From Chitinivibrionales bacterium (GTDB lineage Bacteria > Fibrobacterota > Chitinivibrionia > Chitinivibrionales > FEN-1185): a stretch of DNA of 64,000 bases. This document shows positions 1 through 64,000 of this stretch, piece by piece. The stretch spans positions 248,001 to 312,000 of the forward strand of contig DATJAL010000052.1 in assembly GCA_035516255.1 (NCBI GenBank), in the 5' to 3' direction. A program made the translations under genes and the position numbers. A model generated the notes under the pieces. It was given only the letters and a program-made list of their open reading frames with translations. It had not been told where the DNA came from and ran no database searches. Numbering within the stretch: the first letter of the stretch is position 1; each line of letters starts with the position of its first letter.

Positions 1-207
1 GCGATAGACCGGTATCCGCGGGAGCAGCGGAGCATGTCAACGCTCACCTTCAGCTGTTCGCCCGAGGGTTACGCGCAGATTGATGAGCGTCTTAAACGGT
101 TTAGGCGTGAAATTCTCGAAATCGTAAGGGCGGATAAAAACGTGGATAGGGTGTATCATATTAATTTTCACGTTTTTCCGATGTCCAGTCCGATACCAAA
201 GCCATAG
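1..207 (+). CDS. TIGR02147 / DUF4423-family regulator, C-terminal end only
   Basis: Reading frame 1 is open from the window edge to a TAG at 205-207, giving 68 residues. They align by eye with the last ~70 residues of the complete TIGR02147 protein at 61631-62512. Shared features are a D-R/P-x-E-R-x-x-S-x-L-T segment, a K-x-F-x-x-E-I-L helix and a closing I/L-N-F-x-x-F-P strand. TIGR02147 proteins are a Fibrobacterota-enriched family thought to regulate transcription through an N-terminal helix-turn-helix, which lies outside the window here. The stop is 13 bases before a lipoprotein gene, the same arrangement as the pair at the right end of the window. The assignment rests on similarity inside this window. 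Confidence 0.75.
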   Translation, partial: AIDRYPREQRSMSTLTFSCSPEGYAQIDERLKRFRREILEIVRADKNVDRVYHINFHVFPMSSPIPKP

Positions 208-220
208 CAAAAAAACACGT

Positions 221-2947
221 ATGAGCCAGCTCCGTACACTGTTTTTGCTCATGTGCGCCGCCGCGGTGCTTTACGTCGGCTGTACACCTATGTTGGCCGG
301 CGGCTCAGGTTCGGAAGTCGTCGGAGTTGTCCGTGACGCCTCGTTGAAAGCAGTTTCCAACGCAACCATCTATTTAGATTCGACACGAGCAGATACCGTT
401 TCACAGCCCGACACTTCCCTCAAACATCACGATTCCACGAGCTCCGATGCAAACGGCAATTACCGTTTTACCCTCGCCAGCAACGGGATTTCTGTTTACA
501 ACATTTCCTGTTCTGCAAATAAGGGCGCGCTTATCGGATTCAAACCCGACATTGTGGTCAACAGGCCGGTGGATTATAACGGGACTTTTATTGTGACCGT
601 TGATCCCATCACCTTGGCTCCCCCAGGTGCGATAAAGGGGAAGGCCCTCATCAACAGCTTGAATATGGCGGGCATCATCTGCTACATTCCCGGCACGTCG
701 TTTCTTGCAATGACCGATGATTCCGGAACATTCCTCATCTCCAAGGTCCCTGAGGGCACGTACAATGTGTATTATTATTATCCCGGTTACCAAACGGGAA
801 AAACCTCCTCGGTTACGGTAATTCAAAACCAGGTCACCACCATTCCCGCCCTCCAGCTCAGCCTGGATCCGGCCGGTAGGCCGCTTCCGCCGCTCTCCCT
901 TGCCGCCGCCGAAGACACGGTCAACGGTATTGTGAAATTAACGTGGCGGTCTGTCAAGGTTTCAGATCTTGCGGGATATATCGTGTTACGGCAAGGGCCC
1001 GGGGATCCCGACTTTGTTCCGTTAAATGCAATCCCAGTCACCGATACCGCATATAACGACGTGGTGTTCAACAATCCCCAAGACACGACCAAGACCTTGA
1101 TCTACACCGTGAGGGCGGTTGATGCCGACCATAACCAGAGCGACAACGCAATTTCAATTCGAATCGACGTCATCCCGCCATCCTATATCCGCCCGGTGTT
1201 GTATTTGTCAATGATTTCCCCGGCATCAGACACCATTGTCGCGGGGACCGCGGCAACGGCCGCCGTCGGATTCAAGTGCAACATCACGAAAACCGACACC
1301 ATCACCTGGTACGCAAAAGCACCTGACTCGGTGTTCCTCAGAAAAACGGCCGTCATGGCGCTGGCGGGCGGGGACACGCTTTCGTACGTCTGGACCGGTT
1401 CCGGCATAAAAAAGGTATGCGTGAACGTTCTTGACGAACGCGGAAACACCTGGCGCGACAGCATCATGCTCAGCGTACGGCCGAAGGCCGTCGCGGTGAC
1501 GGCAATATCTTCCACCGACAGCACCGTGCGCGTCACGTGGCGGAAATCGGCCGACCCCGCCTTTGCGCAATACCAGTTGTTTGCCGCTGATACCGGAACG
1601 GGGACAGCGGCGGTTGTTGCGTCAACGGCAAACGTGAGTGACACCACCTACCTCATTTCAACTAGGACAAACGGCATCAAGAGTTACCGCGTAAGAGTGC
1701 TTGCCGCGCAGGGCCTGGTTTCCGACAGCGGCATCGCGCTTGCGGGCGGGATAAAAGATTCACCGCCGCGTTTCACCATCGATACCGCCGCCATCCCGAA
1801 AACGGCGAACGCCGCCATGCCGTATCGCGTAAAACTTACCGTCTCAGATGTCAATCTAGACAATCTCTCGTTTGTCCAGCTTTCCTCGGTAACGGGCCTT
1901 ACCATAGCCGATACCGCGGTAGCCTGGACCCCCGGCGTCGCCGACGTCGGCGTGAAGCATATCAGCGTGCGGGTAAGCGACGGGTGGGGCGGGAGCGATA
2001 CGATATCCTGGGACGTTACGGTAATGCCGTCGAACGTGTGGTCGAGCATTTCCCCCCTGTCAAAGGCGCGCAGGTTCCTTTCGGCCGCCGTGATCAACGG
2101 CGTGCTCTACGCAGCGGGAGGGGGCACCCTTCAATTTGATGGCATGAATTACAACCTGCATCCATGGGACACTGTTGAGGCGTTTACTGTTGCCTCCGGC
2201 ACCGCCTGGTCGCCGGTGGCTTCGCTTCCCACCGCCCGATACCGAATGGCGTGCGCTTCTCTGGGCGGCACGCTTTTCTGCTTTGGCGGTGCGGGAACCT
2301 ATGATTATGTGATGCATGTCGATTCTTTCAGTCCGGCGTCGAATTCGTGGGGCGCTGCCGACACGCTCTACAGTGTGCGGGTAGGCGCCGCCGTCTGTAC
2401 CGTCGGCGGCAAATTCTATCTCATCGGCGGCGAGAGTTATAACGGCACAAGCTTAACGGTGTCCGCGAACATTGACGAATGGGACCCTGGGCTGGGATGG
2501 AGTCCCAAAGTGTCTTTGCAAAAGGCGCGCATGGACCATCAGGCCGTGGTGATTAACAATAAGATTTATATCATCGGCGGGCTGGGCGGATCCGACCCGA
2601 ACAATTGCGTTCCCGAGCAGAGCGTGGAGGTGTTTGATCCGGTCCAAAACCGCATTGATACGGCCGCCCCGCTCAACACGGGCCGCTGGTATTTCGGCGC
2701 GGCTGAGGCAAACGGAAAAATCTATGTCGTCGGCGGCCTGTATTCTTTTGATACCGACAGCTCCCAAGCATCCGTTGAGGAGTACGATCCGGTTAAAAAT
2801 GTCTGGTCATTCAAGGCTTCGCTTCCCGCGGGAAGGTTCGGCTGCGCAGCGGCCTCGTGGCAGGGAAAAATTTACGTGGTTGGCGGCGCTGAAAAAGACG
2901 CGACAGGCACAAAGGAAACAAATTCGGTAATGGTGTTTTATCCGTAA
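221..2947 (+). CDS. Lipoprotein with carboxypeptidase-regulatory-like, FN3-like and six Kelch repeats
   Basis: 908-residue envelope protein. The N-terminus is a short hydrophobic signal with lipobox Y-V-G-C (Cys21), so it is probably lipidated and anchored. Residues ~30-115 look like a carboxypeptidase-regulatory-like beta-sandwich (VVGVVRDAS...), with a second related unit at ~135-215. FN3/Ig-like modules follow to ~610 (cadherin-like part rich in VSDxW). Residues ~610-908 hold six Kelch blades, each ending in a GG pair (YAAGGG, FCFGGAG, YLIGGES, YIIGGLGG, YVVGGL, YVVGGAE), enough for one beta-propeller. No catalytic motif is seen, so a binding or adhesion role is likely. It follows the TIGR02147 fragment by 13 bases, suggesting cotranscription. 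No Shine-Dalgarno is evident before the ATG. Confidence 0.8.
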   Translation: MSQLRTLFLLMCAAAVLYVGCTPMLAGGSGSEVVGVVRDASLKAVSNATIYLDSTRADTVSQPDTSLKHHDSTSSDANGNYRFTLASNGISVYNISCSANKGALIGFKPDIVVNRPVDYNGTFIVTVDPITLAPPGAIKGKALINSLNMAGIICYIPGTSFLAMTDDSGTFLISKVPEGTYNVYYYYPGYQTGKTSSVTVIQNQVTTIPALQLSLDPAGRPLPPLSLAAAEDTVNGIVKLTWRSVKVSDLAGYIVLRQGPGDPDFVPLNAIPVTDTAYNDVVFNNPQDTTKTLIYTVRAVDADHNQSDNAISIRIDVIPPSYIRPVLYLSMISPASDTIVAGTAATAAVGFKCNITKTDTITWYAKAPDSVFLRKTAVMALAGGDTLSYVWTGSGIKKVCVNVLDERGNTWRDSIMLSVRPKAVAVTAISSTDSTVRVTWRKSADPAFAQYQLFAADTGTGTAAVVASTANVSDTTYLISTRTNGIKSYRVRVLAAQGLVSDSGIALAGGIKDSPPRFTIDTAAIPKTANAAMPYRVKLTVSDVNLDNLSFVQLSSVTGLTIADTAVAWTPGVADVGVKHISVRVSDGWGGSDTISWDVTVMPSNVWSSISPLSKARRFLSAAVINGVLYAAGGGTLQFDGMNYNLHPWDTVEAFTVASGTAWSPVASLPTARYRMACASLGGTLFCFGGAGTYDYVMHVDSFSPASNSWGAADTLYSVRVGAAVCTVGGKFYLIGGESYNGTSLTVSANIDEWDPGLGWSPKVSLQKARMDHQAVVINNKIYIIGGLGGSDPNNCVPEQSVEVFDPVQNRIDTAAPLNTGRWYFGAAEANGKIYVVGGLYSFDTDSSQASVEEYDPVKNVWSFKASLPAGRFGCAAASWQGKIYVVGGAEKDATGTKETNSVMVFYP

Positions 2948-2971
2948 TCTGCGTCGCGATGGAAATAAGGC

Positions 2972-4714
2972 ATGAAAACCATTAAAAGACACAAATGGCA
3001 TTTCGCGCAGTGCATTGCCGCCGCGCTCGTCATGTTCTTTGCGGCCGCGTTTGCCTATCCCCAGTGCAACCTGAACGACAACGGGTATGTGTTTCTGCAT
3101 CCAGCGTTTGCAAACAGGAATTGGGGCAAGGCCTGGTACGACAGCGTAAGCATCGTGCTGCCCGACACGCTGTGCGCGGCAAGGCCGGTGCGCTTCGACA
3201 TCTGCGGGCCGGCGGCAGGCGCCGTGGCACTATATTCGGATTCCGCAAACGGCCTGTATCTCATGAAAACGCAGTACACCTGTCCGCAGCCCAAGCCTCT
3301 GTGCACCACCTGCATCCTCGAATATCTCGATCCTCTGCAGCTCGCGCTGCCGGGCGTGGCCCTGGCGCAAAATTTTCCGCTGTACCTGGTGAAAAGTCCT
3401 CTTTACGGCGGCGACAGCATAAAGGTGCTGGTAAAAAACACCCAGAAAAAGGTTGTTGCGCTGGCGCTTTCCACCTCGAGCCTCGCCGTGCTTCACCAGG
3501 ACACGCTCGCGACGAGCGCGCTGCTGCCGCAGCAGGACATTTTCCGCATCCAAGGCGCTTACGACACGCTTAACCAGCGCGACTCGGGCGTTTGGCTGCT
3601 CGGTTCGTCCGGCCTCATGCGGTATTTCCCCATTGCAAACGGCCAGTGGGGCGCGGAGGCCAAGCGCGACCTGAATGCCGTGTCCGACACGGTGTTGTGC
3701 GTCGATAACGGGTTTGCCGGAACGTCGTCGGGTTCGATATATAAAAGACTGGGCGGCTCGTTTGTTTTCGACAACCAGCCGTGTCCGAACATCGCCATCA
3801 GGAACATCTATCCGCGCGGCGCCGTGTGCGATAAAGGAACCTTTTTGGATTATACCGGGACTTCATGGAATGCGTTTTCGCGGGACACCACAAATTATTT
3901 CAACGGCAATTTCATCAACCGGTGGGACGGTTTCGGCGTGGAGCTGCTCGACAACCAGTGGCACCGGAGCGCTTACACCTATCGCCTGAATCCTTCCAGT
4001 ATTTCGGCAACCCAGCCGGCTGCGGCAAAGTTCTATGTCAATAACGGCTGTTATCGTTTGAACCAACCTGATAGCATCAACGTGATCCTGCAAGACCCGG
4101 ACGCCAGCTTCACCGATTTCAGCATCATCTTAAACAATGCTGGAACCAAGGTCAACATGAAAAATGACGGCACCTACACCATTTCAACATTCCCCCCCGA
4201 TTCACAATGCACGCTTGATTCGCTGCGGATGAAATCCGGCACCCTCGCTTTCGCGTTTTCCATGTCATCCGTAAAGGTATATGCGAGCTGCGAGCTGGGC
4301 AAACGTGACGTTGTTTGCCTCAAATGCATCCGCGCCGATTATCCGTTTGTCACATCGCATGCATGGAGTCAAAATGATACCTTGACCATTACCGCAGGCA
4401 GCGATGTTTTAAAAATAGCGAACGAAATGATGTCCGTCACCGCCAACGGTTTTGCTTTTTCCGCCGCAGACAATGGCGCCGTTTTCTATAAGATCGCCGG
4501 CCGATCCCTCATGTTTTTCGTTCACCAAGGTCTCGATAAAAAACTGGTCCGCATCAATGTATACAATGTCGCCGGCCAAATGCTCGCCTCGCTTGCGGTC
4601 GGCAATCAGGCTTCAGTGGCCATGCCGCACATCGCGGGCGCCGGCGTGGCTTTTGCCAAATATCACTTTTCTGACGGCAGTTCGTGCTGCCAGCAGATCC
4701 TTCTTGTCCGCTGA
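2972..4714 (+). CDS. Secreted protein of unknown function with a T9SS-like C-terminal sorting domain
   Basis: 580 residues with a clear signal peptide (basic start, hydrophobic core ~12-28, then AYPQ). The body is rich in D-T/D-S beta-strand repeats and Cys (for example a CPQPKPLCTTC cluster near 105-115), suggesting disulfide-stabilised beta domains. The last ~70 residues (R-I-N-V-Y-N-V-A-G-Q then a Q-I-L-L-V-R end) match the type A sorting domain pattern of type IX secretion (LxIYNxxGxxV...KxxLLK). It lies 24 bases after the Kelch lipoprotein on the same strand and is likely cotranscribed with it. I do not recognise the main domain and see no enzyme motif. Start ATG is preceded by AAGG. Confidence 0.7.
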   Translation: MKTIKRHKWHFAQCIAAALVMFFAAAFAYPQCNLNDNGYVFLHPAFANRNWGKAWYDSVSIVLPDTLCAARPVRFDICGPAAGAVALYSDSANGLYLMKTQYTCPQPKPLCTTCILEYLDPLQLALPGVALAQNFPLYLVKSPLYGGDSIKVLVKNTQKKVVALALSTSSLAVLHQDTLATSALLPQQDIFRIQGAYDTLNQRDSGVWLLGSSGLMRYFPIANGQWGAEAKRDLNAVSDTVLCVDNGFAGTSSGSIYKRLGGSFVFDNQPCPNIAIRNIYPRGAVCDKGTFLDYTGTSWNAFSRDTTNYFNGNFINRWDGFGVELLDNQWHRSAYTYRLNPSSISATQPAAAKFYVNNGCYRLNQPDSINVILQDPDASFTDFSIILNNAGTKVNMKNDGTYTISTFPPDSQCTLDSLRMKSGTLAFAFSMSSVKVYASCELGKRDVVCLKCIRADYPFVTSHAWSQNDTLTITAGSDVLKIANEMMSVTANGFAFSAADNGAVFYKIAGRSLMFFVHQGLDKKLVRINVYNVAGQMLASLAVGNQASVAMPHIAGAGVAFAKYHFSDGSSCCQQILLVR

Positions 4715-5096
4715 CCGCAGCTTTATTGCACGTTGTCCTGCAACCCGCATTTTTTAATCCGCAAGAACCGATGTTTACCATGAGAAAACACTTTATTGTC
4801 AAGCCTGTTGCCCGTGATGAAATAGAGGGATATATTTATAGGCGGCTGGATGCTCAACACGCATCGGAGAATCGTTCATTATCATTACCCTGCGGTTTAT
4901 GCGGTAACGCCGCAGCCGCAGGGCGTTTAGGGTAAAATGGTGTTAGGTTGAAACCGGCGCCGAGGCGGAGTGTTCTGGCGGCGCCGGTTTTATTTGGTTA
5001 TAACTACCTGTTGTTTCCCGCGATTGCAGATTATACTTTTAATGCAATGTTTCCAGCAATTTTTTCATGAAAACCCGGGAAGGAGAGACGGCGTTT
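4715..5096. other. Intergenic region with two GC-rich hairpins and no supported gene
   Basis: 382 bases between two plus-strand genes. A perfect 8-bp inverted repeat (CCCTGCGG at 4888-4895, CCGCAGGG at 4916-4923) is followed by a perfect 12-bp stem at 4951-4990. A 54-codon frame from ATG 4771 crosses the first hairpin, but it lacks a convincing ribosome binding site and recognisable content, so I do not call it. Confidence 0.5.
4951..4994 (+). terminator. Terminator-like hairpin after the secreted-protein operon
   Basis: Perfect 12-bp stem AAACCGGCGCCG (4951-4962) with CGGCGCCGGTTT (4979-4990), 16-nt loop, then a T-rich stretch (TATTTGG). It lies between the operon ending at 4714 and the next start at 5097. 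The U-tract is weak, so attenuation is also possible. Confidence 0.6.
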
Positions 5097-5429
5097 ATGG
5101 CTCATACGTTCGAAGAACTCAAACATAAGACGGTTGCCGAACTGCGTGACATCGCGGCGGGCATCCAGCACGAAGCGCTTCAGGGATATTCCCAGCTCAA
5201 CAAGGAACACCTGCTCGTGCAGCTCTGCAAGGCCCTCAATATCAGCATGCTCTCGCACCACAAGGTGGCGATGGGCGAGGTAAAGGTCAAAATAAAGAGC
5301 AAAATAAAGGAACTCAAAGTAAAACGGAACGAGGTGCTCAAGGCGGGCGACCACAAAGCGCTCAAACACCTCCGCCGCAGGATGCATTTCCTCAAAAGGA
5401 ACCTGAGAAAGGCCGCGGTCGAAGTGTAA
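5097..5429 (+). CDS. Small Rho termination factor N-terminal-like domain protein
   Basis: The first ~40 residues (K-T-V-A-E-L-R-D-I-A ... L-V-Q-L-C-K-A-L) match the Rho-N/SAP-like helical fold that binds nucleic acid. The rest is a very basic, helical, probably coiled-coil tail (repeated K-x-K, then H-L-R-R-R-M-H-F-L-K-R). At 110 residues it has no Rho ATPase core. I chose ATG 5097 rather than 5067 because AAGGAGAG (5080-5087) sits at good spacing before it. The gene stands alone between two hairpins, with a strong terminator just after it. It may act as a nucleoid- or RNA-binding protein; that role is inferred. Confidence 0.72.
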   Translation: MAHTFEELKHKTVAELRDIAAGIQHEALQGYSQLNKEHLLVQLCKALNISMLSHHKVAMGEVKVKIKSKIKELKVKRNEVLKAGDHKALKHLRRRMHFLKRNLRKAAVEV

Positions 5430-5447
5430 CGGCGGCAGCTGAACAAT

Positions 5448-5479
5448 AAAAAGGCCGTCCCCGCTGGGACGGCCTTTTT
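5448..5479. terminator. Strong bidirectional Rho-independent terminator
   Basis: 14-bp perfect stem (5448-5461 with 5466-5479) and a CGCT loop. A-run on one side and T-run on the other let it serve both the plus-strand Rho-N gene and the minus-strand GH81 gene that converges on it. Confidence 0.9.
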
Positions 5480-5501
5480 ATTTGTCAATTATGCGGTACC
5501 G

Positions 5502-7901
5502 TCACCGGTACTGCCTCAACATATAAATGCCTTTTGCCATGGTCAGGGCCCTGACAACCGGTTTCCCGGACATCACCAGGGATTCCCAAACTTTTTTTCC
5601 TGAAAGATCATATAATTCGATTTTCTGAATTCCCGCGCCGAGACGCGGGATAGCGACCGCGCCGCCGAGGACCGCGATTTTCTCCAGGGAACAACTTGTA
5701 AGGGTTTTTCTTTCAACCGGGGCCGTTACCCCCACGGGCTTGACCGGTCCCGTGGTGCATACCTGCTTCTTGGAAGGCACCACCATGCTGAATCCGTCAT
5801 TGAAGTTGACGGTTTTGTCGGAGATATCCGGGTTGAAGGCGCAGTAGGTGCGGGTTGTTCCTTTGTCAAAAACGGCAAAGGTGGGCGTGCTTCCGGTGAC
5901 GGAGGTGTCGAGCCTGCCGGCCGTGTTAAGGGATGAGATCTCGAGATAGCAGGCCGCCTTGGTGTTTCCGGCCTCGATGCTGGTTCCGCCGTTGTATTTC
6001 GACATGGCGGTGGCCCCGTCGGAGTAGGCGAGGAACTCGTAGAAGAGGTCGGACCACCCGCCGTCGAATCCTTCATTATAATTTAACGGGTTGTAATCGG
6101 GGTACCGGCCGTAGTACAGGTGCCCCGACGTGTTGGGCAGGAAATTGATTCCGTGAATGGCGCTGCCTGCGCCCGAGAACCAGGTGCTGTATGCGCCGCC
6201 GTTGCTCCACACCATGCCGACGCAGGTGTGGGTATATGCGGTCGGGAATGTTACATTGTCAACGTCCCACCAGTACTGCCCTATGGCGCGCGCCTCGTTG
6301 ACATACATGAAAATACCCTCGTCGCGCAGCACTTTGTTACCGGTCATGACGCCGTATAGGATAAGTCCGGCGTTGAAGTTCATGGATTCCGACGACGATT
6401 CTTGGTTGGTGCCGGTGGCAAAGCCGGTGCCGTCGGCCCAGCCGTGGCCCTCATAGGGCTCGAAATAGCCGAAGCGGCCGAACAGCGGATCGTTGTCGTC
6501 CCATGAATTCACGTCACGGATAAGCATCTGCACCATGCCGCCCCAGTTTTCCGGTTTTGCCCAGGTTGTGTCCCATTGCGCCACGCATGCAGCGGCTCTC
6601 AGATAATAGCCATAGTGGAAATGGTGATCGGTAAGGCGCGTGTCCGAGTAGTAGCACGGCGGATACCCGATAAGCCTGTTCCATGGTTTGTGATAATAAA
6701 ATTCGGGTTGACCGTCAGCGGTAAACCAGTTCTGCAGGCTTGACTTGAGGGAGGTGACGATCGCGTCCCGCTTGGCTGTGTTGCCGGCCACGTCCGCGAT
6801 CTGCGCGAGCTGCGCATATTTGCCCATGTCTTTGTTGTAGGTGCATCCGCCGGCGCCGATGGATGCGGGAATTCCTTCGCCATTGACGAGGTTCTGGAGC
6901 GTGGGCATGTCAAACCCCACGGCCGGCATTGAAACGAGTATGCCGTTGAACTTCATGGGCACGGCAAAATTCTGGCCCGCCACGGTCTTCATCACGCCGC
7001 GGGCGCTCTGGTAGGTGTAGGAGAGAAACGGACCCGGCATTTCGAGCCATTGGTGGCGGAACACGGCGAAAATCGTCCCCGATGCGGTTCCTTCCTTGGC
7101 CTCGGTGACCACGCTGAAAAACGAGGTGAGGATCGCCGACGGCTCGTCATAGTTCCAGGTCACGCGTGTGTCCTTGACAAAGGAATAGGCGTATTGCGTG
7201 AAGAACGCGAGGGTCTGCGCCGAATTGTCGGGAAGCAGGGCCACCGAAAGATAGTCTTTCCCGGAAAGCGACGATGTCATCGTCCCCGAGCCGCTCCATG
7301 TTGACCCCGTGGGGGCGAACACGGCCCAGTTGTGACCGTTGACCGTTGCCGCAACCACGCTGCCCTGGCTGTACCAGATGGTGGGAGTACCGGCAAAACT
7401 GACCTTAGCATTCCCGCCGGTCATCTTGAAATAGGTAAAAGGAATTCCCTGCGCCATGGTGGCCTCCATGGTCATGGCGCCCGAGGTCCACCTTGCAGTG
7501 ACACCAAAATGGGAATGTGCCGAAACGGGAGAAGAGGTGGCGTTCAGGCCGTCCATGCCGACGGTAAGGTCCCTGTTGTGGGAATTTGAGAACCCGCCGC
7601 CCGTGCTGACGGCGGCGCCGGGGTATCCCATGTCCAGCCCACCTGCATTTGTCTGGTAGGATATCGGATGCGCCCAAAGGGGCTGGGAGAACGAATTGTT
7701 GATGAGCGTCGCCCACCATTTTGCACAGATCACCTTCTGAGAAAAATCCGACGTTATCACCGGATTGTGGTCGGGTACGGTAAAATTACCCGAGGTAGCA
7801 TAGGATCCCAAACCTGCCTGGACCTGGGCCGAAACAGGAACATTTGTCAATAGGCAAAAAGCGCAGCTTGCAACCATGCACCACAGCTTGGTCCGTATCA
7901 T
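5502..7901 (-). CDS. Secreted GH81 endo-beta-1,3-glucanase with C-terminal sorting domain
   Basis: 799 residues, predicted to hydrolyse internal beta-1,3-glucan bonds (laminarin, curdlan, callose) outside the cell. Signal peptide 1-25 ends in VSAQ. GH81 hallmarks are the D-H-H-F-H-Y-G-Y block near residue 427, carrying the family's catalytic Asp, and N-Q-E-S-S-S-E near 502, carrying the catalytic Glu pair. They are separated by the usual W-x-D-x-D-P-L-F-G-R-F-G linker. F-R-H-Q-W near 285 is also typical. The last ~75 residues (I-E-L-Y-D-L-S-G-K-K ... K-G-I-Y-M-L-R) form a T9SS type A-like sorting domain. The start has AGGAGG seven bases upstream. It is monocistronic, divergent from the pseudopilin operon. 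Confidence 0.9.
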   Translation of the reverse strand: MIRTKLWCMVASCAFCLLTNVPVSAQVQAGLGSYATSGNFTVPDHNPVITSDFSQKVICAKWWATLINNSFSQPLWAHPISYQTNAGGLDMGYPGAAVSTGGGFSNSHNRDLTVGMDGLNATSSPVSAHSHFGVTARWTSGAMTMEATMAQGIPFTYFKMTGGNAKVSFAGTPTIWYSQGSVVAATVNGHNWAVFAPTGSTWSGSGTMTSSLSGKDYLSVALLPDNSAQTLAFFTQYAYSFVKDTRVTWNYDEPSAILTSFFSVVTEAKEGTASGTIFAVFRHQWLEMPGPFLSYTYQSARGVMKTVAGQNFAVPMKFNGILVSMPAVGFDMPTLQNLVNGEGIPASIGAGGCTYNKDMGKYAQLAQIADVAGNTAKRDAIVTSLKSSLQNWFTADGQPEFYYHKPWNRLIGYPPCYYSDTRLTDHHFHYGYYLRAAACVAQWDTTWAKPENWGGMVQMLIRDVNSWDDNDPLFGRFGYFEPYEGHGWADGTGFATGTNQESSSESMNFNAGLILYGVMTGNKVLRDEGIFMYVNEARAIGQYWWDVDNVTFPTAYTHTCVGMVWSNGGAYSTWFSGAGSAIHGINFLPNTSGHLYYGRYPDYNPLNYNEGFDGGWSDLFYEFLAYSDGATAMSKYNGGTSIEAGNTKAACYLEISSLNTAGRLDTSVTGSTPTFAVFDKGTTRTYCAFNPDISDKTVNFNDGFSMVVPSKKQVCTTGPVKPVGVTAPVERKTLTSCSLEKIAVLGGAVAIPRLGAGIQKIELYDLSGKKVWESLVMSGKPVVRALTMAKGIYMLRQYR

Positions 7902-8103
7902 TTTTTTTCCTCCTTAGTGCAGAGCAACTTGATTTGCTTTACCGCTTAAAAATATTGTACTAATCAAGGTTTAATCGCTTTAACAAAATGCAATTAAAAA
8001 ATATTCTATTATTTTATAATATAAGAAAAAAAAGAGTAAATACCTTAAAAATATATCCAAAATAGGGCAGAAACCACCAATTAAATTTAAACGCCTAATT
8101 ATA

Positions 8104-8132
8104 TTGAAAAGTCATTACGGTTTTGATATAAT
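8104..8132 (+). promoter_or_regulatory. Sigma-70-type promoter of the pseudopilin operon
   Basis: TTGAAA (8104-8109), a 17-base spacer and a perfect TATAAT (8127-8132). Transcription should begin near 8139. This makes the ATG at 8138 unlikely and supports the ATG at 8174 as the first start. Confidence 0.72.
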
Positions 8133-8173
8133 TAATTATGAGGGTCAAGGATTCCGTTAAAAGCGAGCTTGCT

Positions 8174-8677
8174 ATGGCTAAAGTTAAACGCAACTCCGGA
8201 ATTACTATCATAGAATTATTGACGGTCATAGTAATTTTAGGCCTTTTAGCAGCTGTTGCGGTGCCGAACATCAACCGATTGACGGATCAGGTAAGACTTC
8301 GGACTGCTGCCAATTCTCTCAAACGCCAGCTTATCATCGCGAGAACGCGCGCATTGGCGGATCCAAATATCCATGTCGGCGTCTGCATAGATACCAATCA
8401 TAGCAAGTCAAGGTCTTGGGTGTTTCTTGATCTTTCGTCCGGTACTTTAAATCATTACGATGCGACAGACCCGACATACATGGGTACCTATACCGCGCCC
8501 ATGGGTGTTTGGGACAGCATACCGACGCTTGCCAATAATGGAATATCGGATAGCGTCGTGATTTTCAGGGGCGACGGCTCCGCAAAAAACGGCGGAAAAA
8601 TCGTGGTGAAAAATAAGAGAGGACAGGTACGGATAATAAGCGTGCTGGCAAGCACGGGAAGAGTAAAGGTAAATTAG
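8174..8677 (+). CDS. GspH-like type II pseudopilin / minor prepilin
   Basis: 167 residues. A basic leader ending K-R-N-S-G precedes I-T-I-I-E-L-L-T-V-I-V-I-L-G, the class III signal of prepilins. Prepilin peptidase would cut after Gly, leaving Glu at mature position 5. The hydrophobic helix continues to ~30, then a helix rich in charged residues (L-R-T-A-A-N-S-L-K-R-Q) and a small beta domain, as in GspH/FimT. First gene of a four-gene operon, all with pilin-type N-termini. The promoter at 8104-8132 decides the start. No assembly ATPase or prepilin peptidase is nearby, so it must use machinery encoded elsewhere. Confidence 0.82.
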   Translation: MAKVKRNSGITIIELLTVIVILGLLAAVAVPNINRLTDQVRLRTAANSLKRQLIIARTRALADPNIHVGVCIDTNHSKSRSWVFLDLSSGTLNHYDATDPTYMGTYTAPMGVWDSIPTLANNGISDSVVIFRGDGSAKNGGKIVVKNKRGQVRIISVLASTGRVKVN

Positions 8678-8728
8678 TCAACAGAGTTTTTAGGAACCTT
8701 TTTGACGTCTGGAGCGCAGGAGAAAATA

Positions 8729-9175
8729 ATGAAAAACCTTGGAACTATTGTGAAAAACGCAAAAGGATTTACTTTGATGGAAGTAATAATGACTATGGTC
8801 ATCATTGGCGTGACCGCGGTTGTCATTCTGACATGGCAAAAAACTTCATGGACGCAGACAAAATCGACCAACAGGCTTATGGTTGCAGGACAGGTGATTG
8901 AAAAACAGATAGAAAAGATACGAATGACCATTGCACAGAACCCGGCAACAAATTACCCGTCTTTTAGAACGAGTTTTGCCAGCAAGGATTCGGTCATGGC
9001 CGACACCACGGTTACGCCGCGGATGTGGGTGCGGTGGAGCACATGGGACACGCTGCATGATCCAAAGGGACACGCAATAACCGATATATGCCAGGTCAAA
9101 CTTGTTGCCTGGTGGACAGGCGCAGGGGTAAACGACTCTTTAAAGGTTGAAACACGCATTGCAAAGAATTTTTAA
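8729..9175 (+). CDS. Pseudopilin (GspI/PilV-like minor pilin)
   Basis: 148 residues. Leader ending N-A-K-G, then F-T-L-M-E-V-I-M-T-M-V-I-I-G with Glu at +5, a canonical type IV prepilin/pseudopilin signal. The start at ATG 8729 has AGGAGA at 8718-8723, five bases upstream, and gives a short leader; an upstream TTG at 8702 has no such support. The mature part is a small globular domain with paired Trp residues (V-R-W-S-T-W-D, V-A-W-W). Size and position after a GspH-like gene suggest the GspI/PilV role in a minor-pilin tip complex, but sequence alone does not fix the subtype. Confidence 0.78.
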   Translation: MKNLGTIVKNAKGFTLMEVIMTMVIIGVTAVVILTWQKTSWTQTKSTNRLMVAGQVIEKQIEKIRMTIAQNPATNYPSFRTSFASKDSVMADTTVTPRMWVRWSTWDTLHDPKGHAITDICQVKLVAWWTGAGVNDSLKVETRIAKNF

Positions 9176-9200
9176 GGCCCACAAGACCGGAGCAAATAGC

Positions 9201-9992
9201 ATGCACGGGGCAGGGAAAGAAGAAAAAAAAGGAACGGGTGGGTTTACCATAGTGGAACTCGTTATAGCAATCGCGGCGGGTACCATTGTCATTCTCGGTA
9301 TCTACCGTTTGCTTTCCTCGAGTTTGTGGAGTTATAACCTGCAAGATCAAGAGACCGATATGTACCAGAATGCGACCTATACAATAAAGAAATTAACCGA
9401 AGTGCTTTCCCAGGCAGGATCGGATCTGCCTGATTCTTTATATCCCGTGATAAGCGTGAACAGCGCCAGCGATATCATTGTGAAGACAAATGATAAAGGT
9501 GCAAAACAGATGATGAGCGCAAACCTAACTGCATCGGCAAAAATTCCGGTTGACAATGGCGCCCCTTTTGTGGGATGTGATACCATTGTTGTTGATTCGG
9601 GATTGGGATTTCTTAAATTTCCGTTCGATAGCGTTCGGGCTGCTGCTTCACCAGACACGGTTTACCTTAAATCCCCGGCCGTGGCTACGTTAAAACAATG
9701 GGACAGGGTTTTTGGCTCGTATACCGAACACTATTATGCCAGCAATTTTAATTTCTGCTACCAAGCTGACTCTGTGGTTCTTGCCGAAAACATAGATTCG
9801 ATCGCCGTAACCTTTTACGACACGGGCCACGCAACGACCACCAACTGGGACCACATGAGCACAGGGGCATTGTATGTCCGCGCGCGCACCGCGACACCGG
9901 ACAAGCTGTACAAACATCCCGTATTTCATGACGGCTACAGGAGGCTCGCGCTCACAATGGAGTTCAGGCTGAGAAACAAATTCAGATTTTAG
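9201..9992 (+). CDS. Pseudopilin (GspJ/PilW-like minor pilin)
   Basis: 263 residues. Leader ending G-T-G-G, then F-T-I-V-E-L-V-I-A-I-A-A-G-T with Glu at +5. I chose ATG 9201 because GGAG lies at 9189-9192, eight bases upstream; the TTG at 9147 would overlap the previous gene and lengthen the leader unusually. The larger globular domain, with repeated V-D-S/D-T strands and a C-terminal M-E-F-R-L-R-N-K-F strand, fits the GspJ/PilW class that caps pseudopili with H- and I-type partners. It is 25 bases after its neighbour and 13 bases before the fibro-slime gene. Confidence 0.78.
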   Translation: MHGAGKEEKKGTGGFTIVELVIAIAAGTIVILGIYRLLSSSLWSYNLQDQETDMYQNATYTIKKLTEVLSQAGSDLPDSLYPVISVNSASDIIVKTNDKGAKQMMSANLTASAKIPVDNGAPFVGCDTIVVDSGLGFLKFPFDSVRAAASPDTVYLKSPAVATLKQWDRVFGSYTEHYYASNFNFCYQADSVVLAENIDSIAVTFYDTGHATTTNWDHMSTGALYVRARTATPDKLYKHPVFHDGYRRLALTMEFRLRNKFRF

Positions 9993-10005
9993 TGGGGAGG
10001 GATCT

Positions 10006-12216
10006 ATGGAAAAAATAACGAGGTTTCTGAAAAATTCCAACGGCGTGGTCATGGTGATTTCCCTGGTCATCATGCTTGCGGTCACCGCAATCGGCATAGC
10101 CATGGTGGCCAACGCGGCGATGAGCTCCACCATCGCGAAGAATTACCGCAACGAGATCCAATCATTTTACGCGGCGGACGGACAGATGACCATGCTCTCC
10201 CAGGCCGTGATCGATTCCACCGACACCAACTGGACGCGCGTGAGTCTTTGGAGAGGGAAAAAATGCGGAAATGCCTACACTTTCGTATCGGATTCCGCCT
10301 CGTCGGTGAACGGCACCAATGTCGCTTCGTTTGCGATCGACGGCAATCAGACCACACGATGGGAGAGCACGCAGGGAGTTGACCCCCAATGGATTTGGGT
10401 CAATCTCGGAAGCTCAAAAAAAATCTATTGTGTTGCGATTGACTGGGAAAATGCCAGTGCCGCCTCATATCATCTTGACGGGTCCAACGATAAATCGACT
10501 TGGACAACTCTAAAGTCTTTATCCGGGCTAACAGGCGCCCGAACCGATTCCATCACCGGATTAAGCGGCAACTACCAATATATTCGCATTTATGGTTTAA
10601 CCCGATCGACCACTTACGGATATTCAATTTATGAAATAAGCGTTTATCCCGACACCTTGGGGATGGCCTCAAACGACACCCTCTTTCCACGCTCCTTAAT
10701 CACGATGACGGCCAGCTCCACAAACGCAGGTTCTCCCGCCAATGTCAACGACGGTAACAGCTCCACATCCTGGACAAGCAACGCGTCTGACCCTCAATGG
10801 ATATACGCCAATTGCGGCAGCCCTATTTATATCAGCAAAGTCATTATTAATTGGGCACATAACTCATCGGGCAAGAGCTATACCATAGACGGCTCCACCG
10901 ACGGCAAATACTGGACAACGATAAAATCTTTTTCAAGCACCGATACCACGAATCAGCGCCTTGATACCATTTCCGGTCTCACAGGAAGTTATCAATATAT
11001 ACGCATGAGCGGCGCCACCCGCAACGGAAGCTCGGGCTATTGCATAAATGAAATGCCCATTTATGCTTATTCGGTCGCTCCAAGGTTAGATACTACAATT
11101 TACGGCAGATACAAGGTACAATGGTCGGTCCAAATGGTTGATACCGACATGTACACCATTTCCACGCTTTCCTGGGATTCGCTGCAGAAATGGGGACAGG
11201 TTTTTAAAACGCCGCTCAAGCAATCCATTGAAAAGTTGGGCAACCTGAAGTCCATGGCGCCTTCTCAGTTGGACACAGTAAAGGTAAGGTTCTACGATTT
11301 CCATTCCGGCAGAGTGTGCCCGGAATTTGAAAATGTTCATCGTTCCGGAGTTCATAAAAACATGGTGAGTCAATACTTGGATGGTCAACGTAAACCGCAG
11401 GTGGGCACCCAACCACGCACAAACCAATATATAAAATATTGGTTCAGGGACTGGAACGGAGCCGGCGGCGGCAAGGGCGATTCAACAATTCCAATCTACC
11501 TCAATGTGGTCTCGCCATGGAAGGACACGAGCCCATGCACGGTTCTCAGGTATGATACAAAACACTTTACTGCCGCCAGGGGAAATAGTCTCAGAAGGTG
11601 GGTATACGACGGAACTCCCAAATGGGGAGCGTGTCACGTGAACGAACTTGCATGGCCCGACTCTTTATTTAAAATTGATACAACGGTAAAGAACGGCGGC
11701 ATTCTAAATGATACGGCGTTTAAAAATGCGATCGTCGACACCTTTCTTGTTTTCAATCTTTCTGATCCAACTACCGGAACCTACAGTTACGGAAACGGCG
11801 CCTTCTTCCTTTTGGATAATAAAGGTTTTGGCAAGGAGTGGTCAACAGAAAATACGGGCGTAGGTGATTCCACGTACATTTCACAACACAATTATAGCTT
11901 CACCATGTCGATGGATACAACCTTTATCATGGTACCGGGACTCAAATTTTGCTTCACCGGGGATGATGACATCTGGCTGTATCTCAATAACAGGCTCGAA
12001 ATGGACCTGGGAGGGCCGCACCAGGCCGCATCGGACACGGTGCTGGTCGACACCGTGGCGGGACTAACGAATTATCAGAAATATAATTTTGATTTTTTCT
12101 ATTGTGAGCGCCACAGCGTGAATTCCGATATCTACATCACCACAAACATGCTGGTGTTCCACAGGAAAACGTTCAATGAGCGCTCATGGCACCGCGACTA
12201 TGGGTTCACCGATTAA
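10006..12216 (+). CDS. PilX-like protein with two F5/8 type C domains and a fibro-slime domain
   Basis: 736 residues. The N-terminus (basic, N-S-N-G, then V-V-M-V-I-S-L-V-I-M-L) resembles the PilX N-terminal domain. Like PilX/GspK it lacks Glu at +5. Residues ~85-215 and ~235-355 are two discoidin/F5/8 type C modules with W-x-S/W-T-S, P-Q-W-I and Y-Q-Y-I-R-I/M landmarks; such modules usually bind glycans. A strand set at ~365-385 (Y-G-R-Y-K-V-Q-W-S-V-Q-M) looks like the pilin body resuming, so the modules may be an insertion. Residues ~427-715 match the fibro-slime (PA14-like) domain: V-R-F-Y-D-F-H, then F-C-F-T-G-D-D-D-I-W-L-Y-L-N-N. A GGGAGGG sequence precedes the ATG. Likely a pilus-tip glycan adhesin. 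Confidence 0.8.
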   Translation: MEKITRFLKNSNGVVMVISLVIMLAVTAIGIAMVANAAMSSTIAKNYRNEIQSFYAADGQMTMLSQAVIDSTDTNWTRVSLWRGKKCGNAYTFVSDSASSVNGTNVASFAIDGNQTTRWESTQGVDPQWIWVNLGSSKKIYCVAIDWENASAASYHLDGSNDKSTWTTLKSLSGLTGARTDSITGLSGNYQYIRIYGLTRSTTYGYSIYEISVYPDTLGMASNDTLFPRSLITMTASSTNAGSPANVNDGNSSTSWTSNASDPQWIYANCGSPIYISKVIINWAHNSSGKSYTIDGSTDGKYWTTIKSFSSTDTTNQRLDTISGLTGSYQYIRMSGATRNGSSGYCINEMPIYAYSVAPRLDTTIYGRYKVQWSVQMVDTDMYTISTLSWDSLQKWGQVFKTPLKQSIEKLGNLKSMAPSQLDTVKVRFYDFHSGRVCPEFENVHRSGVHKNMVSQYLDGQRKPQVGTQPRTNQYIKYWFRDWNGAGGGKGDSTIPIYLNVVSPWKDTSPCTVLRYDTKHFTAARGNSLRRWVYDGTPKWGACHVNELAWPDSLFKIDTTVKNGGILNDTAFKNAIVDTFLVFNLSDPTTGTYSYGNGAFFLLDNKGFGKEWSTENTGVGDSTYISQHNYSFTMSMDTTFIMVPGLKFCFTGDDDIWLYLNNRLEMDLGGPHQAASDTVLVDTVAGLTNYQKYNFDFFYCERHSVNSDIYITTNMLVFHRKTFNERSWHRDYGFTD

Positions 12217-12242
12217 CATGCATGCCATGTCGTTTGCTGCAC

Positions 12243-12271
12243 GGGCGTTCAACCGGACGCCCTTGCTTTTT
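12243..12271 (+). terminator. Terminator after the pseudopilin operon
   Basis: GGGCGT (12243-12248) pairs with ACGCCC (12257-12262) around an 8-nt loop, followed by TTGCTTTTT. Short stem but well placed, 26 bases after the stop. Confidence 0.55.
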
Positions 12272-12282
12272 GAGAATTCTGG

Positions 12283-13986
12283 TTATCGTTGCTCAGGTAC
12301 TTCGGTTTTCTTTTCCACGGTTTGCGCGGAAGTCTCCATACCCATGTAACGGAGCATCTCCGTAAAATATCCCAGCGCCTCCTGCCGCACATACGGAGCA
12401 CCCTTCCATTGAACCCGGATGCTGTCGGCAACCGCATCTGCGGTTTTAGGGTCAGAAAGGTCAATCGCGGGCCTCTTCGAGCCGCTGTTCTTCACAAGCA
12501 AAAACGACGAGCCGTCAGTATATTCAAGATGCCAGTCGGGATTTTCGCAAAGCCACTTGATGAGGTTCCGGTATTGCGTGAAAATGGCCGACGGAAGGAT
12601 CGCATGCGTGATGTTGAACTTTTTTTCGAGAAAGGAAAAAAGTTCCGGCGTGGCGCACACCGAAAGGTACTCGGCGAAAAACCGCGGTTGCCGGATCACC
12701 AGCCTGCCGTCGATAAACACCTTCTGGCGCGGATAGAGCTCCCAGATAAGATAGCCGCCGTACCTGATGTCGTTGAACATTTCGCCTGGGACAGGATCTG
12801 CCTTGAGATAGGCCGCGATTTTTTCGGGAAACCTGAACGGCGACAGCACCCGCCCCGGCGGGCAGGCGGCCACCACGGCGTAATGATTGATAAAGGGGAC
12901 AACAACGAGGAGCAGGGAGGCGGCCGCCACGCCCGCCGAGGCAAGGTGCCGGGCTTTTTGCGGCAAAAAGGAAAAACGGTGCAGGCCGTCGGCGTCCATC
13001 ACTATGTATCCGACAATAGGGACAACGGCGATAAAATAGAGGAGGACATTCCGCACCGCGCTCACGGCAAGAAATAAAAACCCGAGAAACAGCACCGCGT
13101 GCGCGGGCCGGATTTTTTTCCAGTTCACGGCAAACAGAGCGATTGCGGCAACGGCGGTCACCATCACCGCTGTCCGGTAGCCTGCTTCGAAACCGGTAAG
13201 CGAAAAAAGCGGGACGTTTTCCGATATGGTAAGGGAATACAGGTTCTGCGCGACCGGCGCAATGCGGGAGAATAGTTTAAACGGCAGGAGCAGGCCCGAA
13301 ATGCCGTAGGGATTTACAAGACAGGAAAGCAAGCAGAGAACTAAAACGAGGGAATGGCTGTTCCACAGGACCGATCCCGGCTTGTCCGTGGACAAAGCGG
13401 CCGCCCGCGCCGAACCGACCACCTCCTCGGCCGCATACGCCCCGATAATGAAGAGGCCGATCGGGTACAACCCTTGCGAATTTGTCCAGATCATCTGCAG
13501 CGGCACGCAAAGCCACAACCACCGTTTATTCAATCCCCGGCGAACATTCTCGAAAAGAAAGATGTACGCGGCGATGCAGAGCATAGTGATGAGCACGGGC
13601 CTTTCGCACACGAGGTACCGCGCATCGTAGAACAGCAGCGCCGAGAGAAGGCTGCAAGCCCAGGCATAAACGCCACTCCGGTATGCGAGGCATAAGAGCG
13701 TCACGGTTCCGGCAACAGCGGCGAGCTTGAAAACGATCAGTGCCTTGAGGCCGCCCAGTAAAAACAGGCCGTACACGAGAAGCTGGAACAGCCAGTGAAG
13801 GTCTATCCATCGGGGAGACGCAAGTGTAAAGGCAAACGGGTCGGTGTAGAGAAGATGCCGCTGCGCGATAATTTCCCTTCCCGCGGCCAAGTGCCAGAAG
13901 ATGTCGGTGTCGGTGATGGGGAAGTAGCAGAAAAACGCGGCAAGGCCGGCGGCCAGGAGAACGGGGAAGTATTTAATAATCTTCAT
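12283..13986 (-). CDS. Polytopic membrane protein, GT-C-like (function unknown)
   Basis: 567 residues with about ten hydrophobic segments up to ~residue 375, then a soluble C-terminal domain. The N-terminal block D-T-D-I-F-W-H-L-A-A-G-R-E, followed by D-P-F-A-F-T and W-I-D-L-H-W-L-F-Q, is the signature of a common family of uncharacterised membrane proteins. These resemble GT-C glycosyltransferases, where an Asp pair early in the first periplasmic loop is typical. The C-terminal landmarks N-D-I-R-Y-G-G-Y-L-I-W and V-F-I-D-G-R also belong to this family. A lipid-linked sugar transfer role is possible but not shown. It is a single gene converging on the pseudopilin operon, with a weak ribosome binding site. 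Confidence 0.6.
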   Translation of the reverse strand: MKIIKYFPVLLAAGLAAFFCYFPITDTDIFWHLAAGREIIAQRHLLYTDPFAFTLASPRWIDLHWLFQLLVYGLFLLGGLKALIVFKLAAVAGTVTLLCLAYRSGVYAWACSLLSALLFYDARYLVCERPVLITMLCIAAYIFLFENVRRGLNKRWLWLCVPLQMIWTNSQGLYPIGLFIIGAYAAEEVVGSARAAALSTDKPGSVLWNSHSLVLVLCLLSCLVNPYGISGLLLPFKLFSRIAPVAQNLYSLTISENVPLFSLTGFEAGYRTAVMVTAVAAIALFAVNWKKIRPAHAVLFLGFLFLAVSAVRNVLLYFIAVVPIVGYIVMDADGLHRFSFLPQKARHLASAGVAAASLLLVVVPFINHYAVVAACPPGRVLSPFRFPEKIAAYLKADPVPGEMFNDIRYGGYLIWELYPRQKVFIDGRLVIRQPRFFAEYLSVCATPELFSFLEKKFNITHAILPSAIFTQYRNLIKWLCENPDWHLEYTDGSSFLLVKNSGSKRPAIDLSDPKTADAVADSIRVQWKGAPYVRQEALGYFTEMLRYMGMETSAQTVEKKTEVPEQR

Positions 13987-14021
13987 AATTCAATTCTTGC
14001 CATATATTTCCGCAAATGCAG

Positions 14022-14047
14022 GTCATTGCGAGCGAAGCGAAGCAATC
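14022..14047. repeat. REP-like intergenic palindrome
   Basis: GTCATTGCGAGCGAAGCGAA with the following GCAATC forms an interrupted palindrome (ATTGCGAG ... GCAAT). Close relatives of this sequence are common extragenic repeats in many environmental bacterial genomes (general knowledge). It lies in the 182-base gap between two minus-strand genes, which also holds a 9-bp inverted repeat (14055-14063 with 14089-14097). Confidence 0.55.
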
Positions 14048-14168
14048 CTCTCAAAATGCTTTTTCTGATGGCATTTTATCTTATAAGCAAAAGCATTGAA
14101 CGGCACTGTAATAAGATTATTTCGCCGCAATCCCCCGAATTGACATTGACCATCCGCATCCGGTATTA

Positions 14169-15179
14169 TCAAGGGATTTTATTTTCGTTTTGTAATTCTT
14201 TTTTAGCTGTGGCCCGGCTTAACCCGGATAGCAGCACCGTATCCTCCGGGAAATACTCCAGCCCTTTTTTAAAGACCTCAACGGCCTTATCGTACTGTTT
14301 GGCCGCCATCGCGACGCCGCCGTAATTCGCGGCGAGGTTTGCAAAATCGGGATGCGCGGCAAACAGCGTTTCAAACACCGCCAGCGACGAATCCGGCTTC
14401 CCCGCGGCCGCGTATGCGAGCGCGAGGTTCCCCGTTGCCTCGCCAAAGCCGCTGATCCTTGCCGCGGCCTCCCTGAAATACAAGATTGCCACGCCGTGCC
14501 GCCCGCGGTTCATGCATAGCGTGCCGGCGTTGTAGCAGAGCATGCCGATGGTTTTGCTTTTTACAAGGCTCGAAAGATCGTACCAGGGTTTGCCTGCGAC
14601 AGGATACCGTTCCCGGTAATAGCCGTCCGGATGGCTGAAACCGGACTTGTTGGGCTCGATGTTGAACCGCTTTATTCCATCGTCATATCTGCAGAAAAAA
14701 TGGCCCGGCAGCATCACGCCGTACATCGGGCATCCGATCCTTTCGGCAAGCATGAGCATGACAAGGGAAACGCCCAGGCACGCGCCCTTTTTGTTTTTAA
14801 ATACGAGGTGGGGAAGAAGAGTTCCGGGGATGGTATCGGCGGGATCAAATCCGATTTTCCATGAGTCATAGACAAGTGCGATAATCGAATCTGCAGCGGC
14901 GGGTGATTTTTTTTTATCACCGAGCGATTGCGCCAGGACGGTCGCTGCGTTGTCGAGGACGCGGTAAAAGCGGCGAAGGGAAACGGTATCGTCATCGCCA
15001 TAAACCGCCATAAGGTTTTTGGAAATAATAATGACTGAGCTTTCAAGCGGGATTGAATCCGAAAACGCGGGAAAGACCGTTGCCGGTCCGGATGAATAAT
15101 GCCTGCTGCAAACACCGGTCAGCAAAAAGAAAGGGATGATGATGCCGAAACAAATACGGAAGGAATATTTTTTATTCAT
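14169..15179 (-). CDS. Transglutaminase-like (SirB1-type) lipoprotein with TPR repeats
   Basis: 336 residues from ATG 15179; a TTG at 15203 is the alternative. Neither has a clear ribosome binding site, but 15179 gives a normal signal peptide (hydrophobic core, then L-L-T-G-V-C, a slightly atypical lipobox). Residues ~60-200 match the SirB1/Transglut_core2 fold: a Cys in K-G-A-C-L-G-V-S, a His in L-P-G-H-F-F-C-R and an F-N-I-E-P strand. These are the positions of the Cys-His-acid triad. The C-terminal ~120 residues form three TPR units (Y-F-R-E-A-A-A, L-A-L-A-Y-A-A-A-G-K, A-V-E-V-F-K-K-G-L). Related proteins occur as envelope proteins of unknown substrate. Confidence 0.7.
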   Translation of the reverse strand: MNKKYSFRICFGIIIPFFLLTGVCSRHYSSGPATVFPAFSDSIPLESSVIIISKNLMAVYGDDDTVSLRRFYRVLDNAATVLAQSLGDKKKSPAAADSIIALVYDSWKIGFDPADTIPGTLLPHLVFKNKKGACLGVSLVMLMLAERIGCPMYGVMLPGHFFCRYDDGIKRFNIEPNKSGFSHPDGYYRERYPVAGKPWYDLSSLVKSKTIGMLCYNAGTLCMNRGRHGVAILYFREAAARISGFGEATGNLALAYAAAGKPDSSLAVFETLFAAHPDFANLAANYGGVAMAAKQYDKAVEVFKKGLEYFPEDTVLLSGLSRATAKKELQNENKIP

Positions 15180-15221
15180 CACGTTCAAATATAAATAAGG
15201 CAATGGGATTCATACCGGATA

Positions 15222-15256
15222 AAAAAAGCCTGACGTGCGGACAGCCAGGCTTGAAA
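15222..15256 (-). terminator. Terminator downstream of the DUF4350-like gene
   Basis: AAGCCTG (15226-15232) pairs with CAGGCTT (15246-15252). On the minus strand the stem is followed by a run of seven T, so it should end transcription of the gene stopping at 15279. Confidence 0.75.
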
Positions 15257-15278
15257 AAGCTAAAAATTATTTTAAAAA

Positions 15279-16187
15279 TCAATTAATTAAAATGCTTTTG
15301 CTTACGCCCGCCGGACCGACGATAATGCAGGCATTGACATGGGCGAATGACGCCTTTTGACCAGCGTTTAAAATCAACCTACCGTTGGGGAGGAACGTCC
15401 TTGCAACCGTCGATGACCGCTGCAGATCAACATTCGTTTGCGGGACCATCCTTAAAGAAGCTACTCCGGTGGTCAATCCCAGCAGCCATTTCATGACATT
15501 GGTGCCGCACAGCTTGTTGTCTTTCGAATTGATATACTCATTGTAAAGCCATGGGTCGCCCATGGCGAACACCTTTCCATTCCCCTGGAGTGCCGTTGAG
15601 ATGAGAACGCTCCCTCCGAGGGTGAACAGGGCCTGGGCCGGCGCGACGAGCGTTTGCGTGCACATGTCGACGATATGGAGCGTGTCGCATCCCGCAAAAA
15701 GAGGATTGGCCGGAAGTGGGCCGAGGTCTGCGCCTCCGCCATAGGTGTCGCTATTGAAGGTGATGCCGAACTTTGCCGCAAGGATGTTCACGTGCGTGAG
15801 ATCGCAGTTGCCCTTATTGTTGGTAAGCAGCAAGAGGCTCCCGCCCCGCTGCACCCATTTGTCAATGGCGTCGGCCTCCGCCGGGGTAACGAATTCAGGA
15901 TCCGGCGATTCCGAGGAGTCGTCGGGGTCGACGATGATAAATACTTTTAGGGGAGCGAGCACGGCTGAATCCGGTGATGTTTGAATGCTTGCCGTGTCTG
16001 CGCCAAGCCCCAGGATGAGCTGTGCACACTGCGAGAAGCCACCCACGCTGGTCAGCTGCCACGTATAGTGAGGCGTTGGTTCATTGTTATGGAAGCAGTC
16101 GAGACCCACTACTGGTTTTTGGGCGAAAGATTGAGATACGGTGAGCACGCATACAATCAGGACGGCGGTCAGACTGCGATATTTCAT
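15279..16187 (-). CDS. Secreted DUF4350-like / GATase-fold protein
   Basis: 302 residues with a signal peptide ending S-F-A-Q. The body has the alternating strand-helix pattern of class I amidotransferase-like folds: K-V-F-I-I-V-D-P-D-D, I-D-K-W-V-Q-R-G-G-S-L-L-L-L and K-V-F-A-M-G-D-P-W-L-Y-N-E-Y. This is as in DUF4350 domains, which often accompany GH88/GH105 glycuronyl hydrolases. No catalytic Cys is evident in the usual nucleophile elbow, so it is more likely a binding or structural unit. The last ~50 residues (R-L-I-L-N-A-G ... S-K-S-I-L-I-N) may be a degenerate sorting domain. GGGAG precedes the start. A CTTAC-N5-GTAAG palindrome lies ~90 bases upstream. Confidence 0.6.
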   Translation of the reverse strand: MKYRSLTAVLIVCVLTVSQSFAQKPVVGLDCFHNNEPTPHYTWQLTSVGGFSQCAQLILGLGADTASIQTSPDSAVLAPLKVFIIVDPDDSSESPDPEFVTPAEADAIDKWVQRGGSLLLLTNNKGNCDLTHVNILAAKFGITFNSDTYGGGADLGPLPANPLFAGCDTLHIVDMCTQTLVAPAQALFTLGGSVLISTALQGNGKVFAMGDPWLYNEYINSKDNKLCGTNVMKWLLGLTTGVASLRMVPQTNVDLQRSSTVARTFLPNGRLILNAGQKASFAHVNACIIVGPAGVSKSILIN

Positions 16188-16273
16188 AATTTACTCCCGG
16201 TTTGTATATATAATTCTATCATTAATATATTATTAAATCCTTATATTTTACTTAACTATTTCTGTGGAATTTC

Positions 16274-16288
16274 CTTACTGAAGGTAAG
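16274..16288. promoter_or_regulatory. Palindrome CTTAC-TGAAG-GTAAG (site 1)
   Basis: Perfect 5-bp arms (16274-16278, 16284-16288) with a 5-base spacer, followed by an A-rich run. It sits in the divergent region between 16187 (minus) and 16427 (plus). The same palindrome with the same flank recurs at 21328, 28588 and 61301. Confidence 0.6.
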
Positions 16289-16385
16289 AAAAAAAAGGGG
16301 TGAAATGGACAAAAATTGCTTATTATATTTATTAACCGTCCAAAAATAAATGTAGTTTTTATGGAAAATCAGGAATATTAGAAGG

Positions 16386-16391
16386 TATAAT
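16386..16391 (+). promoter_or_regulatory. Putative -10 box for the gene at 16427
   Basis: Perfect TATAAT 36 bases before the start codon. No good -35 is seen at 17-base spacing, which would fit an activator-dependent promoter, with the palindrome at 16274 lying upstream. Confidence 0.45.
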
Positions 16392-16426
16392 AGCATAAAA
16401 CCTTATTTATTATAAAAGGAGGCATC

Positions 16427-17632
16427 ATGTTTTTTACCAAAAGGATCTGTGCCGCAGGTATCATTGCGCTTGTTCTCGCTGCTGCTGCTTTTCCTGCCGA
16501 CACTGTTGTTGTTGAGATCACGGGGTATGTATCCGACTGGGCGGGACAGCCCGTGAAGGGAGCATCGGTCCATCTGAAAAACGCTAATTTGACTGTTGCT
16601 ACCGATACCATGGTCGGCGATCCCGGACCCGGTTACTTTAGATTTGACGCTCTTGTTCCCATGGCGGTACAGGCACCGATCCAAAAGGCCGCTTCCGTCT
16701 CACGGCCGTTCCTGGCGTCGGACGGCCTCCATTTCAGCGTGAGCCAGAATACGCAGCAGGTGAAAATCGATCTTTTCACCCTGTCCGGCAGAAAGGCATT
16801 TGAACTTGTCAATTCGAGCATGAAACAAGGGAATTACCGGGTGCCGATCCGCGCCGCGATGCAAACATCGCAGACCTATGTCGTTCGCGCCCGTATTGGA
16901 GACCAGACTTCATTCTTCAAGGTGCCCATGCTCGGTAGCCGTGTCGGTTCGGCGGCGGTGCAGGCTTTTACCGGCAAAACTCCCGCGAACAGCCTCGCCA
17001 AAAAAGCGGCTGTGATCGACAGCCTCATTGTTTCGATGCCGAGCATCGGAACCAACAGCTGGCCTATTGAATCGTACAGTGGTTCGCATTACCTGATACT
17101 CAGAACCCCGGCGCAGATGCAGAACAAGGTCCTGAGCTTCACCTGCACCACAAACCAGGGAACCACCGACAATGATCCGGCGGTCACGCTCTGCACCACG
17201 ATATTTGCCAAGGACATGAGCGGAAACCTGGATTACCGGAATACCATGTTTGTCAACTGGTGGCTTTCACAAGAAGGATATTCCTATCCGCAATATATCG
17301 TGAATCCTGATTGGAGGGGGCCCGACTCTAACGCATGGGCCACCTTCAAGAGCAGTAATACGGCGTACGTGGACGCAATAACGAAGGCGACGCCGATTAT
17401 CGGAAAGTGTTCATTTGAATTTAATCCCGGCAATCTGACGCTCACTGCGGGGATCCCTTACCGGTTCTGCTTTGAGATGAATGTTGACAATCAATACAAC
17501 ATCATGTATTCAGACAGCATCACGCTGGGCACCCAGACCGTGGTGCGGACGCCGGCCATTCAATATGTTCCATCAGCAGACCCTGCCGCGTCCGTTGTCC
17601 CGCTCGCCGATATGGTCATTTCTTACCAATAG
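16427..17632 (+). CDS. Secreted protein with regulatory-like domain and an internal sorting-domain-like module
   Basis: 401 residues; AAAGGAGG is perfectly placed before the ATG. The signal peptide ends A-A-F-P-A. Residues ~27-75 resemble a carboxypeptidase-regulatory-like beta-sandwich (I-T-G-Y-V-S-D-W-A-G-Q-P-V-K-G-A). Residues ~109-168 (V-K-I-D-L-F-T-L-S-G-R-K ... T-Y-V-V-R-A-R) look exactly like a T9SS type A sorting domain, yet they are followed by ~230 further residues instead of ending the protein. That C-terminal part is Trp/Tyr-rich and probably a beta-sandwich (F-V-N-W-W-L-S-Q); I do not recognise it. A hairpin terminator follows the stop. Confidence 0.65.
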   Translation: MFFTKRICAAGIIALVLAAAAFPADTVVVEITGYVSDWAGQPVKGASVHLKNANLTVATDTMVGDPGPGYFRFDALVPMAVQAPIQKAASVSRPFLASDGLHFSVSQNTQQVKIDLFTLSGRKAFELVNSSMKQGNYRVPIRAAMQTSQTYVVRARIGDQTSFFKVPMLGSRVGSAAVQAFTGKTPANSLAKKAAVIDSLIVSMPSIGTNSWPIESYSGSHYLILRTPAQMQNKVLSFTCTTNQGTTDNDPAVTLCTTIFAKDMSGNLDYRNTMFVNWWLSQEGYSYPQYIVNPDWRGPDSNAWATFKSSNTAYVDAITKATPIIGKCSFEFNPGNLTLTAGIPYRFCFEMNVDNQYNIMYSDSITLGTQTVVRTPAIQYVPSADPAASVVPLADMVISYQ

Positions 17633-17673
17633 GACGATCTGTCCGAGCGACCGTGATTTGAAGTATTTTTTTG

Positions 17674-17707
17674 GAAGAATCCCCGCCCGGCAAGGAGGGG
17701 ATTCTTC
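17674..17707 (+). terminator. Hairpin terminator
   Basis: Perfect 11-bp stem, GAAGAATCCCC (17674-17684) with GGGGATTCTTC (17697-17707), 12-nt loop, then TCTTTG. Located 41 bases after the stop at 17632. The U-tract is short. Confidence 0.6.
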
Positions 17708-17761
17708 TCTTTGTGGAGGGCATCGTCTATAATGCGGTAATGCCATCGGCGGGGTACGCTC

Positions 17762-18175
17762 ATGCGTTTTTTTCTTCTGTTTTTGTTTTTGTTTGCGGTT
17801 CCGCATGGCGTATATCCTCAGAAAAGCGATTCCATTTTTTCCCATGCCAAAAAACAATTAGGGACGAACCAACCGACCTACACCTCACCCTGGCTGCATC
17901 AGCACGGCAACAAGGACCCGCTCTCCCAGAACCAGCCCAATCCCGCTTCAAGCTATACCATTATTTACTTCTACGTCGCGCAGTCGGGCCCGGTCAGCCT
18001 CAAACTGTATGATGCAAGAGGAAAACTCATTGGCTACTTTGTCGACGGCCCCGGAACCGGCGGGACAACCTACCGCGTGCTTTTCCCCGTGAATTTCCTG
18101 GCCGCGGGGGAATACTTCTATTGTTTCATGACCAGCGAGTTCTCTATTGTAAAGAAGATGGTGGTGGTAAAATAA
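17762..18175 (+). CDS. Small secreted protein consisting mostly of a T9SS type A sorting domain
   Basis: 137 residues. Signal peptide (M-R-F-F-L-L-F-L-F-L-F, ending V-Y-P-Q), then a ~35-residue linker and a textbook type A C-terminal domain. That domain starts with N-Q-P-N-P-A-S-S-Y-T-I-I-Y, continues with V-S-L-K-L-Y-D-A-R-G-K-L, then G-T-T-Y-R-V-L-F and L-A-A-G-E-Y-F-Y-C-F, and ends in K-K-M-V-V-V-K. This is the classical NPxNPxTxIxY...GxYxYxL...KKMVLLK pattern. With almost no cargo, it may be a decoy, a peptide carrier or a degenerate enzyme remnant. A strong terminator follows. Confidence 0.72.
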   Translation: MRFFLLFLFLFAVPHGVYPQKSDSIFSHAKKQLGTNQPTYTSPWLHQHGNKDPLSQNQPNPASSYTIIYFYVAQSGPVSLKLYDARGKLIGYFVDGPGTGGTTYRVLFPVNFLAAGEYFYCFMTSEFSIVKKMVVVK

Positions 18176-18207
18176 CAAGCTTGGAGTGAACGGCTCAACA
18201 AAGTCAA

Positions 18208-18239
18208 GAGCCTTTCCCACAGGGAAAGGCTCTTTTTTT
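18208..18239 (+). terminator. Strong Rho-independent terminator
   Basis: 11-bp perfect stem GAGCCTTTCCC / GGGAAAGGCTC with an ACA loop and a run of seven T. It ends the small sorting-domain gene and faces the converging MFS gene. Confidence 0.9.
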
Positions 18240-18259
18240 ACCACGGATATTCGCCCTTT

Positions 18260-19534
18260 TTACTCTGGCAATTTCTGTCCTTTTGTTTCGGGCAGGAACC
18301 AGATAAGGATAAGGCCGACAAGATACACGCATGCCATGACCGAGCTTGCCTTTGCGAAAGCCCTTGCCCCTGCGCCGAAAACGTGGTACAGGTTGCCGAT
18401 TCCGGCAAAGACCCCGATTGCCGCGACGATACGGCCAAAATTGTAGGTGATGCCTTCTCCCGTCGCCCTTATCCGGGTGGGGAAGAGCTCGGGCAGGTAC
18501 AGGGGTAGCCAGCCGAAAAACGCGGTGCTGAACACACCGGCCGCGGCCGCAAGTGTCCAGAGCAGCGGGCCATAGGACTTGACAAAATAGAAAAGTACAA
18601 GCGATGCGCATAAACTGCCGATGCAGAACAGTGCATAGGATTTCCTTCGGCCTATCCATTCCGCAATAAATCCGCCGAAAAAAGCGCCGATTATCTGGCC
18701 GAATGCCATGAACATCTGGGTTATTGGCTTCTGATACGGCGTCTTGCTAGAAGCGGCCATCTGATCAACCCATGAAGGTATCCATTGGAACACACCCCAC
18801 GTGCCAAGCACGACAATCGAAGCGATAAGGCATCCCATGATGGTTTTGTAGGCTAGTCCCTTTTGAAAAAGTTCCGAAAACGATGCCTTTTCACCCCGCT
18901 CTTTTATTTTTTTCCACGCCGCAGGCTCCTGCACGCCGAGTAGCATGAACAAGACTGTTATCGCCGGCACGATACCGATAAGGAGGATTATACGCCAGTG
19001 CTCGTTTACTCCGCCTGCGTATTTTGTCAAGATGATGGCTATAATTGCACAAACAAGGAAACCCACATTTGCGGCGGCGCCGAGTATGCCTGCAAGCGCG
19101 GGGCGGCTCTTGTTCGACCACGATTCCATAACGAGCGCGACGCCGAGTCCCCATTCGCCGCCCAGGCCGAGCGCGCCGAGGAACCTGCACGCGCCGAACT
19201 GCCAGACGTCGGTGCAGGCCGCACTGAGCCCCGTAAAGAGCGAATAAACGATCACGGTCGCGGCCAGCGACTTGACCCTGCCAATCTTGTCGCCCAGCGC
19301 GCCAAATACGTACCCCCCCAGCGCGGCGCCGAGGAGAAACAGGGCGAACAGAAGACCGACCTTGGGAAGGACGAGCCCCATGTCCTGTGTGTGCATGAGC
19401 ATTTTGAGCGCCGGAACGGCGATGAGTGAATAAATCCCCATTTCCATTCCGTCAAACAGCCAGCCGAGCCAGGCGACGGTGAGGTTGACCCAGGGGGTGT
19501 CGGATTTTCTGACGGCAGGTTCTGATAGTGCCAT
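18260..19534 (-). CDS. MFS transporter (sugar/organic-acid-type)
   Basis: 424 residues with twelve predicted membrane helices. The loop 2-3 signature is G-A-L-G-D-K-I-G-R, the MFS motif A, and helix 5 carries G-L-G-G-E-W-G-L-G-V-A-L, typical of the metabolite:H+ symporter branch. The N-terminus W-L-G-W-L-F-D-G-M-E-M-G-I-Y is common in sugar and aromatic/organic-acid carriers. Substrate cannot be read from the sequence. AAGGACC precedes the start. It lies 107 bases downstream of an outer-membrane protein gene on the same strand, separated from it by a strong terminator, so it is probably transcribed independently. Confidence 0.82.
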   Translation of the reverse strand: MALSEPAVRKSDTPWVNLTVAWLGWLFDGMEMGIYSLIAVPALKMLMHTQDMGLVLPKVGLLFALFLLGAALGGYVFGALGDKIGRVKSLAATVIVYSLFTGLSAACTDVWQFGACRFLGALGLGGEWGLGVALVMESWSNKSRPALAGILGAAANVGFLVCAIIAIILTKYAGGVNEHWRIILLIGIVPAITVLFMLLGVQEPAAWKKIKERGEKASFSELFQKGLAYKTIMGCLIASIVVLGTWGVFQWIPSWVDQMAASSKTPYQKPITQMFMAFGQIIGAFFGGFIAEWIGRRKSYALFCIGSLCASLVLFYFVKSYGPLLWTLAAAAGVFSTAFFGWLPLYLPELFPTRIRATGEGITYNFGRIVAAIGVFAGIGNLYHVFGAGARAFAKASSVMACVYLVGLILIWFLPETKGQKLPE

Positions 19535-19567
19535 TTTATTCCGGTCCTTTCATGAATGAGGGTCTTG

Positions 19568-19604
19568 AAAAAAGGCTTCCGGGAGACACGCCGGAAGCCT
19601 TTTT
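19568..19604 (-). terminator. Strong terminator of the outer-membrane protein gene
   Basis: A-rich stem AAAGGCTTCCGG with CCGGAAGCCTTT and an 8-nt loop (19583-19590). On the minus strand it ends in a T-run, 37 bases after the stop at 19642. Confidence 0.88.
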
Positions 19605-19641
19605 CACCATTCCCTTTGTTGTCTGCAATTTCTTGTCTGAA

Positions 19642-21117
19642 TCAAATGCCAATTTGAACTTTGAAATCGAAATACCATTGTTTCTGGAACATCTTAAGCG
19701 GACTGTCCACGCCGTGCGTTGCGTCGATGTAATCCGGAAGCACTTGGTAGGTCATCATATGCATATGATCATTGGCAAATTGGAGATGCAGGGAAATCGC
19801 CTTTCCCAGACTCTTTTTTATGTAGATCGCCCACTTCCAATTGTCCTTGTCGAAATACTGCCTCCAGGTTTTGGCGCCTTCTTTGTCAAAACCGCTTGCC
19901 TGTGTAAAAACAGCCGTATCGTCATAATCCCTTGGATTGTAAGATCCGCCGGGAATGTACCATATCGGATCTTGATTGTTCTGAGAGGCCATCATGTTGT
20001 TGTCGAACTGGCTCCCATAATATTCCCATTCAAAAGACAATACATCGAGGAGCTTGAACGTGGGGAAATTGAAACCGAACATGACCGGAATGCGCTTTGT
20101 GATATCGTCATAATAGAAAGGGTAATTTTGAACGCCAAGCACGGCCGCTTCAGCGAATATCTTCAGGTCTTCTTTGCCGAACACGGTGGTCGGGATCACC
20201 GGTTTGATGTCAAAGGAGGCCATGCCCATGAGTTTAATGCCCCGGAAGGTGTAATACTGAACGCCCTTGAGCGTGTCCGTATTGCCGTTCAGTCCTTCAG
20301 TACTATTAAGTGCGCTGTCCCCAAGATATCGGTTGTAGAAATCTTTTGGCGTTGTCTTGCTTTCATTCATGGAAATCGCGTGGGCCCACGAGACGCCAGC
20401 CCCGAGAGAGAGCATCTTGGCGATGTTGCCTTTGATGATATAACTGGGAGAAACGTCGTACATGGGCGGATAGTTTAATTCCATGGTTGCTAGAAAATGC
20501 TGCTCTATGGCACCGTTAAGCAGATAATTGCTGAAACGAATTCCAAGGGCCCGGTAGAGGTTGTCGCCGATGATGTTCCATCTGCCGTTTACCAGGTAGC
20601 CAGGATATGCTCCCGATTTCAGAAGATATTCTCCCATGTCATATGCATCCGGGTTGTATTTGAAGGGAAAATAGCCGAATTGAAATTCGAACAAAGGGTT
20701 GGCAAGGTCTTTTCCGATTTTATACGTTCCGGAGGCTTCGCTGACTGCGGGAGAGAATTTCGGGACGAGATATACGTCGGTGGGCAATTCAGGGAAAGCA
20801 TACCAGACAAACGCACCCACCCCCAGTTTCAATGTCAAGCGGTTCGCAACAACCGCTTCCCCGTTCAGGAACACATTAAGGCGGGAAATCCATTGTCTCA
20901 CGTTGTACTGCTGATTCACGTATGGGGATGATTGTCCCTCAACGAGCTGGCCTTCGTCAAGGCCCGAAGACATCTTGATCGGCTTGTGATCGATACCAGA
21001 GGTGTCGGGTGCAGGTTGAAGGGTTTTTTGCTCCGGGACGGATGAGTCGGCCGCGGGCTGGCCTAAAACCAAACTCACCCAGGAAACACACAGTAAAACA
21101 GTGGTGAAAAACCTCAT
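19642..21117 (-). CDS. Outer-membrane beta-barrel protein, unknown substrate
   Basis: 491 residues. Signal peptide ends L-V-L-G-Q, followed by a Pro/Ser-rich linker (~25-60). From ~70 on there are alternating amphipathic strands rich in Tyr, Phe and Trp with short turns (L-K-L-G-V-G-A-F-V-W-Y, F-E-F-Q-F-G-Y-F-P-F), ending W-Y-F-D-F-K-V-Q-I-G-I, like a BAM beta-signal. This predicts a porin-like barrel of 16-18 strands. No family name is recognised. A degenerate copy of the CTTAC palindrome lies ~220 bases upstream. Confidence 0.65.
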   Translation of the reverse strand: MRFFTTVLLCVSWVSLVLGQPAADSSVPEQKTLQPAPDTSGIDHKPIKMSSGLDEGQLVEGQSSPYVNQQYNVRQWISRLNVFLNGEAVVANRLTLKLGVGAFVWYAFPELPTDVYLVPKFSPAVSEASGTYKIGKDLANPLFEFQFGYFPFKYNPDAYDMGEYLLKSGAYPGYLVNGRWNIIGDNLYRALGIRFSNYLLNGAIEQHFLATMELNYPPMYDVSPSYIIKGNIAKMLSLGAGVSWAHAISMNESKTTPKDFYNRYLGDSALNSTEGLNGNTDTLKGVQYYTFRGIKLMGMASFDIKPVIPTTVFGKEDLKIFAEAAVLGVQNYPFYYDDITKRIPVMFGFNFPTFKLLDVLSFEWEYYGSQFDNNMMASQNNQDPIWYIPGGSYNPRDYDDTAVFTQASGFDKEGAKTWRQYFDKDNWKWAIYIKKSLGKAISLHLQFANDHMHMMTYQVLPDYIDATHGVDSPLKMFQKQWYFDFKVQIGI

Positions 21118-21606
21118 GCGCTGGTCCTCCTTTGGGATTAAACAGTTTGAATCACAGCCAACAGGTTATGTCTTAGTAATTGTGGTCTCTTTAAATGCTT
21201 ATAAATAGAATTAACGAAAAGAATCCGGACGTTGTTTCTTATTAGTTGCAAAGAATTTAGGGCTAAAACGAGGGCTTTTAATATGAACTAATATAAAAAT
21301 GCGCACATGCGTTTCCAAAACATTTTTCTTCCCGAAGGTAAGATATATTTCCCAAACAACCTTATTGGTTTCTATTGATAATTCTAACAAACTTGAGTAT
21401 ATTACACTTACGAGCGCCGTCGCTTGATGTGATCGGTCCTTTGTCTGCCTCCATTTCAAAGCGTTACCGCAACAATTTTCAGACTACGATGAACAATAAG
21501 GAAACCGTCCTGCGGTTTATAAAATTCTTGCACCGAACGGCTTTTTCGGGCGGGGATGCCGGGAAACGTGATGAACAACCCATGACTGCGTGACAAAACA
21601 GCGAGC
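21118..21606. other. Divergent AT-rich intergenic region with palindrome site 2
   Basis: 489 bases between diverging envelope genes. It holds the palindrome at 21328-21342. A 34-codon frame from ATG 21489 is open but lacks a ribosome binding site and recognisable content. No RNA gene is seen. Confidence 0.5.
21328..21342. promoter_or_regulatory. Palindrome CTTCC-CGAAG-GTAAG (site 2, one mismatch)
   Basis: Same layout and flanks as sites 1, 3 and 4: T-run before the left arm and GATATAT after the right arm. One arm mismatch (CTTCC for CTTAC). Confidence 0.5.
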
Positions 21607-22578
21607 ATGAGAAGAGTTTCCGCACACCTCTCGTTCACCAAAAGAAAATGTCTTTCTGTTGGTTTGGATCACCGTTTTTTGAGAAAAAAAAAATCATCAT
21701 CGTTTGCTATTATAGGGACCTTCAAAGCCGTGCTGGCAGCCTTTGCGTTATTCATGTTCACTGTTCACTCCCGGGCACAGGAAAACAATCCGCGACTGAA
21801 CCAGAAGGTACAGGCATCCGTGCCGTCCGCACCTGCCGGCCGGGGTGAAAAAGAGAACTTCAAAAAGAGGACGCCTGAGGAGATTTTTGAAGCACTTAAT
21901 GCGGTATTGCAGGCGATGAATAATGATATGGAGGAATTCAACTTTGACAAGATTCATCCCCATTTGAAGGTTATCTATTCGCTTTATAATGAATTGCGCC
22001 TTCTGTCTCTTGATAACATCGACAGTCTGGTCGCCCAAGCCGGGAAAACAGATTCGACAGCGGCAAAAAAGGGCTTGAGTTCAATCAATCTCAGTAGGGC
22101 GATTCGCGCGGACAGCTTTCCCCCGTCCAAGGACTCCTTGGTGAACATGGTAATTGACACCGGCACCTTGTTCAGATCTTCTCCGGCGCAGCTGTCGTCA
22201 ATTGGCCCCCGGGTTGATTTGAAAAACTTCAATCCTTCAAAGAATAATAATGACAGCAACCCTTTAGGAAACGCGTCCTCTCTTTCACTTTCTTGGGACG
22301 ACACCTCTTTCCAGAAGTATCTGCTCAAATTCGAGATCGTGCCCGACACTGCCGGTATAAAGAAGTGGAATGTGGTTTTTGAGAAAGTGGACAAATTGAA
22401 GAATAAGACCACCAAGATCCATCAGTATTTTGACCTTGGAGAATTTTCTGTAAGCGCACAGGATCTGGTGTGGCTGAGCGATGAAGTGAAGAAATCGGAA
22501 ACGGAAATGCGGAGTTATTTCTACAACAAAGATCACGAGAAGAAAAAAGAGAAGAAGGATACGGTTCTTTTTAAATAG
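21607..22578 (+). CDS. Exported helical protein of unknown function
   Basis: 323 residues. A long basic N-region precedes a hydrophobic stretch at ~40-55 ending H-S-R-A-Q, so it is probably exported; the true start may be further in. The mature protein is helical and charged (E-E-I-F-E-A-L-N-A-V-L-Q-A-M-N-N-D-M-E-E-F), with a Ser/Asn-rich middle and a very basic tail (D-H-E-K-K-K-E-K-K-D). No family is recognised. It is followed 60 bases later by a beta-barrel gene on the same strand, so the two may act together in the envelope, the helical protein in the periplasm and the barrel in the outer membrane. Confidence 0.55.
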   Translation: MRRVSAHLSFTKRKCLSVGLDHRFLRKKKSSSFAIIGTFKAVLAAFALFMFTVHSRAQENNPRLNQKVQASVPSAPAGRGEKENFKKRTPEEIFEALNAVLQAMNNDMEEFNFDKIHPHLKVIYSLYNELRLLSLDNIDSLVAQAGKTDSTAAKKGLSSINLSRAIRADSFPPSKDSLVNMVIDTGTLFRSSPAQLSSIGPRVDLKNFNPSKNNNDSNPLGNASSLSLSWDDTSFQKYLLKFEIVPDTAGIKKWNVVFEKVDKLKNKTTKIHQYFDLGEFSVSAQDLVWLSDEVKKSETEMRSYFYNKDHEKKKEKKDTVLFK

Positions 22579-22638
22579 CATTTGCGGCGGATCATAACGG
22601 CCGCTTACCGGCATAGATCTGAGGAATGGCGGACACCC

Positions 22639-24387
22639 ATGAAAAAAGCTGCGTTGTTTTGTCTTGTGTTTCTCTTCCTGCAGCACGAAGGATCTGCACA
22701 CCAATCCATGAACGGACAAGGAGGCGCATTCGGCGGGTCGGGAGCCGGGCGGACCTTTTCCGGCGCATCCATCTATGATATGAACGATTCCGTAAAATTG
22801 GCGTTCGATCTGTACGCCAATTTGGGACATTCGCTCAGTCCGGACCTGCACGGCGGAGAACCGCTCGGGCCGGGAGGGGACATTTCCAACGTGTATAATT
22901 CCTTTCTGTACCTGGAGTCAACCAGTAAAAACCCGAGCCCCTTCAGGTCAGACGATCGCATTTCGCAGGGCGATTTCGGGTACGTTCCGCTGTGGCAAGG
23001 TAATTCCGTAAGCAGCCGTTTGAGATATCGTTTCCTGCCCGATGTCTGGGGGACAATGACCTTGGATTGCAATCTGGACAACCTTGCGGAAAATGCTCAA
23101 AGCGTGAGTAACTACATCCAGCTCAGCTCACTCGACATTAAGTGGGCGCCTCCCTTTTTAAAGGGTTTTTCAGGGGAAATAGGCCGGTTAAATATTACGG
23201 GGTCTTATTGCCCGATTTTTGATCTGATGCCGCTTGAAAATTTTAATTTTGACGGACTGCTTTTTAATTATGACTGCAATATCCAGCAGACCCATTTTTT
23301 TTCCTGGGAAGCGGCGGCCGGCCAGCAATTTCTCGGCAGGACTCTCTGGTTCAATGACACAACCGGCAACCAGCAGGTGTTGTTTGAAAAGCTGGACAAT
23401 ATCCGAAACCTCAATCATCTTTTTCTGCGGGCGCAATACGGGTATAAAAGAATCTTCGGTCTGAAATTAATTGGGGGTTACCAGGAATGTCCGGCGGATT
23501 CGACCCAGACCAGCATCGGCAATCCGAATATTCTCGACTACCCCGGAAATGCAATAATTACTAAAACATATTATCTGCCTAAAACAAGAGGCTGGCATAT
23601 CGGAACGGAGCTTGTTTTAAACACAAAAGGTTTGGTCCAGAATGCAGTGCTTGCCTACGGCAGAGGAACCGTTTTTCTGGCCAGCGGATCGCCCGACTAT
23701 GTAAACAAACCGAGTGACAAAGTCGGAGCGGTTGTCGACAGCTGGAAGTGGGATGAAATGATACCGAATTTTTCCATGGATGGCAGTTCGGTTCTGAACG
23801 GCATGTACTGGTTTAATTGGCGGTGGAAGAAGCTGATGGTTGATGGAGCGGTAGCGGGATCATGGCGGATTCCGGAAAAAAACAGCGTTACCTATGCGTT
23901 TGATCATACCTATTATTACTTGGATTCCGCATCCATCTACCGGGAGGGCGGCTTTATGGACACGGCCACCCTTACGGCGCAGGATTTCAAGGCGATAAAA
24001 TACGCGCTGCGCATTTCCTATCCCGTCCTGAAAGGCGTCCGCATAGGTGCACGCTATGATGAATTTCACTTTTTCAATCCCGATGCCCATTCAAATATCC
24101 CGGACATCGAACCGGTTACGAACGACTACACGACATTGGAGCCGAATGGAAACAATTTCGAGTTTATCGACAATGATCCGGCAAAGTGGGAAGGGGAGGC
24201 GGTTAACACGCACATGATCACCCCCTTTGTTGCGCTTGAAGTGGCGAATGTACTCAGAATCCAGGCATCATATTCCTGCGCATTTTACGACAGTCCGATT
24301 CTTCGCCAGGGTGTTCTCGCACGATGGCAAGGAAATTTCAGTCTGGGCGCAACGCTGACGTACCGTTTCGCAAAGTTGCCGGAGTGA
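22639..24387 (+). CDS. Outer-membrane beta-barrel protein
   Basis: 582 residues from ATG 22639. I chose this because it begins the signal peptide (M-K-K-A-A-L-F-C-L-V-F-L-F-L, ending G-S-A-H); the upstream TTG at 22582 would add a non-signal tail. After a Gly-rich linker the protein is a series of amphipathic strands with frequent Trp/Tyr (L-R-Y-R-F-L-P-D-V-W-G-T-M-T-L-D, F-N-W-R-W-K-K-L). It ends L-G-A-T-L-T-Y-R-F, a beta-signal followed by a short tail. Large barrels of this style occur in Fibrobacterota and Bacteroidota envelopes; function unknown. Neighbour of the helical exported protein upstream and convergent with the NicO gene. Confidence 0.62.
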   Translation: MKKAALFCLVFLFLQHEGSAHQSMNGQGGAFGGSGAGRTFSGASIYDMNDSVKLAFDLYANLGHSLSPDLHGGEPLGPGGDISNVYNSFLYLESTSKNPSPFRSDDRISQGDFGYVPLWQGNSVSSRLRYRFLPDVWGTMTLDCNLDNLAENAQSVSNYIQLSSLDIKWAPPFLKGFSGEIGRLNITGSYCPIFDLMPLENFNFDGLLFNYDCNIQQTHFFSWEAAAGQQFLGRTLWFNDTTGNQQVLFEKLDNIRNLNHLFLRAQYGYKRIFGLKLIGGYQECPADSTQTSIGNPNILDYPGNAIITKTYYLPKTRGWHIGTELVLNTKGLVQNAVLAYGRGTVFLASGSPDYVNKPSDKVGAVVDSWKWDEMIPNFSMDGSSVLNGMYWFNWRWKKLMVDGAVAGSWRIPEKNSVTYAFDHTYYYLDSASIYREGGFMDTATLTAQDFKAIKYALRISYPVLKGVRIGARYDEFHFFNPDAHSNIPDIEPVTNDYTTLEPNGNNFEFIDNDPAKWEGEAVNTHMITPFVALEVANVLRIQASYSCAFYDSPILRQGVLARWQGNFSLGATLTYRFAKLPE

Positions 24388-24418
24388 ACATGCGGTGGGC
24401 TTCGATCGGAATTTAAAC

Positions 24419-25999
24419 TTATCCCTGCGCAAGCATTGCCCTGATTACGATTGCCGCACCAATTAGAATAATCAGTATCGAGCTGAAAACAGGCAATTTT
24501 GGCAAGAATTTGCTTTTGTCGTATTTGTTGATGAGCGAAGAACCTTTTGCAAACAGAATTCCCAGAATGGTCAGCGTTGCCGCAAGGCCGAAGCTGAAGA
24601 AAACAATCAGCAATAAACCAAGGGCAACTTTCTTGACCGAAACGGCAAGAAAAAGAACAACCAGTGCCGTTGGACAGGGAACCATACCGCCGGAAATCCC
24701 CATTATTACATTCGTCATGAATCCTTTCTTCTGGATCGATTCCATTGTAACGTGCTGATGTCCATGCGCATGTTCATGTTCAAGGGAATGCTCGTGCGAA
24801 TGTGAATGTCCGTGCCCATGCGAAAACTCATGTAATTCGTTTTCAGAGTGTGAATGGCGGTGCTCCTCAAGGTGATGATATGAATGCTCAAAATCGTTAT
24901 GCTCATCATGTGAATGACCGTGCTCCTCATCATGGTCGTGTGAATGCGTGTGGTGATCGTGGAAACGGCCATGATGATCGTCTGCGTGGTTCAATTCCAT
25001 GAGACGTTTTCTGGACATGAGCGCGCCGATGATGATGATAATCGAACCCGATGCGACATTGAGATAGAGATTCATCCGCGGCGGGACCACGGAATTAAAT
25101 GCGATCAAAATAATTACTCCGAGGACGAGAACGCTGAGGGTATGACTGATTGCCGTGACGATTCCCAGCGTAACGGCATCGGCAACAGTACCTCTATTCC
25201 CGATGATATATGCCCCGATCAGCGCCTTCCCATGACCGGGGGAGAGCGCATGGAGCGCGCCGATTATAATTGCAAGGAAGAGGTAAATAATAAGGATGGA
25301 AGGATTTTCGCCCGGCTTGAATATTTTTTCGAGGCTGAAGGTGTTGAAGCCTGTTTTTACGAACAATGAAATTCTGCCCCAGAGGGTGCTTTCGTCCGAA
25401 CCGGACAACAATTTGCCGGCTTGGTTGACGAATGCGCTCTTGTCAAAATCGAAGTAGGCCGTTTCCCCGCGTGAAATAACCTTGAACAATCTCCGGTCTT
25501 TTGTCCGGTCGGTGGCCAGCACGACCACCCATTTGACCGGCAGCACAACATGCTCGAGCAGATCGGGTTTGAATTCGACGGTGTGCGGAACGCCGGCAAA
25601 GTTCCATGACCGGGAAATTTCAATTGCGCGCATGAGAGTGTCAACCGCTGCGGCGCCGTTTGAGTTGTCTTCAAGCTTCCAGCTTTCGTCGACGACGTTC
25701 GTTACCGGACTACCGTCGATTTTGAGAGCAATATTATCAAAAACGTAGCTCTTGATTTTAGGCAGCAATTCGTTCCATTCTTTGGTGCTGAGAACTGCTG
25801 TGCTGTCTATTCCTTTGTCCACCTCGCCCAGTAGATCAACCTGAACCACCCGCAATTTCAAGGTTAATTGATTTCCATTTTGTATGATAAGCGCCTTGTT
25901 CCAGCTTGTATTGTGGGCAAGAACGGGATTTAGCGACAAGGCTACGAATAACAGGGAAATAAAAATCACTTTCCAGATTTTAGCCAACAGCGTGCTCAT
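24419..25999 (-). CDS. NicO/RcnA-family nickel-cobalt transporter with a His-rich loop
   Basis: 526 residues. Signal-like N-terminus (V-L-A-H), then a ~190-residue exported domain, then six or more membrane helices of the NicO family: G-A-L-H-A-L-S-P-G-H-G-K-A-L near 250, and G-G-M-V-P-C-P-T-A-L-V-V-L in the C-terminal half. Between them lies a cytoplasmic or periplasmic loop of ~80 residues containing 31 His, mostly as H-x-H, a metal-binding loop typical of Ni/Co carriers. The fused exported domain may be a metal-binding or sensing part. Direction (uptake or efflux) is not readable. The only nickel enzyme in the window is the [NiFe] hydrogenase 10 kb away. AAAGGA precedes the start. Confidence 0.82.
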   Translation of the reverse strand: MSTLLAKIWKVIFISLLFVALSLNPVLAHNTSWNKALIIQNGNQLTLKLRVVQVDLLGEVDKGIDSTAVLSTKEWNELLPKIKSYVFDNIALKIDGSPVTNVVDESWKLEDNSNGAAAVDTLMRAIEISRSWNFAGVPHTVEFKPDLLEHVVLPVKWVVVLATDRTKDRRLFKVISRGETAYFDFDKSAFVNQAGKLLSGSDESTLWGRISLFVKTGFNTFSLEKIFKPGENPSILIIYLFLAIIIGALHALSPGHGKALIGAYIIGNRGTVADAVTLGIVTAISHTLSVLVLGVIILIAFNSVVPPRMNLYLNVASGSIIIIIGALMSRKRLMELNHADDHHGRFHDHHTHSHDHDEEHGHSHDEHNDFEHSYHHLEEHRHSHSENELHEFSHGHGHSHSHEHSLEHEHAHGHQHVTMESIQKKGFMTNVIMGISGGMVPCPTALVVLFLAVSVKKVALGLLLIVFFSFGLAATLTILGILFAKGSSLINKYDKSKFLPKLPVFSSILIILIGAAIVIRAMLAQG

Positions 26000-26132
26000 G
26001 AATCAATTCCTTTAAGGTGCGATTTTGCCATTTGTACCGGAGATGCAAAATATAGTACGGGCCGCATTTCCATGGCGGAGAACTCATTCCGGCGCGTTGA
26101 GGATACGCGTCGCCGCAGCGTCAATAAATGTA

Positions 26133-26164
26133 GAAGGGAAGCTCCTTCACAAGAGCTTCCCTTC
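26133..26164 (-). terminator. Hairpin after the ThuA-like gene
   Basis: Perfect 12-bp stem GAAGGGAAGCTC / GAGCTTCCCTTC with an 8-nt loop, 36 bases after the stop at 26200. The minus-strand flank (TACATTTATT) is only a weak U-tract. Confidence 0.55.
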
Positions 26165-26199
26165 ATGGTGCATAAAAAACGGATAACCGGCAAAAAGCC

Positions 26200-27225
26200 T
26201 TACTTTACCACTGTCATCTGCTTCGCGGTGCGTCCCGACCCGTCCATGATACGCACGACATGGCAGCCCGCAGGAAGGGCATTCTGGGCTTCGGCAAGAC
26301 TTTTAACCCATTTTGATGCCACAAGTTGTCCTGCAAGATTGTAAACATTCAAACGTGTCGGCTCATTAAAATTCCATTTTGCAATGTCCTCACCCCCCTT
26401 GGAATGCAGGAAGTTCTCTTGAGGGGCAACAGAGACAATCGGCAATTGTGAACCGCACCATTGCAAAGCATCCCAGATCGTGGAGTCCATCGTCGTTTCG
26501 GTAAAACATGCCGAGGTATGACCGCGGCTGCAATAAAAGGCTCTCCCTCCGTTAGGAAAAATCTGGCACCATGTAACAGGGTGATGCGGACCCATTACCG
26601 TAACTCCATACGATGCTTCGTCGACGTATTGAAGCATATGTAAAAAGGGGAGGTTGTACGGATTAGGAGTCAGATTATACCATTCCTCGCTCGTCCAGAA
26701 GGTATCAGGCACATTACCGAAAAAGATTTTGAATGTATCGTTCGTGGCCAGTTGAAGGTTGGTGTACATTTCCGCCCGCACAACACCGCCGTGATTCGTG
26801 AAATCTGCGCCAATCAGGGAATCGATATACCATGCCCATGTGGCATGAGTAGCCCCTGCGCCGTGCCAGCCGATCCAGCCACCACGATCGATTTCCAGGT
26901 AATCGTGCAATGCGAGCTGTTCATCGGCATTAAGGGTTGTTCCGGCATAGGAGGTCTGGTTAAAAATAACCACGTCGTATTGCTGCAGGTTGGCCCTGGT
27001 GATCGGCACTGGGGTTTTCACGATAGTGAGCTGAAAACCGAATTTTGCGGACAGATGTTTTAACATAGTATCCCCGTCTGCAACCGGATGCCCCACAGGG
27101 CCCATGTCTGAAAGATCAAGCACGCTTTTTAGCCCATTTTGCCTGGGGTATCCCAAAGAAACACCCACACAGAACACCATAACCAACAAGGCTGCAGCCA
27201 CGCCCCAGAATTTTAACCTAAGCAT
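26200..27225 (-). CDS. Secreted ThuA-like domain protein with C-terminal sorting domain
   Basis: 341 residues; AAGGAGG precedes the ATG. After the signal peptide, residues ~30-255 match the ThuA (trehalose-utilisation-like, GATase-fold) family: Y-D-V-V-I-F-N-Q-T-S, L-H-D-Y-L-E-I-D-R-G-G-W-I-G-W-H-G-A, a T-W-C-Q-I-F-P-N-G-G-R-A-F-Y-C-S-R-G-H strand and the closing W-D-A-L-Q-W. ThuA proteins of this secreted kind accompany carbohydrate-oxidation or degradation genes; the reaction is unknown. The last ~75 residues (L-N-V-Y-N-L-A-G-Q-L ... K-Q-M-T-V-V-K) form a T9SS type A-like sorting domain. Confidence 0.78.
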   Translation of the reverse strand: MLRLKFWGVAAALLVMVFCVGVSLGYPRQNGLKSVLDLSDMGPVGHPVADGDTMLKHLSAKFGFQLTIVKTPVPITRANLQQYDVVIFNQTSYAGTTLNADEQLALHDYLEIDRGGWIGWHGAGATHATWAWYIDSLIGADFTNHGGVVRAEMYTNLQLATNDTFKIFFGNVPDTFWTSEEWYNLTPNPYNLPFLHMLQYVDEASYGVTVMGPHHPVTWCQIFPNGGRAFYCSRGHTSACFTETTMDSTIWDALQWCGSQLPIVSVAPQENFLHSKGGEDIAKWNFNEPTRLNVYNLAGQLVASKWVKSLAEAQNALPAGCHVVRIMDGSGRTAKQMTVVK

Positions 27226-27337
27226 TTTGGCCTCCTTTCAAGAGGATCACTTGACTTTTCGCTTCATTTTAGCTTATCAAGCCGAGTGTCATAATATTTT
27301 TTTTACCGCCGTAATCCTTAGTTCCACTATCAATTGC

Positions 27338-28462
27338 TCATGCCCATATATAGGGTTTTCCGTTGTCCTTGAAATCCGGCCGTGCCCAGGGTAGGGCGTG
27401 CGGCCCTGCAAGCGACTTGGCGCTGCGCTCGAGATCGTCGTAATTGTACGGATTATTGTCCGAGAGCACGCCCGTGCAGGGCGCGGGCGGGTACAGCTGG
27501 TTCATGGTCGCGCAGTTGGCGGTCACTTCGGCGGCGCCGTTTGCGAAACCAACGCCGTCATGGCCCACTATTAAGGTGGATACGAGCCAGTCACCGTTTG
27601 CGTCCTTGAGACTGAGCAGGCCGCCGAAGCAGGCCGCAATGGGATGAGCGGCGCCGACTACTCCGAGCAGTGTTTTAATGCACGAAACGCCCATTCCTTT
27701 TGCGCGAGCGGCAGGTGCAGCGGTGTTCTTCATATTGCCGTATCCTGTGATGTTCATTGCCAGCGTGCATACATCCGGATTCATGGTACTGTTTATCCAC
27801 GTGACAAGATTGCCGCCGCCGGCTGTGTTGTCCATGCTTGAGAAGCCGATGAATCGCGCCAGACCGTTTTTCTTCGCCTCCTGCAGGTACGTCCATGCGC
27901 CGGTGGAGGCCGCGAAGGTGGTGATATCATCAGTGGAAGCGATATTGTGCATGAGCAGGATATCGACATAAGAAGTTTTCAACAGCGCAAGCTCGCTCGC
28001 CAGACTGGTTTTGGCTCCTGTATAGTCGCGCGCGTCAAGTTTGTCAACGATGATTACCTGGTCCCGCGACACCGGGCAGCTCGCTGCGGAAAAATAGTTT
28101 CCAAGGGTGGCCGCGGTTCCGTATTCAACGCACGTGTCGAAATAATTGACGCCGCCGGCAAGCGCGGCGTCAAGGGCGGCGTACCTGCCCGCAGGATCGG
28201 AGAGGGCCGCGAACTTTGTGCCGCCGCCGAATCCGAGAATGGAGACCTGTAATCCGGTGTTCCCTAACGGCCGCCTCGTCATAAGGCAATCACCGGAGAC
28301 GGCTGGCTTGGAAACCGGTGCATTGGGATTTTCTGTCTGGATGTTTGACGGCAAGGGCATCTTGCTGCCGCCTGAACACGAGGCAATAATCGGCGCGGAA
28401 GACAAGGCCGCTGCATCGGCGAGGAACTTGCGCCGGCTGATCTGTTTTTTGTCCTGATCCAT
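27338..28462 (-). CDS. Tat-exported aldo/keto reductase
   Basis: 374 residues. N-terminal twin-arginine motif S-R-R-K-F-L-A-D followed by a hydrophobic stretch and I-I-A-S-C, which also fits a lipobox, so it is exported folded and perhaps lipidated. The AKR barrel follows: L-G-N-T-G-L-Q-V-S-I-L-G-F-G-G-G, F-D-T-C-V-E-Y-G-T with Asp and Tyr near 108-113, Lys in I-V-D-K-L-D and His in L-L-M-H-N. These are the four catalytic residues of the family. An exported NAD(P)H-type enzyme is unusual; Tat export suggests the cofactor is loaded in the cytoplasm. A palindrome lies ~130 bases upstream. Confidence 0.82.
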   Translation of the reverse strand: MDQDKKQISRRKFLADAAALSSAPIIASCSGGSKMPLPSNIQTENPNAPVSKPAVSGDCLMTRRPLGNTGLQVSILGFGGGTKFAALSDPAGRYAALDAALAGGVNYFDTCVEYGTAATLGNYFSAASCPVSRDQVIIVDKLDARDYTGAKTSLASELALLKTSYVDILLMHNIASTDDITTFAASTGAWTYLQEAKKNGLARFIGFSSMDNTAGGGNLVTWINSTMNPDVCTLAMNITGYGNMKNTAAPAARAKGMGVSCIKTLLGVVGAAHPIAACFGGLLSLKDANGDWLVSTLIVGHDGVGFANGAAEVTANCATMNQLYPPAPCTGVLSDNNPYNYDDLERSAKSLAGPHALPWARPDFKDNGKPYIWA

Positions 28463-28587
28463 ACGGGCTCCTTCTTTATAAGGTTATATTTATCAATAAG
28501 TTATAGCTGCTTTAAAAAATATTAAATCTGCAGCTTTTTACCAGTTTTAAATATATAAATAAATGGATGCTTTGCCAAAAGTATTTT

Positions 28588-28602
28588 CTTACCTACAGTA
28601 AG
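28588..28602. promoter_or_regulatory. Palindrome CTTAC-CTACA-GTAAG (site 3)
   Basis: Perfect arms, 5-base spacer, preceded by TTTT and followed by ATATATC. Its centre is ~133 bases from the minus-strand start and ~241 from the plus-strand start. Confidence 0.6.
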
Positions 28603-28761
28603 ATATATCTTGGTTTATAATAACATTTTAGAGATTTATATTATTAAACCGTATCCCTTTTAAATCAATTATGTTCTTAAAAGTAAATATACTCCTATTT
28701 AAAAATAAAAGCTCATGGAAAATTGTTTAATTTATTAAATTATTTGTAATCCGTATTCCGA

Positions 28762-28791
28762 TTGACACGTATTTTGGTCTAATTGTACCAT
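28762..28791 (+). promoter_or_regulatory. Candidate promoter of the flavoenzyme / KDPG operon
   Basis: Perfect TTGACA (28762-28767), 18-base spacer and TACCAT (28786-28791; four of six consensus bases). The -10 lies inside a 10-bp palindrome (28786-28795), a possible repressor overlap. Confidence 0.45.
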
Positions 28792-28835
28792 GGTAATGGC
28801 ATTTTTACCACAAATTTTTATTTCCGGAGCGGCGC

Positions 28836-31436
28836 ATGAACGGATCGCATGACCGGTTTCATTATAAAACTATCGATGGTCTTAAAAAGGATCTTGCGGA
28901 CCTTCACTTGCAGCTGCCGTTTGAGGAGAGTAACATCAGGATTCTCGGCGATCCGGTCAATAAGGGCCGCCTCTCGGTCCCCAACCGTTTTGTCGCGCAG
29001 CCAATGGAAGGATTTGATGCCACGATCGACGGCGCGCCCCAGGAGCTGACGTTCCGGCGTTATCTCCGGTATGCCCGCGGCGGTGTGGGGCTCATCTGGT
29101 TCGAGGCGTCGGCCGTGGTGCCTGAAGGCCGCTCAAACCCCGGGCAGATTTACTTGCATAAGAAGAACGTCGGCGTGTTTAAAAACCTGGTCGGCAGGGT
29201 CAAACAGGCCGCGAGGCGCGAGATGGGAAGGGACGTGGTCATGGTGATCCAGCTCACCCATTCCGGCCGCTACAGCAAGCCCGCGGGCGTGCCGGCGCCC
29301 ATCATCGCCCAGCACAGCGCCGTGCTCGACTCACGCCACAACCTCGGGCCCGACTATCCGGTCGTCAACGACGAGTACCTTGACAAACTGCAAGACCGTT
29401 ACGTTGAGGCGGCAAGGCTCGCCGCGTCCGCCGGATTCGACGGCATCGACATCAAAAGCTGCCATGGATACCTTCTTGCCGAGATCCTCGGCTCGCATAC
29501 CCGGGAGGGAAAATACGGCGGTCCGTTCGAGAACCGGACGCGGATGCTTTGCGAGACGCTCACCAGAATATCCTCAGAGGTGCCGGAGGTCTTTCTCGCC
29601 ACCAGGATGAACGCGTTTGACGCGTACCGGTATCCGTACGGCTGGGGTGTTGACAAAGAGGATCCTCTCAGGCCGGATCTCGCCGAACCGCTCCGGCTGG
29701 CGGGACTGCTGGAAAAAATCGGGCTTTCGGTCCTCAATATATCCATCGGCAACCCCTATTTCAACCCGCACGTGGGCAGGCCCTACGATTTTCCGGTCAA
29801 AGGGGTCAGCGTTCCCGACGAGCACCCGCTGCTCGGGCTTGTCCGTTTTGTCAATGTGTTTTCGGCGATTCAAAAGGCGTACCCGAAACTGCCGGTGGTG
29901 GGCTCCGGGCTCGGCTGGCTGCGCCAGTTCATGCCGCCGGTTGCCGCCGGCATCGTACGGCAGGGCATGGCGACGCTCATCGGACAGGGAAGGGGCATGT
30001 TCGCCTATCCTGACTCGGTGAATGACATCATAAAAAAAGGCGCCATGGACCCCGCCAAATGCTGCGTCACCTGCTCGGCTTGCACGCAGATCATGCGCGA
30101 CGGCGGCCAGACCGGCTGCGTGGTCCACGACAGTGAGATATACGGGCCCAAATACCGCGCCGCGCGACGCTTCTCCCTCGACCGGCTCCATGCCGAGGCG
30201 CAGCGCTGCCGAAATTGCACCGAGGCGACCTGCAGCGCGGCCTGTCCAGCGCACGTGGACGTTCCGGGGTTCATCAGGGCATTTTCCGAGAACAATATCA
30301 AGGAAGCATACCGGATGCTCCGGAAGTCCAACGTGCTTCCTGAGATGTGCGCGTACGTATGTCCGGTGGAGGAGCAGTGCCAGGGCGGATGCCTCGAAAA
30401 GATCTTCTGCCTCAACCCGATCGCGGTGGCCGACATCCAGCTGGTGACGGCGCGCATCGCACGGCTGCAGGGAATAACCGGCGTGGCAATGCCCGACAAA
30501 ATTTCCGCAAAGTCAATTGCCGTGGTGGGCGGCGGGCCGGCCGGGCTCGGCTGCGCCATCCGGCTGCTCGAAATGGGACATTCCGTGACGATTTACGAAA
30601 AGAACAAACAGCTCGGAGGAACTCCCACGGCCATAATTCCAGACTACCGTTACGGAGACGAAACAGCCGAGACCGACGCGATCCTCAAACCCGCCATTGT
30701 GAACAAACGCTGCACCGTGGTTTACAACCGCGCCTTGGGATCGGGCTTGTCGCTCGGCGACCTGCGCAAAAAGCATGATGCGGTGCTGCTTGCCGTGGGG
30801 CTCGATTCCGGCGCGGGCAAGGAGCGGGGCGTCACGGACGCGCTTACGTTCCTGGCCCTCGCCAAGCAGGGAAAATTAAAAAAACTTCCGGACAGGGTGG
30901 CCGTCATCGGCGGCGGCAACACCGCGATCGACGCGGCCATGACCGCCAAGAAGCAGGGCGCGCAGGACGTGTACCTCGTGTACCGCCGCTCGTTCAACCA
31001 GATGCCCGCCTGGAAAAGCGAGCGCGACGGCCTTCTCGACGCTGGCGTGCATCTAATGATCCTGACCCAGCCTTCCGGCTATATTTTTAAGAAGAAAAAA
31101 CTTGCGGGCATGAAAATTGTCCGCACCCGTCTCGGCGAACCCGACGCGTCGGGCAGGCGCAGGCCCGAGATCGTTCCGAAAAGCGGAAGCGTTCTCGACG
31201 TTGGCATGGTGATAGAAGCCACGGGCCAGAAAATTTCCAAAAAGGTGCTTGCCGCGCTCGGGCCGGTCGCGGTGGCCCAAAACGGATTGGTCGCCGCGGA
31301 TGCTTTGACATTTGCGACAAGCGAAAAGGGCGTTTTCGCCGCGGGCGACTGCGTAAGCGGCGGGGAAACCGCGGTGCGCGGCGTGGCCGAAGGGATGAAG
31401 GCGGCGGAGTCGATACATGCGTTTTTAAAAAGCTGA
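28836..31436 (+). CDS. OYE-type flavin oxidoreductase fused to a GltD-like FAD/NAD module
   Basis: 866 residues. Residues ~35-405 form an Old Yellow Enzyme FMN barrel (N-R-F-V-A-Q-P-M-E, V-I-Q-L-T-H-S-G-R-Y, F-D-G-I-D-I-K-S-C-H-G-Y-L). A [4Fe-4S] motif C-x2-C-x2-C-x11-C follows near 409. Residues ~445-545 are a ferredoxin-like helical domain as in the glutamate synthase small chain (C-R-N-C-T-E-A-T-C-S-A-A-C-P; C-A-Y-V-C-P-V-E-E-Q-C). Then come an FAD Rossmann fold (V-V-G-G-G-P-A-G-L-G near 560) and an NAD(P) fold (V-I-G-G-G-N-T-A-I near 689). It probably moves NAD(P)H electrons to an enone or similar substrate. The order resembles 2,4-dienoyl-CoA reductase with an inserted Fer4 domain. First gene of a catabolic operon. 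Confidence 0.85.
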   Translation: MNGSHDRFHYKTIDGLKKDLADLHLQLPFEESNIRILGDPVNKGRLSVPNRFVAQPMEGFDATIDGAPQELTFRRYLRYARGGVGLIWFEASAVVPEGRSNPGQIYLHKKNVGVFKNLVGRVKQAARREMGRDVVMVIQLTHSGRYSKPAGVPAPIIAQHSAVLDSRHNLGPDYPVVNDEYLDKLQDRYVEAARLAASAGFDGIDIKSCHGYLLAEILGSHTREGKYGGPFENRTRMLCETLTRISSEVPEVFLATRMNAFDAYRYPYGWGVDKEDPLRPDLAEPLRLAGLLEKIGLSVLNISIGNPYFNPHVGRPYDFPVKGVSVPDEHPLLGLVRFVNVFSAIQKAYPKLPVVGSGLGWLRQFMPPVAAGIVRQGMATLIGQGRGMFAYPDSVNDIIKKGAMDPAKCCVTCSACTQIMRDGGQTGCVVHDSEIYGPKYRAARRFSLDRLHAEAQRCRNCTEATCSAACPAHVDVPGFIRAFSENNIKEAYRMLRKSNVLPEMCAYVCPVEEQCQGGCLEKIFCLNPIAVADIQLVTARIARLQGITGVAMPDKISAKSIAVVGGGPAGLGCAIRLLEMGHSVTIYEKNKQLGGTPTAIIPDYRYGDETAETDAILKPAIVNKRCTVVYNRALGSGLSLGDLRKKHDAVLLAVGLDSGAGKERGVTDALTFLALAKQGKLKKLPDRVAVIGGGNTAIDAAMTAKKQGAQDVYLVYRRSFNQMPAWKSERDGLLDAGVHLMILTQPSGYIFKKKKLAGMKIVRTRLGEPDASGRRRPEIVPKSGSVLDVGMVIEATGQKISKKVLAALGPVAVAQNGLVAADALTFATSEKGVFAAGDCVSGGETAVRGVAEGMKAAESIHAFLKS

Positions 31437-31454
31437 TGCGTTGGAGAGTTGGTG

Positions 31455-31483
31455 CGTTGACGGTAATTTTTACCCCATCAACG
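31455..31483. repeat. Intergenic hairpin between the flavoenzyme and SDR genes
   Basis: Nested inverted repeat: CGTTGA (31455-31460) with TCAACG (31478-31483), and GGTAA (31462-31466) with TTACC (31470-31474). It occupies the 70-base gap inside the operon, with further GCGTTG repeats just before it. There is no U-tract, so it is more likely an mRNA-stability element than a terminator. Confidence 0.5.
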
Positions 31484-31506
31484 AATGATAACCGAAAGGA
31501 TCCGGG

Positions 31507-32277
31507 ATGAAAAAATCTGCGATGGTCACCGGCGCCGCGCGCGGCATAGGATACGCGATCGCGCAGCAGCTTGCGAAAGAGGAATACGATATCGCGATTT
31601 TCGACGTGCTCAACGAGGCCGACGTCGCCAAAAACATGGGCGGCCTCAAGGCGTCGGGCGCGAACGTCCTGTATTTCAAGGGCGACGTGAGCAATCCCGT
31701 GGACCGCAAGAACGCCCTTGACGCGGTGAAGAAGACCTTTGGCGGGCTCCACGTGCTTGTCAACAACGCGGGCGTCGCGCCGAAGGTGCGCGCCGACGTG
31801 CTTGACGCGACCGAGGAAAGCTTCGAGCGTGTCTTGAGGATCAACCTCCAGGGGCCGTATTTTCTCACCCAGCTTGTGGCCAGGTGGATGATCGAGCAGA
31901 AAAAGGTCGATTCCTCATGGACCGGATGTGTTATCAATATCTCGTCGACTTCGGCCGAGACCGCCTCCATCAGCAGGGGTGAATACTGCATCTCCAAGGC
32001 CGGCGTGAGCATGGCCACCAAACTCTGGGCGGTGCGGCTCGCCGAAGAGAACATCCCGGTCTATGAAATCCGGCCCGGCATCATCCAGACCGACATGACC
32101 GCGGTTGTCAAGGAACGATACGACAAGCTTATTGCTGAAGGAATTCTCCTCCAGAAGCGCTGGGGTCTTCCGGAAGACATCGCAAAATGCGCGGCGATGA
32201 TGGCAAGGGGCGATGTGGGGTATTCGACGGGCCAGGTGGTGAATGTGGATGGCGGGTTTACGGTTTCGCGATTATAA
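31507..32277 (+). CDS. Short-chain dehydrogenase/reductase (KduD/FabG-like)
   Basis: 256 residues, a classical SDR. It has T-G-A-A-R-G-I-G near 8-15 for NAD(P) binding, N-N-A-G near 87, a Ser in I-N-I-S-S-T, and Tyr-x3-Lys as Y-C-I-S-K near 160-164. The R-P-G-I-I-Q-T-D-M loop and the closing V-N-V-D-G-G-F are also typical. AAAGGA precedes the ATG. It lies between flavoenzymes and upstream of KDPG aldolase and a PfkB kinase, so a role in uronate breakdown (for example the KduD step making 2-keto-3-deoxygluconate) is the likeliest reading. That assignment comes from context; many SDRs look alike. Confidence 0.82.
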   Translation: MKKSAMVTGAARGIGYAIAQQLAKEEYDIAIFDVLNEADVAKNMGGLKASGANVLYFKGDVSNPVDRKNALDAVKKTFGGLHVLVNNAGVAPKVRADVLDATEESFERVLRINLQGPYFLTQLVARWMIEQKKVDSSWTGCVINISSTSAETASISRGEYCISKAGVSMATKLWAVRLAEENIPVYEIRPGIIQTDMTAVVKERYDKLIAEGILLQKRWGLPEDIAKCAAMMARGDVGYSTGQVVNVDGGFTVSRL

Positions 32278-32392
32278 AATAGAAAATAATCTGTCGGGGG
32301 AAGTAGCCCCCTGGGGTGCAGCTTCCGCCGCCTCCTTGATAAAAAGCGAAATTGTTAAGGCGGCGGTACCGTGGAGACAAGGAAAAGTGAAA

Positions 32393-34387
32393 ATGAGTAC
32401 AAAAAAAATTCTTATCACGCATAACGGAAAAAAGATTTCCATCCCTTGTCATCGAATCCACACTCTTGTCATCGGATCAGGCGCCGCGGGACTCAACGCA
32501 GCGGTCCAGCTCCATGCAAACGGCATCACCGACCTGTGCATCGTGACCGAGGGGCTTTCGATGGGCACGTCGATCAACACGGGCAGCGACAAGCAGACCT
32601 ATTACAAGCTCGGCATGTACGGCGGGCAGGACGATTCGCCCATGGCGCTGGCCGAATCGTTTTTCGGAAGCGGCGGCATGCACGGCGACCTCGCGCTCGT
32701 GGAGGCGGCGCTGTCGGCGCGGGCGTTTCTCAACCTGGTGAACCTCGGGGTGAAATTCCCTTCCGACAAGTACGGCCAGGTCGTGGGCTACAAGACCGAC
32801 CATGACCCGCGCCAGCGCGCCACGTCCGTCGGGCCCTACACCTCGCGCGAGATGTGCCGCGCGCTCATTCGGGAAGCAAAACGCCGCGGCATTGACACCC
32901 GCGAAAAACGCGTGGCGGTTTCTTTGCTGACAGTAGGCGAGGGGGCAAGCAGGCGTGCCGCGGGCGCCGTTGTCATGAACCTGTGCGCGAAAACCGCGCA
33001 GAGCGCCTTCGAAATGTATCTCGCGGATAATGTCGTTTTCGCCGCGGGAGGTCCCGGCGGACTTTATAAAACGAGCGTTTATCCAACGGTTCACACCGGC
33101 GGCATCGGGCTGGCGCTCCTGGCGGACGCAAAGGCACAGGGCCTTCCGGAATCGCAGTACGGCATGGCGTCGATCAAGTTCCGGTGGAACGTGTCGGGCA
33201 CCTACATGCAGGTGATTCCCCGGTTCATCAGCACGGCGGCCGACGGCGCAAGCGATGAAAGAGAGTTCATGCGGCCGTTCTTTGCCAATGCCGGCGAAAT
33301 GAGCAGCATGGTGTTTCTCAAAGGGTACCAATGGCCGTTTGATCCGCGCAAGGTTGCGGGCGGGTCGTCCATCGTGGATATTCTCGTCTATATCGAAACG
33401 GTAATCAAGGGAAGGCGCGTGTTTCTTGACTACAGGAGAAATCCCGATGAATTTGATTTCAACGCGTTGTCAAAAGAAACGCACGATTACCTTGAAAAAT
33501 CAGGCGCGCTCTTGGGAACACCCGTCGAACGGTTGAAGAAAATGAATCAACCCGCTATTGATTTGTACAAAGATCACGGCATCGACATCACCAAGGAACC
33601 GCTTGAGATCGCCGTGTGTTCGCAGCACAACAACGGCGGGCTTGCCGGAAATTTGTGGTGGGAATCGCTCAATGTAAAGCACCTGTTCCCGGTAGGCGAA
33701 GTGAACGGCTCGCACGGCATTTACCGGCCGGGCGGATCCGCACTCAATTCCGGCCAGGTGGCGGGCTTCCGCGCCGCTGAATATATTTCGCACCGGTATG
33801 ACAAGAAGGAACTCAGCGAAAGCGCTGCCGCGGCTGAAGCGAAAAAAGTCATTGCTCGACTTCTCGACTGGATTGAAAAAGGCAAGACTTCGAAAATAAA
33901 ATGGCAGGAATCCCGCGCGGAATTCCAGGCGCGCATGACAAAGGCGGGCGCGCATATCCGCAGCGCGGGCGGGCTGGCGAAGGCGCTCCCCGAGGCGAGG
34001 CGGCAATTTCAGGAGCTTTCCAAAAAGGGAAGCTCGTGCAGAACGCTCAAGGACGCGGTTGAATCCCTGCGCAACCTGCAGCTGTGCTTTGCGCATGTGG
34101 CGTATCTCGACGCGGTGAAGTTCGCGGTGGACGGCGGCGTGGGCAGCAGGGGGTCGGCAATTGTGCTTGACAAAAACGGTATTCCCGCGCACAAGGACCT
34201 GGGCCCCGAATGGAACTTTGCCCGGCAGGACGAGACTTTTCAGGACAAGGTGATGGAAACCGATGTTGTTTCCGTCGACGACGCGACCTTCTCGCACCGG
34301 TGGGTGCCGCGCAGGCCCTTGCCGCAAGCCGACGCCTGGTTTGAAACGGCGTGGCAGGCGTACCGTAATGGCGATATTTACAAATAA
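32393..34387 (+). CDS. Fumarate reductase / aspartate oxidase-type FAD-binding protein
   Basis: 664 residues from ATG 32393, preceded by AAGGAAAAG; an earlier in-frame start at 32243 would overlap the SDR and add a non-homologous tail. Dinucleotide-binding motif V-I-G-S-G-A-A-G-L-N-A-A-V near 24-36, then G-L-S-M-G-T-S-I-N-T-G-S in the FAD region. The capping-domain and C-terminal landmarks H-N-N-G-G-L-A-G-N, F-P-V-G-E-V-N-G-S-H-G and G-G-S-A-L-N-S-G-Q match flavoprotein subunits of the fumarate reductase superfamily. No Fe-S or membrane partner lies beside it, so it is probably a soluble enzyme with a non-standard substrate. Third gene of the operon. Confidence 0.8.
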   Translation: MSTKKILITHNGKKISIPCHRIHTLVIGSGAAGLNAAVQLHANGITDLCIVTEGLSMGTSINTGSDKQTYYKLGMYGGQDDSPMALAESFFGSGGMHGDLALVEAALSARAFLNLVNLGVKFPSDKYGQVVGYKTDHDPRQRATSVGPYTSREMCRALIREAKRRGIDTREKRVAVSLLTVGEGASRRAAGAVVMNLCAKTAQSAFEMYLADNVVFAAGGPGGLYKTSVYPTVHTGGIGLALLADAKAQGLPESQYGMASIKFRWNVSGTYMQVIPRFISTAADGASDEREFMRPFFANAGEMSSMVFLKGYQWPFDPRKVAGGSSIVDILVYIETVIKGRRVFLDYRRNPDEFDFNALSKETHDYLEKSGALLGTPVERLKKMNQPAIDLYKDHGIDITKEPLEIAVCSQHNNGGLAGNLWWESLNVKHLFPVGEVNGSHGIYRPGGSALNSGQVAGFRAAEYISHRYDKKELSESAAAAEAKKVIARLLDWIEKGKTSKIKWQESRAEFQARMTKAGAHIRSAGGLAKALPEARRQFQELSKKGSSCRTLKDAVESLRNLQLCFAHVAYLDAVKFAVDGGVGSRGSAIVLDKNGIPAHKDLGPEWNFARQDETFQDKVMETDVVSVDDATFSHRWVPRRPLPQADAWFETAWQAYRNGDIYK

Positions 34388-34397
34388 AACTAAAATC

Positions 34398-34493
34398 TCA
34401 CCGCAAAGGCGCAAGGAACGCAGAGTGAAACAGAGTAAAAAATAAAGGATAAAAATGTTACATATCTTTGCGTCCTTCGCGTCTTTGCGGTGA
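34398..34493. repeat. Imperfect 28-bp inverted repeat between operon genes
   Basis: Left arm 34398-34425 (begins TCACCGCAAAGG) and right arm 34466-34493 (ends TTTGCGGTGA) match at 23 of 28 positions around a 40-base centre. Similar 'accgcaaagacgc' repeats are widespread extragenic elements in environmental genomes (general knowledge). It fills the gap before the aldolase gene. Confidence 0.65.
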
Positions 34494-34520
34494 ATCTTTT
34501 TCTACAAGCAAGGAGCAGCG

Positions 34521-35168
34521 ATGGACAAAGCCGAACTCTTCAAAAAATTCGAGCAGATGAAGGTCATCCCGGTCGTAAAAATAGACGACGCCGGCGACGC
34601 CGCACCCCTCGCGGACGCGTTTGTCAGGGGCGGCCTGCCCTGCGCCGAAATAACGTTCCGCACCGCTGCCGCCGCCGACGCCATAAGGAAAATGGCCTCG
34701 CGCAGGGACATGCTCGTGGGCGCGGGCACGGTGCTTTCGGTGGACACGGTAAAGAAGGCGCTCGACTGCGGCGCGGTGTTCGTCGTGGCGCCGGGGTTCA
34801 ACCCCAAGGTTGTGGAATATTGCGTGAAGAACAACATACCGGTCACGCCCGGCGTTGCCACGCCCACCGAAATCGAGATGGGGCTCGACCTGGGCGTTGA
34901 TGTTCTCAAATTCTTCCCGGCTGAGGCGATGGGCGGGCTCAAGACGCTCACCGCCATCAGCGCGCCGTACGGAAAGGTGCGGTTCGTGCCCACCGGCGGC
35001 ATCGACGAAAAAAATCTTGCGGCGTATCTTGGCTTTGCCAAGACCCTGTGCTGCGGGGGAACATGGATCGCAAAGGCTGACTTGATAAATGAAAAAAAGT
35101 TTGATCAGATAGCGGAAATAACGAAGCGGGCAGTGGAGATAGCGAAAGCTGCTGTAATAAAGAAATGA
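34521..35168 (+). CDS. eda: 2-dehydro-3-deoxy-6-phosphogluconate (KDPG) aldolase
   Basis: 215 residues, the normal length of the class I KDPG/KHG aldolase. It splits 2-keto-3-deoxy-6-phosphogluconate into pyruvate and glyceraldehyde-3-phosphate in the cytoplasm. Catalytic Glu43 and phosphate-binding Arg47 lie in A-E-I-T-F-R-T, and Lys130 in V-L-K-F-F-P-A-E forms the Schiff base. G-A-G-T-V-L, P-G-V-A-T-P-T-E and P-T-G-G-I complete the barrel. AGGAG sits six bases before the start. With the PfkB kinase that follows it forms the last two steps of uronate/Entner-Doudoroff-type breakdown. Confidence 0.92.
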   Translation: MDKAELFKKFEQMKVIPVVKIDDAGDAAPLADAFVRGGLPCAEITFRTAAAADAIRKMASRRDMLVGAGTVLSVDTVKKALDCGAVFVVAPGFNPKVVEYCVKNNIPVTPGVATPTEIEMGLDLGVDVLKFFPAEAMGGLKTLTAISAPYGKVRFVPTGGIDEKNLAAYLGFAKTLCCGGTWIAKADLINEKKFDQIAEITKRAVEIAKAAVIKK

Positions 35169-35171
35169 CGG

Positions 35172-35240
35172 TGTCATTCCCGCGAAAGCGGGAATCCATG
35201 TCTCTGTTGTTGACCGGACTCCCGCTTCTGCGGGAGTGAC
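35172..35240. repeat. REP-like pair of GC palindromes
   Basis: TCATTCCCGCGAAAGCGGGA (35173-35192) and a second palindrome, ACTCCCGCTTCTGCGGGAGT (35219-35238), flank ~25 bases. The first is a very common extragenic repeat family in bacteria. A run of CAACTCGT / CGTCAAC units follows (35268-35300). Together they fill the gap between the aldolase and kinase genes. Confidence 0.6.
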
Positions 35241-35322
35241 AATAATTTTGGATCAGATTATAACGCAACTCGTTTATTCGTCAACTCGTCTACCCGTCAA
35301 CATTTATAAAGGAGAATATGCA

Positions 35323-36420
35323 ATGCCCCTCACCATCAAACCAAAATCACAATGCAAATGGGACCAAGTTTCCCTCGGTGAAATCATGCTGCGCCTGGAT
35401 CCCGGCGAAGGCCGCATAAAGTGCGCGCGCGAATTCAAGGTGTGGGAGGGCGGCGGCGAATACAACGTGGCGCGCGGGCTCAAGCGCTGCTTCGGCATGA
35501 ACACCTCGGTGGTCACCGCGATCGCGGAGAACGACGTGGGATACCTTCTGCTCGACCTGATTTACCAGGGCGGCGTTGACACATCGCACATCAAATGGGC
35601 GCCATTCGACGGCATCGGCCGCAATGTGCGCGTGGGGCTCAACTTTACCGAGCGCGGCTTCGGCGTGCGCGCGGCGCTCGGCGTGTCGGACCGCGGCAAT
35701 ACCGCCGCGTCCCAACTTAAAACGGGCGACATCGATTGGAACAAAATTTTCAAGGAAGAGGGCGCGCGATGGTTCCACTGCGGCGGCATCTTCGCCGCGC
35801 TTTCGTCCACAACGGCCGGCGTGGTGATCGAGGCGATGAAAGCGGCAAGGGCCGGCGGCACCGTGATCAGCTACGACCTTAACTTCAGGGAATCGCTGTG
35901 GAAATCCATCGGCGGCAAGGCGAAGTCGCGGGAGGTGAACGCCGAGATCGCGAAATACGTTGACGTGATGATCGGCAACGAGGAGGACTTCACGGCCGCG
36001 CTCGGGTTCGAGGTGGAGGGCGTTGATGAAAACCTTTCGGGACTCGACCCGGCGAGCTTCAAGAAAATGATTGAAAAGGTCGTGAAGGAATACCCGAACT
36101 TCAAGGCGGTCGCCACTACGCTGCGCGACGCGAAGACCGCGTCGGTCAACGACTGGGCCGCCGTGCTCTGGTGCGACGGAAAATTCTTTGAGTCGAGAAA
36201 ATACCCCGACCTTGCCATCTGCGACCGCATTGGCGGCGGCGACAGTTTTGCCTCGGGATGCATCTACGGGTTCCTTGCCGGCAAAGACCCGCAGTACTGC
36301 GTTGACTGCGGCGCGGCGCACGGCGCGCACGCCATGACCACGCCCGGAGATACCTCCACGGCGACGCTGAAGGAAGTGGAGAAGATAATGAGGGGCGGGA
36401 GCGCGAGGGTGCAGAGGTAA
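35323..36420 (+). CDS. kdgK: PfkB-family sugar kinase, probably 2-keto-3-deoxygluconate kinase
   Basis: 365 residues from ATG 35323, chosen because AAAGGAG lies at 35308-35314; an upstream ATG at 35236 falls in repeat DNA. The PfkB fold is shown by the G-G-G-E-Y-N-V-A-R-G-L N-terminal sugar-binding strand, a Y-D-L-N-F-R-E-S-L-W middle motif with N-E-E-D-F, and the C-terminal D-R-I-G-G-G-D-S-F-A-S-G anion-hole motif with the catalytic Asp near 306. Directly after KDPG aldolase, phosphorylation of 2-keto-3-deoxygluconate to KDPG is the natural role. Other PfkB substrates cannot be excluded. Confidence 0.82.
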   Translation: MPLTIKPKSQCKWDQVSLGEIMLRLDPGEGRIKCAREFKVWEGGGEYNVARGLKRCFGMNTSVVTAIAENDVGYLLLDLIYQGGVDTSHIKWAPFDGIGRNVRVGLNFTERGFGVRAALGVSDRGNTAASQLKTGDIDWNKIFKEEGARWFHCGGIFAALSSTTAGVVIEAMKAARAGGTVISYDLNFRESLWKSIGGKAKSREVNAEIAKYVDVMIGNEEDFTAALGFEVEGVDENLSGLDPASFKKMIEKVVKEYPNFKAVATTLRDAKTASVNDWAAVLWCDGKFFESRKYPDLAICDRIGGGDSFASGCIYGFLAGKDPQYCVDCGAAHGAHAMTTPGDTSTATLKEVEKIMRGGSARVQR

Positions 36421-36476
36421 GTGGGCAGAATTTAGGTAAAAAATATCTTTAATGATTTGATATTAATGTGAAATCT

Positions 36477-36491
36477 CTTACTATGCGGAAG
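36477..36491. promoter_or_regulatory. Degenerate palindrome CTTAC-TATGC-GGAAG before the hydrogenase genes
   Basis: One arm mismatch from CTTAC-N5-GTAAG. Its centre (36484) is ~61 bases before the ATG at 36545, which is the class I activator distance if transcription starts at or very near that ATG. Confidence 0.4.
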
Positions 36492-36544
36492 AAAATTTCC
36501 CTATTAGATATCTGAAAAATCTCTTATTTTTATATAAATATAGT

Positions 36545-37060
36545 ATGTCCCTCAAACCCTTCCTCATCCTCGGCATCGGAAACCTGCTGCGCACCGACGA
36601 CGGCGTGGGCGTCCATGTCGTCAACCTGCTCAACGATTCCGGAAAGCTTCCCGACTTCGCCGAGGCCGTCGACGCGGAAACCAGCGGGCTCGACCTTCCC
36701 TCACTCCTTCAGGGACGCGAGCGGGTGATCGTGGTGGATGCGCTCGAAGCTGAGGAAGAGGAGCCGGGGAGCATATTCAGGTTTGATGCGCGCCGCCTCT
36801 CTTCATCCGCGCCCCATGCCGTTTCACTGCATGAAACGGGAATCGTCGAGGCGCTCCGGGCGCTCGAAGTGCTCGGCGAGAAGCCGGAAACGGAAATCAT
36901 CGGCATTGTGCCCCATGATGCGGAATCCATGGGAATCGAACCCACGGAACCCGTGCTCGCCGCGATTCCAAAGGTACTTCGGCTGGTTTTTCAGGCCGTC
37001 TCCGATTACCAGAAATCCGACTCCGGAATCGCGATAGGCGAGGACGCGCCCCTGCAATGA
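36545..37060 (+). CDS. [NiFe] hydrogenase maturation protease (HyaD/HybD type)
   Basis: 171 residues. It removes the C-terminal peptide of the hydrogenase large subunit after nickel insertion. The N-terminal G-I-G-N-L-L-R-T-D-D-G-V-G (10-22) is the family signature. The nickel-sensing acid and His are seen as D-A-E-T-S-G, near 41-46, and S-L-H-E-T-G, near 97-102. It is unusual in coming first in the operon. Its stop overlaps the small-subunit ATG (ATGA at 37057-37060), so the two are translationally coupled. No Shine-Dalgarno precedes the start; TATAAA lies at 36533-36538. Confidence 0.88.
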   Translation: MSLKPFLILGIGNLLRTDDGVGVHVVNLLNDSGKLPDFAEAVDAETSGLDLPSLLQGRERVIVVDALEAEEEEPGSIFRFDARRLSSSAPHAVSLHETGIVEALRALEVLGEKPETEIIGIVPHDAESMGIEPTEPVLAAIPKVLRLVFQAVSDYQKSDSGIAIGEDAPLQ

Positions 37061-37971
37061 ACAGGCGGGAATTCATCCGCATTATGGGCGGTGCCAGCGC
37101 GCTCCTTGCTTTTCCCGAGGTCATTCTCGCCGGCACCAAGCTCACGCTGGGAAAGGCCTCATCGCGCACCCCGGTAATATGGCTCCAGGGACAGTCGTGC
37201 TCCGGCGACTCGGTGTCGCTGCTCAACGCGGGCGACCCGGACATCGCCACGCTCGTCACCAACCGCATCAGCCTGCATTTCCACCAGACCCTTTCCACCG
37301 CCACGGGCGACACCGCCATAAACATCCTGCTTAAAACGCTTGACGAAGGAAAAAAAGACTACGTGCTCGTGGTGGAGGGCTCCATCCCGCAGAAATCGGC
37401 AACGTACTGCACCATCGGCGAGGTGAACGGCGCGCCGCGCGGCGTGAGGGAATGGGTGGCGCTGCTGGCGAAAAATGCGAAGGCCGTGGTCGCCGTGGGA
37501 ACCTGCGCCGCCTACGGCTGCATTCCGGGCGCGGCGCTGCGGTCGGGCGGGGAGAATCCCACGGGCGCGACATCGGTGTGGGGCGTTTTGCCCATTGCAA
37601 AGCGGATCAACATCCCGGGCTGCCCGGCGCACCCGGACTGGATCATCGGCAGCCTGGTCTATTTGATAATGGGGAAGCGGCTCAAGCTTGACGTGTACGG
37701 AAGGCCGCTAGCGTATTTCGGCAGGACGGTGCATGACAAATGCGAGCACCTTGCCGAGTATAAGAAAAACAAGTTCGCGCGTTCGTGGGGCGATGAGGGC
37801 TGCCTGTTCCAGCTCGGCTGCCTGGGCATCGACACCAACTGCGACATCCCCACGCGCAAATGGCTCGGCGTCAACTCGTGCACGGGCTGCGGCGCTGGAT
37901 GCATCGGCTGCACCGAACCGGTGTTTCCGGATTACGGGGCCAGGGGACTGTTCCCGATGAAGAAGGCATAA
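37057..37971 (+). CDS. [NiFe] hydrogenase small subunit, Tat-exported, with a Cys-to-Asp proximal ligand
   Basis: 304 residues. Twin-arginine signal N-R-R-E-F-I-R-I-M-G exports the folded dimer to the periplasm. Proximal-cluster region: Q-S-C48-S-G-D51, where most group 1 enzymes have C-x2-C; the second ligand is Asp, coded GAC at 37207-37209. The other expected proximal Cys are in G-T-C-A-A-Y-G and P-G-C-P-A-H-P-D-W. Distal and medial clusters are served by H-D-K-C, G-C-L-F-Q-L-G-C and C-T-G-C-G-A-G-C-I-G-C. There is no C-terminal membrane anchor and no cytochrome b gene nearby, so electrons must leave by another route, plausibly the multiheme cytochromes downstream. Confidence 0.9.
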   Translation: MNRREFIRIMGGASALLAFPEVILAGTKLTLGKASSRTPVIWLQGQSCSGDSVSLLNAGDPDIATLVTNRISLHFHQTLSTATGDTAINILLKTLDEGKKDYVLVVEGSIPQKSATYCTIGEVNGAPRGVREWVALLAKNAKAVVAVGTCAAYGCIPGAALRSGGENPTGATSVWGVLPIAKRINIPGCPAHPDWIIGSLVYLIMGKRLKLDVYGRPLAYFGRTVHDKCEHLAEYKKNKFARSWGDEGCLFQLGCLGIDTNCDIPTRKWLGVNSCTGCGAGCIGCTEPVFPDYGARGLFPMKKA

Positions 37972-38104
37972 AATTCACCTCAGAGCCACTGAGAACTCAG
38001 AGAAAAAAACTGAGTGAATAGTGAAGAGTGCAGAGTGAAGAGAAATGAGAAGAATGTTCTTGTTGACCGCTGACTGGTGACTGCTAACCGCTTAAAAAGG
38101 TACT
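37972..38104. repeat. Low-complexity repeat mosaic between hydrogenase subunit genes
   Basis: 133 bases built of CAGAG-type units (37979-38040: ctcagagccactgag, then gtgaagagtgcagag) and a GACTGGTGACTGCT segment (38078-38090). Comparable short repeats also fill other gaps of the 31-38 kb region. AAGG before 38105 serves as ribosome binding site for the next gene. Confidence 0.45.
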
Positions 38105-39670
38105 ATGGCCAAAGTAGTCATAGATCCAATTTCCCGCATCGAAGGGCATTTGTCCGTCGAGCTCGAGATTGACGCCGGCAGGGTGAAGTCGGCGCGCACG
38201 CGCGGGGACATGTTCCGCGGCTTCGAGCAGATCCTGCTCGGCCGCAACCCGTTCGACGCGGTGCAGATCGCGCAGCGGATCTGCGGCGTGTGCCCGGTGT
38301 CGCACGGCATCGAATCGGCGCGCTGCGTGGAGAACGCCTGCGGCGTTACTCCGAACAAGAACGGAAGGCTGCTGCGCAACCTCGCGCTCGCGGGCAACTA
38401 CCTGCAGTCGCACATCCTGCATTTCTACCATCTGGCCGCCCTCGATTTCGTCGACATCACCGCGATACTCAAGTATTCCGGCAGCGACGGCAAACTCAAC
38501 TATGTCAAGGCCTGGGCGCAGAGCGAGCTCGCCGAGAAGAAATCCGGCATCGACGCATTGACCGCCTGTTCGCCGTTCCTGCCGCGTTACGAAGGCGGGC
38601 TCTACATCAAGGACACCGACCTGAACATCGCGGCGATCGCGCATTATGTCAAGGCATTCGACATGCGCATGAAGGCGCACCGGCTCGTGGCCATTTTCGC
38701 GGGACGGATCCCGCACGCCATCGGGCTCGTGCCGGGCGGCATCACGAAAGTGCCCGACAAGGCCGCGCTCGCCGAGGCGGGACGGATCCTGGCGGAAATA
38801 TCCGATTTTGTCAATAATGCCTATGTCCCGGACGTCGTTGCCGTGGCCAGGACGTTCCCGCAATACTGCGACGCGGGCCGGTTCGGTGATTTCCTTGCCT
38901 ACGGCGAATTTCCCGACGGAAACGAGATCGCCGACCTTTATTTCCCGCGGGGCATCGTGTCGGCCGGAAAAAAGGAGGCATTTGACGCCGCGAAAATCAC
39001 GGAGCAGGTCCTGTATTCCCGGTATTCCTCTCCGTCAAACCTTCATCCCTCGCAGGGACAAACCGTGAGCCAACCCGAAAAAACCGGCGCCTATACATGG
39101 CTCAAGGCGCCACGGTATCTGGGCAGGCCCATGGAAGTGGGACCGCTGGCGCGCGTCATGGTGGCCTACCTTTCCGGCCATGCCGACATCAAGAGGGAAG
39201 TTGACGGCCTCGCGTCGGCGCTGGGAATCGGGCTTCCCCAGCTGCAGTCGGCGATTGGGCGCCACGCGGCGCGGGCCATAGAAGCGAAGCTGCTGTGCAA
39301 AAAGATCCCGGGCTGGATCGACCAGCTTGACGCAGGCGACAAGCCGCGCAGCGAATGCGCGATACCGGAAAGCGGCGAGGGCGCGGGCCTCGGCGAGGCC
39401 GCGCGCGGCGCGCTCGGCCACTGGATTTCCGTGAAGAACGGAACGATAGCGCGATACCAGTGTGTTGTGCCCACCACGTGGAACGCGTCGCCGCGCGACG
39501 ACAACGGCACGCCCGGTCCCATGGAGCAGGCGCTCGTGGGCGCGCCGGTACTCGACGATAAAAATCCCATCGAGCCGGCGCGGATCGTCCGCACCTTTGA
39601 CCCGTGCCTCGCCTGCGCCATCCACAGCGTGAAGGCCGGCAAGGAGATCGCGGGGTACCGGGTATGCTGA
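38105..39670 (+). CDS. [NiFe] hydrogenase large subunit
   Basis: 521 residues; carries the NiFe(CN)2CO site that splits or forms H2. L1 motif R-I-C60-G-V-C63-P-V-S-H67 and L2 motif D-P-C501-L-A-C504-A-I-H507 give the four cysteine ligands. A 14-residue tail after His507 (S-V-K-A-G ... R-V-C) is the peptide removed by the protease encoded at 36545. The N-terminal D-P-I-S-R-I-E-G-H is typical of group 1 uptake-type enzymes. It should be carried through Tat together with the small subunit. Its stop overlaps the next ATG (ATGCTGA at 39664), so the barrel gene is translationally coupled. Confidence 0.92.
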   Translation: MAKVVIDPISRIEGHLSVELEIDAGRVKSARTRGDMFRGFEQILLGRNPFDAVQIAQRICGVCPVSHGIESARCVENACGVTPNKNGRLLRNLALAGNYLQSHILHFYHLAALDFVDITAILKYSGSDGKLNYVKAWAQSELAEKKSGIDALTACSPFLPRYEGGLYIKDTDLNIAAIAHYVKAFDMRMKAHRLVAIFAGRIPHAIGLVPGGITKVPDKAALAEAGRILAEISDFVNNAYVPDVVAVARTFPQYCDAGRFGDFLAYGEFPDGNEIADLYFPRGIVSAGKKEAFDAAKITEQVLYSRYSSPSNLHPSQGQTVSQPEKTGAYTWLKAPRYLGRPMEVGPLARVMVAYLSGHADIKREVDGLASALGIGLPQLQSAIGRHAARAIEAKLLCKKIPGWIDQLDAGDKPRSECAIPESGEGAGLGEAARGALGHWISVKNGTIARYQCVVPTTWNASPRDDNGTPGPMEQALVGAPVLDDKNPIEPARIVRTFDPCLACAIHSVKAGKEIAGYRVC

Positions 39671-40971
39671 AAAACATGCTTTTCTCCCGCGGCCCTTTAC
39701 GCACCGGAATCATCCTGTGCACGGTGCTGTCGCTGTTGGGCGCAACGGGCGTTTTCGCCCTGTCGCTTGACCTGTACCACGGCAACATCTATTATGCCCG
39801 CGACGACCGGGTCGACACGGTGTCCAGCGCAACGGCGCGGCGCAACAATTTCTATGAAGACGTCGGCCTGACGCTCCGCAATCCCGGCGCCACCGGCATG
39901 TCGTTCTCGTCCGACGTGTGCATGACAAACGACAAGGCCTCCGGTTTCGCGAAGCAGTACGAGATACGGTCCACGAGCCTCGACTGGAACAACGACGCAA
40001 CGGGCCTGGGCATGAGCCTCGGCCGCCAGTTCGTGAACACCTTTGCCCGCGATGCCGGATACGTTGACGGCCTCAGCTTTTCCTACGACGCTGGAAAGCT
40101 TTTCTCGCTTTCGGCGTTCGCCGGCACCGCCAATCCGTCCCGCTATTCCGACAGCATTCTGAGCTTGGACCCGAAGGCGGCGACGGCCGGCTTCTACGGA
40201 AATTTACGTATTGTAAAGGGCACCATGCTGGGCCTCGGCGTCGCGGCCGACAAGCAGGACTCGGCGGCAGGAAGGTTGTACCGTTTCGCGGCGAGCGGGA
40301 GTTCCGACATCGCGCATACGGTCGAGGTGCGCGGCCACGCGCGCTTCGAGGCGACAACGAAAACGCTGGACGACTATTACCTCTCGGCCCGCCTGATCCG
40401 CTGGGACATGGTACAGTTCGGCCTGCATGCCGCCGGCCGCGCCAGCCAGATCGATTCGGTTGAATATTACGAGCGTATTTTCCTAAACCGCTATAACGAG
40501 GGCGGATTTTTTATCGGGTTATATCTTATGAAAAATTTATCGCTCTATGGCACGTATTCGCTGCGGAATTTCGGAGAAGGCGCCGACCATCTTGCCGACT
40601 GCCGCATTCTGTTCGAGGGCCTGTCGGTGGTGCTCAATGCCAATACGGGCGTGCACGGCACCATGTACGAGATCACTCCGGGATATACCTTTTCGTATGC
40701 GCAACTATTTGATCTCGGCGCAGCGTTCCAATATGATCAATACAAGACGGAGTTGTGGCCGGATTGGCGCAAGGCATACACGGCCGAGGTCTTCATGCGC
40801 TGGTTTGTGCCCTGGCTCACGCCGTTAGTGAGCCTTGTTCTCGAGCCGGAAGTGCAATATCTCTCGAACGATTATTACAAAAAAGACTTCAGGGTATTGT
40901 TCATGTCGCGTTTCAACTTTCACGGGTTCTGGCAATCGGGACAGAAACAGGTAGCGGAAAATGGGCAATAG
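39664..40971 (+). CDS. Outer-membrane beta-barrel protein coupled to the hydrogenase
   Basis: 435 residues from ATG 39664, chosen because it overlaps the large-subunit stop and starts the signal peptide (ending V-F-A-L-S). The mature protein is a run of amphipathic strands (L-D-L-Y-H-G-N-I-Y-Y, G-M-S-L-G-R-Q-F-V-N-T-F, V-D-G-L-S-F-S-Y-D, F-M-S-R-F-N-F), predicting a 16-20-strand barrel. It is smaller than MtrB-type conduit porins (~700 residues) and lacks their N-terminal CxxC. Position between the hydrogenase and two multiheme cytochromes, with overlaps on both sides, argues that it houses or docks them in the outer membrane. That role is inferred. Confidence 0.7.
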   Translation: MLKNMLFSRGPLRTGIILCTVLSLLGATGVFALSLDLYHGNIYYARDDRVDTVSSATARRNNFYEDVGLTLRNPGATGMSFSSDVCMTNDKASGFAKQYEIRSTSLDWNNDATGLGMSLGRQFVNTFARDAGYVDGLSFSYDAGKLFSLSAFAGTANPSRYSDSILSLDPKAATAGFYGNLRIVKGTMLGLGVAADKQDSAAGRLYRFAASGSSDIAHTVEVRGHARFEATTKTLDDYYLSARLIRWDMVQFGLHAAGRASQIDSVEYYERIFLNRYNEGGFFIGLYLMKNLSLYGTYSLRNFGEGADHLADCRILFEGLSVVLNANTGVHGTMYEITPGYTFSYAQLFDLGAAFQYDQYKTELWPDWRKAYTAEVFMRWFVPWLTPLVSLVLEPEVQYLSNDYYKKDFRVLFMSRFNFHGFWQSGQKQVAENGQ

Positions 40972-41875
40972 GATGATGAGCCGTTCCCGGATAAAAACTT
41001 GCTGGTGCAATTCGCGATGGCTGTGCTTTTTACTGCTTGCGTTCGCCGCGCCGTCCGTGAATGCGCAGCTCAATGTGTTTTTTCCGGACACCATCAAGAC
41101 CGACACCGTGACGATCACGCCTGCCGATTCTTTCGTGACTGCCGCAGACACAGGTATCAATCACCGCGCCGGATGGGAGCTCGGGCCCGTGGGCATGCCG
41201 CACCGCGTCCACGAAAAATGGGGCGTCACGTGCATCACCTGCCACCACCGGAAAAACAACGACGAGCGGATCAAGCAGTGCGCGCATTGCCACAAGGGAA
41301 TCGCGGGCATGGAGAACCTTCACAACAAATGCGGGCAGTGCCACCTTTACCGCGCCATGGACATGACCTGCTCCAAGTGCCATTCGGTCCCGCAAAAAAC
41401 CATGGGCGGCCAGCTCAAGAAAATAAAGTTCTCTCATGTAAAACACTATGCCCGGCAGAAGGACTGCAAGTTCTGCCACGGCGAGCCGCCGCGCCAGGCA
41501 TGGCTTTCGGGCAACAACTATCCCGCGATGAAAACATGCCTCACGTGCCACGACGACCGCAAATCCTCGGGACAGTGCGCGGTGTGCCACAACGATGTCG
41601 CGCAGCTCAAGCCCGCGTCGCACGACTACCGCTGGGTGGGGCGCTACGGCCACGGCCTCGAGGCCAACTACAACAAACAGGAATGCCTGCAGTGCCACGC
41701 GAAGCGGGAATGCGACCAGTGCCACCTCGGCCAGACCTCGTGCCGCGTCCACCCGCCCGGATACCGGTATACGCACGGGCTTGACGTGAGGATGGGAATT
41801 GTCAACTGCGCCATGTGCCATGACACGAGACAATCGTGCAGCAAATGCCACGAGAACAGGTATGGGATACAATGA
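40961..41875 (+). CDS. Periplasmic 11-heme c-type cytochrome
   Basis: 304 residues. A long signal peptide (core W-L-C-F-L-L-L-A-F, ending V-N-A-Q) precedes eleven CXXCH sites (CITCH, CAHCH, CGQCH, CSKCH, CKFCH, CLTCH, CAVCH, CLQCH, CDQCH, CAMCH, CSKCH) in about 220 residues. That density implies a tightly packed heme wire. Additional His residues between motifs can serve as distal ligands. Its ATG lies inside the end of the barrel gene, and its stop overlaps the next cytochrome start. Likely takes electrons from, or gives them to, the hydrogenase in the periplasm. Starts at 40973 or 40976 are also possible. Confidence 0.88.
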   Translation: MGNRMMSRSRIKTCWCNSRWLCFLLLAFAAPSVNAQLNVFFPDTIKTDTVTITPADSFVTAADTGINHRAGWELGPVGMPHRVHEKWGVTCITCHHRKNNDERIKQCAHCHKGIAGMENLHNKCGQCHLYRAMDMTCSKCHSVPQKTMGGQLKKIKFSHVKHYARQKDCKFCHGEPPRQAWLSGNNYPAMKTCLTCHDDRKSSGQCAVCHNDVAQLKPASHDYRWVGRYGHGLEANYNKQECLQCHAKRECDQCHLGQTSCRVHPPGYRYTHGLDVRMGIVNCAMCHDTRQSCSKCHENRYGIQ

Positions 41876-42762
41876 ATACCTTATTAAAAATTTTTACTGC
41901 CGGGCTGTTGCTTGCAGCGCTTTCCTGCACCGAGAAGGGGAACGAGCCGGTGGTGTCGGCCGAAACCTGCGGCATCTGCCACGGCCTGCCTCCCAATGAC
42001 AGCAATCATGCGATATACTACAGCGGCGGGCCCAGAAAACAACAGTGTTCCATCTGCCATATGGGATATTCCGCAGATTCTTCGACAGGGCAATATTCCG
42101 TTAACAGCGCCACTCACATGAACGGTAAAATAGACGGTCCATCGATTGCTTCCTGCACACAATGCCATGAGCTACCGCCTCAGGACGAAGAACATCTGTA
42201 TCATGTCGATTCGCTGCATTACAAGTGTTCTTATTGTCACGCCGGATATTCCGTCGATCCGGGTTCGGGAAACTTCGGCATCAGCGGGCAGCTTCACCTG
42301 AACGGCGTTGCCGACGTGATTTTCTCAGCGCCCTGGAACGACAGTGGCCGCGCCGCCTACGATGCCGGCCTCAAACAATGCAGCAACGTGTATTGCCACG
42401 GCGCGATTCCGCAGGGCACGTACGCCTCCATCCATTGGAACTTGGGAGATACGGTGCACGGAGACTGCAGGCTCTGCCACGATCTGAGCGCGACCGCCCC
42501 CGGCATTTATGCAAAGCATTACGGGCATTCGCGGATGGGGCTCACGGTCAACGGCGTCAAGCAATTGGGATCAAACGTGCAATATTGCTTCTACTGCCAT
42601 GGAGACAAACTTGAAGACACGCTGTACAGCGTTGGCTTGAAAAGGGTCGACCCGGTCCACCATATCAACGGCGTTTTTGAACCGGCCTCTTGCAGGACCT
42701 GCCATGCGTGGACGACGTGGGACGAGTATGTGGCCGCCAATCCGGGGGTAACGCCGTACTAA
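41872..42762 (+). CDS. Eight-heme lipoprotein cytochrome, probable surface or outer-membrane cytochrome
   Basis: 296 residues from ATG 41872, which overlaps the previous stop as ATGA. Signal with lipobox A-L-S-C, so it is lipid-anchored. Heme sites: CGICH, CSICH, CTQCH, CSYCH, the longer CSNVYCH (CX4CH, 42379-42399), CRLCH, CFYCH, CRTCH. The C-x-N-x-Y-C-H-G block is a hallmark of Geobacter-type outer-surface cytochromes (GSu C4xC domain), which work in extracellular electron transfer. A repeated M-G/A-G-Y-S-x-D-x-x-x-G unit near 72-80 and 135-143 suggests internal duplication. As the last gene of the hydrogenase operon it may be the extracellular end of a conduit. Confidence 0.85.
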   Translation: MNTLLKIFTAGLLLAALSCTEKGNEPVVSAETCGICHGLPPNDSNHAIYYSGGPRKQQCSICHMGYSADSSTGQYSVNSATHMNGKIDGPSIASCTQCHELPPQDEEHLYHVDSLHYKCSYCHAGYSVDPGSGNFGISGQLHLNGVADVIFSAPWNDSGRAAYDAGLKQCSNVYCHGAIPQGTYASIHWNLGDTVHGDCRLCHDLSATAPGIYAKHYGHSRMGLTVNGVKQLGSNVQYCFYCHGDKLEDTLYSVGLKRVDPVHHINGVFEPASCRTCHAWTTWDEYVAANPGVTPY

Positions 42763-42825
42763 AAAGTCATTGCGGAAGTGGTGCTGGGCCTGGCGCCCAC
42801 GCGCGGAAAAAGGATTTTTAAACGG

Positions 42826-42857
42826 AAAAGCCGCCTGGTTTCAGGCGGCTTTTTTTA
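42826..42857. terminator. Strong bidirectional terminator
   Basis: Perfect 12-bp stem AAAAGCCGCCTG (42826-42837) with CAGGCGGCTTTT (42842-42853), GTTT loop and T-run. It ends the hydrogenase-cytochrome operon and can also end the converging GH105 gene. Confidence 0.9.
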
Positions 42858-42884
42858 TCGAGCAGTTTATCTTGTCAAGCATCA

Positions 42885-44204
42885 TTAGTAGAATTTCGCG
42901 ATCAACATCCCGTTTGACTTTTGCAGATTCACCGGCAGCGTCACTTTTCCGGTTTGTAAGACGCGCGTTTCGAAAAGCTTTTGTCCAGCGCATGAGTAAA
43001 CAACAAGGTGCGTTGCGCCCGAAGGCGCTATGATGATGGACGAAGAACCTGCGTTCCCCAACATCCGGATCGTGGAAACAGGGGATTGAACAGGGCTGAC
43101 CGTTGTAGTGAAAACGGATACTGCACCTTTGTCGATTCCCTCGGTCAGCAGCCGGTAAAATTCGTTTCCCGCCAAAAAGAAACCGCCCTCGGTGTAATCG
43201 TCGTGGTTGGTGGCGTCGAAATTGTTGGACGCAGAACCGCCCACGCCCTGGGACCAGCCGATGCGGTTGGGCTGGGCCGGGTCGGCCCCGATGCAGTCAA
43301 GCAGCCCCTTCCACGCCTTTTTTGCCGGCCCGATGAACGTTGCGCTGTCGATGATGCCGTTTCTGATCGCATAGAAATAACCGAACGCGAAGAAACCGGT
43401 GCAGCTCGCCTCCTTGTTCCATTCGGGGTGGTTGAGGAGGTCGCTGCGCCACATGCCGTCGGTCTGGTTCTGGACCCTCAGAAGCCGATAGAGCACGGCC
43501 CTGAGTTTTTCTTTGTACCATGGAGCGGAATAATGGTTGCGGGGGAGCATCTGGAGTATCCTGCATTGCGCCATCACGCCCCAGCCGCAGCCGCGGCCCC
43601 AATACGAGTCCCGAGGCTGCGAGGTGTCGCTGCAGTTGCTGTTGAACAGGCTGTCCTTTACGTTGTAATGCCGCATCGCGATAGTGGTGCAGAACTTGTA
43701 TAGCGAATCCAGGATCACGCTGTCTTTCGTAACCGCGGCCACGCGGGGGAAATTAGAGGCGGACATGTGGTATTGATCGACGATGGGCCACGACGGCGGG
43801 AGCTGATACGTGTACCTGTTGACATACACGATTGGCGCCGCGATCCATGCCGCATTCGCGGGCAGCGGCCTTTGCATGTAGGCTTCCAGGTATGCCTGAT
43901 AGCACCCCACGTTGTCGGAGTTGGTGGGCGCGCTGTCGCCCGACGAGGAGATCCAGTTGTGGAATTTTCCCCAGGCGATCGTGGAATCGAGATACGCGCT
44001 GTCTTTGGTCATGTAATAGAGGGCCATGACGCCCTCAAAGTAGGTGCCGTCCTGCCAGCCGTTGCCAAGGGTCGATTTCAACTGCGCCTTCGCAACGCGC
44101 TTGCACGCGCCCTTGATGCTGTCGGGGGTGAATTCAACCTGGGAGAAAGCCGGAAGGCACAGCGCGGCAATTGCCGCGGCAAGCAGAAAGATCCGATTGC
44201 GCAT
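42885..44204 (-). CDS. GH105/GH88-type unsaturated glycuronyl hydrolase with sorting-like C-terminus
   Basis: 439 residues with a signal peptide ending A-F-S-Q. It is predicted to remove the 4,5-unsaturated uronic acid left at the non-reducing end by polysaccharide lyases (rhamnogalacturonan, ulvan or arabinogalactan fragments). Family marks of the (alpha/alpha)6 barrel: G-T-Y-F-E-G-V-M-A-L near 55, I-V-D-Q-Y-H-M near 145 with the expected catalytic Asp, W-G-R-G-C-G-W-G-V near 200 and a closing D-D-Y-T-E-G-G-F-F-L-A. The C-terminal ~80 residues (L-V-V-Y-S-C-A-G-Q-K-L) form a T9SS-like domain. GAGGAG precedes the start. Last gene of the minus-strand block. Confidence 0.85.
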   Translation of the reverse strand: MRNRIFLLAAAIAALCLPAFSQVEFTPDSIKGACKRVAKAQLKSTLGNGWQDGTYFEGVMALYYMTKDSAYLDSTIAWGKFHNWISSSGDSAPTNSDNVGCYQAYLEAYMQRPLPANAAWIAAPIVYVNRYTYQLPPSWPIVDQYHMSASNFPRVAAVTKDSVILDSLYKFCTTIAMRHYNVKDSLFNSNCSDTSQPRDSYWGRGCGWGVMAQCRILQMLPRNHYSAPWYKEKLRAVLYRLLRVQNQTDGMWRSDLLNHPEWNKEASCTGFFAFGYFYAIRNGIIDSATFIGPAKKAWKGLLDCIGADPAQPNRIGWSQGVGGSASNNFDATNHDDYTEGGFFLAGNEFYRLLTEGIDKGAVSVFTTTVSPVQSPVSTIRMLGNAGSSSIIIAPSGATHLVVYSCAGQKLFETRVLQTGKVTLPVNLQKSNGMLIAKFY

Positions 44205-44300
44205 ACAAGCTCCTCTTCCCGGAAAAGCAGGTGTGCTGAATTATTTCGATTTGGATGATTCGCGGCACGCCGGCAAAAGCGGGCGGGCCTGCCAGGTTCT

Positions 44301-45974
44301 TTACCTGATGATCACCACATTCCTTTCGGCCGTGCTGTTGCCGTTGTCAAGTTTCGCGACATAGGTCCCGTTGCCCAGCTTCAGCGCCGACAGCGGGAGA
44401 ATCCCGATTCCGGCGGCCATTCCTCTCAACAGCGGCGTGAGGTCGGCCGCCAGCGTTCCGTTCAATGTGTAGACCCGAAGCGACGAGGCTGCCGGCCTAA
44501 GCAGGGTAACCGTTATTCCACGCGGCGATATTGCGATATCGCGTGACACAAGTTTTGCGGGAATGACCGGCGCCGCCATGGCATCAGCCCTGTCGGTCGG
44601 GTACATTCTCACGGCCATGTTGTACCCGTCGCCGCCCATGCTCGTACAGGTGCCGTCAAGCCAAATAAGGTTGATGTTCATGTTGTCCTTGTGGCCGCGC
44701 GGCACGCAGGGACGGAGGTTTTTATTGGCCGAACCGCGGGTAATGGCGACGGAGTCCCAGGTGAGGCCGCCGTCGGCAGTGGTCCACTTGTCGATTTCGA
44801 ATTGGGTGTTGACGGTAACGAAATCAGCGGTGGAGATTTTTTTGTAGTTCGCGAAACTCGTGTCTGCAAGATTGAACGGGGTCGCGCTCGGTTTCACGGA
44901 TTGGCGGGACATATAGATAACATTCGGGTTTTCATGGTCGAAGGTGAAACCGCCGCAGAATTGTTGCCCGGAAACGCCATCGTTCGCGCCGCTATTGACA
45001 AGCGGCCTTTTAAACCAATAGCTACCGGTCCACCGCAGATACCAGTACACATGAATCGCGTTATTGGCGAAAAACATATCATAGAGGATACAGGGATTGT
45101 CGTTTGCGTCGTACATGATGTCCCACACCGTGCCGCCGCCGCCGTAGTTGCCGGGCATGATCACCGTGTCGAGCACCGTGTTGACAATTGGCAGCTGGTC
45201 AATGGTGGCGATGAGCTTCCCGCTCGCCTGGTAGAACGCGCCATTCTTGTATTTCATGTAATAGGTGGGGATAGAACCGCCGCCGGCCCGGTTCTCGCGC
45301 TCGATGTCCATGTGAATTTCGTCTACGCCGTTGGACGCGCACTTGAAATAAGGTTTATAGCCGTGAGGATTGTTTGTGTACAGCCATTGTTCCTTGGCCC
45401 AGGTTTTTCCCCAGTCATCGCTGGTCCGGAAATGCGGTTCCTGGAGCGAGTCGCGGAAGAAGAGATAATATCTTCCCTGCGTGCCTTCCTTGCTGAGAAA
45501 GGAGACGTCCGGGTAGCAGCACCAGTCTTCTATCGTCACCGTAAAGGTATCGAGCGCCGAAATATCTTCGGGCTGCTTGGAAATGTACTCGGAAATCTCC
45601 TTGCCGTCGTGGCCGGTGTGGAAGATCATGATGCGGCCGTCGGGCCTTACAATCACGCTCGGGTGGTTGTGGTCGTCCGCCGGATAATGGCGAGGCAATT
45701 CAACCGATGCCGTTGTCTTGGTGTCGTGGTCGTAATATCCGACATACTGGGCACCGCTGCTTATGTTGGTGTTCCATCCGATATACGTGCGGCGGTGCGT
45801 TCCCTCATAGTAAACCGCCTTGGGCTCGCCATACCAGGTCCACATGCCGTTGTCGGTGATGGCGGTGAAATTTTCACCGGGTTGGGGAATGGTTTGGGCG
45901 TGAAGCAATGGTGTGAAAAAGGCGCAAGAAATAATGGATGCAAAAACACATGACAGGATTTTTAAGGATTTCAT
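44301..45974 (-). CDS. BNR_4 beta-propeller enzyme, paralog A
   Basis: 557 residues, secreted (signal ends L-L-H-A-Q). It belongs to the 'BNR repeat-containing family member' group, whose known members include PL24/PL25 ulvan lyases and GH145 rhamnosidases (family knowledge). Conserved landmarks are W-T-W-Y-G-E-P-K-A-V-Y-Y-E-G-T-H, the His-rich D-D-H-N-H-P-S and T-G-H-D-G pair near 97-118, and R-G-S-A-N-K-N-L-R-P-C-V-P-R-G-H near the end. It carries the insert K-P-S-A-T-P-F-N-L-A-D-T-S shared with paralogs D, E and F. T9SS-like C-terminal domain. GGAGGG before the start. A degenerate palindrome lies ~90 bases upstream, so it may have its own promoter. Confidence 0.78.
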   Translation of the reverse strand: MKSLKILSCVFASIISCAFFTPLLHAQTIPQPGENFTAITDNGMWTWYGEPKAVYYEGTHRRTYIGWNTNISSGAQYVGYYDHDTKTTASVELPRHYPADDHNHPSVIVRPDGRIMIFHTGHDGKEISEYISKQPEDISALDTFTVTIEDWCCYPDVSFLSKEGTQGRYYLFFRDSLQEPHFRTSDDWGKTWAKEQWLYTNNPHGYKPYFKCASNGVDEIHMDIERENRAGGGSIPTYYMKYKNGAFYQASGKLIATIDQLPIVNTVLDTVIMPGNYGGGGTVWDIMYDANDNPCILYDMFFANNAIHVYWYLRWTGSYWFKRPLVNSGANDGVSGQQFCGGFTFDHENPNVIYMSRQSVKPSATPFNLADTSFANYKKISTADFVTVNTQFEIDKWTTADGGLTWDSVAITRGSANKNLRPCVPRGHKDNMNINLIWLDGTCTSMGGDGYNMAVRMYPTDRADAMAAPVIPAKLVSRDIAISPRGITVTLLRPAASSLRVYTLNGTLAADLTPLLRGMAAGIGILPLSALKLGNGTYVAKLDNGNSTAERNVVIIR

Positions 45975-46056
45975 TGAGCCCCCTCCGTTTTTAATGATTC
46001 CAAATTAAACGATTAAATATTGTCGCATCCCGGTCTTTTATTTACACATGACCGAA

Positions 46057-46071
46057 AGTACCTTCCGTAAT
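46057..46071. promoter_or_regulatory. Degenerate palindrome AGTAC-CTTCC-GTAAT upstream of BNR paralog A
   Basis: Read on the minus strand it is ATTAC-GGAAG-GTACT, resembling CTTAC-N5-GTAAG with a GAAG core as in sites 1 and 2, but with mismatches in both arms. It lies in the 135-base gap, the widest inside the BNR array. Confidence 0.3.
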
Positions 46072-46109
46072 ATAATAATAAAAAAAAGAAAATGCGCCCA
46101 ATAGTTTTC

Positions 46110-47675
46110 TTACCGTTGGGAAACTATGATCCGCTGAAACGAGGTCTTGCCCCCGCTTGAAGCGGCGACCAGATAGACGCCGCTTTTGCATCCCATGCTT
46201 GAATAGGGAATGCTCACCGGTCCGGCGTTCATGGCGCCTACCACGCCAGTGAGGTCCGAAAGAAGGCCGCCGTTGAGTTTGTAAACCTTCAGCGAAGAGG
46301 CCTGCGGTCGCACCAGGTTGAAGGTTATGCCGTATCGCGTAGCTCTCAAATCGAGCTCGTTTCCGACCGCGGAAGGTTTCGCCGGCACTCCGGCTTCAAC
46401 CGTTTCGTTGTACGGATACATCTTCACCGCCGTATTGTATCCGTCCCCGGTGAAGGCGGAGTAACTGCCGTACATCCACACCACGTCGATCTTGTCGTAG
46501 GGAATATGGTATCTCGGTACGATGGGCCGCGTGTTCTTGTTGGCCGAGCCGCGCGTGATTGCCGTGGAGTCCCAATTGGTGCCGCCATCCGGTGTTGACC
46601 ATTTGTCAATTTCATGCATGCCGTTTATCTGGCGCGACATGTAGATGTTACCCGTGTTCTCGTGGTCGAGGGTGATGCCGCCGGCGAACCCGTCCTCCGC
46701 GCCCATGTCTGCACCGCTGTTGACAAGTTGCTTTTTGAACCATGTCGTGCCCGTCCAGCGGACGTAATAATACACGTGGTTGTTGGCGTCCTTGAACTGG
46801 TCGTAGGCGATCACGGGCAGACCGGAATTGTCAAGCGCGATGTCCCAGGCTGAACCGTGGCAGCCCGCGGCCTGCGGGTCCATGACGGTGTCCAGTTCGG
46901 TGTTGATGACGGGCAGCTGGTCCATGGTCGCCAGTTTCGTGCCGTTTACTTTCCAGAATGCGCCGTTCTTATACTTGAGGTAATAGAGCGGCCAGTAGCC
47001 CGCGCGGTGCCCCTTTTCGATCACGATGTCTATTTCATCCTTGCCGTTGCAGCAGTAATTGGCATAGGATTTTGGCGTGCTGTCAGGATTTGTGTAATAG
47101 TTTTTCGTAGGAGTCCACGTTTTCCCCCAGTCGTCCGAGGTGGAAAAACACGGCTTGAGCCCCATGCTCCGGTAGAAAAGGTAGATTCTGCCGCTGTCTC
47201 CCTCGTCGCTCAGCCACATGGGGTTGGGATAGCAGTAGGTGACGCCGGGCGCGACTTTTATCAAAGGGTCGAATGCCGAGATGTCCTCCGGGTTGGTGGA
47301 GATGTACAGATTCATAGTGGCGCCGTCATGGCCGGAGAAAAACACCATGAGCCGTCCGTCGGGACGAATGAGCAGGCTTGGGTGGCTGTGATCGTCTGCC
47401 GCCATGCTTCCCATCACGTGGGTGACCATCGCACCCGTCGTGTGGTCGTAGGTGGCGACGGAGACCACGCCGGCGTTGGAGATCCAGCCCATATAGGTCT
47501 TCTTGTACGTTCCCTCGTGGTAAACGGCAACCGGATTGCCGTACCATGTCCATGCGCCGTTGTCGGTGGCGGAGGTGAAATCGGCCCCGGCTTTCGGGAT
47601 GGATTGGGCATGTGAAAACACGGCGATTAACGCGATCAGGACTGCAATAGCGATGACTGACTTGCGTGCCGGCAT
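46110..47675 (-). CDS. BNR_4 beta-propeller enzyme, paralog B
   Basis: 521 residues, the shortest of the array. Signal ends F-S-H-A-Q. Landmarks are W-T-W-Y-G-N-P-V-A-V-Y-H-E-G-T, D-D-H-S-H-P-S with S-G-H-D-G, and R-G-S-A-N-K-N-T-R-P-I-V-P-R-Y-H. It lacks the K-P-S-x-T-P-F-N-L insert found in A, D, E and F, and so groups with C and G. The C-terminal sorting-like domain (L-K-V-Y-K-L-N-G-G-L ... R-I-I-V-S-Q-R) is intact. ACGGAGG precedes the start, 15 bases after paralog C, indicating cotranscription. Probable glycan-binding or cleaving function; the polymer is not known. Confidence 0.78.
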   Translation of the reverse strand: MPARKSVIAIAVLIALIAVFSHAQSIPKAGADFTSATDNGAWTWYGNPVAVYHEGTYKKTYMGWISNAGVVSVATYDHTTGAMVTHVMGSMAADDHSHPSLLIRPDGRLMVFFSGHDGATMNLYISTNPEDISAFDPLIKVAPGVTYCYPNPMWLSDEGDSGRIYLFYRSMGLKPCFSTSDDWGKTWTPTKNYYTNPDSTPKSYANYCCNGKDEIDIVIEKGHRAGYWPLYYLKYKNGAFWKVNGTKLATMDQLPVINTELDTVMDPQAAGCHGSAWDIALDNSGLPVIAYDQFKDANNHVYYYVRWTGTTWFKKQLVNSGADMGAEDGFAGGITLDHENTGNIYMSRQINGMHEIDKWSTPDGGTNWDSTAITRGSANKNTRPIVPRYHIPYDKIDVVWMYGSYSAFTGDGYNTAVKMYPYNETVEAGVPAKPSAVGNELDLRATRYGITFNLVRPQASSLKVYKLNGGLLSDLTGVVGAMNAGPVSIPYSSMGCKSGVYLVAASSGGKTSFQRIIVSQR

Positions 47676-47690
47676 TGTATACCTCCGTAA

Positions 47691-49268
47691 CTATCTGGAA
47701 AGAACCACGGTTCTTGAAATCAGACCTTTCCCATCATCAAATATAGCAATAAATGTTCCGTTTGCATGACGAATCTTTGCAAAGGGGATAACCGTTTTAC
47801 CTGACGGATGGGATTGGATGAAGGACGAAAGATCGCTTACAAGACACCCGTTCAATGAAAACACCTTCAGGGATGATGCCCTCGGGTCCTTTACAAAAAG
47901 CGAGATGCCGGAACGCATCACAACCATCGGTCCTGCAGCCACGTCTTTGCTTTTCATGACAGGATCTTGCACGCCCACCGCCTGCCTGAACGGGTACACG
48001 TTGACCGACATGTTCCAGGCCCCGCCGTCGTAGTTGGTATAGTCGCCGTAGAGCCAGATAAGCTCGAGGTTCCCGCCCTCTTTATGGCCGCGCGGAACGC
48101 ACGGTCTGCAGTTCTTCTTTGCCGACCCGCGCGTTATCGCCATGGTGTCCCAGGTTGTGCCGCTGTCCGTGGTCACCCATTTGTCAAGTTCAGGCACCGA
48201 TCCGATCTGGCGGGCAAGATAAACGATTGACGGATTTTCATGATCAAGCGTTATGCCCGAGGCGAATCCGTCCTGCCCGCCCATGTTCATGCCCGCGTTG
48301 AGCAGGGTTTTTTTGAACCATGACGTTCCGGTCCAGCGGAAATACATGTAGTAATGGTTGTTGCCGTCCGGGAATTGATCATAGACGATAATGGGTCTTC
48401 CGAACGCGTCAATCGCCACGTCCCAAACGGACCCGTTGGCTTTTGCAAGAGCCGGATTGTGCAGCGTGTCAATAAGGTAATTCCAGATGGGGAGATGCGC
48501 CGTGTCGGCGATCGGCGTCCCGTCGGCCTGGTAAAATACGCCGGCCTTGTATTTCATGTAATAGGAGGGATAACTGGCCTGCCTATTGCCGCGTTCAATG
48601 ACCATGTGGACTTCGTCCTTGCCGTTGCCCGCATACTTGCAATAGGGCTTGGGCGTGCTGTCGGTGCTGTGGAAAAACACCCGCGCGTGCGTCCAGTTCT
48701 TTCCCCAGTCGTCCGAGTACAGATAGGAGGGAAGCGTTTCAAACCCGCGGATAAAGCAGTACAGCCTGCCGCTGTCGCCTTCGGCGGAAAGCCACAGGAG
48801 ATTTGGATAACAGAATCCGGCGCCCGGATCGGCATGGACTTGGTTTTCGGGCCCGAACGACGAAACGTCCTCGGGGTTCGTTGCTATGTAGATGCTCAGG
48901 ATTGCGCCGTCGTGCGCGGCCAGTGCGACCAGCAGCCTGCCGTCGGGCCTCATGATGATGCTCGGGTGCGCGTGGTCGTCGAGATCGTAGTTGGTGCGGA
49001 TGACATGCGTGAGCGTGTCGCCGGTTTCGTGATCGTAGGACGCCACGGCGACGGTGCCGGCATTGGATATCCAGCCGATATAGGTCCGTTTATGAATTCC
49101 CTCGTAGTAAACCGCCTTGGGCTCGCCGTACCATGTCCAGACGCCGTTGGTGGTTATGTTCGAGAAACTCGCGCCCGGCTGCGGAAGCGCGGCGCCCGTC
49201 CGGCCCGCCACAAAAAGCGCGAATACCGCCGCACCAGCGCACAGCGCGAAAACCTTGCGGAACATCAT
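47691..49268 (-). CDS. BNR_4 beta-propeller enzyme, paralog C
   Basis: 525 residues with a Met-Met start and signal peptide (core L-C-A-G-A-A-V-F-A-L-F). It has W-T-W-Y-G-E-P-K-A-V-Y-Y-E-G-I-H and D-D-H-A-H-P-S. The second His motif reads A-A-H-D-G rather than T/S-G-H-D-G; this keeps the His but changes the Gly before it. R-G-S-A-K-K-N-C-R-P-C-V-P-R-G-H is conserved. No K-P-S-x-T-P insert. The C-terminal domain ends T-V-V-L-S-R. Fourteen bases separate it from paralog D upstream, so both lie on one transcript. Confidence 0.77.
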   Translation of the reverse strand: MMFRKVFALCAGAAVFALFVAGRTGAALPQPGASFSNITTNGVWTWYGEPKAVYYEGIHKRTYIGWISNAGTVAVASYDHETGDTLTHVIRTNYDLDDHAHPSIIMRPDGRLLVALAAHDGAILSIYIATNPEDVSSFGPENQVHADPGAGFCYPNLLWLSAEGDSGRLYCFIRGFETLPSYLYSDDWGKNWTHARVFFHSTDSTPKPYCKYAGNGKDEVHMVIERGNRQASYPSYYMKYKAGVFYQADGTPIADTAHLPIWNYLIDTLHNPALAKANGSVWDVAIDAFGRPIIVYDQFPDGNNHYYMYFRWTGTSWFKKTLLNAGMNMGGQDGFASGITLDHENPSIVYLARQIGSVPELDKWVTTDSGTTWDTMAITRGSAKKNCRPCVPRGHKEGGNLELIWLYGDYTNYDGGAWNMSVNVYPFRQAVGVQDPVMKSKDVAAGPMVVMRSGISLFVKDPRASSLKVFSLNGCLVSDLSSFIQSHPSGKTVIPFAKIRHANGTFIAIFDDGKGLISRTVVLSR

Positions 49269-49282
49269 GAGATCCCCCTTTA

Positions 49283-50995
49283 CTATTTCGGAACGAACAC
49301 GCTCCCTTCGGTCCTGGTTTGCCCATTGTCAAGATCAATAATATAGGCGCCCGAGACGGCGCGCATCGCGGCAAACGGTATGGTCGCATAGCCGCGATTC
49401 ATGGCGCGAACCAATGGAGTAAGGTTAGCCATAAGTTTGCCATTCAGCGAATACACCTTGCACGACGCCTTTGCCGGATCTGTCAGGTAGAAGGTCACGC
49501 CCGCGCCGTTGCACACCATTCCGTGCGGCGCAATTGTTGACCGGGCGGCAGGCTGCACGGCAGTGGTCGGGAGCGATTCGCCGTCCTTGTACGGGAATAT
49601 ACGCACGGCGCAGTTATAACCGTCCGGGCTCATGCTCGTGTAAACGCCGTTGAGCCACATGCAGTCCACCTTCATGTTGGGTTTGTGGTTGCGCGGAACG
49701 CAGGGCAGCATGTTCTTGTTTGCCGAACCGCGGGTGATGGCGAGGCTGTCCCACGTGATGCCGCCGTCATTGGTGGTCCACCGTTCGAGTTCGTGCACCG
49801 CGTCCACCGTTGTCCAGTCGGACGCCTTGATGGTCTTGTAATTGGCAACGGAGGTGTCCATGAGATTGAACGGCGTGCCGGAGGGTTTCAACAACTGCCG
49901 GCACAGGTAAATGTTGCGCGCGTCGTCGTGATCAAAGGTGAGGCCGGCAAAGAACCCGCTCTGGGCGCCGCGATACGCCCCGCTGTTGACAAGCGGACGC
50001 TTGTACCATGATGTTCCGGTCCAGCGGACGTACCAGTACTCATAAACCGACGTGTCGAGGAAGGAACAGTAAAGGATCACGGGATTGTTGTTCGCGTCGA
50101 TTGCTATGTCGCAGGCGGTGCCGCTGAATCCGGCTCCATACGCGTATGCATAGAAAACTGTGTCGAGTTGTGTGTTGAGAATGGGCAGGGTGGCCATTGT
50201 AGCAAGCACGTGGTTGTCATCCGCGTAAAATGTCCCGTTGCTGTATTTCACGAAATAATCGGGACGACCTTTTCCGTCTCCCTCTCGGTTCTGGTATTCA
50301 ATGGATATATATATTTCGGAAAGCCCATCGGTCGCATATTTGAGATAGGGCTTGTATGCGCTGCCCACATACAAGTACAACCGTTTTTTTGCGCTCCACG
50401 TTACCCCCCAGTCGTCGCTGGTGCAGAAGGCGGGACAGTAATTGTCCGTTTCCCCGGCGTATTGCGTATTGTCACGGTAGAAAATGTAAAACCGGCCCTG
50501 GGTTCCTTCGTTCTTGAGGAATACCGCGTTCGGATAGCAGTAGCCGCCGTTGCCGCCCGGGTAATAGGGACCATTCCAGCCGGAAGTGAGGTCTTCGGGA
50601 TTCTTCATGATATATTCCGTTACCTCATTGCCGTCATGTCCTGTACAAAAGAGAATAAGCCTGCCGTCCGGCCGCATGATGATGGAGGGATGGTCGTGGT
50701 CGTCGCCGCCGTAGGGCATGTGCGGCATGATCACCGAGAGCGTCTCCTTCGTGTCGTGGTCGTAATAGCCTACCTGCTTGTCGCCGGTGCTTTTGTTCCA
50801 GGCCATGTAGGTGCGGCGGTGCGTTCCCTCAAAGTAAACCGCCTTGGGCTCGCCGTACCAGGTCCACATGGCATCGTTTGACATGGCCGCAAATTGCTCG
50901 CCGGGCTTGGGGATGGCCTGGGCATGGGAAGGCGAAACGAACGCCAGCAGCGTGAGTGCGCCCGCATACAAACCAACAACCTTGAAAAGTGACAT
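49283..50995 (-). CDS. BNR_4 beta-propeller enzyme, paralog D
   Basis: 570 residues, the same length as paralog E and its closest relative: a stretch of ~60 residues around R-F-Y-I-F-Y-R-D-N-T-Q-Y is identical in both. Signal ends P-S-H-A-Q. His motifs are D-D-H-D-H-P-S and T-G-H-D-G. It carries the K-P-S-G-T-P-F-N-L-M-D-T-S insert and an extra Cys-rich loop (D-N-Y-C-P-A-F-C). R-G-S-A-N-K-N-M-L-P-C-V-P-R-N-H is conserved. The C-terminal sorting-like domain begins C-K-V-Y-S-L-N-G-K-L. AAGGAGG before the start; 14 bases after paralog E. Confidence 0.78.
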   Translation of the reverse strand: MSLFKVVGLYAGALTLLAFVSPSHAQAIPKPGEQFAAMSNDAMWTWYGEPKAVYFEGTHRRTYMAWNKSTGDKQVGYYDHDTKETLSVIMPHMPYGGDDHDHPSIIMRPDGRLILFCTGHDGNEVTEYIMKNPEDLTSGWNGPYYPGGNGGYCYPNAVFLKNEGTQGRFYIFYRDNTQYAGETDNYCPAFCTSDDWGVTWSAKKRLYLYVGSAYKPYLKYATDGLSEIYISIEYQNREGDGKGRPDYFVKYSNGTFYADDNHVLATMATLPILNTQLDTVFYAYAYGAGFSGTACDIAIDANNNPVILYCSFLDTSVYEYWYVRWTGTSWYKRPLVNSGAYRGAQSGFFAGLTFDHDDARNIYLCRQLLKPSGTPFNLMDTSVANYKTIKASDWTTVDAVHELERWTTNDGGITWDSLAITRGSANKNMLPCVPRNHKPNMKVDCMWLNGVYTSMSPDGYNCAVRIFPYKDGESLPTTAVQPAARSTIAPHGMVCNGAGVTFYLTDPAKASCKVYSLNGKLMANLTPLVRAMNRGYATIPFAAMRAVSGAYIIDLDNGQTRTEGSVFVPK

Positions 50996-51009
50996 GACGA
51001 CCTCCTTGG

Positions 51010-52722
51010 TTACCGTAGAATAAAGATGCTTTTTTCGATTCGTTCTTGCCCGTTGTCAAGCATTAAAATACATGATCCGGACGCCGCACGCAGGGAATTG
51101 AAGGAGAGGCGCGCCCTGCCCGGCGTCATGCCGCGAACCAGCGGCGTGAGATCGGCGATCATCCTGCCGCCGGGAGAGTAGAGAACGCAGGCCGCACGCT
51201 CCGGACGCACGAGAACAAACGACAGGCCCGTCCGCGAACATAGCGCACCTTCGGCACGCTGCGGTCTGGTTGGAACGGGCTCCGCCGCGGTCGTCGGCAG
51301 CGCTTCGCCGTTCTTCCAGGGAAATACTCTTACGGCGCAGTTGTAACCGCTCGGATCCATGGCGGTGTATACGCCGTTGAGCCACATGCAGTCGATCTTC
51401 ATGTTGGGCTTGTGGTTGCGCGGCACGCACGGCAGCATGTTCTTATTGAGCGAACCCCGGGTGATGGCGATGCTGTCCCAGGTGACGCCGCCGTCGCCGG
51501 TTGTCCATCTGTCAAGCTCGTGCACCGTGTCGACGGTCACCCAGGCCGCGGCCGAAAGGGTTTTGTAATTGGCGACCGAGGTGTCCATGAGATTGAAGGC
51601 CGTGCCGGCCGGCCTGAGCAGCTGCCTGCACAGGTAAATATTATCCGGGTTCTCGTGGTCGAAGGTGAGGCCGGCAAAAAAGCCGCTCTGCGCGCCCCGG
51701 TACGCGCCGCTGTTGATGAGCGGCCGCTTGAACCAGGAGGAGCCGGTCCAGCGCTCATACCAGTATTCGTACAGGGTGGTGCTCTGGAACGAGCAGAACA
51801 AAATCACCGGATTGTTCGTAGCGTCGTAGGCGATGTCGCAGCAGGTGTTGCTGAAACCGGCGCCGTAGGTGTACGAGTAGAAAATGGTGTCGAGCTGCGT
51901 GTTGATCACCGGCAGTTTGTCGATGGTGGTGATGACCGAATTGTCGGCGTTGTAGAAGGTCCCGTTGTTGTATTTCATGTAATAAACCGGCCGCGACTTA
52001 CCGTCGCCTTCACGGTTCTGATATTCTATGCAGATATGGATCGTCGAAAGCCCGTCAGACGCGTACTTGAGATACGGCTTGTATGCGCTGCCGACGTACA
52101 GGTACAACCGCTTCTTTGCACTCCACGTTACTCCCCAGTCGTCGCTGGTGCAGAATGCCGGGCAGTAATTGTCAGTTTCTCCGGCATATTGAGTGTTGTC
52201 ACGGTAGAAAATGTAGAAACGCCCCTGTGTCCCTTCGTTCTTGAGAAACACCGCGTTGCAATAGCAGTACCCGCCGTTTCCGCCCGGATAATAGGGGCCG
52301 TCCCATGAAGTGATGTCTTCCGGGTTTTTGGTAATGTATTCGGTCACCTCTCCGCCGTCGTGGCCGGTGCAGAAGATGAGCATCCTGCCGTCCGGCCGGA
52401 AGATGATGGCCGGATGGTTGTGGTCGCTGCCGTTATAGGGCATCTTCGGGGTGAAGGTCGTGAACGTATCGCCCGTCTCGTGGTCGTACCAGCCCACGCC
52501 CTTGGCGCCGGTGCTTGTGTTCCAACTCATGTAGGTGCGTTTGTGCGTTCCCTCGTAGTACACCGCCTTCGGTTCGCCGTACCAGGTCCACATGCCGTCC
52601 ATGGAAATGGCGCCGAATTGTTCCCCGGGCTTGGGGATCGCCTGCGCGGGGGAGTTGACATATGCGATAAACACGGCGGCGCATGCTGACGCGAGAATCA
52701 GGAATTTATTACGTACCTTCAT
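51010..52722 (-). CDS. BNR_4 beta-propeller enzyme, paralog E
   Basis: 570 residues, sister of paralog D. Signal ends S-P-A-Q. The first His motif is S-D-H-N-H-P-A, so the leading Asp of D-D-H is Ser here; the second motif T-G-H-D-G is kept. It shares the Cys-rich loop and the K-P-S-like insert (R-P-A-G-T-A-F-N-L-M-D-T-S). The C-terminal domain is more divergent from D (C-V-L-Y-S-P-G-G-R-M, ending S-I-F-I-L-R) than the propeller is. AAAGGAG precedes the ATG; 14 bases separate it from paralog F. Confidence 0.78.
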   Translation of the reverse strand: MKVRNKFLILASACAAVFIAYVNSPAQAIPKPGEQFGAISMDGMWTWYGEPKAVYYEGTHKRTYMSWNTSTGAKGVGWYDHETGDTFTTFTPKMPYNGSDHNHPAIIFRPDGRMLIFCTGHDGGEVTEYITKNPEDITSWDGPYYPGGNGGYCYCNAVFLKNEGTQGRFYIFYRDNTQYAGETDNYCPAFCTSDDWGVTWSAKKRLYLYVGSAYKPYLKYASDGLSTIHICIEYQNREGDGKSRPVYYMKYNNGTFYNADNSVITTIDKLPVINTQLDTIFYSYTYGAGFSNTCCDIAYDATNNPVILFCSFQSTTLYEYWYERWTGSSWFKRPLINSGAYRGAQSGFFAGLTFDHENPDNIYLCRQLLRPAGTAFNLMDTSVANYKTLSAAAWVTVDTVHELDRWTTGDGGVTWDSIAITRGSLNKNMLPCVPRNHKPNMKIDCMWLNGVYTAMDPSGYNCAVRVFPWKNGEALPTTAAEPVPTRPQRAEGALCSRTGLSFVLVRPERAACVLYSPGGRMIADLTPLVRGMTPGRARLSFNSLRAASGSCILMLDNGQERIEKSIFILR

Positions 52723-52736
52723 GAGCGCTCCTTTTA

Positions 52737-54461
52737 TCAGGGAATAATGATCCTGTCCGCAATTGAATATTGTCCATTCTCAAATCTCAGCAGGTAAACG
52801 CCCTTTGGAACCGAAAGGGATGAAAATGCTATGAATGACGTACCGGATGCCATTCTGCGGACTAGCGGCGTGAGGCTTTTCGCGAGCTTTCCGTTGAGCG
52901 AATACAGCGTGAACGACGAGCGTTGCGGATTTACAAGAGTGAATGAGATTCCGGTCCTGCTCAAGGTAAAACCGAGGTCGCGGGAGGCGTGCGGCTGCGC
53001 GGGCTGCTTGGTGCCAACGGGTTCGAGGAACGGATACACGCGCAAGGCCAATTGATATCCGGGAGTCCCGTTGATCGGCGTCGGGCTCATGCTCTGGTAG
53101 ATGCCGTTGAGCCACATGACCTCGATCTTCGTTCCGGTCTTGTGATGGCGCGGCACGCAGGGAAGGCAGTTGGTGTTCATGTAAATGGTTGAATTAGTGT
53201 TGCGGGTGATCGGCATGGTATCCCAGGTGGCGCCGCCGTCATTTGTGGTCCACTTTTCAAGCTCATGCGGATAGGCCGCAGTTGTCCAGCACGTGGCCTT
53301 GAGGTTGGTTTTATAATTTGTGTAGCTGGTGTCGGCCATGTTGAACGGCGTCGCCGACGGCTTGAGCATCTGGCGGCACAGATACACGTTGCTCGGGTTC
53401 TCGTGGTCGAGGGTGACGCCGGCGGCAAAGCCGCTCTGGCAGCCGCGGTACATGCCGCTGTTGACAAAGGGCGTCTTGAACCAGGTTGTGCCTGTCCAGC
53501 GCATGTACCAGTAGATATTAATCGACGTGTCCTTGAACATGTCCATCACGGTAACGGGGTTGTTGTTCGCGTCGAGCGCGACGTCATAACAGGTGTTGCT
53601 GCAGCCGAACCGGTTTGCGTAGAAGATCGTGTCCATGTCGTAGTCGTGCACGGGCAAGGTGGCCATGGTGGCTAGTTGCCTGCCGTTGGCGCAATAAAAC
53701 GTGCCGTTCTTGTACTTCATGAAATAAATCGGCTTGACTGCCGAGTTGCCCTGGCGGTTTTCGCGCTCGACAACCATGTGGATTTCGGTGCTGTCGTCCG
53801 AAGCGTACTTGACATATGGTTTATAGCTGCCGCCGGTGAACATGTGGTACTTGCGGCTCCAGGTGACGCCCCAGTCGTCGCTGAAGCAGAAGCACGGTTC
53901 CCACACCACCGTGCCGTCAGGATATCCGCCGGCATTGTCGCGAAAGAAGAGGTACAAACGGCCCTGGGGGCCTTCTCCCTTGAGGAAGACTGCGTTGGGG
54001 TAGCAGTAGCCGCCGGCGCCGCCGGGGTTGATGGCAGTTTGCCAGGAGGTGATGTCTTCGGGATTCTTCGAAATCAATTCGGTGATGGTGCCGCCGTCAT
54101 GGCCGGTGCAAAAGATGACAATCCTGCCGTCGGGCCGTGCGATGATTGCCGGGTGATTGTGGTCGTCGGCGCCGTAGGGCATCGGCGGAAGCGTGGTGAC
54201 GAACGTGTCCTTTGTGTCGTGGTCGTAGTACGCGATGCCCTTGGTGCCCGTGGAGGTGTTCCATGCCATGTAGGTGCGCTTGTGCGTTCCTTCGTAGTAA
54301 ATGGCCTTGGGCTCGGCATACCATGTGTAAATCGCGTCCTTTGTGATGGAGGAGAACTGCTCGCCCGGTTTCGGAATGGCCTGAGCGCTTAAACGGAAGG
54401 CTATGGCGGTGACGAGAAACGTTAATAGACAAACGGGAACAAACATCGTTCTCTTGTTCAT
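52737..54461 (-). CDS. BNR_4 beta-propeller enzyme, paralog F
   Basis: 574 residues from ATG 54461, chosen because AGGGGGA lies just upstream and it begins a proper signal peptide (ending L-S-A-Q); an earlier in-frame ATG at 54548 would add a non-signal tail. The N-terminal block reads Y-T-W-Y-A-E-P-K-A-I-Y-Y-E-G-T-H. His motifs D-D-H-N-H-P-A and T-G-H-D-G are present, as is the K-P-S-A-T-P-F-N-M-A-D-T-S insert. The R-G-S-x-x-K-N motif is altered to R-N-T-N-S-T-I-Y-M-N-T-N, although C-V-P-R-H-H follows as usual. C-terminal domain ends D-R-I-I-I-P. Confidence 0.78.
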   Translation of the reverse strand: MNKRTMFVPVCLLTFLVTAIAFRLSAQAIPKPGEQFSSITKDAIYTWYAEPKAIYYEGTHKRTYMAWNTSTGTKGIAYYDHDTKDTFVTTLPPMPYGADDHNHPAIIARPDGRIVIFCTGHDGGTITELISKNPEDITSWQTAINPGGAGGYCYPNAVFLKGEGPQGRLYLFFRDNAGGYPDGTVVWEPCFCFSDDWGVTWSRKYHMFTGGSYKPYVKYASDDSTEIHMVVERENRQGNSAVKPIYFMKYKNGTFYCANGRQLATMATLPVHDYDMDTIFYANRFGCSNTCYDVALDANNNPVTVMDMFKDTSINIYWYMRWTGTTWFKTPFVNSGMYRGCQSGFAAGVTLDHENPSNVYLCRQMLKPSATPFNMADTSYTNYKTNLKATCWTTAAYPHELEKWTTNDGGATWDTMPITRNTNSTIYMNTNCLPCVPRHHKTGTKIEVMWLNGIYQSMSPTPINGTPGYQLALRVYPFLEPVGTKQPAQPHASRDLGFTLSRTGISFTLVNPQRSSFTLYSLNGKLAKSLTPLVRRMASGTSFIAFSSLSVPKGVYLLRFENGQYSIADRIIIP

Positions 54462-54499
54462 AATTCCCCCTGCGAATGAAGAAAAAAATAGTAAAGCCC

Positions 54500-54533
54500 G
54501 CACGCATTCTTTCTTGTCAAAAAGAACGCGTGC
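54500..54533 (-). terminator. Hairpin between BNR paralogs G and F
   Basis: 13-bp stem with one mismatch (54500-54512 with 54521-54533) and an 8-nt loop. On the minus strand a T-rich tract follows after a few bases (GGGCTTTACTATTTTTTTC). It could partly end or attenuate transcription between the upstream genes and the five-gene cluster below. Confidence 0.5.
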
Positions 54534-54587
54534 CGCTTGTTGCTTCAACCTGTTTTCATCCGCAGTGTTGATCTGCCGATGAAAAAA

Positions 54588-56231
54588 TTACCGCGCTACA
54601 ATAAAGTTCTGCGAATAATAATTCGCGCCGTCAAACAGTTTTGCAATATACGATCCGTGGGCGAGCCCCATTTCGCTCCATAACGCCGAATTCATCCCCG
54701 TTCTCATCGAATGCACCTTGGCAGTCAGGTTTGCGACGCAGCGTCCCTGAAGGTTGTATACACGGAGCGTTGCCGATGCAGGGGAAGCGAGCGAAAACGA
54801 AAGACCGCTCACGAGAATGTTGAAACCCGATGCCTTGGGCTCCCGCCGCTCGAACCCGGACTTGATGGGCGTCTGGCCCGCCGCGATTTTCGTGGAATCG
54901 AAGGTGTACATTTTCACGTCCATGGAGAACGGGCCGCCCCACGTGGTGTAGGTGCCGTAATTCCAGACCACGTCGATCTTCCCGCCGGGCGTGTTGCGCG
55001 GCACGATCGGCCTGCAGTTCTTTGCCGCGGATCCTGAGGTGATCTGCCAATACGTCCACGTCGCGCCCTTGTCCGTCGTCACCCACCGTTCGAGTTCGAA
55101 TACGCCGTTCACGTGCGTGCTCAGATAGACGATGTTCGGATTCACATGGTCGAGAATGAGGCCGCCGCTGAAGCCGACTTCCTGTCCGCCCTCGGTCATG
55201 GGGCCGCCGCTGTTGATGAGGAAATGATGGTTCCATTTTGCTCCGTCCCACCGGTAGTAGTAATAGCGGTGGTTTGCGCCCGACGGATCATAAATGTCGT
55301 AAACGAACACCGGATATCCGTCGGGGTCAAGCGCCACGTCCCATCCGGTGCCGATGGTGCCGCTCAATCCGTCCGGAGGGTTTGCCGGATAGTAAACGGT
55401 GTCCACCTCCGCCGTGGTGATGGGCGCGGCCGCGTCCTGGGCGACGGTCTTGATGAGCGTGCCGTTCATTTTATAGAACCCGCCGTTATAATAGTACATG
55501 AAATAAGTGGGCTTTGGCGGCGGGTTGTTCCGGTTGTCATTTTCGATAAGCATGTAGATCTTGTCTTTTCCGTTCGAGCAGTATTTGCAGTACGGCCGCA
55601 TGCCCGCGCCTTCGGTGCCGCCGAAGAAATATTTTGTCGCCGTGCTCCAGGTTGCACCACCGTCGTCACTGGTCTGGTAATAGGGCATTCCCGCGTCACC
55701 GCCCTCCGTTGAAGGCCCTCTGAAAAACAAGTACAGCCTGTTGTTCTCCGCGCTCAACTGGCAGACGTTCGGATACGTGCATCCGACATTAACGGTTTTT
55801 TCCGCGCCCCAGGAAGTGATGTCTTCGGCATTCGTCGAAATGCGGCTGTACCACGACGCGCCGTAATGCTCGCTGTAAAAGGTGATGATGTGACCGTTGG
55901 GGAGAATCGTCAAGGTCGTGGTGTTGTGGTCATCAAACCCGAAGCCCGTTTTCAGGTCAAAGGTCTGAATGGTTCCATTGGAATGGTCGAACGAGGCGAT
56001 GGCGGCCTCGCCCGGGTTGTTGTCGGAGTGGAAAAAGCCTACATAGGTTTTTTCCTTTGTGCCCTTGTAATACACCGCCCTTGGATCATGGTACCATGTC
56101 CAGCATCCCTGCGGCGAAAGCGTGGCGCAGGACGCGCCGGTTTTGGGATACTCGGTTTGTGCGACAATGCCGTTTGCAAAGAAGGCTACCGCCAGTGCTG
56201 CGAGCATGAGCGGCTTGAAAATCCTGATCAT
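54588..56231 (-). CDS. BNR_4 beta-propeller protein, divergent paralog G
   Basis: 547 residues, the most divergent of the seven. Signal ends G-I-V-A-Q. The N-terminal block is C-W-T-W-Y-H-D-P-R-A-V-Y-Y-K-G-T-K. The His motifs differ from all others: D-D-H-N-T-T-T (second His lost) and S-E-H-Y-G in place of G-H-D-G. The end motif is S-G-S-A-A-K-N-C-R-P-I-V-P-R-N-T, with the last His replaced by Thr. D-D-H-N-x-x-x is closer to BNR_4 proteins seen elsewhere, so G may be the ancestral or a functionally different form. T9SS-like C-terminal domain ends N-F-I-V-A-R. Confidence 0.76.
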   Translation of the reverse strand: MIRIFKPLMLAALAVAFFANGIVAQTEYPKTGASCATLSPQGCWTWYHDPRAVYYKGTKEKTYVGFFHSDNNPGEAAIASFDHSNGTIQTFDLKTGFGFDDHNTTTLTILPNGHIITFYSEHYGASWYSRISTNAEDITSWGAEKTVNVGCTYPNVCQLSAENNRLYLFFRGPSTEGGDAGMPYYQTSDDGGATWSTATKYFFGGTEGAGMRPYCKYCSNGKDKIYMLIENDNRNNPPPKPTYFMYYYNGGFYKMNGTLIKTVAQDAAAPITTAEVDTVYYPANPPDGLSGTIGTGWDVALDPDGYPVFVYDIYDPSGANHRYYYYRWDGAKWNHHFLINSGGPMTEGGQEVGFSGGLILDHVNPNIVYLSTHVNGVFELERWVTTDKGATWTYWQITSGSAAKNCRPIVPRNTPGGKIDVVWNYGTYTTWGGPFSMDVKMYTFDSTKIAAGQTPIKSGFERREPKASGFNILVSGLSFSLASPASATLRVYNLQGRCVANLTAKVHSMRTGMNSALWSEMGLAHGSYIAKLFDGANYYSQNFIVAR

Positions 56232-56271
56232 GGGAGGTCCTTTCTTTTAAAGTGGGGGTGATGTTTTTTGG

Positions 56272-57444
56272 TTATTTATTTTCGATTCTGATGATATACA
56301 CGCCGGGCCGTACATTGTTTCTTCCTGATGCCGCTACGGCCGACGAACGGATGATTTTTCCATCAAGTGAATATATCGCGGCTATGTTTCCCTCCTTGTC
56401 AAACACGGACAAATCGTTACCGTTGAAAAGCACTTTTTGCAATCCGTAAAGGTGTTTTGTGTTCCCCGCCGAACGAATTGTGTTAACGCCGTTTCGTGTG
56501 GAGCCGCATTTATTGACCGGCCCCCAGTCGCGCGCGCAAATCGAGTCGGCCACGCGATTCGCCCACTTGTAATCGCCGTTATGGTTGTAATGGGTGTACA
56601 ATCCGTCTTCGGAGTACATGGTGAGGCTGTCGGTCGGAATCAGCACCGTGTTGGAAATGGTTTTCGCCGCGAGCTTGTTCTGGGCCATGAGGGCCCTGAT
56701 CGCGCCTGCCCACGGCCCGGTGATGCTGTAATCATCGGTGGTCGGTTTCTTGGGGTCACCACCCATGACGGGATAATCGGACTGTATCAAGGGGAGATTG
56801 GGCAGTCCGAGACTGTCGCGCAGGTAGGTTATGACGCTGTCAATATGGCTGCAATAATTAATAATGCTCACATAGTTCGAGTCGCCGTTGCAATATTGAA
56901 TCTCAACAATATTGAAGATCATCACCACACCCGCGAGATGGCAATTTTGTTCGAGAATTTTTCCCTGCTTCACAAACGCCTTTAGATCACCCGAGTTCGG
57001 CGGCTGGAAATGCGTAAGCTGCCACGCCGAGCCCGAGAGCTGCGCCACACCAAAATGATAGCCCGGATAGTCTTTCACCATCCGTTTAAGAAAAGGGGTC
57101 CCCGGGCTGTACTTGACAACTGCGTTGAGGGGGTTTTTCGAGTCGAAGCACATCGGGTCGATTCCGGGCTGCCAGGAATATTGCGGCGGACAAGGGTCGG
57201 CATACGTGTAGCAATTGTCGGTCATGACGTATTTCCAGGCATAATTGTCGGTGATCGTGTCCGCCGGCGTGTCCCTGCCCGACATGACGGAGTTCCCGAG
57301 AAAGAAATAGAGGTAAATCGAATCCTTGGGGAAAAACTTGCCGCCAAGCGTGAGGCCTGCCTGACCAAATGCCGAAAGCGAAAGCAGCATGATGAAAGCA
57401 ACGGAATAAATCGTTTTTATTTTTCTTCCCCCGGTTTCCTTCAT
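56272..57444 (-). CDS. Secreted SGNH/SASA-like carbohydrate esterase candidate 1
   Basis: 390 residues from ATG 57444, which has a GGGGGGAGGA ribosome binding site; the ATG at 57513 would add a non-signal leader. Signal ends A-F-G-Q. The pattern resembles sialate-O-acetylesterase/CE6-type SGNH hydrolases. F-L-G-N-S-V-M-S-G-R takes the place of the usual G-Q-S-N-M-x-G-R (nucleophile Ser kept). I-F-N-I-V-E-I-Q replaces the W-x-Q-G-E block. A C-terminal H-Y-N-H-N-G-D-Y-K-W-A-N-R-V-A-D carries the Asp/His part. Deacetylation of a glycan is inferred. The C-terminal ~70 residues end with a P-G-V-Y-I-I-R-I sorting-like domain. Confidence 0.68.
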   Translation of the reverse strand: MKETGGRKIKTIYSVAFIMLLSLSAFGQAGLTLGGKFFPKDSIYLYFFLGNSVMSGRDTPADTITDNYAWKYVMTDNCYTYADPCPPQYSWQPGIDPMCFDSKNPLNAVVKYSPGTPFLKRMVKDYPGYHFGVAQLSGSAWQLTHFQPPNSGDLKAFVKQGKILEQNCHLAGVVMIFNIVEIQYCNGDSNYVSIINYCSHIDSVITYLRDSLGLPNLPLIQSDYPVMGGDPKKPTTDDYSITGPWAGAIRALMAQNKLAAKTISNTVLIPTDSLTMYSEDGLYTHYNHNGDYKWANRVADSICARDWGPVNKCGSTRNGVNTIRSAGNTKHLYGLQKVLFNGNDLSVFDKEGNIAAIYSLDGKIIRSSAVAASGRNNVRPGVYIIRIENK

Positions 57445-57523
57445 GTAAAAATCCTCCCCCCGCTTAATTTTATCCGGCGCGTGGCCGCCCTGCCCCGGAA
57501 GGCAGAGCGTCATGCCGGCACTA

Positions 57524-58645
57524 TTACTTTTCTACAGCCGGTCGCACAATGTAAATACCCGGTGTAAGGTTTTGCCTTCGCACACTCGAAGATGAAAGGC
57601 CGAGCATCAATTTGCCGTTAGGTGAATAGAGGCTGAAAGATTTTCCGGCCTTTTCAAATACGGACCAGTTGGTTCCGTCGAACAGCACCTTTTGCATAAG
57701 CGGTGTATTATATGAAAGAAGCTGGCGTTGCTGAAAGGGCGAGACAGCCGTACTCATCGGCGGAATCCAAGCCCGCGCAAACACCGTGTCCGCCGTGCGT
57801 GTTCCCCAGCCGGCGTTTCCGGCCGAGTCGTAATGATCCAAATAGCCTTGCGGATCACAATTCAGGCAAATTGTCAGGCCATCGGTGGGAATAACCACAG
57901 AGTTCGATACAGTGCCTGGAACCTGGGAAATTTGCCTCATAATGCTCTTGGTCTGTGCCAGCGAGGTATCATACTGGGCCGTAGTATTGCTTTGAGCCAG
58001 AACAGGGTAGCCGGCATGAATGTAGGGCACTGTATACGAAACCCCCATATAAGACAAGCTTCCCAGGTAGGAACGCATGTTACTCACCATGGTACTGACG
58101 TTTTGTAAATAATTGCCTGTGTCCTTTAATTGAACCTCAACAGTATTAAACATGGAGACAAGGCCCGCGATGGTAACATTGGGCTTAACAACATTCGCGT
58201 ATTTCATCAATGTATCATATTCCGCCTTTGTATTATTGAGAAAGTGTTGACTAAGTTCCCACCCGGAATTTGACAGCTGGATGACCCCGAAATAATAAGT
58301 GGGGTACAGTGCATGCAACGCCTTAAGAAAAGGCATGATCGGACCGCCCTTCGGATTGCCAGTAGTATTATATGCATCAGCGCATATCGGCTCTGCCGCA
58401 GGCAGCCAATCGTGGTTCGCTGGACTTACCTCATACTTCCAGAGATGAGGTTCAGAAACAAGGTCGTGGGATTTGGTGCGGCCTGACATCGCAGAATTGC
58501 CCATGTCAATGAAAAGCATGAAACTGTCTTTGGGGATAAAGTGGCCGCCTAAATTAAGGCCCGGCTGTGCATAACTTGACACGGCGAACATTGCAAGCAC
58601 CGATAACAACAACGGAACCTTTTTAGTACTAAAATTAGAATACAT
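57524..58645 (-). CDS. Secreted SGNH/SASA-like carbohydrate esterase candidate 2
   Basis: 373 residues, paralog of the gene just downstream. Signal ends S-S-Y-A-Q. Shared marks: G-G-H-F-I-P-K-D-S-F-M-L-F, D-M-G-N-S-A-M-S-G-R with the likely nucleophile Ser, M-F-N-T-V-E-V-Q, V-I-P-T-D-G-L-T and L-D-H-Y-D-S-A-G-N-A-G-W-G-T-R. The Cys-pair positions differ from its neighbour. Ends T-P-G-I-Y-I-V-R-P, a type A-like sorting domain. AAGGA precedes the start. It sits between BNR propellers and the two outer-membrane proteins, consistent with removal of acetyl groups before backbone cleavage. Confidence 0.68.
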   Translation of the reverse strand: MYSNFSTKKVPLLLSVLAMFAVSSYAQPGLNLGGHFIPKDSFMLFIDMGNSAMSGRTKSHDLVSEPHLWKYEVSPANHDWLPAAEPICADAYNTTGNPKGGPIMPFLKALHALYPTYYFGVIQLSNSGWELSQHFLNNTKAEYDTLMKYANVVKPNVTIAGLVSMFNTVEVQLKDTGNYLQNVSTMVSNMRSYLGSLSYMGVSYTVPYIHAGYPVLAQSNTTAQYDTSLAQTKSIMRQISQVPGTVSNSVVIPTDGLTICLNCDPQGYLDHYDSAGNAGWGTRTADTVFARAWIPPMSTAVSPFQQRQLLSYNTPLMQKVLFDGTNWSVFEKAGKSFSLYSPNGKLMLGLSSSSVRRQNLTPGIYIVRPAVEK

Positions 58646-58691
58646 AAGTAAATCCTTTCAAAAAAGGTTATATGTTTAATTCGTGATTATC

Positions 58692-59828
58692 TCAATATAT
58701 CGGAAATTTGAACCCGATTCCCAAGGAAAAACCACTAAAATTGAGCCTGTCATCATAATCCATTTTTACCATTCCGCCGAGGAAAATAGGAAACGACGGG
58801 TCATTTTTTTCGATGTTGTATTGCACAATGAACCAGGGGAAGGCTTTGGTGTGAAGCGTGGTTTTGGTTACATACGCCCAAGTACTGTCGGTCTTCTGCC
58901 CCGCGACGAACGACTTCTGGTCGGCCACGGTGTCGCTTGCGTCAAGAAATGCCTGGGCGAGCGTTCTTGTGGCAAAGGGGGAGGCGGTGTTGCCCCTTGA
59001 AAGAACGTCGTAGCCGGAGAATAACTGGGTCGGATAATAATAGCCGATGCTGAATCCGTGATTTACCACTTCGGTCTTAATTCCAAAATCCGCAAACAAT
59101 CCGATGCGGTCCGGCGTGACCACCCCTGCGTCGTTTTTCGCGCCCCAGCCGTCGCGTGCTACCTGGAAGGCCTTGGTATCGTAGGTGATCTCATCCGTGA
59201 CCTGATCATACCCGTATTCCGAAGTTCGTATCGCAAAAAGTCCGGCGGCGTACGACGCGCCTATGTTGATAATTCCCCAATCCGGCGCAAACGCATAGCT
59301 GGCCCGCGCCGTTGCGCTGAACAGGCCGTTGCCGACCTGGTTCTCGGAAGAGAGGAATGTCGTGTTGTCGCTCATGATCGTGGAATATCCCACCGGGAAA
59401 CCAAGGGTGAGCCCGGCCGAAAACAGATTTGTCGTACCCCACGACCTGCCGATATCAAGCATCAGGTCGCCGAACGGACCGGTTTTTCCTTCCGGTCCCT
59501 GTTTGATGAGAAACGGCATGCTAAGCTTGAGGTCAAGCACTTTTCCCGGATGAAAATAAAGACTTGCCAGCGCCTCGGTTGTCTTAGTGCGGAAGAGTCC
59601 GTCGTATGCGGAACCGTAAAGCTTTGAACTGTCGGCGATCATTCCCTCACTCAGGATGACATCGGCGTCGAACAATTTCCCGGGAATTCCTTTTCCGATC
59701 CATCTCAAATTCATGTCGCCCGACACTCCAAGGCTGTTTTCACCGACCTGCATGGTCTGGCTCGACGCTGCAAAAACCAACGCCACTACCGCGATGAAGG
59801 GGATGGCTTTGCAAGTATGTGATTTCAT
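58692..59828 (-). CDS. Outer-membrane protein, phenol-pathway/porin-like, paralog 1
   Basis: 378 residues. Signal ends F-A-A-S-S-Q. Alternating strands with aromatic girdles (L-A-S-L-Y-F-H-P-G-K-V-L-D-L-K-L-S-M-P-F, L-G-F-P-V-G-Y-S-T-I-M) and a final L-G-I-G-F-K-F-P-I-Y, a strong C-terminal beta-signal with terminal Tyr. This predicts a barrel of about 14-16 strands, similar in style to MetA-pathway-type outer-membrane channels. Its neighbour at 59876-61102 is a paralog with nearly the same ending. It may import oligosaccharides released by the enzymes downstream; this is inferred from gene order. Confidence 0.7.
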   Translation of the reverse strand: MKSHTCKAIPFIAVVALVFAASSQTMQVGENSLGVSGDMNLRWIGKGIPGKLFDADVILSEGMIADSSKLYGSAYDGLFRTKTTEALASLYFHPGKVLDLKLSMPFLIKQGPEGKTGPFGDLMLDIGRSWGTTNLFSAGLTLGFPVGYSTIMSDNTTFLSSENQVGNGLFSATARASYAFAPDWGIINIGASYAAGLFAIRTSEYGYDQVTDEITYDTKAFQVARDGWGAKNDAGVVTPDRIGLFADFGIKTEVVNHGFSIGYYYPTQLFSGYDVLSRGNTASPFATRTLAQAFLDASDTVADQKSFVAGQKTDSTWAYVTKTTLHTKAFPWFIVQYNIEKNDPSFPIFLGGMVKMDYDDRLNFSGFSLGIGFKFPIY

Positions 59829-59875
59829 CTAACGATCCTTTCTCTTTTACCCCGGCTCGCCGTGCCGCATTACCG

Positions 59876-61102
59876 TTAATAGACAGGGAATTTGAATCCC
59901 ACTCCAAGAGAAATTCCCGCGAAATTAAGCCTGTTTAGATATTCTAGTTTGACAATGCCGCCCACGAGTATCGGGAACAGCATATCGGTCTTTTCTAGAC
60001 TGTACTGTAAGGTGAGCGTCGGGGGCGTCGATCGCGGCGTAGGAGCTTTGATCAGGTAATCCCATGTGCCGTCGCCCCTTTGACTGAGCAAAACATGTGA
60101 GGTATCACCATGGGGCACGTCTCCGGTTCTGCATGTGTCAAGATATCGCTGCGCATCCGCTCTTGTGGGCAAGCTTGTATAGGTGGTAAGCACGTCCCAT
60201 ATTTGCACATTTCCCTGGGCCATCGGATACGAGTAAGTAACGCAAAAGCCGTGGGTATAGCCCTCTGTTCTGATACCGAAATCCGCGAATATGCCGAGAA
60301 AGTCGGGGCTATAAACACCGGCGTCGTTTCGCGCGCCCCAGCTTTCGCGAGTGAATTCGAGGTTCTGTGTCTTTGGGGATAACGTAAGATCTCTTATTTC
60401 CCTGTTGTTGTAATCCACGGCAGTATCATAATTATATTCGGTGGTTTTTAACGCGAAAAGCCCTGCCGAGTAGGTGGCTCCGAGATTGATTATCCCTCTG
60501 TCAAGGTCAAAAGTATAACTGCCGCGAAGACACGCGCCAAACAACCCTCCGCCTAATTGATTCTCGGATGCAAGCGGGTCTTTGCTTGTATTCATGATGG
60601 TGGCATACCCTGTCGGGATGACAAGAGAGAGGCCGGTTTGGATATTTCCCGATGTGCCTAATTTGCGGCTAACATCCAGTAGAAGGTCTCCAAACCCTCC
60701 GGTATTTGTGCTGTTTCCTTCTTTGAGCAAAAAGGGCATGCTCAATTTGATGTCCATTATCCTCGGCGGGTGATAAAACACGCTAAGCAATGCGGTAGTG
60801 GTTTTAAGGCGGAGCCTCCCGTCGTATGCGGAGCCGCTTATGAGTGAACTGTCCGAAAGCGTCCCTTCGCTCATGATGAGCTCGGCATCGAACAACGTTC
60901 CGGAAACGCCGTTGCCGATCCATTTCACGATGACATCGCCTGTCGCGCTTCCCGCGCTTGATCCGCATCCGCCCACGGCGGACCAGGGCATCATGGTGCT
61001 TGATATGTGCGAATGAAGACGGCTGTGTCCAAAAGCCACGATGCAGACGGCGATGCTAGCCGAAGCCAGTATTGCAAGGAGCTTCTTTGCCACGTCTTTC
61101 AT
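59876..61102 (-). CDS. Outer-membrane protein, paralog 2
   Basis: 408 residues from the ATG at 61102, preferred over 61108 because AAGGA (61109-61113 on the opposite strand) is six bases upstream of it but abuts 61108. After the signal there is a Gly/Ser/Cys segment, then the same barrel plan as its neighbour: V-K-W-I-G-N-G-V-S-G-T-L-F-D-A-E, R-I-M-D-I-K-L-S-M-P-F, V-I-P-T-G-Y-A-T-I-M-N and the closing L-G-V-G-F-K-F-P-V-Y. First gene of the 18-kb minus-strand block, with palindrome site 4 ~200 bases upstream. A tandem duplication produced the pair. Confidence 0.7.
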   Translation of the reverse strand: MKDVAKKLLAILASASIAVCIVAFGHSRLHSHISSTMMPWSAVGGCGSSAGSATGDVIVKWIGNGVSGTLFDAELIMSEGTLSDSSLISGSAYDGRLRLKTTTALLSVFYHPPRIMDIKLSMPFLLKEGNSTNTGGFGDLLLDVSRKLGTSGNIQTGLSLVIPTGYATIMNTSKDPLASENQLGGGLFGACLRGSYTFDLDRGIINLGATYSAGLFALKTTEYNYDTAVDYNNREIRDLTLSPKTQNLEFTRESWGARNDAGVYSPDFLGIFADFGIRTEGYTHGFCVTYSYPMAQGNVQIWDVLTTYTSLPTRADAQRYLDTCRTGDVPHGDTSHVLLSQRGDGTWDYLIKAPTPRSTPPTLTLQYSLEKTDMLFPILVGGIVKLEYLNRLNFAGISLGVGFKFPVY

Positions 61103-61300
61103 TCTCATTCCTTAATAGGTAATAAGCCGGAGAATAATTCTTGCCTTAAAAAGAGCGTCCATGTTTTTTGTTTCAATAATACCACTAAATATTTGTTCAG
61201 GCAATAGTTATATATTAATAATTACAGGAAAAACATTCAAGGACTTCTTCTGCCCTTGAATAATTTATTAAATATTTGTAAAAGTGACCATGTATTTTTT

Positions 61301-61315
61301 CTTACCCCTAGTAAG
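61301..61315. promoter_or_regulatory. Palindrome CTTAC-CCCTA-GTAAG (site 4)
   Basis: Perfect arms, 5-base spacer, preceded by a T-run and followed by ATAAAA. Located between the 18-kb degradation block and the TIGR02147 regulator. Confidence 0.6.
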
Positions 61316-61480
61316 ATAAAACCGCGTTTTTCCGCGCAGGATATCTCATTGATTATTAAGTAATTATTTGCTGCGGTATAATTTGTGGAAACCAGGAATT
61401 GTCAGCCGAATCCGGTAAGATTGTAATCCGACTTTATTTTTTAATAAAAGTTGATTAATTTCCAAAGAATAATCTAGAGA

Positions 61481-61564
61481 TATGTTCGCAAAAAAAAATA
61501 TTAATATATAGTTTAAAATAAAACGTCTTTTAAAATCAACTTGTTACAACTAAATATGTTCGCA
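61481..61564 (+). repeat. Two direct repeats TATGTTCGCA before the TIGR02147 gene
   Basis: Identical 10-mers at 61481-61490 and 61555-61564, 74 bases apart start to start (about seven helical turns), each followed by an A-rich stretch. They lie 140 and 67 bases before the regulator start, suggesting an autoregulatory operator. Confidence 0.4.
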
Positions 61565-61630
61565 GAAAATAGATGAATTTATAAAAAAGATATTTCTTTT
61601 TAATGGTTTTATGATTATATTTATTTTGGT

Positions 61631-62512
61631 ATGAGTTCAAAAAACATAAAAATATTTGAATACACCGATTACCGTTTCTTTTTAAAGGATTATTATTCTT
61701 TTCAAAAGAAGAATAACCGCCGTTTTTCATACCGGTCTTTTGCCATTCAATCCGGCGTTGCTCCCAGCTTGTTCAAGGACGTTGTATCGGGCCGGCGGCA
61801 GCTCACGCTTAAGGTCATGGAAAAATACGCCGCCGCCATGCAGATGTCTCCGCGGGAGCAGAGTTATTTTAAGGCCCTCGTCGAGTTCGTGAATGCAAAA
61901 AACAACCAGAAGAAAAACGAGGCCTTCGGCCGGATGATGCAGCTCAGGCGGCACATTCCACTGACCTTTCTCGACGAAAAACAATATGAATTTTTTTCCA
62001 ATTGGTATTACAGCGCGATTCGCGAACTGATCTCGCTGCCCGAGTTCCGCGAGGACCCCGAATGGATCGCCAAGGCAATTACGCCGCCCATCACCGCGGG
62101 CCAGGCCAAAAAGGCCCTTGAGGTACTTTTACATCTGAAGCTCGTGAACAGGAACGCAAACGGAAGGCTGGAGCTTTCCGATACGGTGGTTTCTTCGCGG
62201 ACTGAAATGAATTCAATGCTGCTGAGGAATTTCCACCATTCCATGATCCAGATCGGGCAGGAGGCGCTTGAGCGGTTCGATCCGCAGGAAAGGGAAATCA
62301 GCTCGCTCACCCTCGGCGTTTCCAATGCGAGTTTTGAAAACATCAAACAGCGGATAAAAAGCTTTAAGGAAGAAATTCTGAATGTGGTGGTTGAGGACAA
62401 GACCGATTCGCAGACCGTTTGCCAGCTCAATTTCCAGCTGTTCCCGCTTGTCGCAAAGGGAAAAAAGCAGCCTCCTGCGGATGTAAACCCAGAAAATCCC
62501 AAGGTGGTATGA
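61631..62512 (+). CDS. TIGR02147 / DUF4423-family transcriptional regulator
   Basis: 293 residues. The opening F-E-Y-T-D-Y-R-F-F-L-K-D-Y-Y is the family's signature start. A helix-turn-helix-like region follows (Y-R-S-F-A-I-Q-S-G-V-A-P-S-L-F-K-D-V-V-S-G-R-R-Q-L-T, ~35-60). The C-terminal DUF4423 part (~110-280) has F-F-S-N-W-Y-Y-S-A-I-R-E-L and the regulator-like L-H-L-K-L-V-N-R-N-A-N-G-R-L. The family is abundant in Fibrobacterota and its effectors are unknown. Start follows no clear ribosome binding site. Its stop overlaps the next gene's ATG (ATGATGA), so regulator and lipoprotein are translationally coupled. Confidence 0.85.
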   Translation: MSSKNIKIFEYTDYRFFLKDYYSFQKKNNRRFSYRSFAIQSGVAPSLFKDVVSGRRQLTLKVMEKYAAAMQMSPREQSYFKALVEFVNAKNNQKKNEAFGRMMQLRRHIPLTFLDEKQYEFFSNWYYSAIRELISLPEFREDPEWIAKAITPPITAGQAKKALEVLLHLKLVNRNANGRLELSDTVVSSRTEMNSMLLRNFHHSMIQIGQEALERFDPQEREISSLTLGVSNASFENIKQRIKSFKEEILNVVVEDKTDSQTVCQLNFQLFPLVAKGKKQPPADVNPENPKVV

Positions 62513-63957
62513 TGAAACGAATATTCCTTTTTTCCGCTGCAATTCTCACCGAGGTGGGCCTCTGCATTCTCATGCATTGTTCGTCGCAGCGCATTGCGGG
62601 CACTGGGTCTTCGGCGGGCAACGGCAGGGTGGAATGTTTTGTGACCGACAGCACGGGCGGCGGCTGTTCCGGTTTGGAGGTGGTTCTCAAAAGGATCTCG
62701 ATAACCGGCCACAACGATTCCGTCATCGGGGAATGGACCACTTCAACGGATATCAACGGCTTTTGCGGGTTCGACAGCCTTCCTGCGGGGAGTTTTGTCG
62801 CGGGGTGTCAAATAAAAGCCCTTGGTGTCGTGGCGATGAACTCAAAGGTCCGATCCAATATGGATTCCACGATTACGCTGAACCTCAACCGGCCGATCGT
62901 CTATAAGGGGCGCCTCCTTTTGGCCGCGGGAGTAGATTACCGGACGGTTTCGGCTTTTATACCCGGCATGCTGGCGCCCGCCGGCATCGATTCAAACGGG
63001 TTTTACGTTTTGTCAAACGTCCCGCTGGGACAGAACGACATCAGCTTCCGGTATGGCGCAATTGTCAATTACCTGCCGGTGAGCGTCGATAAGGCGACGG
63101 GCGATACGCTGTTTGTCCGCGACGCTGTGTTCGCGCAGGATGGGTCTCAGGCAAGTGCAACGTATAGCTTCTACCAAACCACCCTGCCCCGGACCTATGC
63201 GGTCCTTTTCAAGGACTACGACACGCTTAATACGCCTTCATGGTATGCTGGGAAGGATTTCTCTTCAGTACAATATTACAAAGTGGTGAATGGATCCCTT
63301 GTCGAAGTTGATGCCGTGGGAAATCCCTTTGTGATCCTCGACAATTTCGATGACGGAGACAGCCTCACGTGTATCAACCCGATAACGGGCCACAGCGGAT
63401 GGCAGGTGGTGACGGACGCCAAGGACGGCGGCACCACGAAACTGCTTCCCGACAGCACGGCGTGGCATTTTCCAAGGGCGATCACCGACGTCAACAGTTA
63501 CAGCGGAAAGAGTTTGAACATCACGTTTCTGATGGGCACCACTCCTCCGACGCTTGCGCCTTATTCCTACATCACCTGCTCGGTCTCTCCGCGCGGAAGC
63601 GGCTATCTCGACCTTACCCCTATGACGGAATTTTCATTCTTCTGCAAGGGCAAGAACAGGATACGGGTGGTGTTCCGTTCCCATAAAGCGCTCGCAAACT
63701 ATGCGCCGGGCGACTGGTGGGGCCAGATGAGCGTCGTGTTGACTTGCCCGCCGGATTGGCAGAGAATTTCGATTTTGCCAAGCGACATAAAGGCCCCGGC
63801 GGGATCGAAGCAGGCGGCCGACGGTTTGACCTGGCCTGCGGTGCGGGACAGTATTGACAGAATAGAATTCGCGGCATGGATGAACGCTGGCGATACGGTG
63901 GTGATGGGCCTGGACGACATCGTCATCCACGGTGTTTCCGACGAGGATTTCAAATGA
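62509..63957 (+). CDS. Lipoprotein-like protein with CarboxypepD_reg-like and CBM11/CIA30-like domains
   Basis: 482 residues from ATG 62509, overlapping the regulator stop. The signal core is followed by L-M-H-C, an atypical lipobox with His at -1, so lipidation is likely but not certain. Residues ~35-125 resemble carboxypeptidase-regulatory-like beta-sandwich (V-E-C-F-V-T-D-S-T-G-G-G). Residues ~300-480 resemble the CBM11/CIA30 fold: L-D-N-F-D-D-G-D, a S-G-K-S-L-N-I-T-F strand, F-S-F-F-C-K-G, D-W-Q-R-I-S-I-L-P and I-D-R-I-E-F-A-A-W. That fold often binds beta-glucans. It is the envelope partner of the preceding regulator, as at the left end of the window. Confidence 0.75.
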   Translation: MMKRIFLFSAAILTEVGLCILMHCSSQRIAGTGSSAGNGRVECFVTDSTGGGCSGLEVVLKRISITGHNDSVIGEWTTSTDINGFCGFDSLPAGSFVAGCQIKALGVVAMNSKVRSNMDSTITLNLNRPIVYKGRLLLAAGVDYRTVSAFIPGMLAPAGIDSNGFYVLSNVPLGQNDISFRYGAIVNYLPVSVDKATGDTLFVRDAVFAQDGSQASATYSFYQTTLPRTYAVLFKDYDTLNTPSWYAGKDFSSVQYYKVVNGSLVEVDAVGNPFVILDNFDDGDSLTCINPITGHSGWQVVTDAKDGGTTKLLPDSTAWHFPRAITDVNSYSGKSLNITFLMGTTPPTLAPYSYITCSVSPRGSGYLDLTPMTEFSFFCKGKNRIRVVFRSHKALANYAPGDWWGQMSVVLTCPPDWQRISILPSDIKAPAGSKQAADGLTWPAVRDSIDRIEFAAWMNAGDTVVMGLDDIVIHGVSDEDFK

Positions 63958-63967
63958 GGCAGGAAGC

Positions 63968-64000
63968 ATGCGCTCATTTGAGTATTTTTTCTTGAATGGC
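63968..64000 (+). CDS. Possible start of the next gene (partial)
   Basis: An ATG at 63968, ten bases after the previous stop, has an AGGCAGGA ribosome-binding-like sequence and stays open to the window edge (M-R-S-F-E-Y-F-F-L-N-G). Too short to identify. Confidence 0.3.
   Translation, partial: MRSFEYFFLNG

Follow-up and report, generated by a model that had tools for sequence, protein, structure and literature searches.

Genes of the hydrogenase and cytochrome operon

The window analysed here is a 64,000-nucleotide stretch (positions 248,001 to 312,000 of contig DATJAL010000052.1, assembly GCA_035516255.1) from an uncultured Fibrobacterota bacterium of the Chitinivibrionales. It carries six genes on the + strand, between positions 36545 and 42762: a hydrogenase maturation protease, the small and large subunits of a [NiFe] hydrogenase, a predicted outer-membrane beta-barrel, an 11-heme cytochrome (C11) and an 8-heme lipoprotein cytochrome (C8). 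All six had been recognized in the initial annotation, and we confirmed each of them at its place. No cytochrome b gene was found in the cluster.

The protease (36545–37060, 171 aa) belonged to the HycI/HybD family (PF01750, E 7e-20; TIGR00072, 123 bits, both above cut-off). The small subunit gene (37057–37971) overlapped it by four bases (ATGA). The small subunit had a Tat signal (NRREFIR) and matched PF01058, PF14720 and TIGR00391 (208 bits). Its closest solved relative was the Desulfovibrio NiFeSe small subunit 2wpn (E 2e-55). It ended at residue 304, just after the Pfam C-terminal domain, and thus had no transmembrane anchor. The proximal-cluster motif was CxxD instead of CxxC, in the window and in one other genome (G031) only. 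Three further Fibrobacterota genomes (G003, G035 and G036) and the Spirochaetota sequences inspected had Cys at this position. This is a ligand change within the family and does not remove the enzyme from group 1.

A spacer of 133 bases (37972–38104) separated the small from the large subunit gene. It measured 6 bases in G003, about 100 in G035 and 184 in G031. The large subunit (38105–39670) had the Ni ligands RICGVC and DPCLAC, and was recognized by PF00374 (E 2e-146) and NF033181 (626 bits, cut-off 600). The Tat signal, the Ni ligands and the NF033181 match place the enzyme among the group 1 periplasmic [NiFe] hydrogenases, in the NiFeSe-like branch. It is not itself a [NiFeSe] hydrogenase: the DPCLAC motif is encoded with a TGC codon, no selenocysteine was present, and the score was below the HysA exception cut-off.

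The barrel gene (39664–40971, ATG at 39664) overlapped the large subunit gene by 7 bases and encoded 435 aa, with a signal peptide. It gave no Pfam or NCBIfam hit. AlphaFold2 predicted 22 strands with moderate confidence (mean pLDDT 67, pTM 0.58), the model resting on only three sequences. Foldseek hits against the PDB were generic outer-membrane barrels, without singling out MtrB among the best matches, and support only an outer-membrane barrel. The small size of the barrel was the main doubt of the initial annotation. We do not consider it a real objection, because the accepted Geobacter conduit proteins ExtB, ExtE and ExtI were predicted to have 18, 21 and 21 strands (PMC6148476).

C11 (40961–41875) overlapped the barrel gene by 11 bases. 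It had a signal peptide, exactly 11 CxxCH motifs, c3/c7 family hits, and 23 His, enough for bis-His ligation of all 11 hemes. C8 (41872–42762) overlapped C11 by four bases and had a lipobox (ALSC, +2 Thr). Its eight heme motifs were seven CxxCH and one CxxxxCH, so that its description as an 8-heme protein depends on counting the latter, which Pfam and NCBIfam recognise as a Geobacter-type heme motif. C8 matched TIGR01904 (46.8 bits, cut-off 27) and PF09698 (over cut-off), and the MtrC/MtrF-like domain PF22113 at its cut-off. By sequence, C11 and C8 fit the multiheme periplasmic c-type cytochrome and the outer-membrane lipoprotein with redox cofactors of porin-cytochrome conduits (PMC6148476). 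C8 is, however, small, and varied from 5 to 8 heme motifs among relatives.

The operon was closed by an intrinsic terminator at 42824–42855 (+), a 14-pair hairpin followed by a T run (−22.6 kcal/mol, z −5.8). It was found by folding and missed by a terminator scan, probably because its stem absorbs several of the T's. A promoter scan was uninformative (4 hits, 2.3 expected).

Composition of the 11-heme cytochrome

To exclude that similarities were only due to the heme motifs, we compared the two parts of C11 with these motifs masked. The N-part (41051–41404), with four hemes, was homologous to the stand-alone cytochrome c3 encoded beside the sister hydrogenase in Spirochaetota (median 43.7 bits, against 12–16 for unrelated control cytochromes). 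It included the class III cytochrome c match, with its best stretch at C11 aa 74–145 (PF02085, 34.6 bits, cut-off 22.9). In 17 of the 20 best Spirochaetota loci the hydrogenase was next to this c3. The C-part (41405–41872), with seven hemes, was homologous to periplasmic cytochromes of hydrogenase-free barrel/cytochrome conduits (median 63.9 bits, against 14–19 for unrelated controls). The N-part clearly matched only hydrogenase-linked c3, and the C-part only conduit cytochromes. C11 is therefore a chimera, in which a c3 is not a free periplasmic protein but is fused to a conduit-type seven-heme core. This fusion, missed by the initial annotation, is the best evidence that hydrogenase and conduit work together. 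An AlphaFold2 model of C11 (pLDDT 42, without hemes) was not used.

Distribution in Fibrobacterota and related loci

The six-gene order was intact in three Fibrobacterota MAGs (G000, G031 and G003). In G035 the large subunit ran into the barrel at a contig end and the rest continued at the start of another contig, and G036 had the same pieces. Of 168 genomes of the phylum, five had this hydrogenase, and all five carried the barrel, C11 and C8. The C11 N-part was found at over 90 bits in Fibrobacterota only in those five genomes. The hydrogenase of another genome, G018 (39% identity), was of a different branch, with no conduit genes on its short 4.3-kb contig. A chance neighbourhood or a chimeric assembly remains conceivable because all relatives are MAGs, but is very unlikely. 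Start and stop codons overlap, independent MAGs of three families share the order or its pieces, and the protein fusion is present in all five genomes.

Homologues of the barrel were found in 10 other genomes of the phylum. The triplet of barrel, periplasmic cytochrome and outer cytochrome also occurred without the hydrogenase in other Fibrobacterota, as expected of a modular conduit. The initial annotation had held that its reading would fail if barrel and cytochromes lacked the hydrogenase in most genomes. This was the case only at the level of distant homologues (6 of 11 genomes), whose cytochromes lack the c3 part, while all five close homologues come with the hydrogenase. Hydrogenase-free clusters of Fibrobacterota (G021–G023, G032, G153, G167, G166) and Spirochaetota had a homologous seven-heme core and the same kind of triplet, with a homologous barrel in Fibrobacterota and two weak profile hits for it in Spirochaetota. 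Their periplasmic cytochromes had another or no N-terminal domain.

In the hydrogenase tree this Fibrobacterota set formed a clade (98/96), sister to Spirochaetota enzymes (100/97) which sit beside a stand-alone c3, some with Qrc quinone-reductase genes. This arrangement is the counterpart of the periplasmic hydrogenase–TpIc3–Qrc pathway of sulfate reducers, in which electrons go to menaquinone (PMC5539420). In the genome carrying the window, 96.6% complete, we found no C11 paralogue and no NrfD protein (PF03916), hence no Qrc-type route, although other soluble periplasmic routes to quinone, for example through a b-type cytochrome, were not excluded. The genome encoded HypD/HypF, ResB/CcsA-type cytochrome c assembly proteins, and other [NiFe] hydrogenases, two group-3-like and one group-4-like. 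A genome-wide count of CxxCH-like DNA words was too noisy to be used, the control being almost as frequent.

Inferred electron route

Together, these results support the interpretation of the initial annotation, a porin-cytochrome conduit with its own periplasmic [NiFe] hydrogenase, in which we have fairly good confidence. We infer that the distal Fe-S cluster of the hydrogenase docks on the c3 part of C11, and that electrons run along its hemes through the barrel lumen to C8, probably at the surface, and from there to an outside acceptor such as Fe(III), humics or a partner cell. The quinone pool would be bypassed, and protons from H2 released in the periplasm. Complex formation, surface exposure of C8, activity and direction are inferred from sequence alone, from MAGs of uncultured organisms, and only five genomes carry the set.

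The usual direction is probably outward (H2 oxidation). Nothing in the sequence fixes it, and both group 1 [NiFe] enzymes and multiheme wires are reversible in principle. The conduit could thus take electrons from a partner cell, reduced minerals or metal, with the hydrogenase making H2 in the periplasm, as an overflow or as a donor for the cell. We regard this as unlikely, since the family is known mainly for uptake, the Spirochaetota sisters show an uptake arrangement, and the other hydrogenases of the genome could make H2 inside. It is equally unlikely that C11 is a periplasmic electron store also feeding an inner-membrane quinone reductase, with the barrel and C8 serving another task and being only co-transcribed. 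The sister enzymes feed c3 and probably Qrc, and one operon does not prove one complex. Against this stand the lack of an NrfD hit, the fusion of the c3 to the conduit-type core, and the persistence of barrel, periplasmic and outer cytochromes together in hydrogenase-free genomes.

Shewanella MtrCAB and Geobacter OmbB-OmaB-OmcB and ExtABCD/ExtEFG (PMC6148476, PMC4245776) likewise combine a barrel, a periplasmic multiheme and an outer lipoprotein multiheme in one operon. The present operon differs in its dedicated exported hydrogenase and in the c3 domain at the N-terminus of its periplasmic cytochrome. The initial annotation knew of no such conduit built onto a periplasmic [NiFe] hydrogenase in Fibrobacterota, which was not contradicted in the literature examined. 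A partial precedent is Geobacter sulfurreducens extEFG, which shares a transcription unit with a Hox-type [NiFe] hydrogenase (PMC6148476). That enzyme is described as Hox-like bidirectional, likely a cytoplasmic type. Here the hydrogenase is a Tat-exported group 1 enzyme, on the conduit's side of the inner membrane.

More tentatively, the complex may be a self-contained H2:extracellular-acceptor oxidoreductase at the outer membrane, independent of the quinone pool. H2 made in the cytoplasm by the other hydrogenases would diffuse out and be burned against an outside acceptor, a hydrogen cycling with the outside world as terminal acceptor, created by fusing the hydrogenase's cytochrome c3 into the conduit.

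Known conduits are usually thought to be fed from the quinone pool through inner-membrane and periplasmic carriers. Here, an enzyme that splits H2 seems to be joined directly to the conduit, and the fusion protein records how this may have happened, the acceptor of a quinone-linked hydrogenase having been grafted onto a conduit cytochrome. If true, Fibrobacterota of fens and lake sediments could trade H2 electrons with minerals, humics or partner cells without an inner-membrane respiratory step.

Gene content and occurrence of the operon

The six ORFs proposed by the initial annotation (36545–42762), encoding a protease, the small and large subunits of a [NiFe] hydrogenase, a barrel, an 11-heme cytochrome (C11) and an 8-heme lipoprotein cytochrome (C8), were found exactly at the positions it gave. 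The protease overlapped the small subunit by four bases, and the large subunit, barrel, C11 and C8 overlapped by 7, 11 and 4 bases, while 133 bases separated the small from the large subunit. The barrel started at ATG 39664 and had 435 aa. C11 had 11 CxxCH motifs, and C8 had seven CxxCH and one CxxxxCH, a Geobacter-type motif. The unit was closed by a 14-pair hairpin with a U run (42824–42855, −22.6 kcal/mol, z −5.8).

The small subunit (37057–37971) had a Tat motif and ended right after its Fe-S domain, and thus had no anchor. Its proximal Fe-S cluster motif (residues 48–51) was CxxD (SCSGD) in the window and in the genus-mate G031, but CxxC in three other Fibrobacterota genomes with this hydrogenase (G003, G035 and G036) and in the Spirochaetota sequences read. 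Most relatives had an LQGC-like lipobox after the Tat signal, suggesting a lipid-anchored hydrogenase, whereas the window and G031 lacked the Cys. The large subunit scored above the cut-off of NF033181 and had Cys, not Sec, at the nickel site.

We searched for the barrel in 168 genomes of the phylum, and 11 had a homologue. The hydrogenase, at 58% identity or more, was found in G000 (the genome of the window), G031, G003 and G035, plus a fragment in G036. G000, G031 and G003 had the same six genes in the same order. In G035 the large subunit ran into the N-terminus of the barrel at the end of one contig, and the rest of the barrel, C11 and C8 opened another; G036 had the same pieces on two short contigs. 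Therefore, all five hydrogenase genomes, from three families of one order, carried the conduit genes. A PfkB-type sugar kinase gene (35236–36420 in the window), labeled by eye, lay next to the cluster in G000, G031 and G003, either upstream or downstream, which hints at a link to sugar-acid catabolism or at old synteny. The spacer between the small and large subunit genes of G031 (10913–11096 of the fetched locus L046) carried short dispersed repeats, which also occurred at 34398–34422 and 34465–34497 of the window, within 34398–34497.

Conduit genes without the hydrogenase and related hydrogenases without the conduit

Six further Fibrobacterota genomes (G021–G023, G032, G153 and G167) had a barrel, a periplasmic multiheme and an outer multiheme cytochrome in the same kind of order, twice in G153, but no hydrogenase. 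In G032, a conduit of the same family followed a set of membrane and multiheme genes on one contig, and on another it was followed by a 19-heme ORF: the same module with another likely donor. A further Fibrobacterota genome, G166, had the pieces in another layout. In Spirochaetota, 10 of 393 genomes had a cytochrome with the seven-heme core of C11. Most of the fetched loci had a 430–490-residue ORF beside it, a putative barrel, and none had a hydrogenase nearby. The cytochromes of these candidate conduits had 11 to 21 hemes. Two of the putative barrels matched the profile of the Fibrobacterota barrel, but most did not. This is the pattern expected for a modular porin-cytochrome conduit.

A scan of 84,980 species genomes with the small subunit found its nearest relatives outside Fibrobacterota in eight Spirochaetota MAGs. 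There, the gene order was a small three- or four-heme c3-like lipoprotein, protease, small subunit and large subunit, with no barrel. Some loci continued with genes whose best NCBIfam hits were QrcA, QrcB, QrcC and QrcD (menaquinone reductase), below the strict cut-offs. In several Spirochaetota loci a HypF-like gene (motif GIVQGVGFRPF) lay next to the c3-hydrogenase operon, on the other strand. In the large-subunit tree, the four Fibrobacterota proteins formed one clade (98/96), sister to the eight from Spirochaetota (100/97), with a joint support of 98/98.

Chimeric composition of the 11-heme cytochrome

The main new result is that C11 is a chimera. BLAST comparisons with all CxxCH motifs masked gave a double dissociation. 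The N-part (aa 31 to about 148, four hemes) scored a median of 43.7 bits against the Spirochaetota hydrogenase c3, compared with 12–16 bits for QrcA-like, conduit, C8 and other control cytochromes, although the lowest c3 pairs, with a three-heme member, fell to 18.5. The C-part (about aa 149–304, seven hemes) scored 63.9 bits against cytochromes of hydrogenase-free conduits, compared with 14–19 for unrelated controls. A non-heme stretch (DTVTIT...D) was shared with the c3. Pfam placed aa 74–145 in class III cytochrome c, the usual acceptor of periplasmic hydrogenases (PMC5539420). C11 had 23 His, and that of G031 had 22, enough for two per heme, as expected of a pure electron carrier.

In Fibrobacterota, the N-part was found at over 90 bits only in the five hydrogenase genomes, and in Spirochaetota 17 of the 20 best loci had this hydrogenase next to it. 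In G166, a stand-alone four-heme c3 (59 bits) and a stand-alone seven-heme cytochrome lay side by side with a barrel and a 12-heme lipoprotein (9527–13193 of locus L133), without hydrogenase. These are the same parts, four plus seven hemes, in an unfused state. Another fusion of this c3 family, away from a hydrogenase, was found in genome G174 (6644–7597 of locus L135), as a 12-heme lipoprotein which begins with the c3 domain and matches C11 elsewhere too.

Predicted barrel and inferred electron path

The small size of the barrel was the main doubt of the initial annotation. AlphaFold2 on three sequences predicted 22 strands (mean pLDDT 67), with outer-membrane barrels as the nearest folds. 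Standard barrel geometry gives a backbone diameter of about 40 Å for 22 strands and 47 Å for 26, as MtrB probably has. Accepted Geobacter conduit proteins were predicted to have 18 to 21 strands (PMC6148476). Size is thus no objection, although insertion of C11 is not shown.

With respect to prior systems, Geobacter extEFG is part of a transcription unit with a Hox-like hydrogenase (PMC6148476), and therefore a conduit plus a hydrogenase in one operon is not wholly new. An exported group 1 hydrogenase with a c3-conduit fusion was not found in our searches, which covered few subscription papers and did not extend to other hydrogenase branches.

In the G000 genome (96.6% complete) we found no second C11 and no NrfD. 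The genome encoded ResB/CcsA-type cytochrome c assembly genes, HypD and HypF, two hydrogenases like group 3 and one like group 4, indicating that H2 can plausibly be made inside the cell. The parts, their order, conservation and co-occurrence, and the fusion are supported by the sequences, while the electron path is inferred. It would lead from the hydrogenase to the c3 part, to the seven-heme core, through the barrel to C8 and to an outside acceptor, with no quinone step, but its direction cannot be read from the sequence. Electrons leaving this way do not cross the inner membrane. Energy would come from proton release in the periplasm if the H2 was made inside (hydrogen cycling), or the system may simply be an electron sink.
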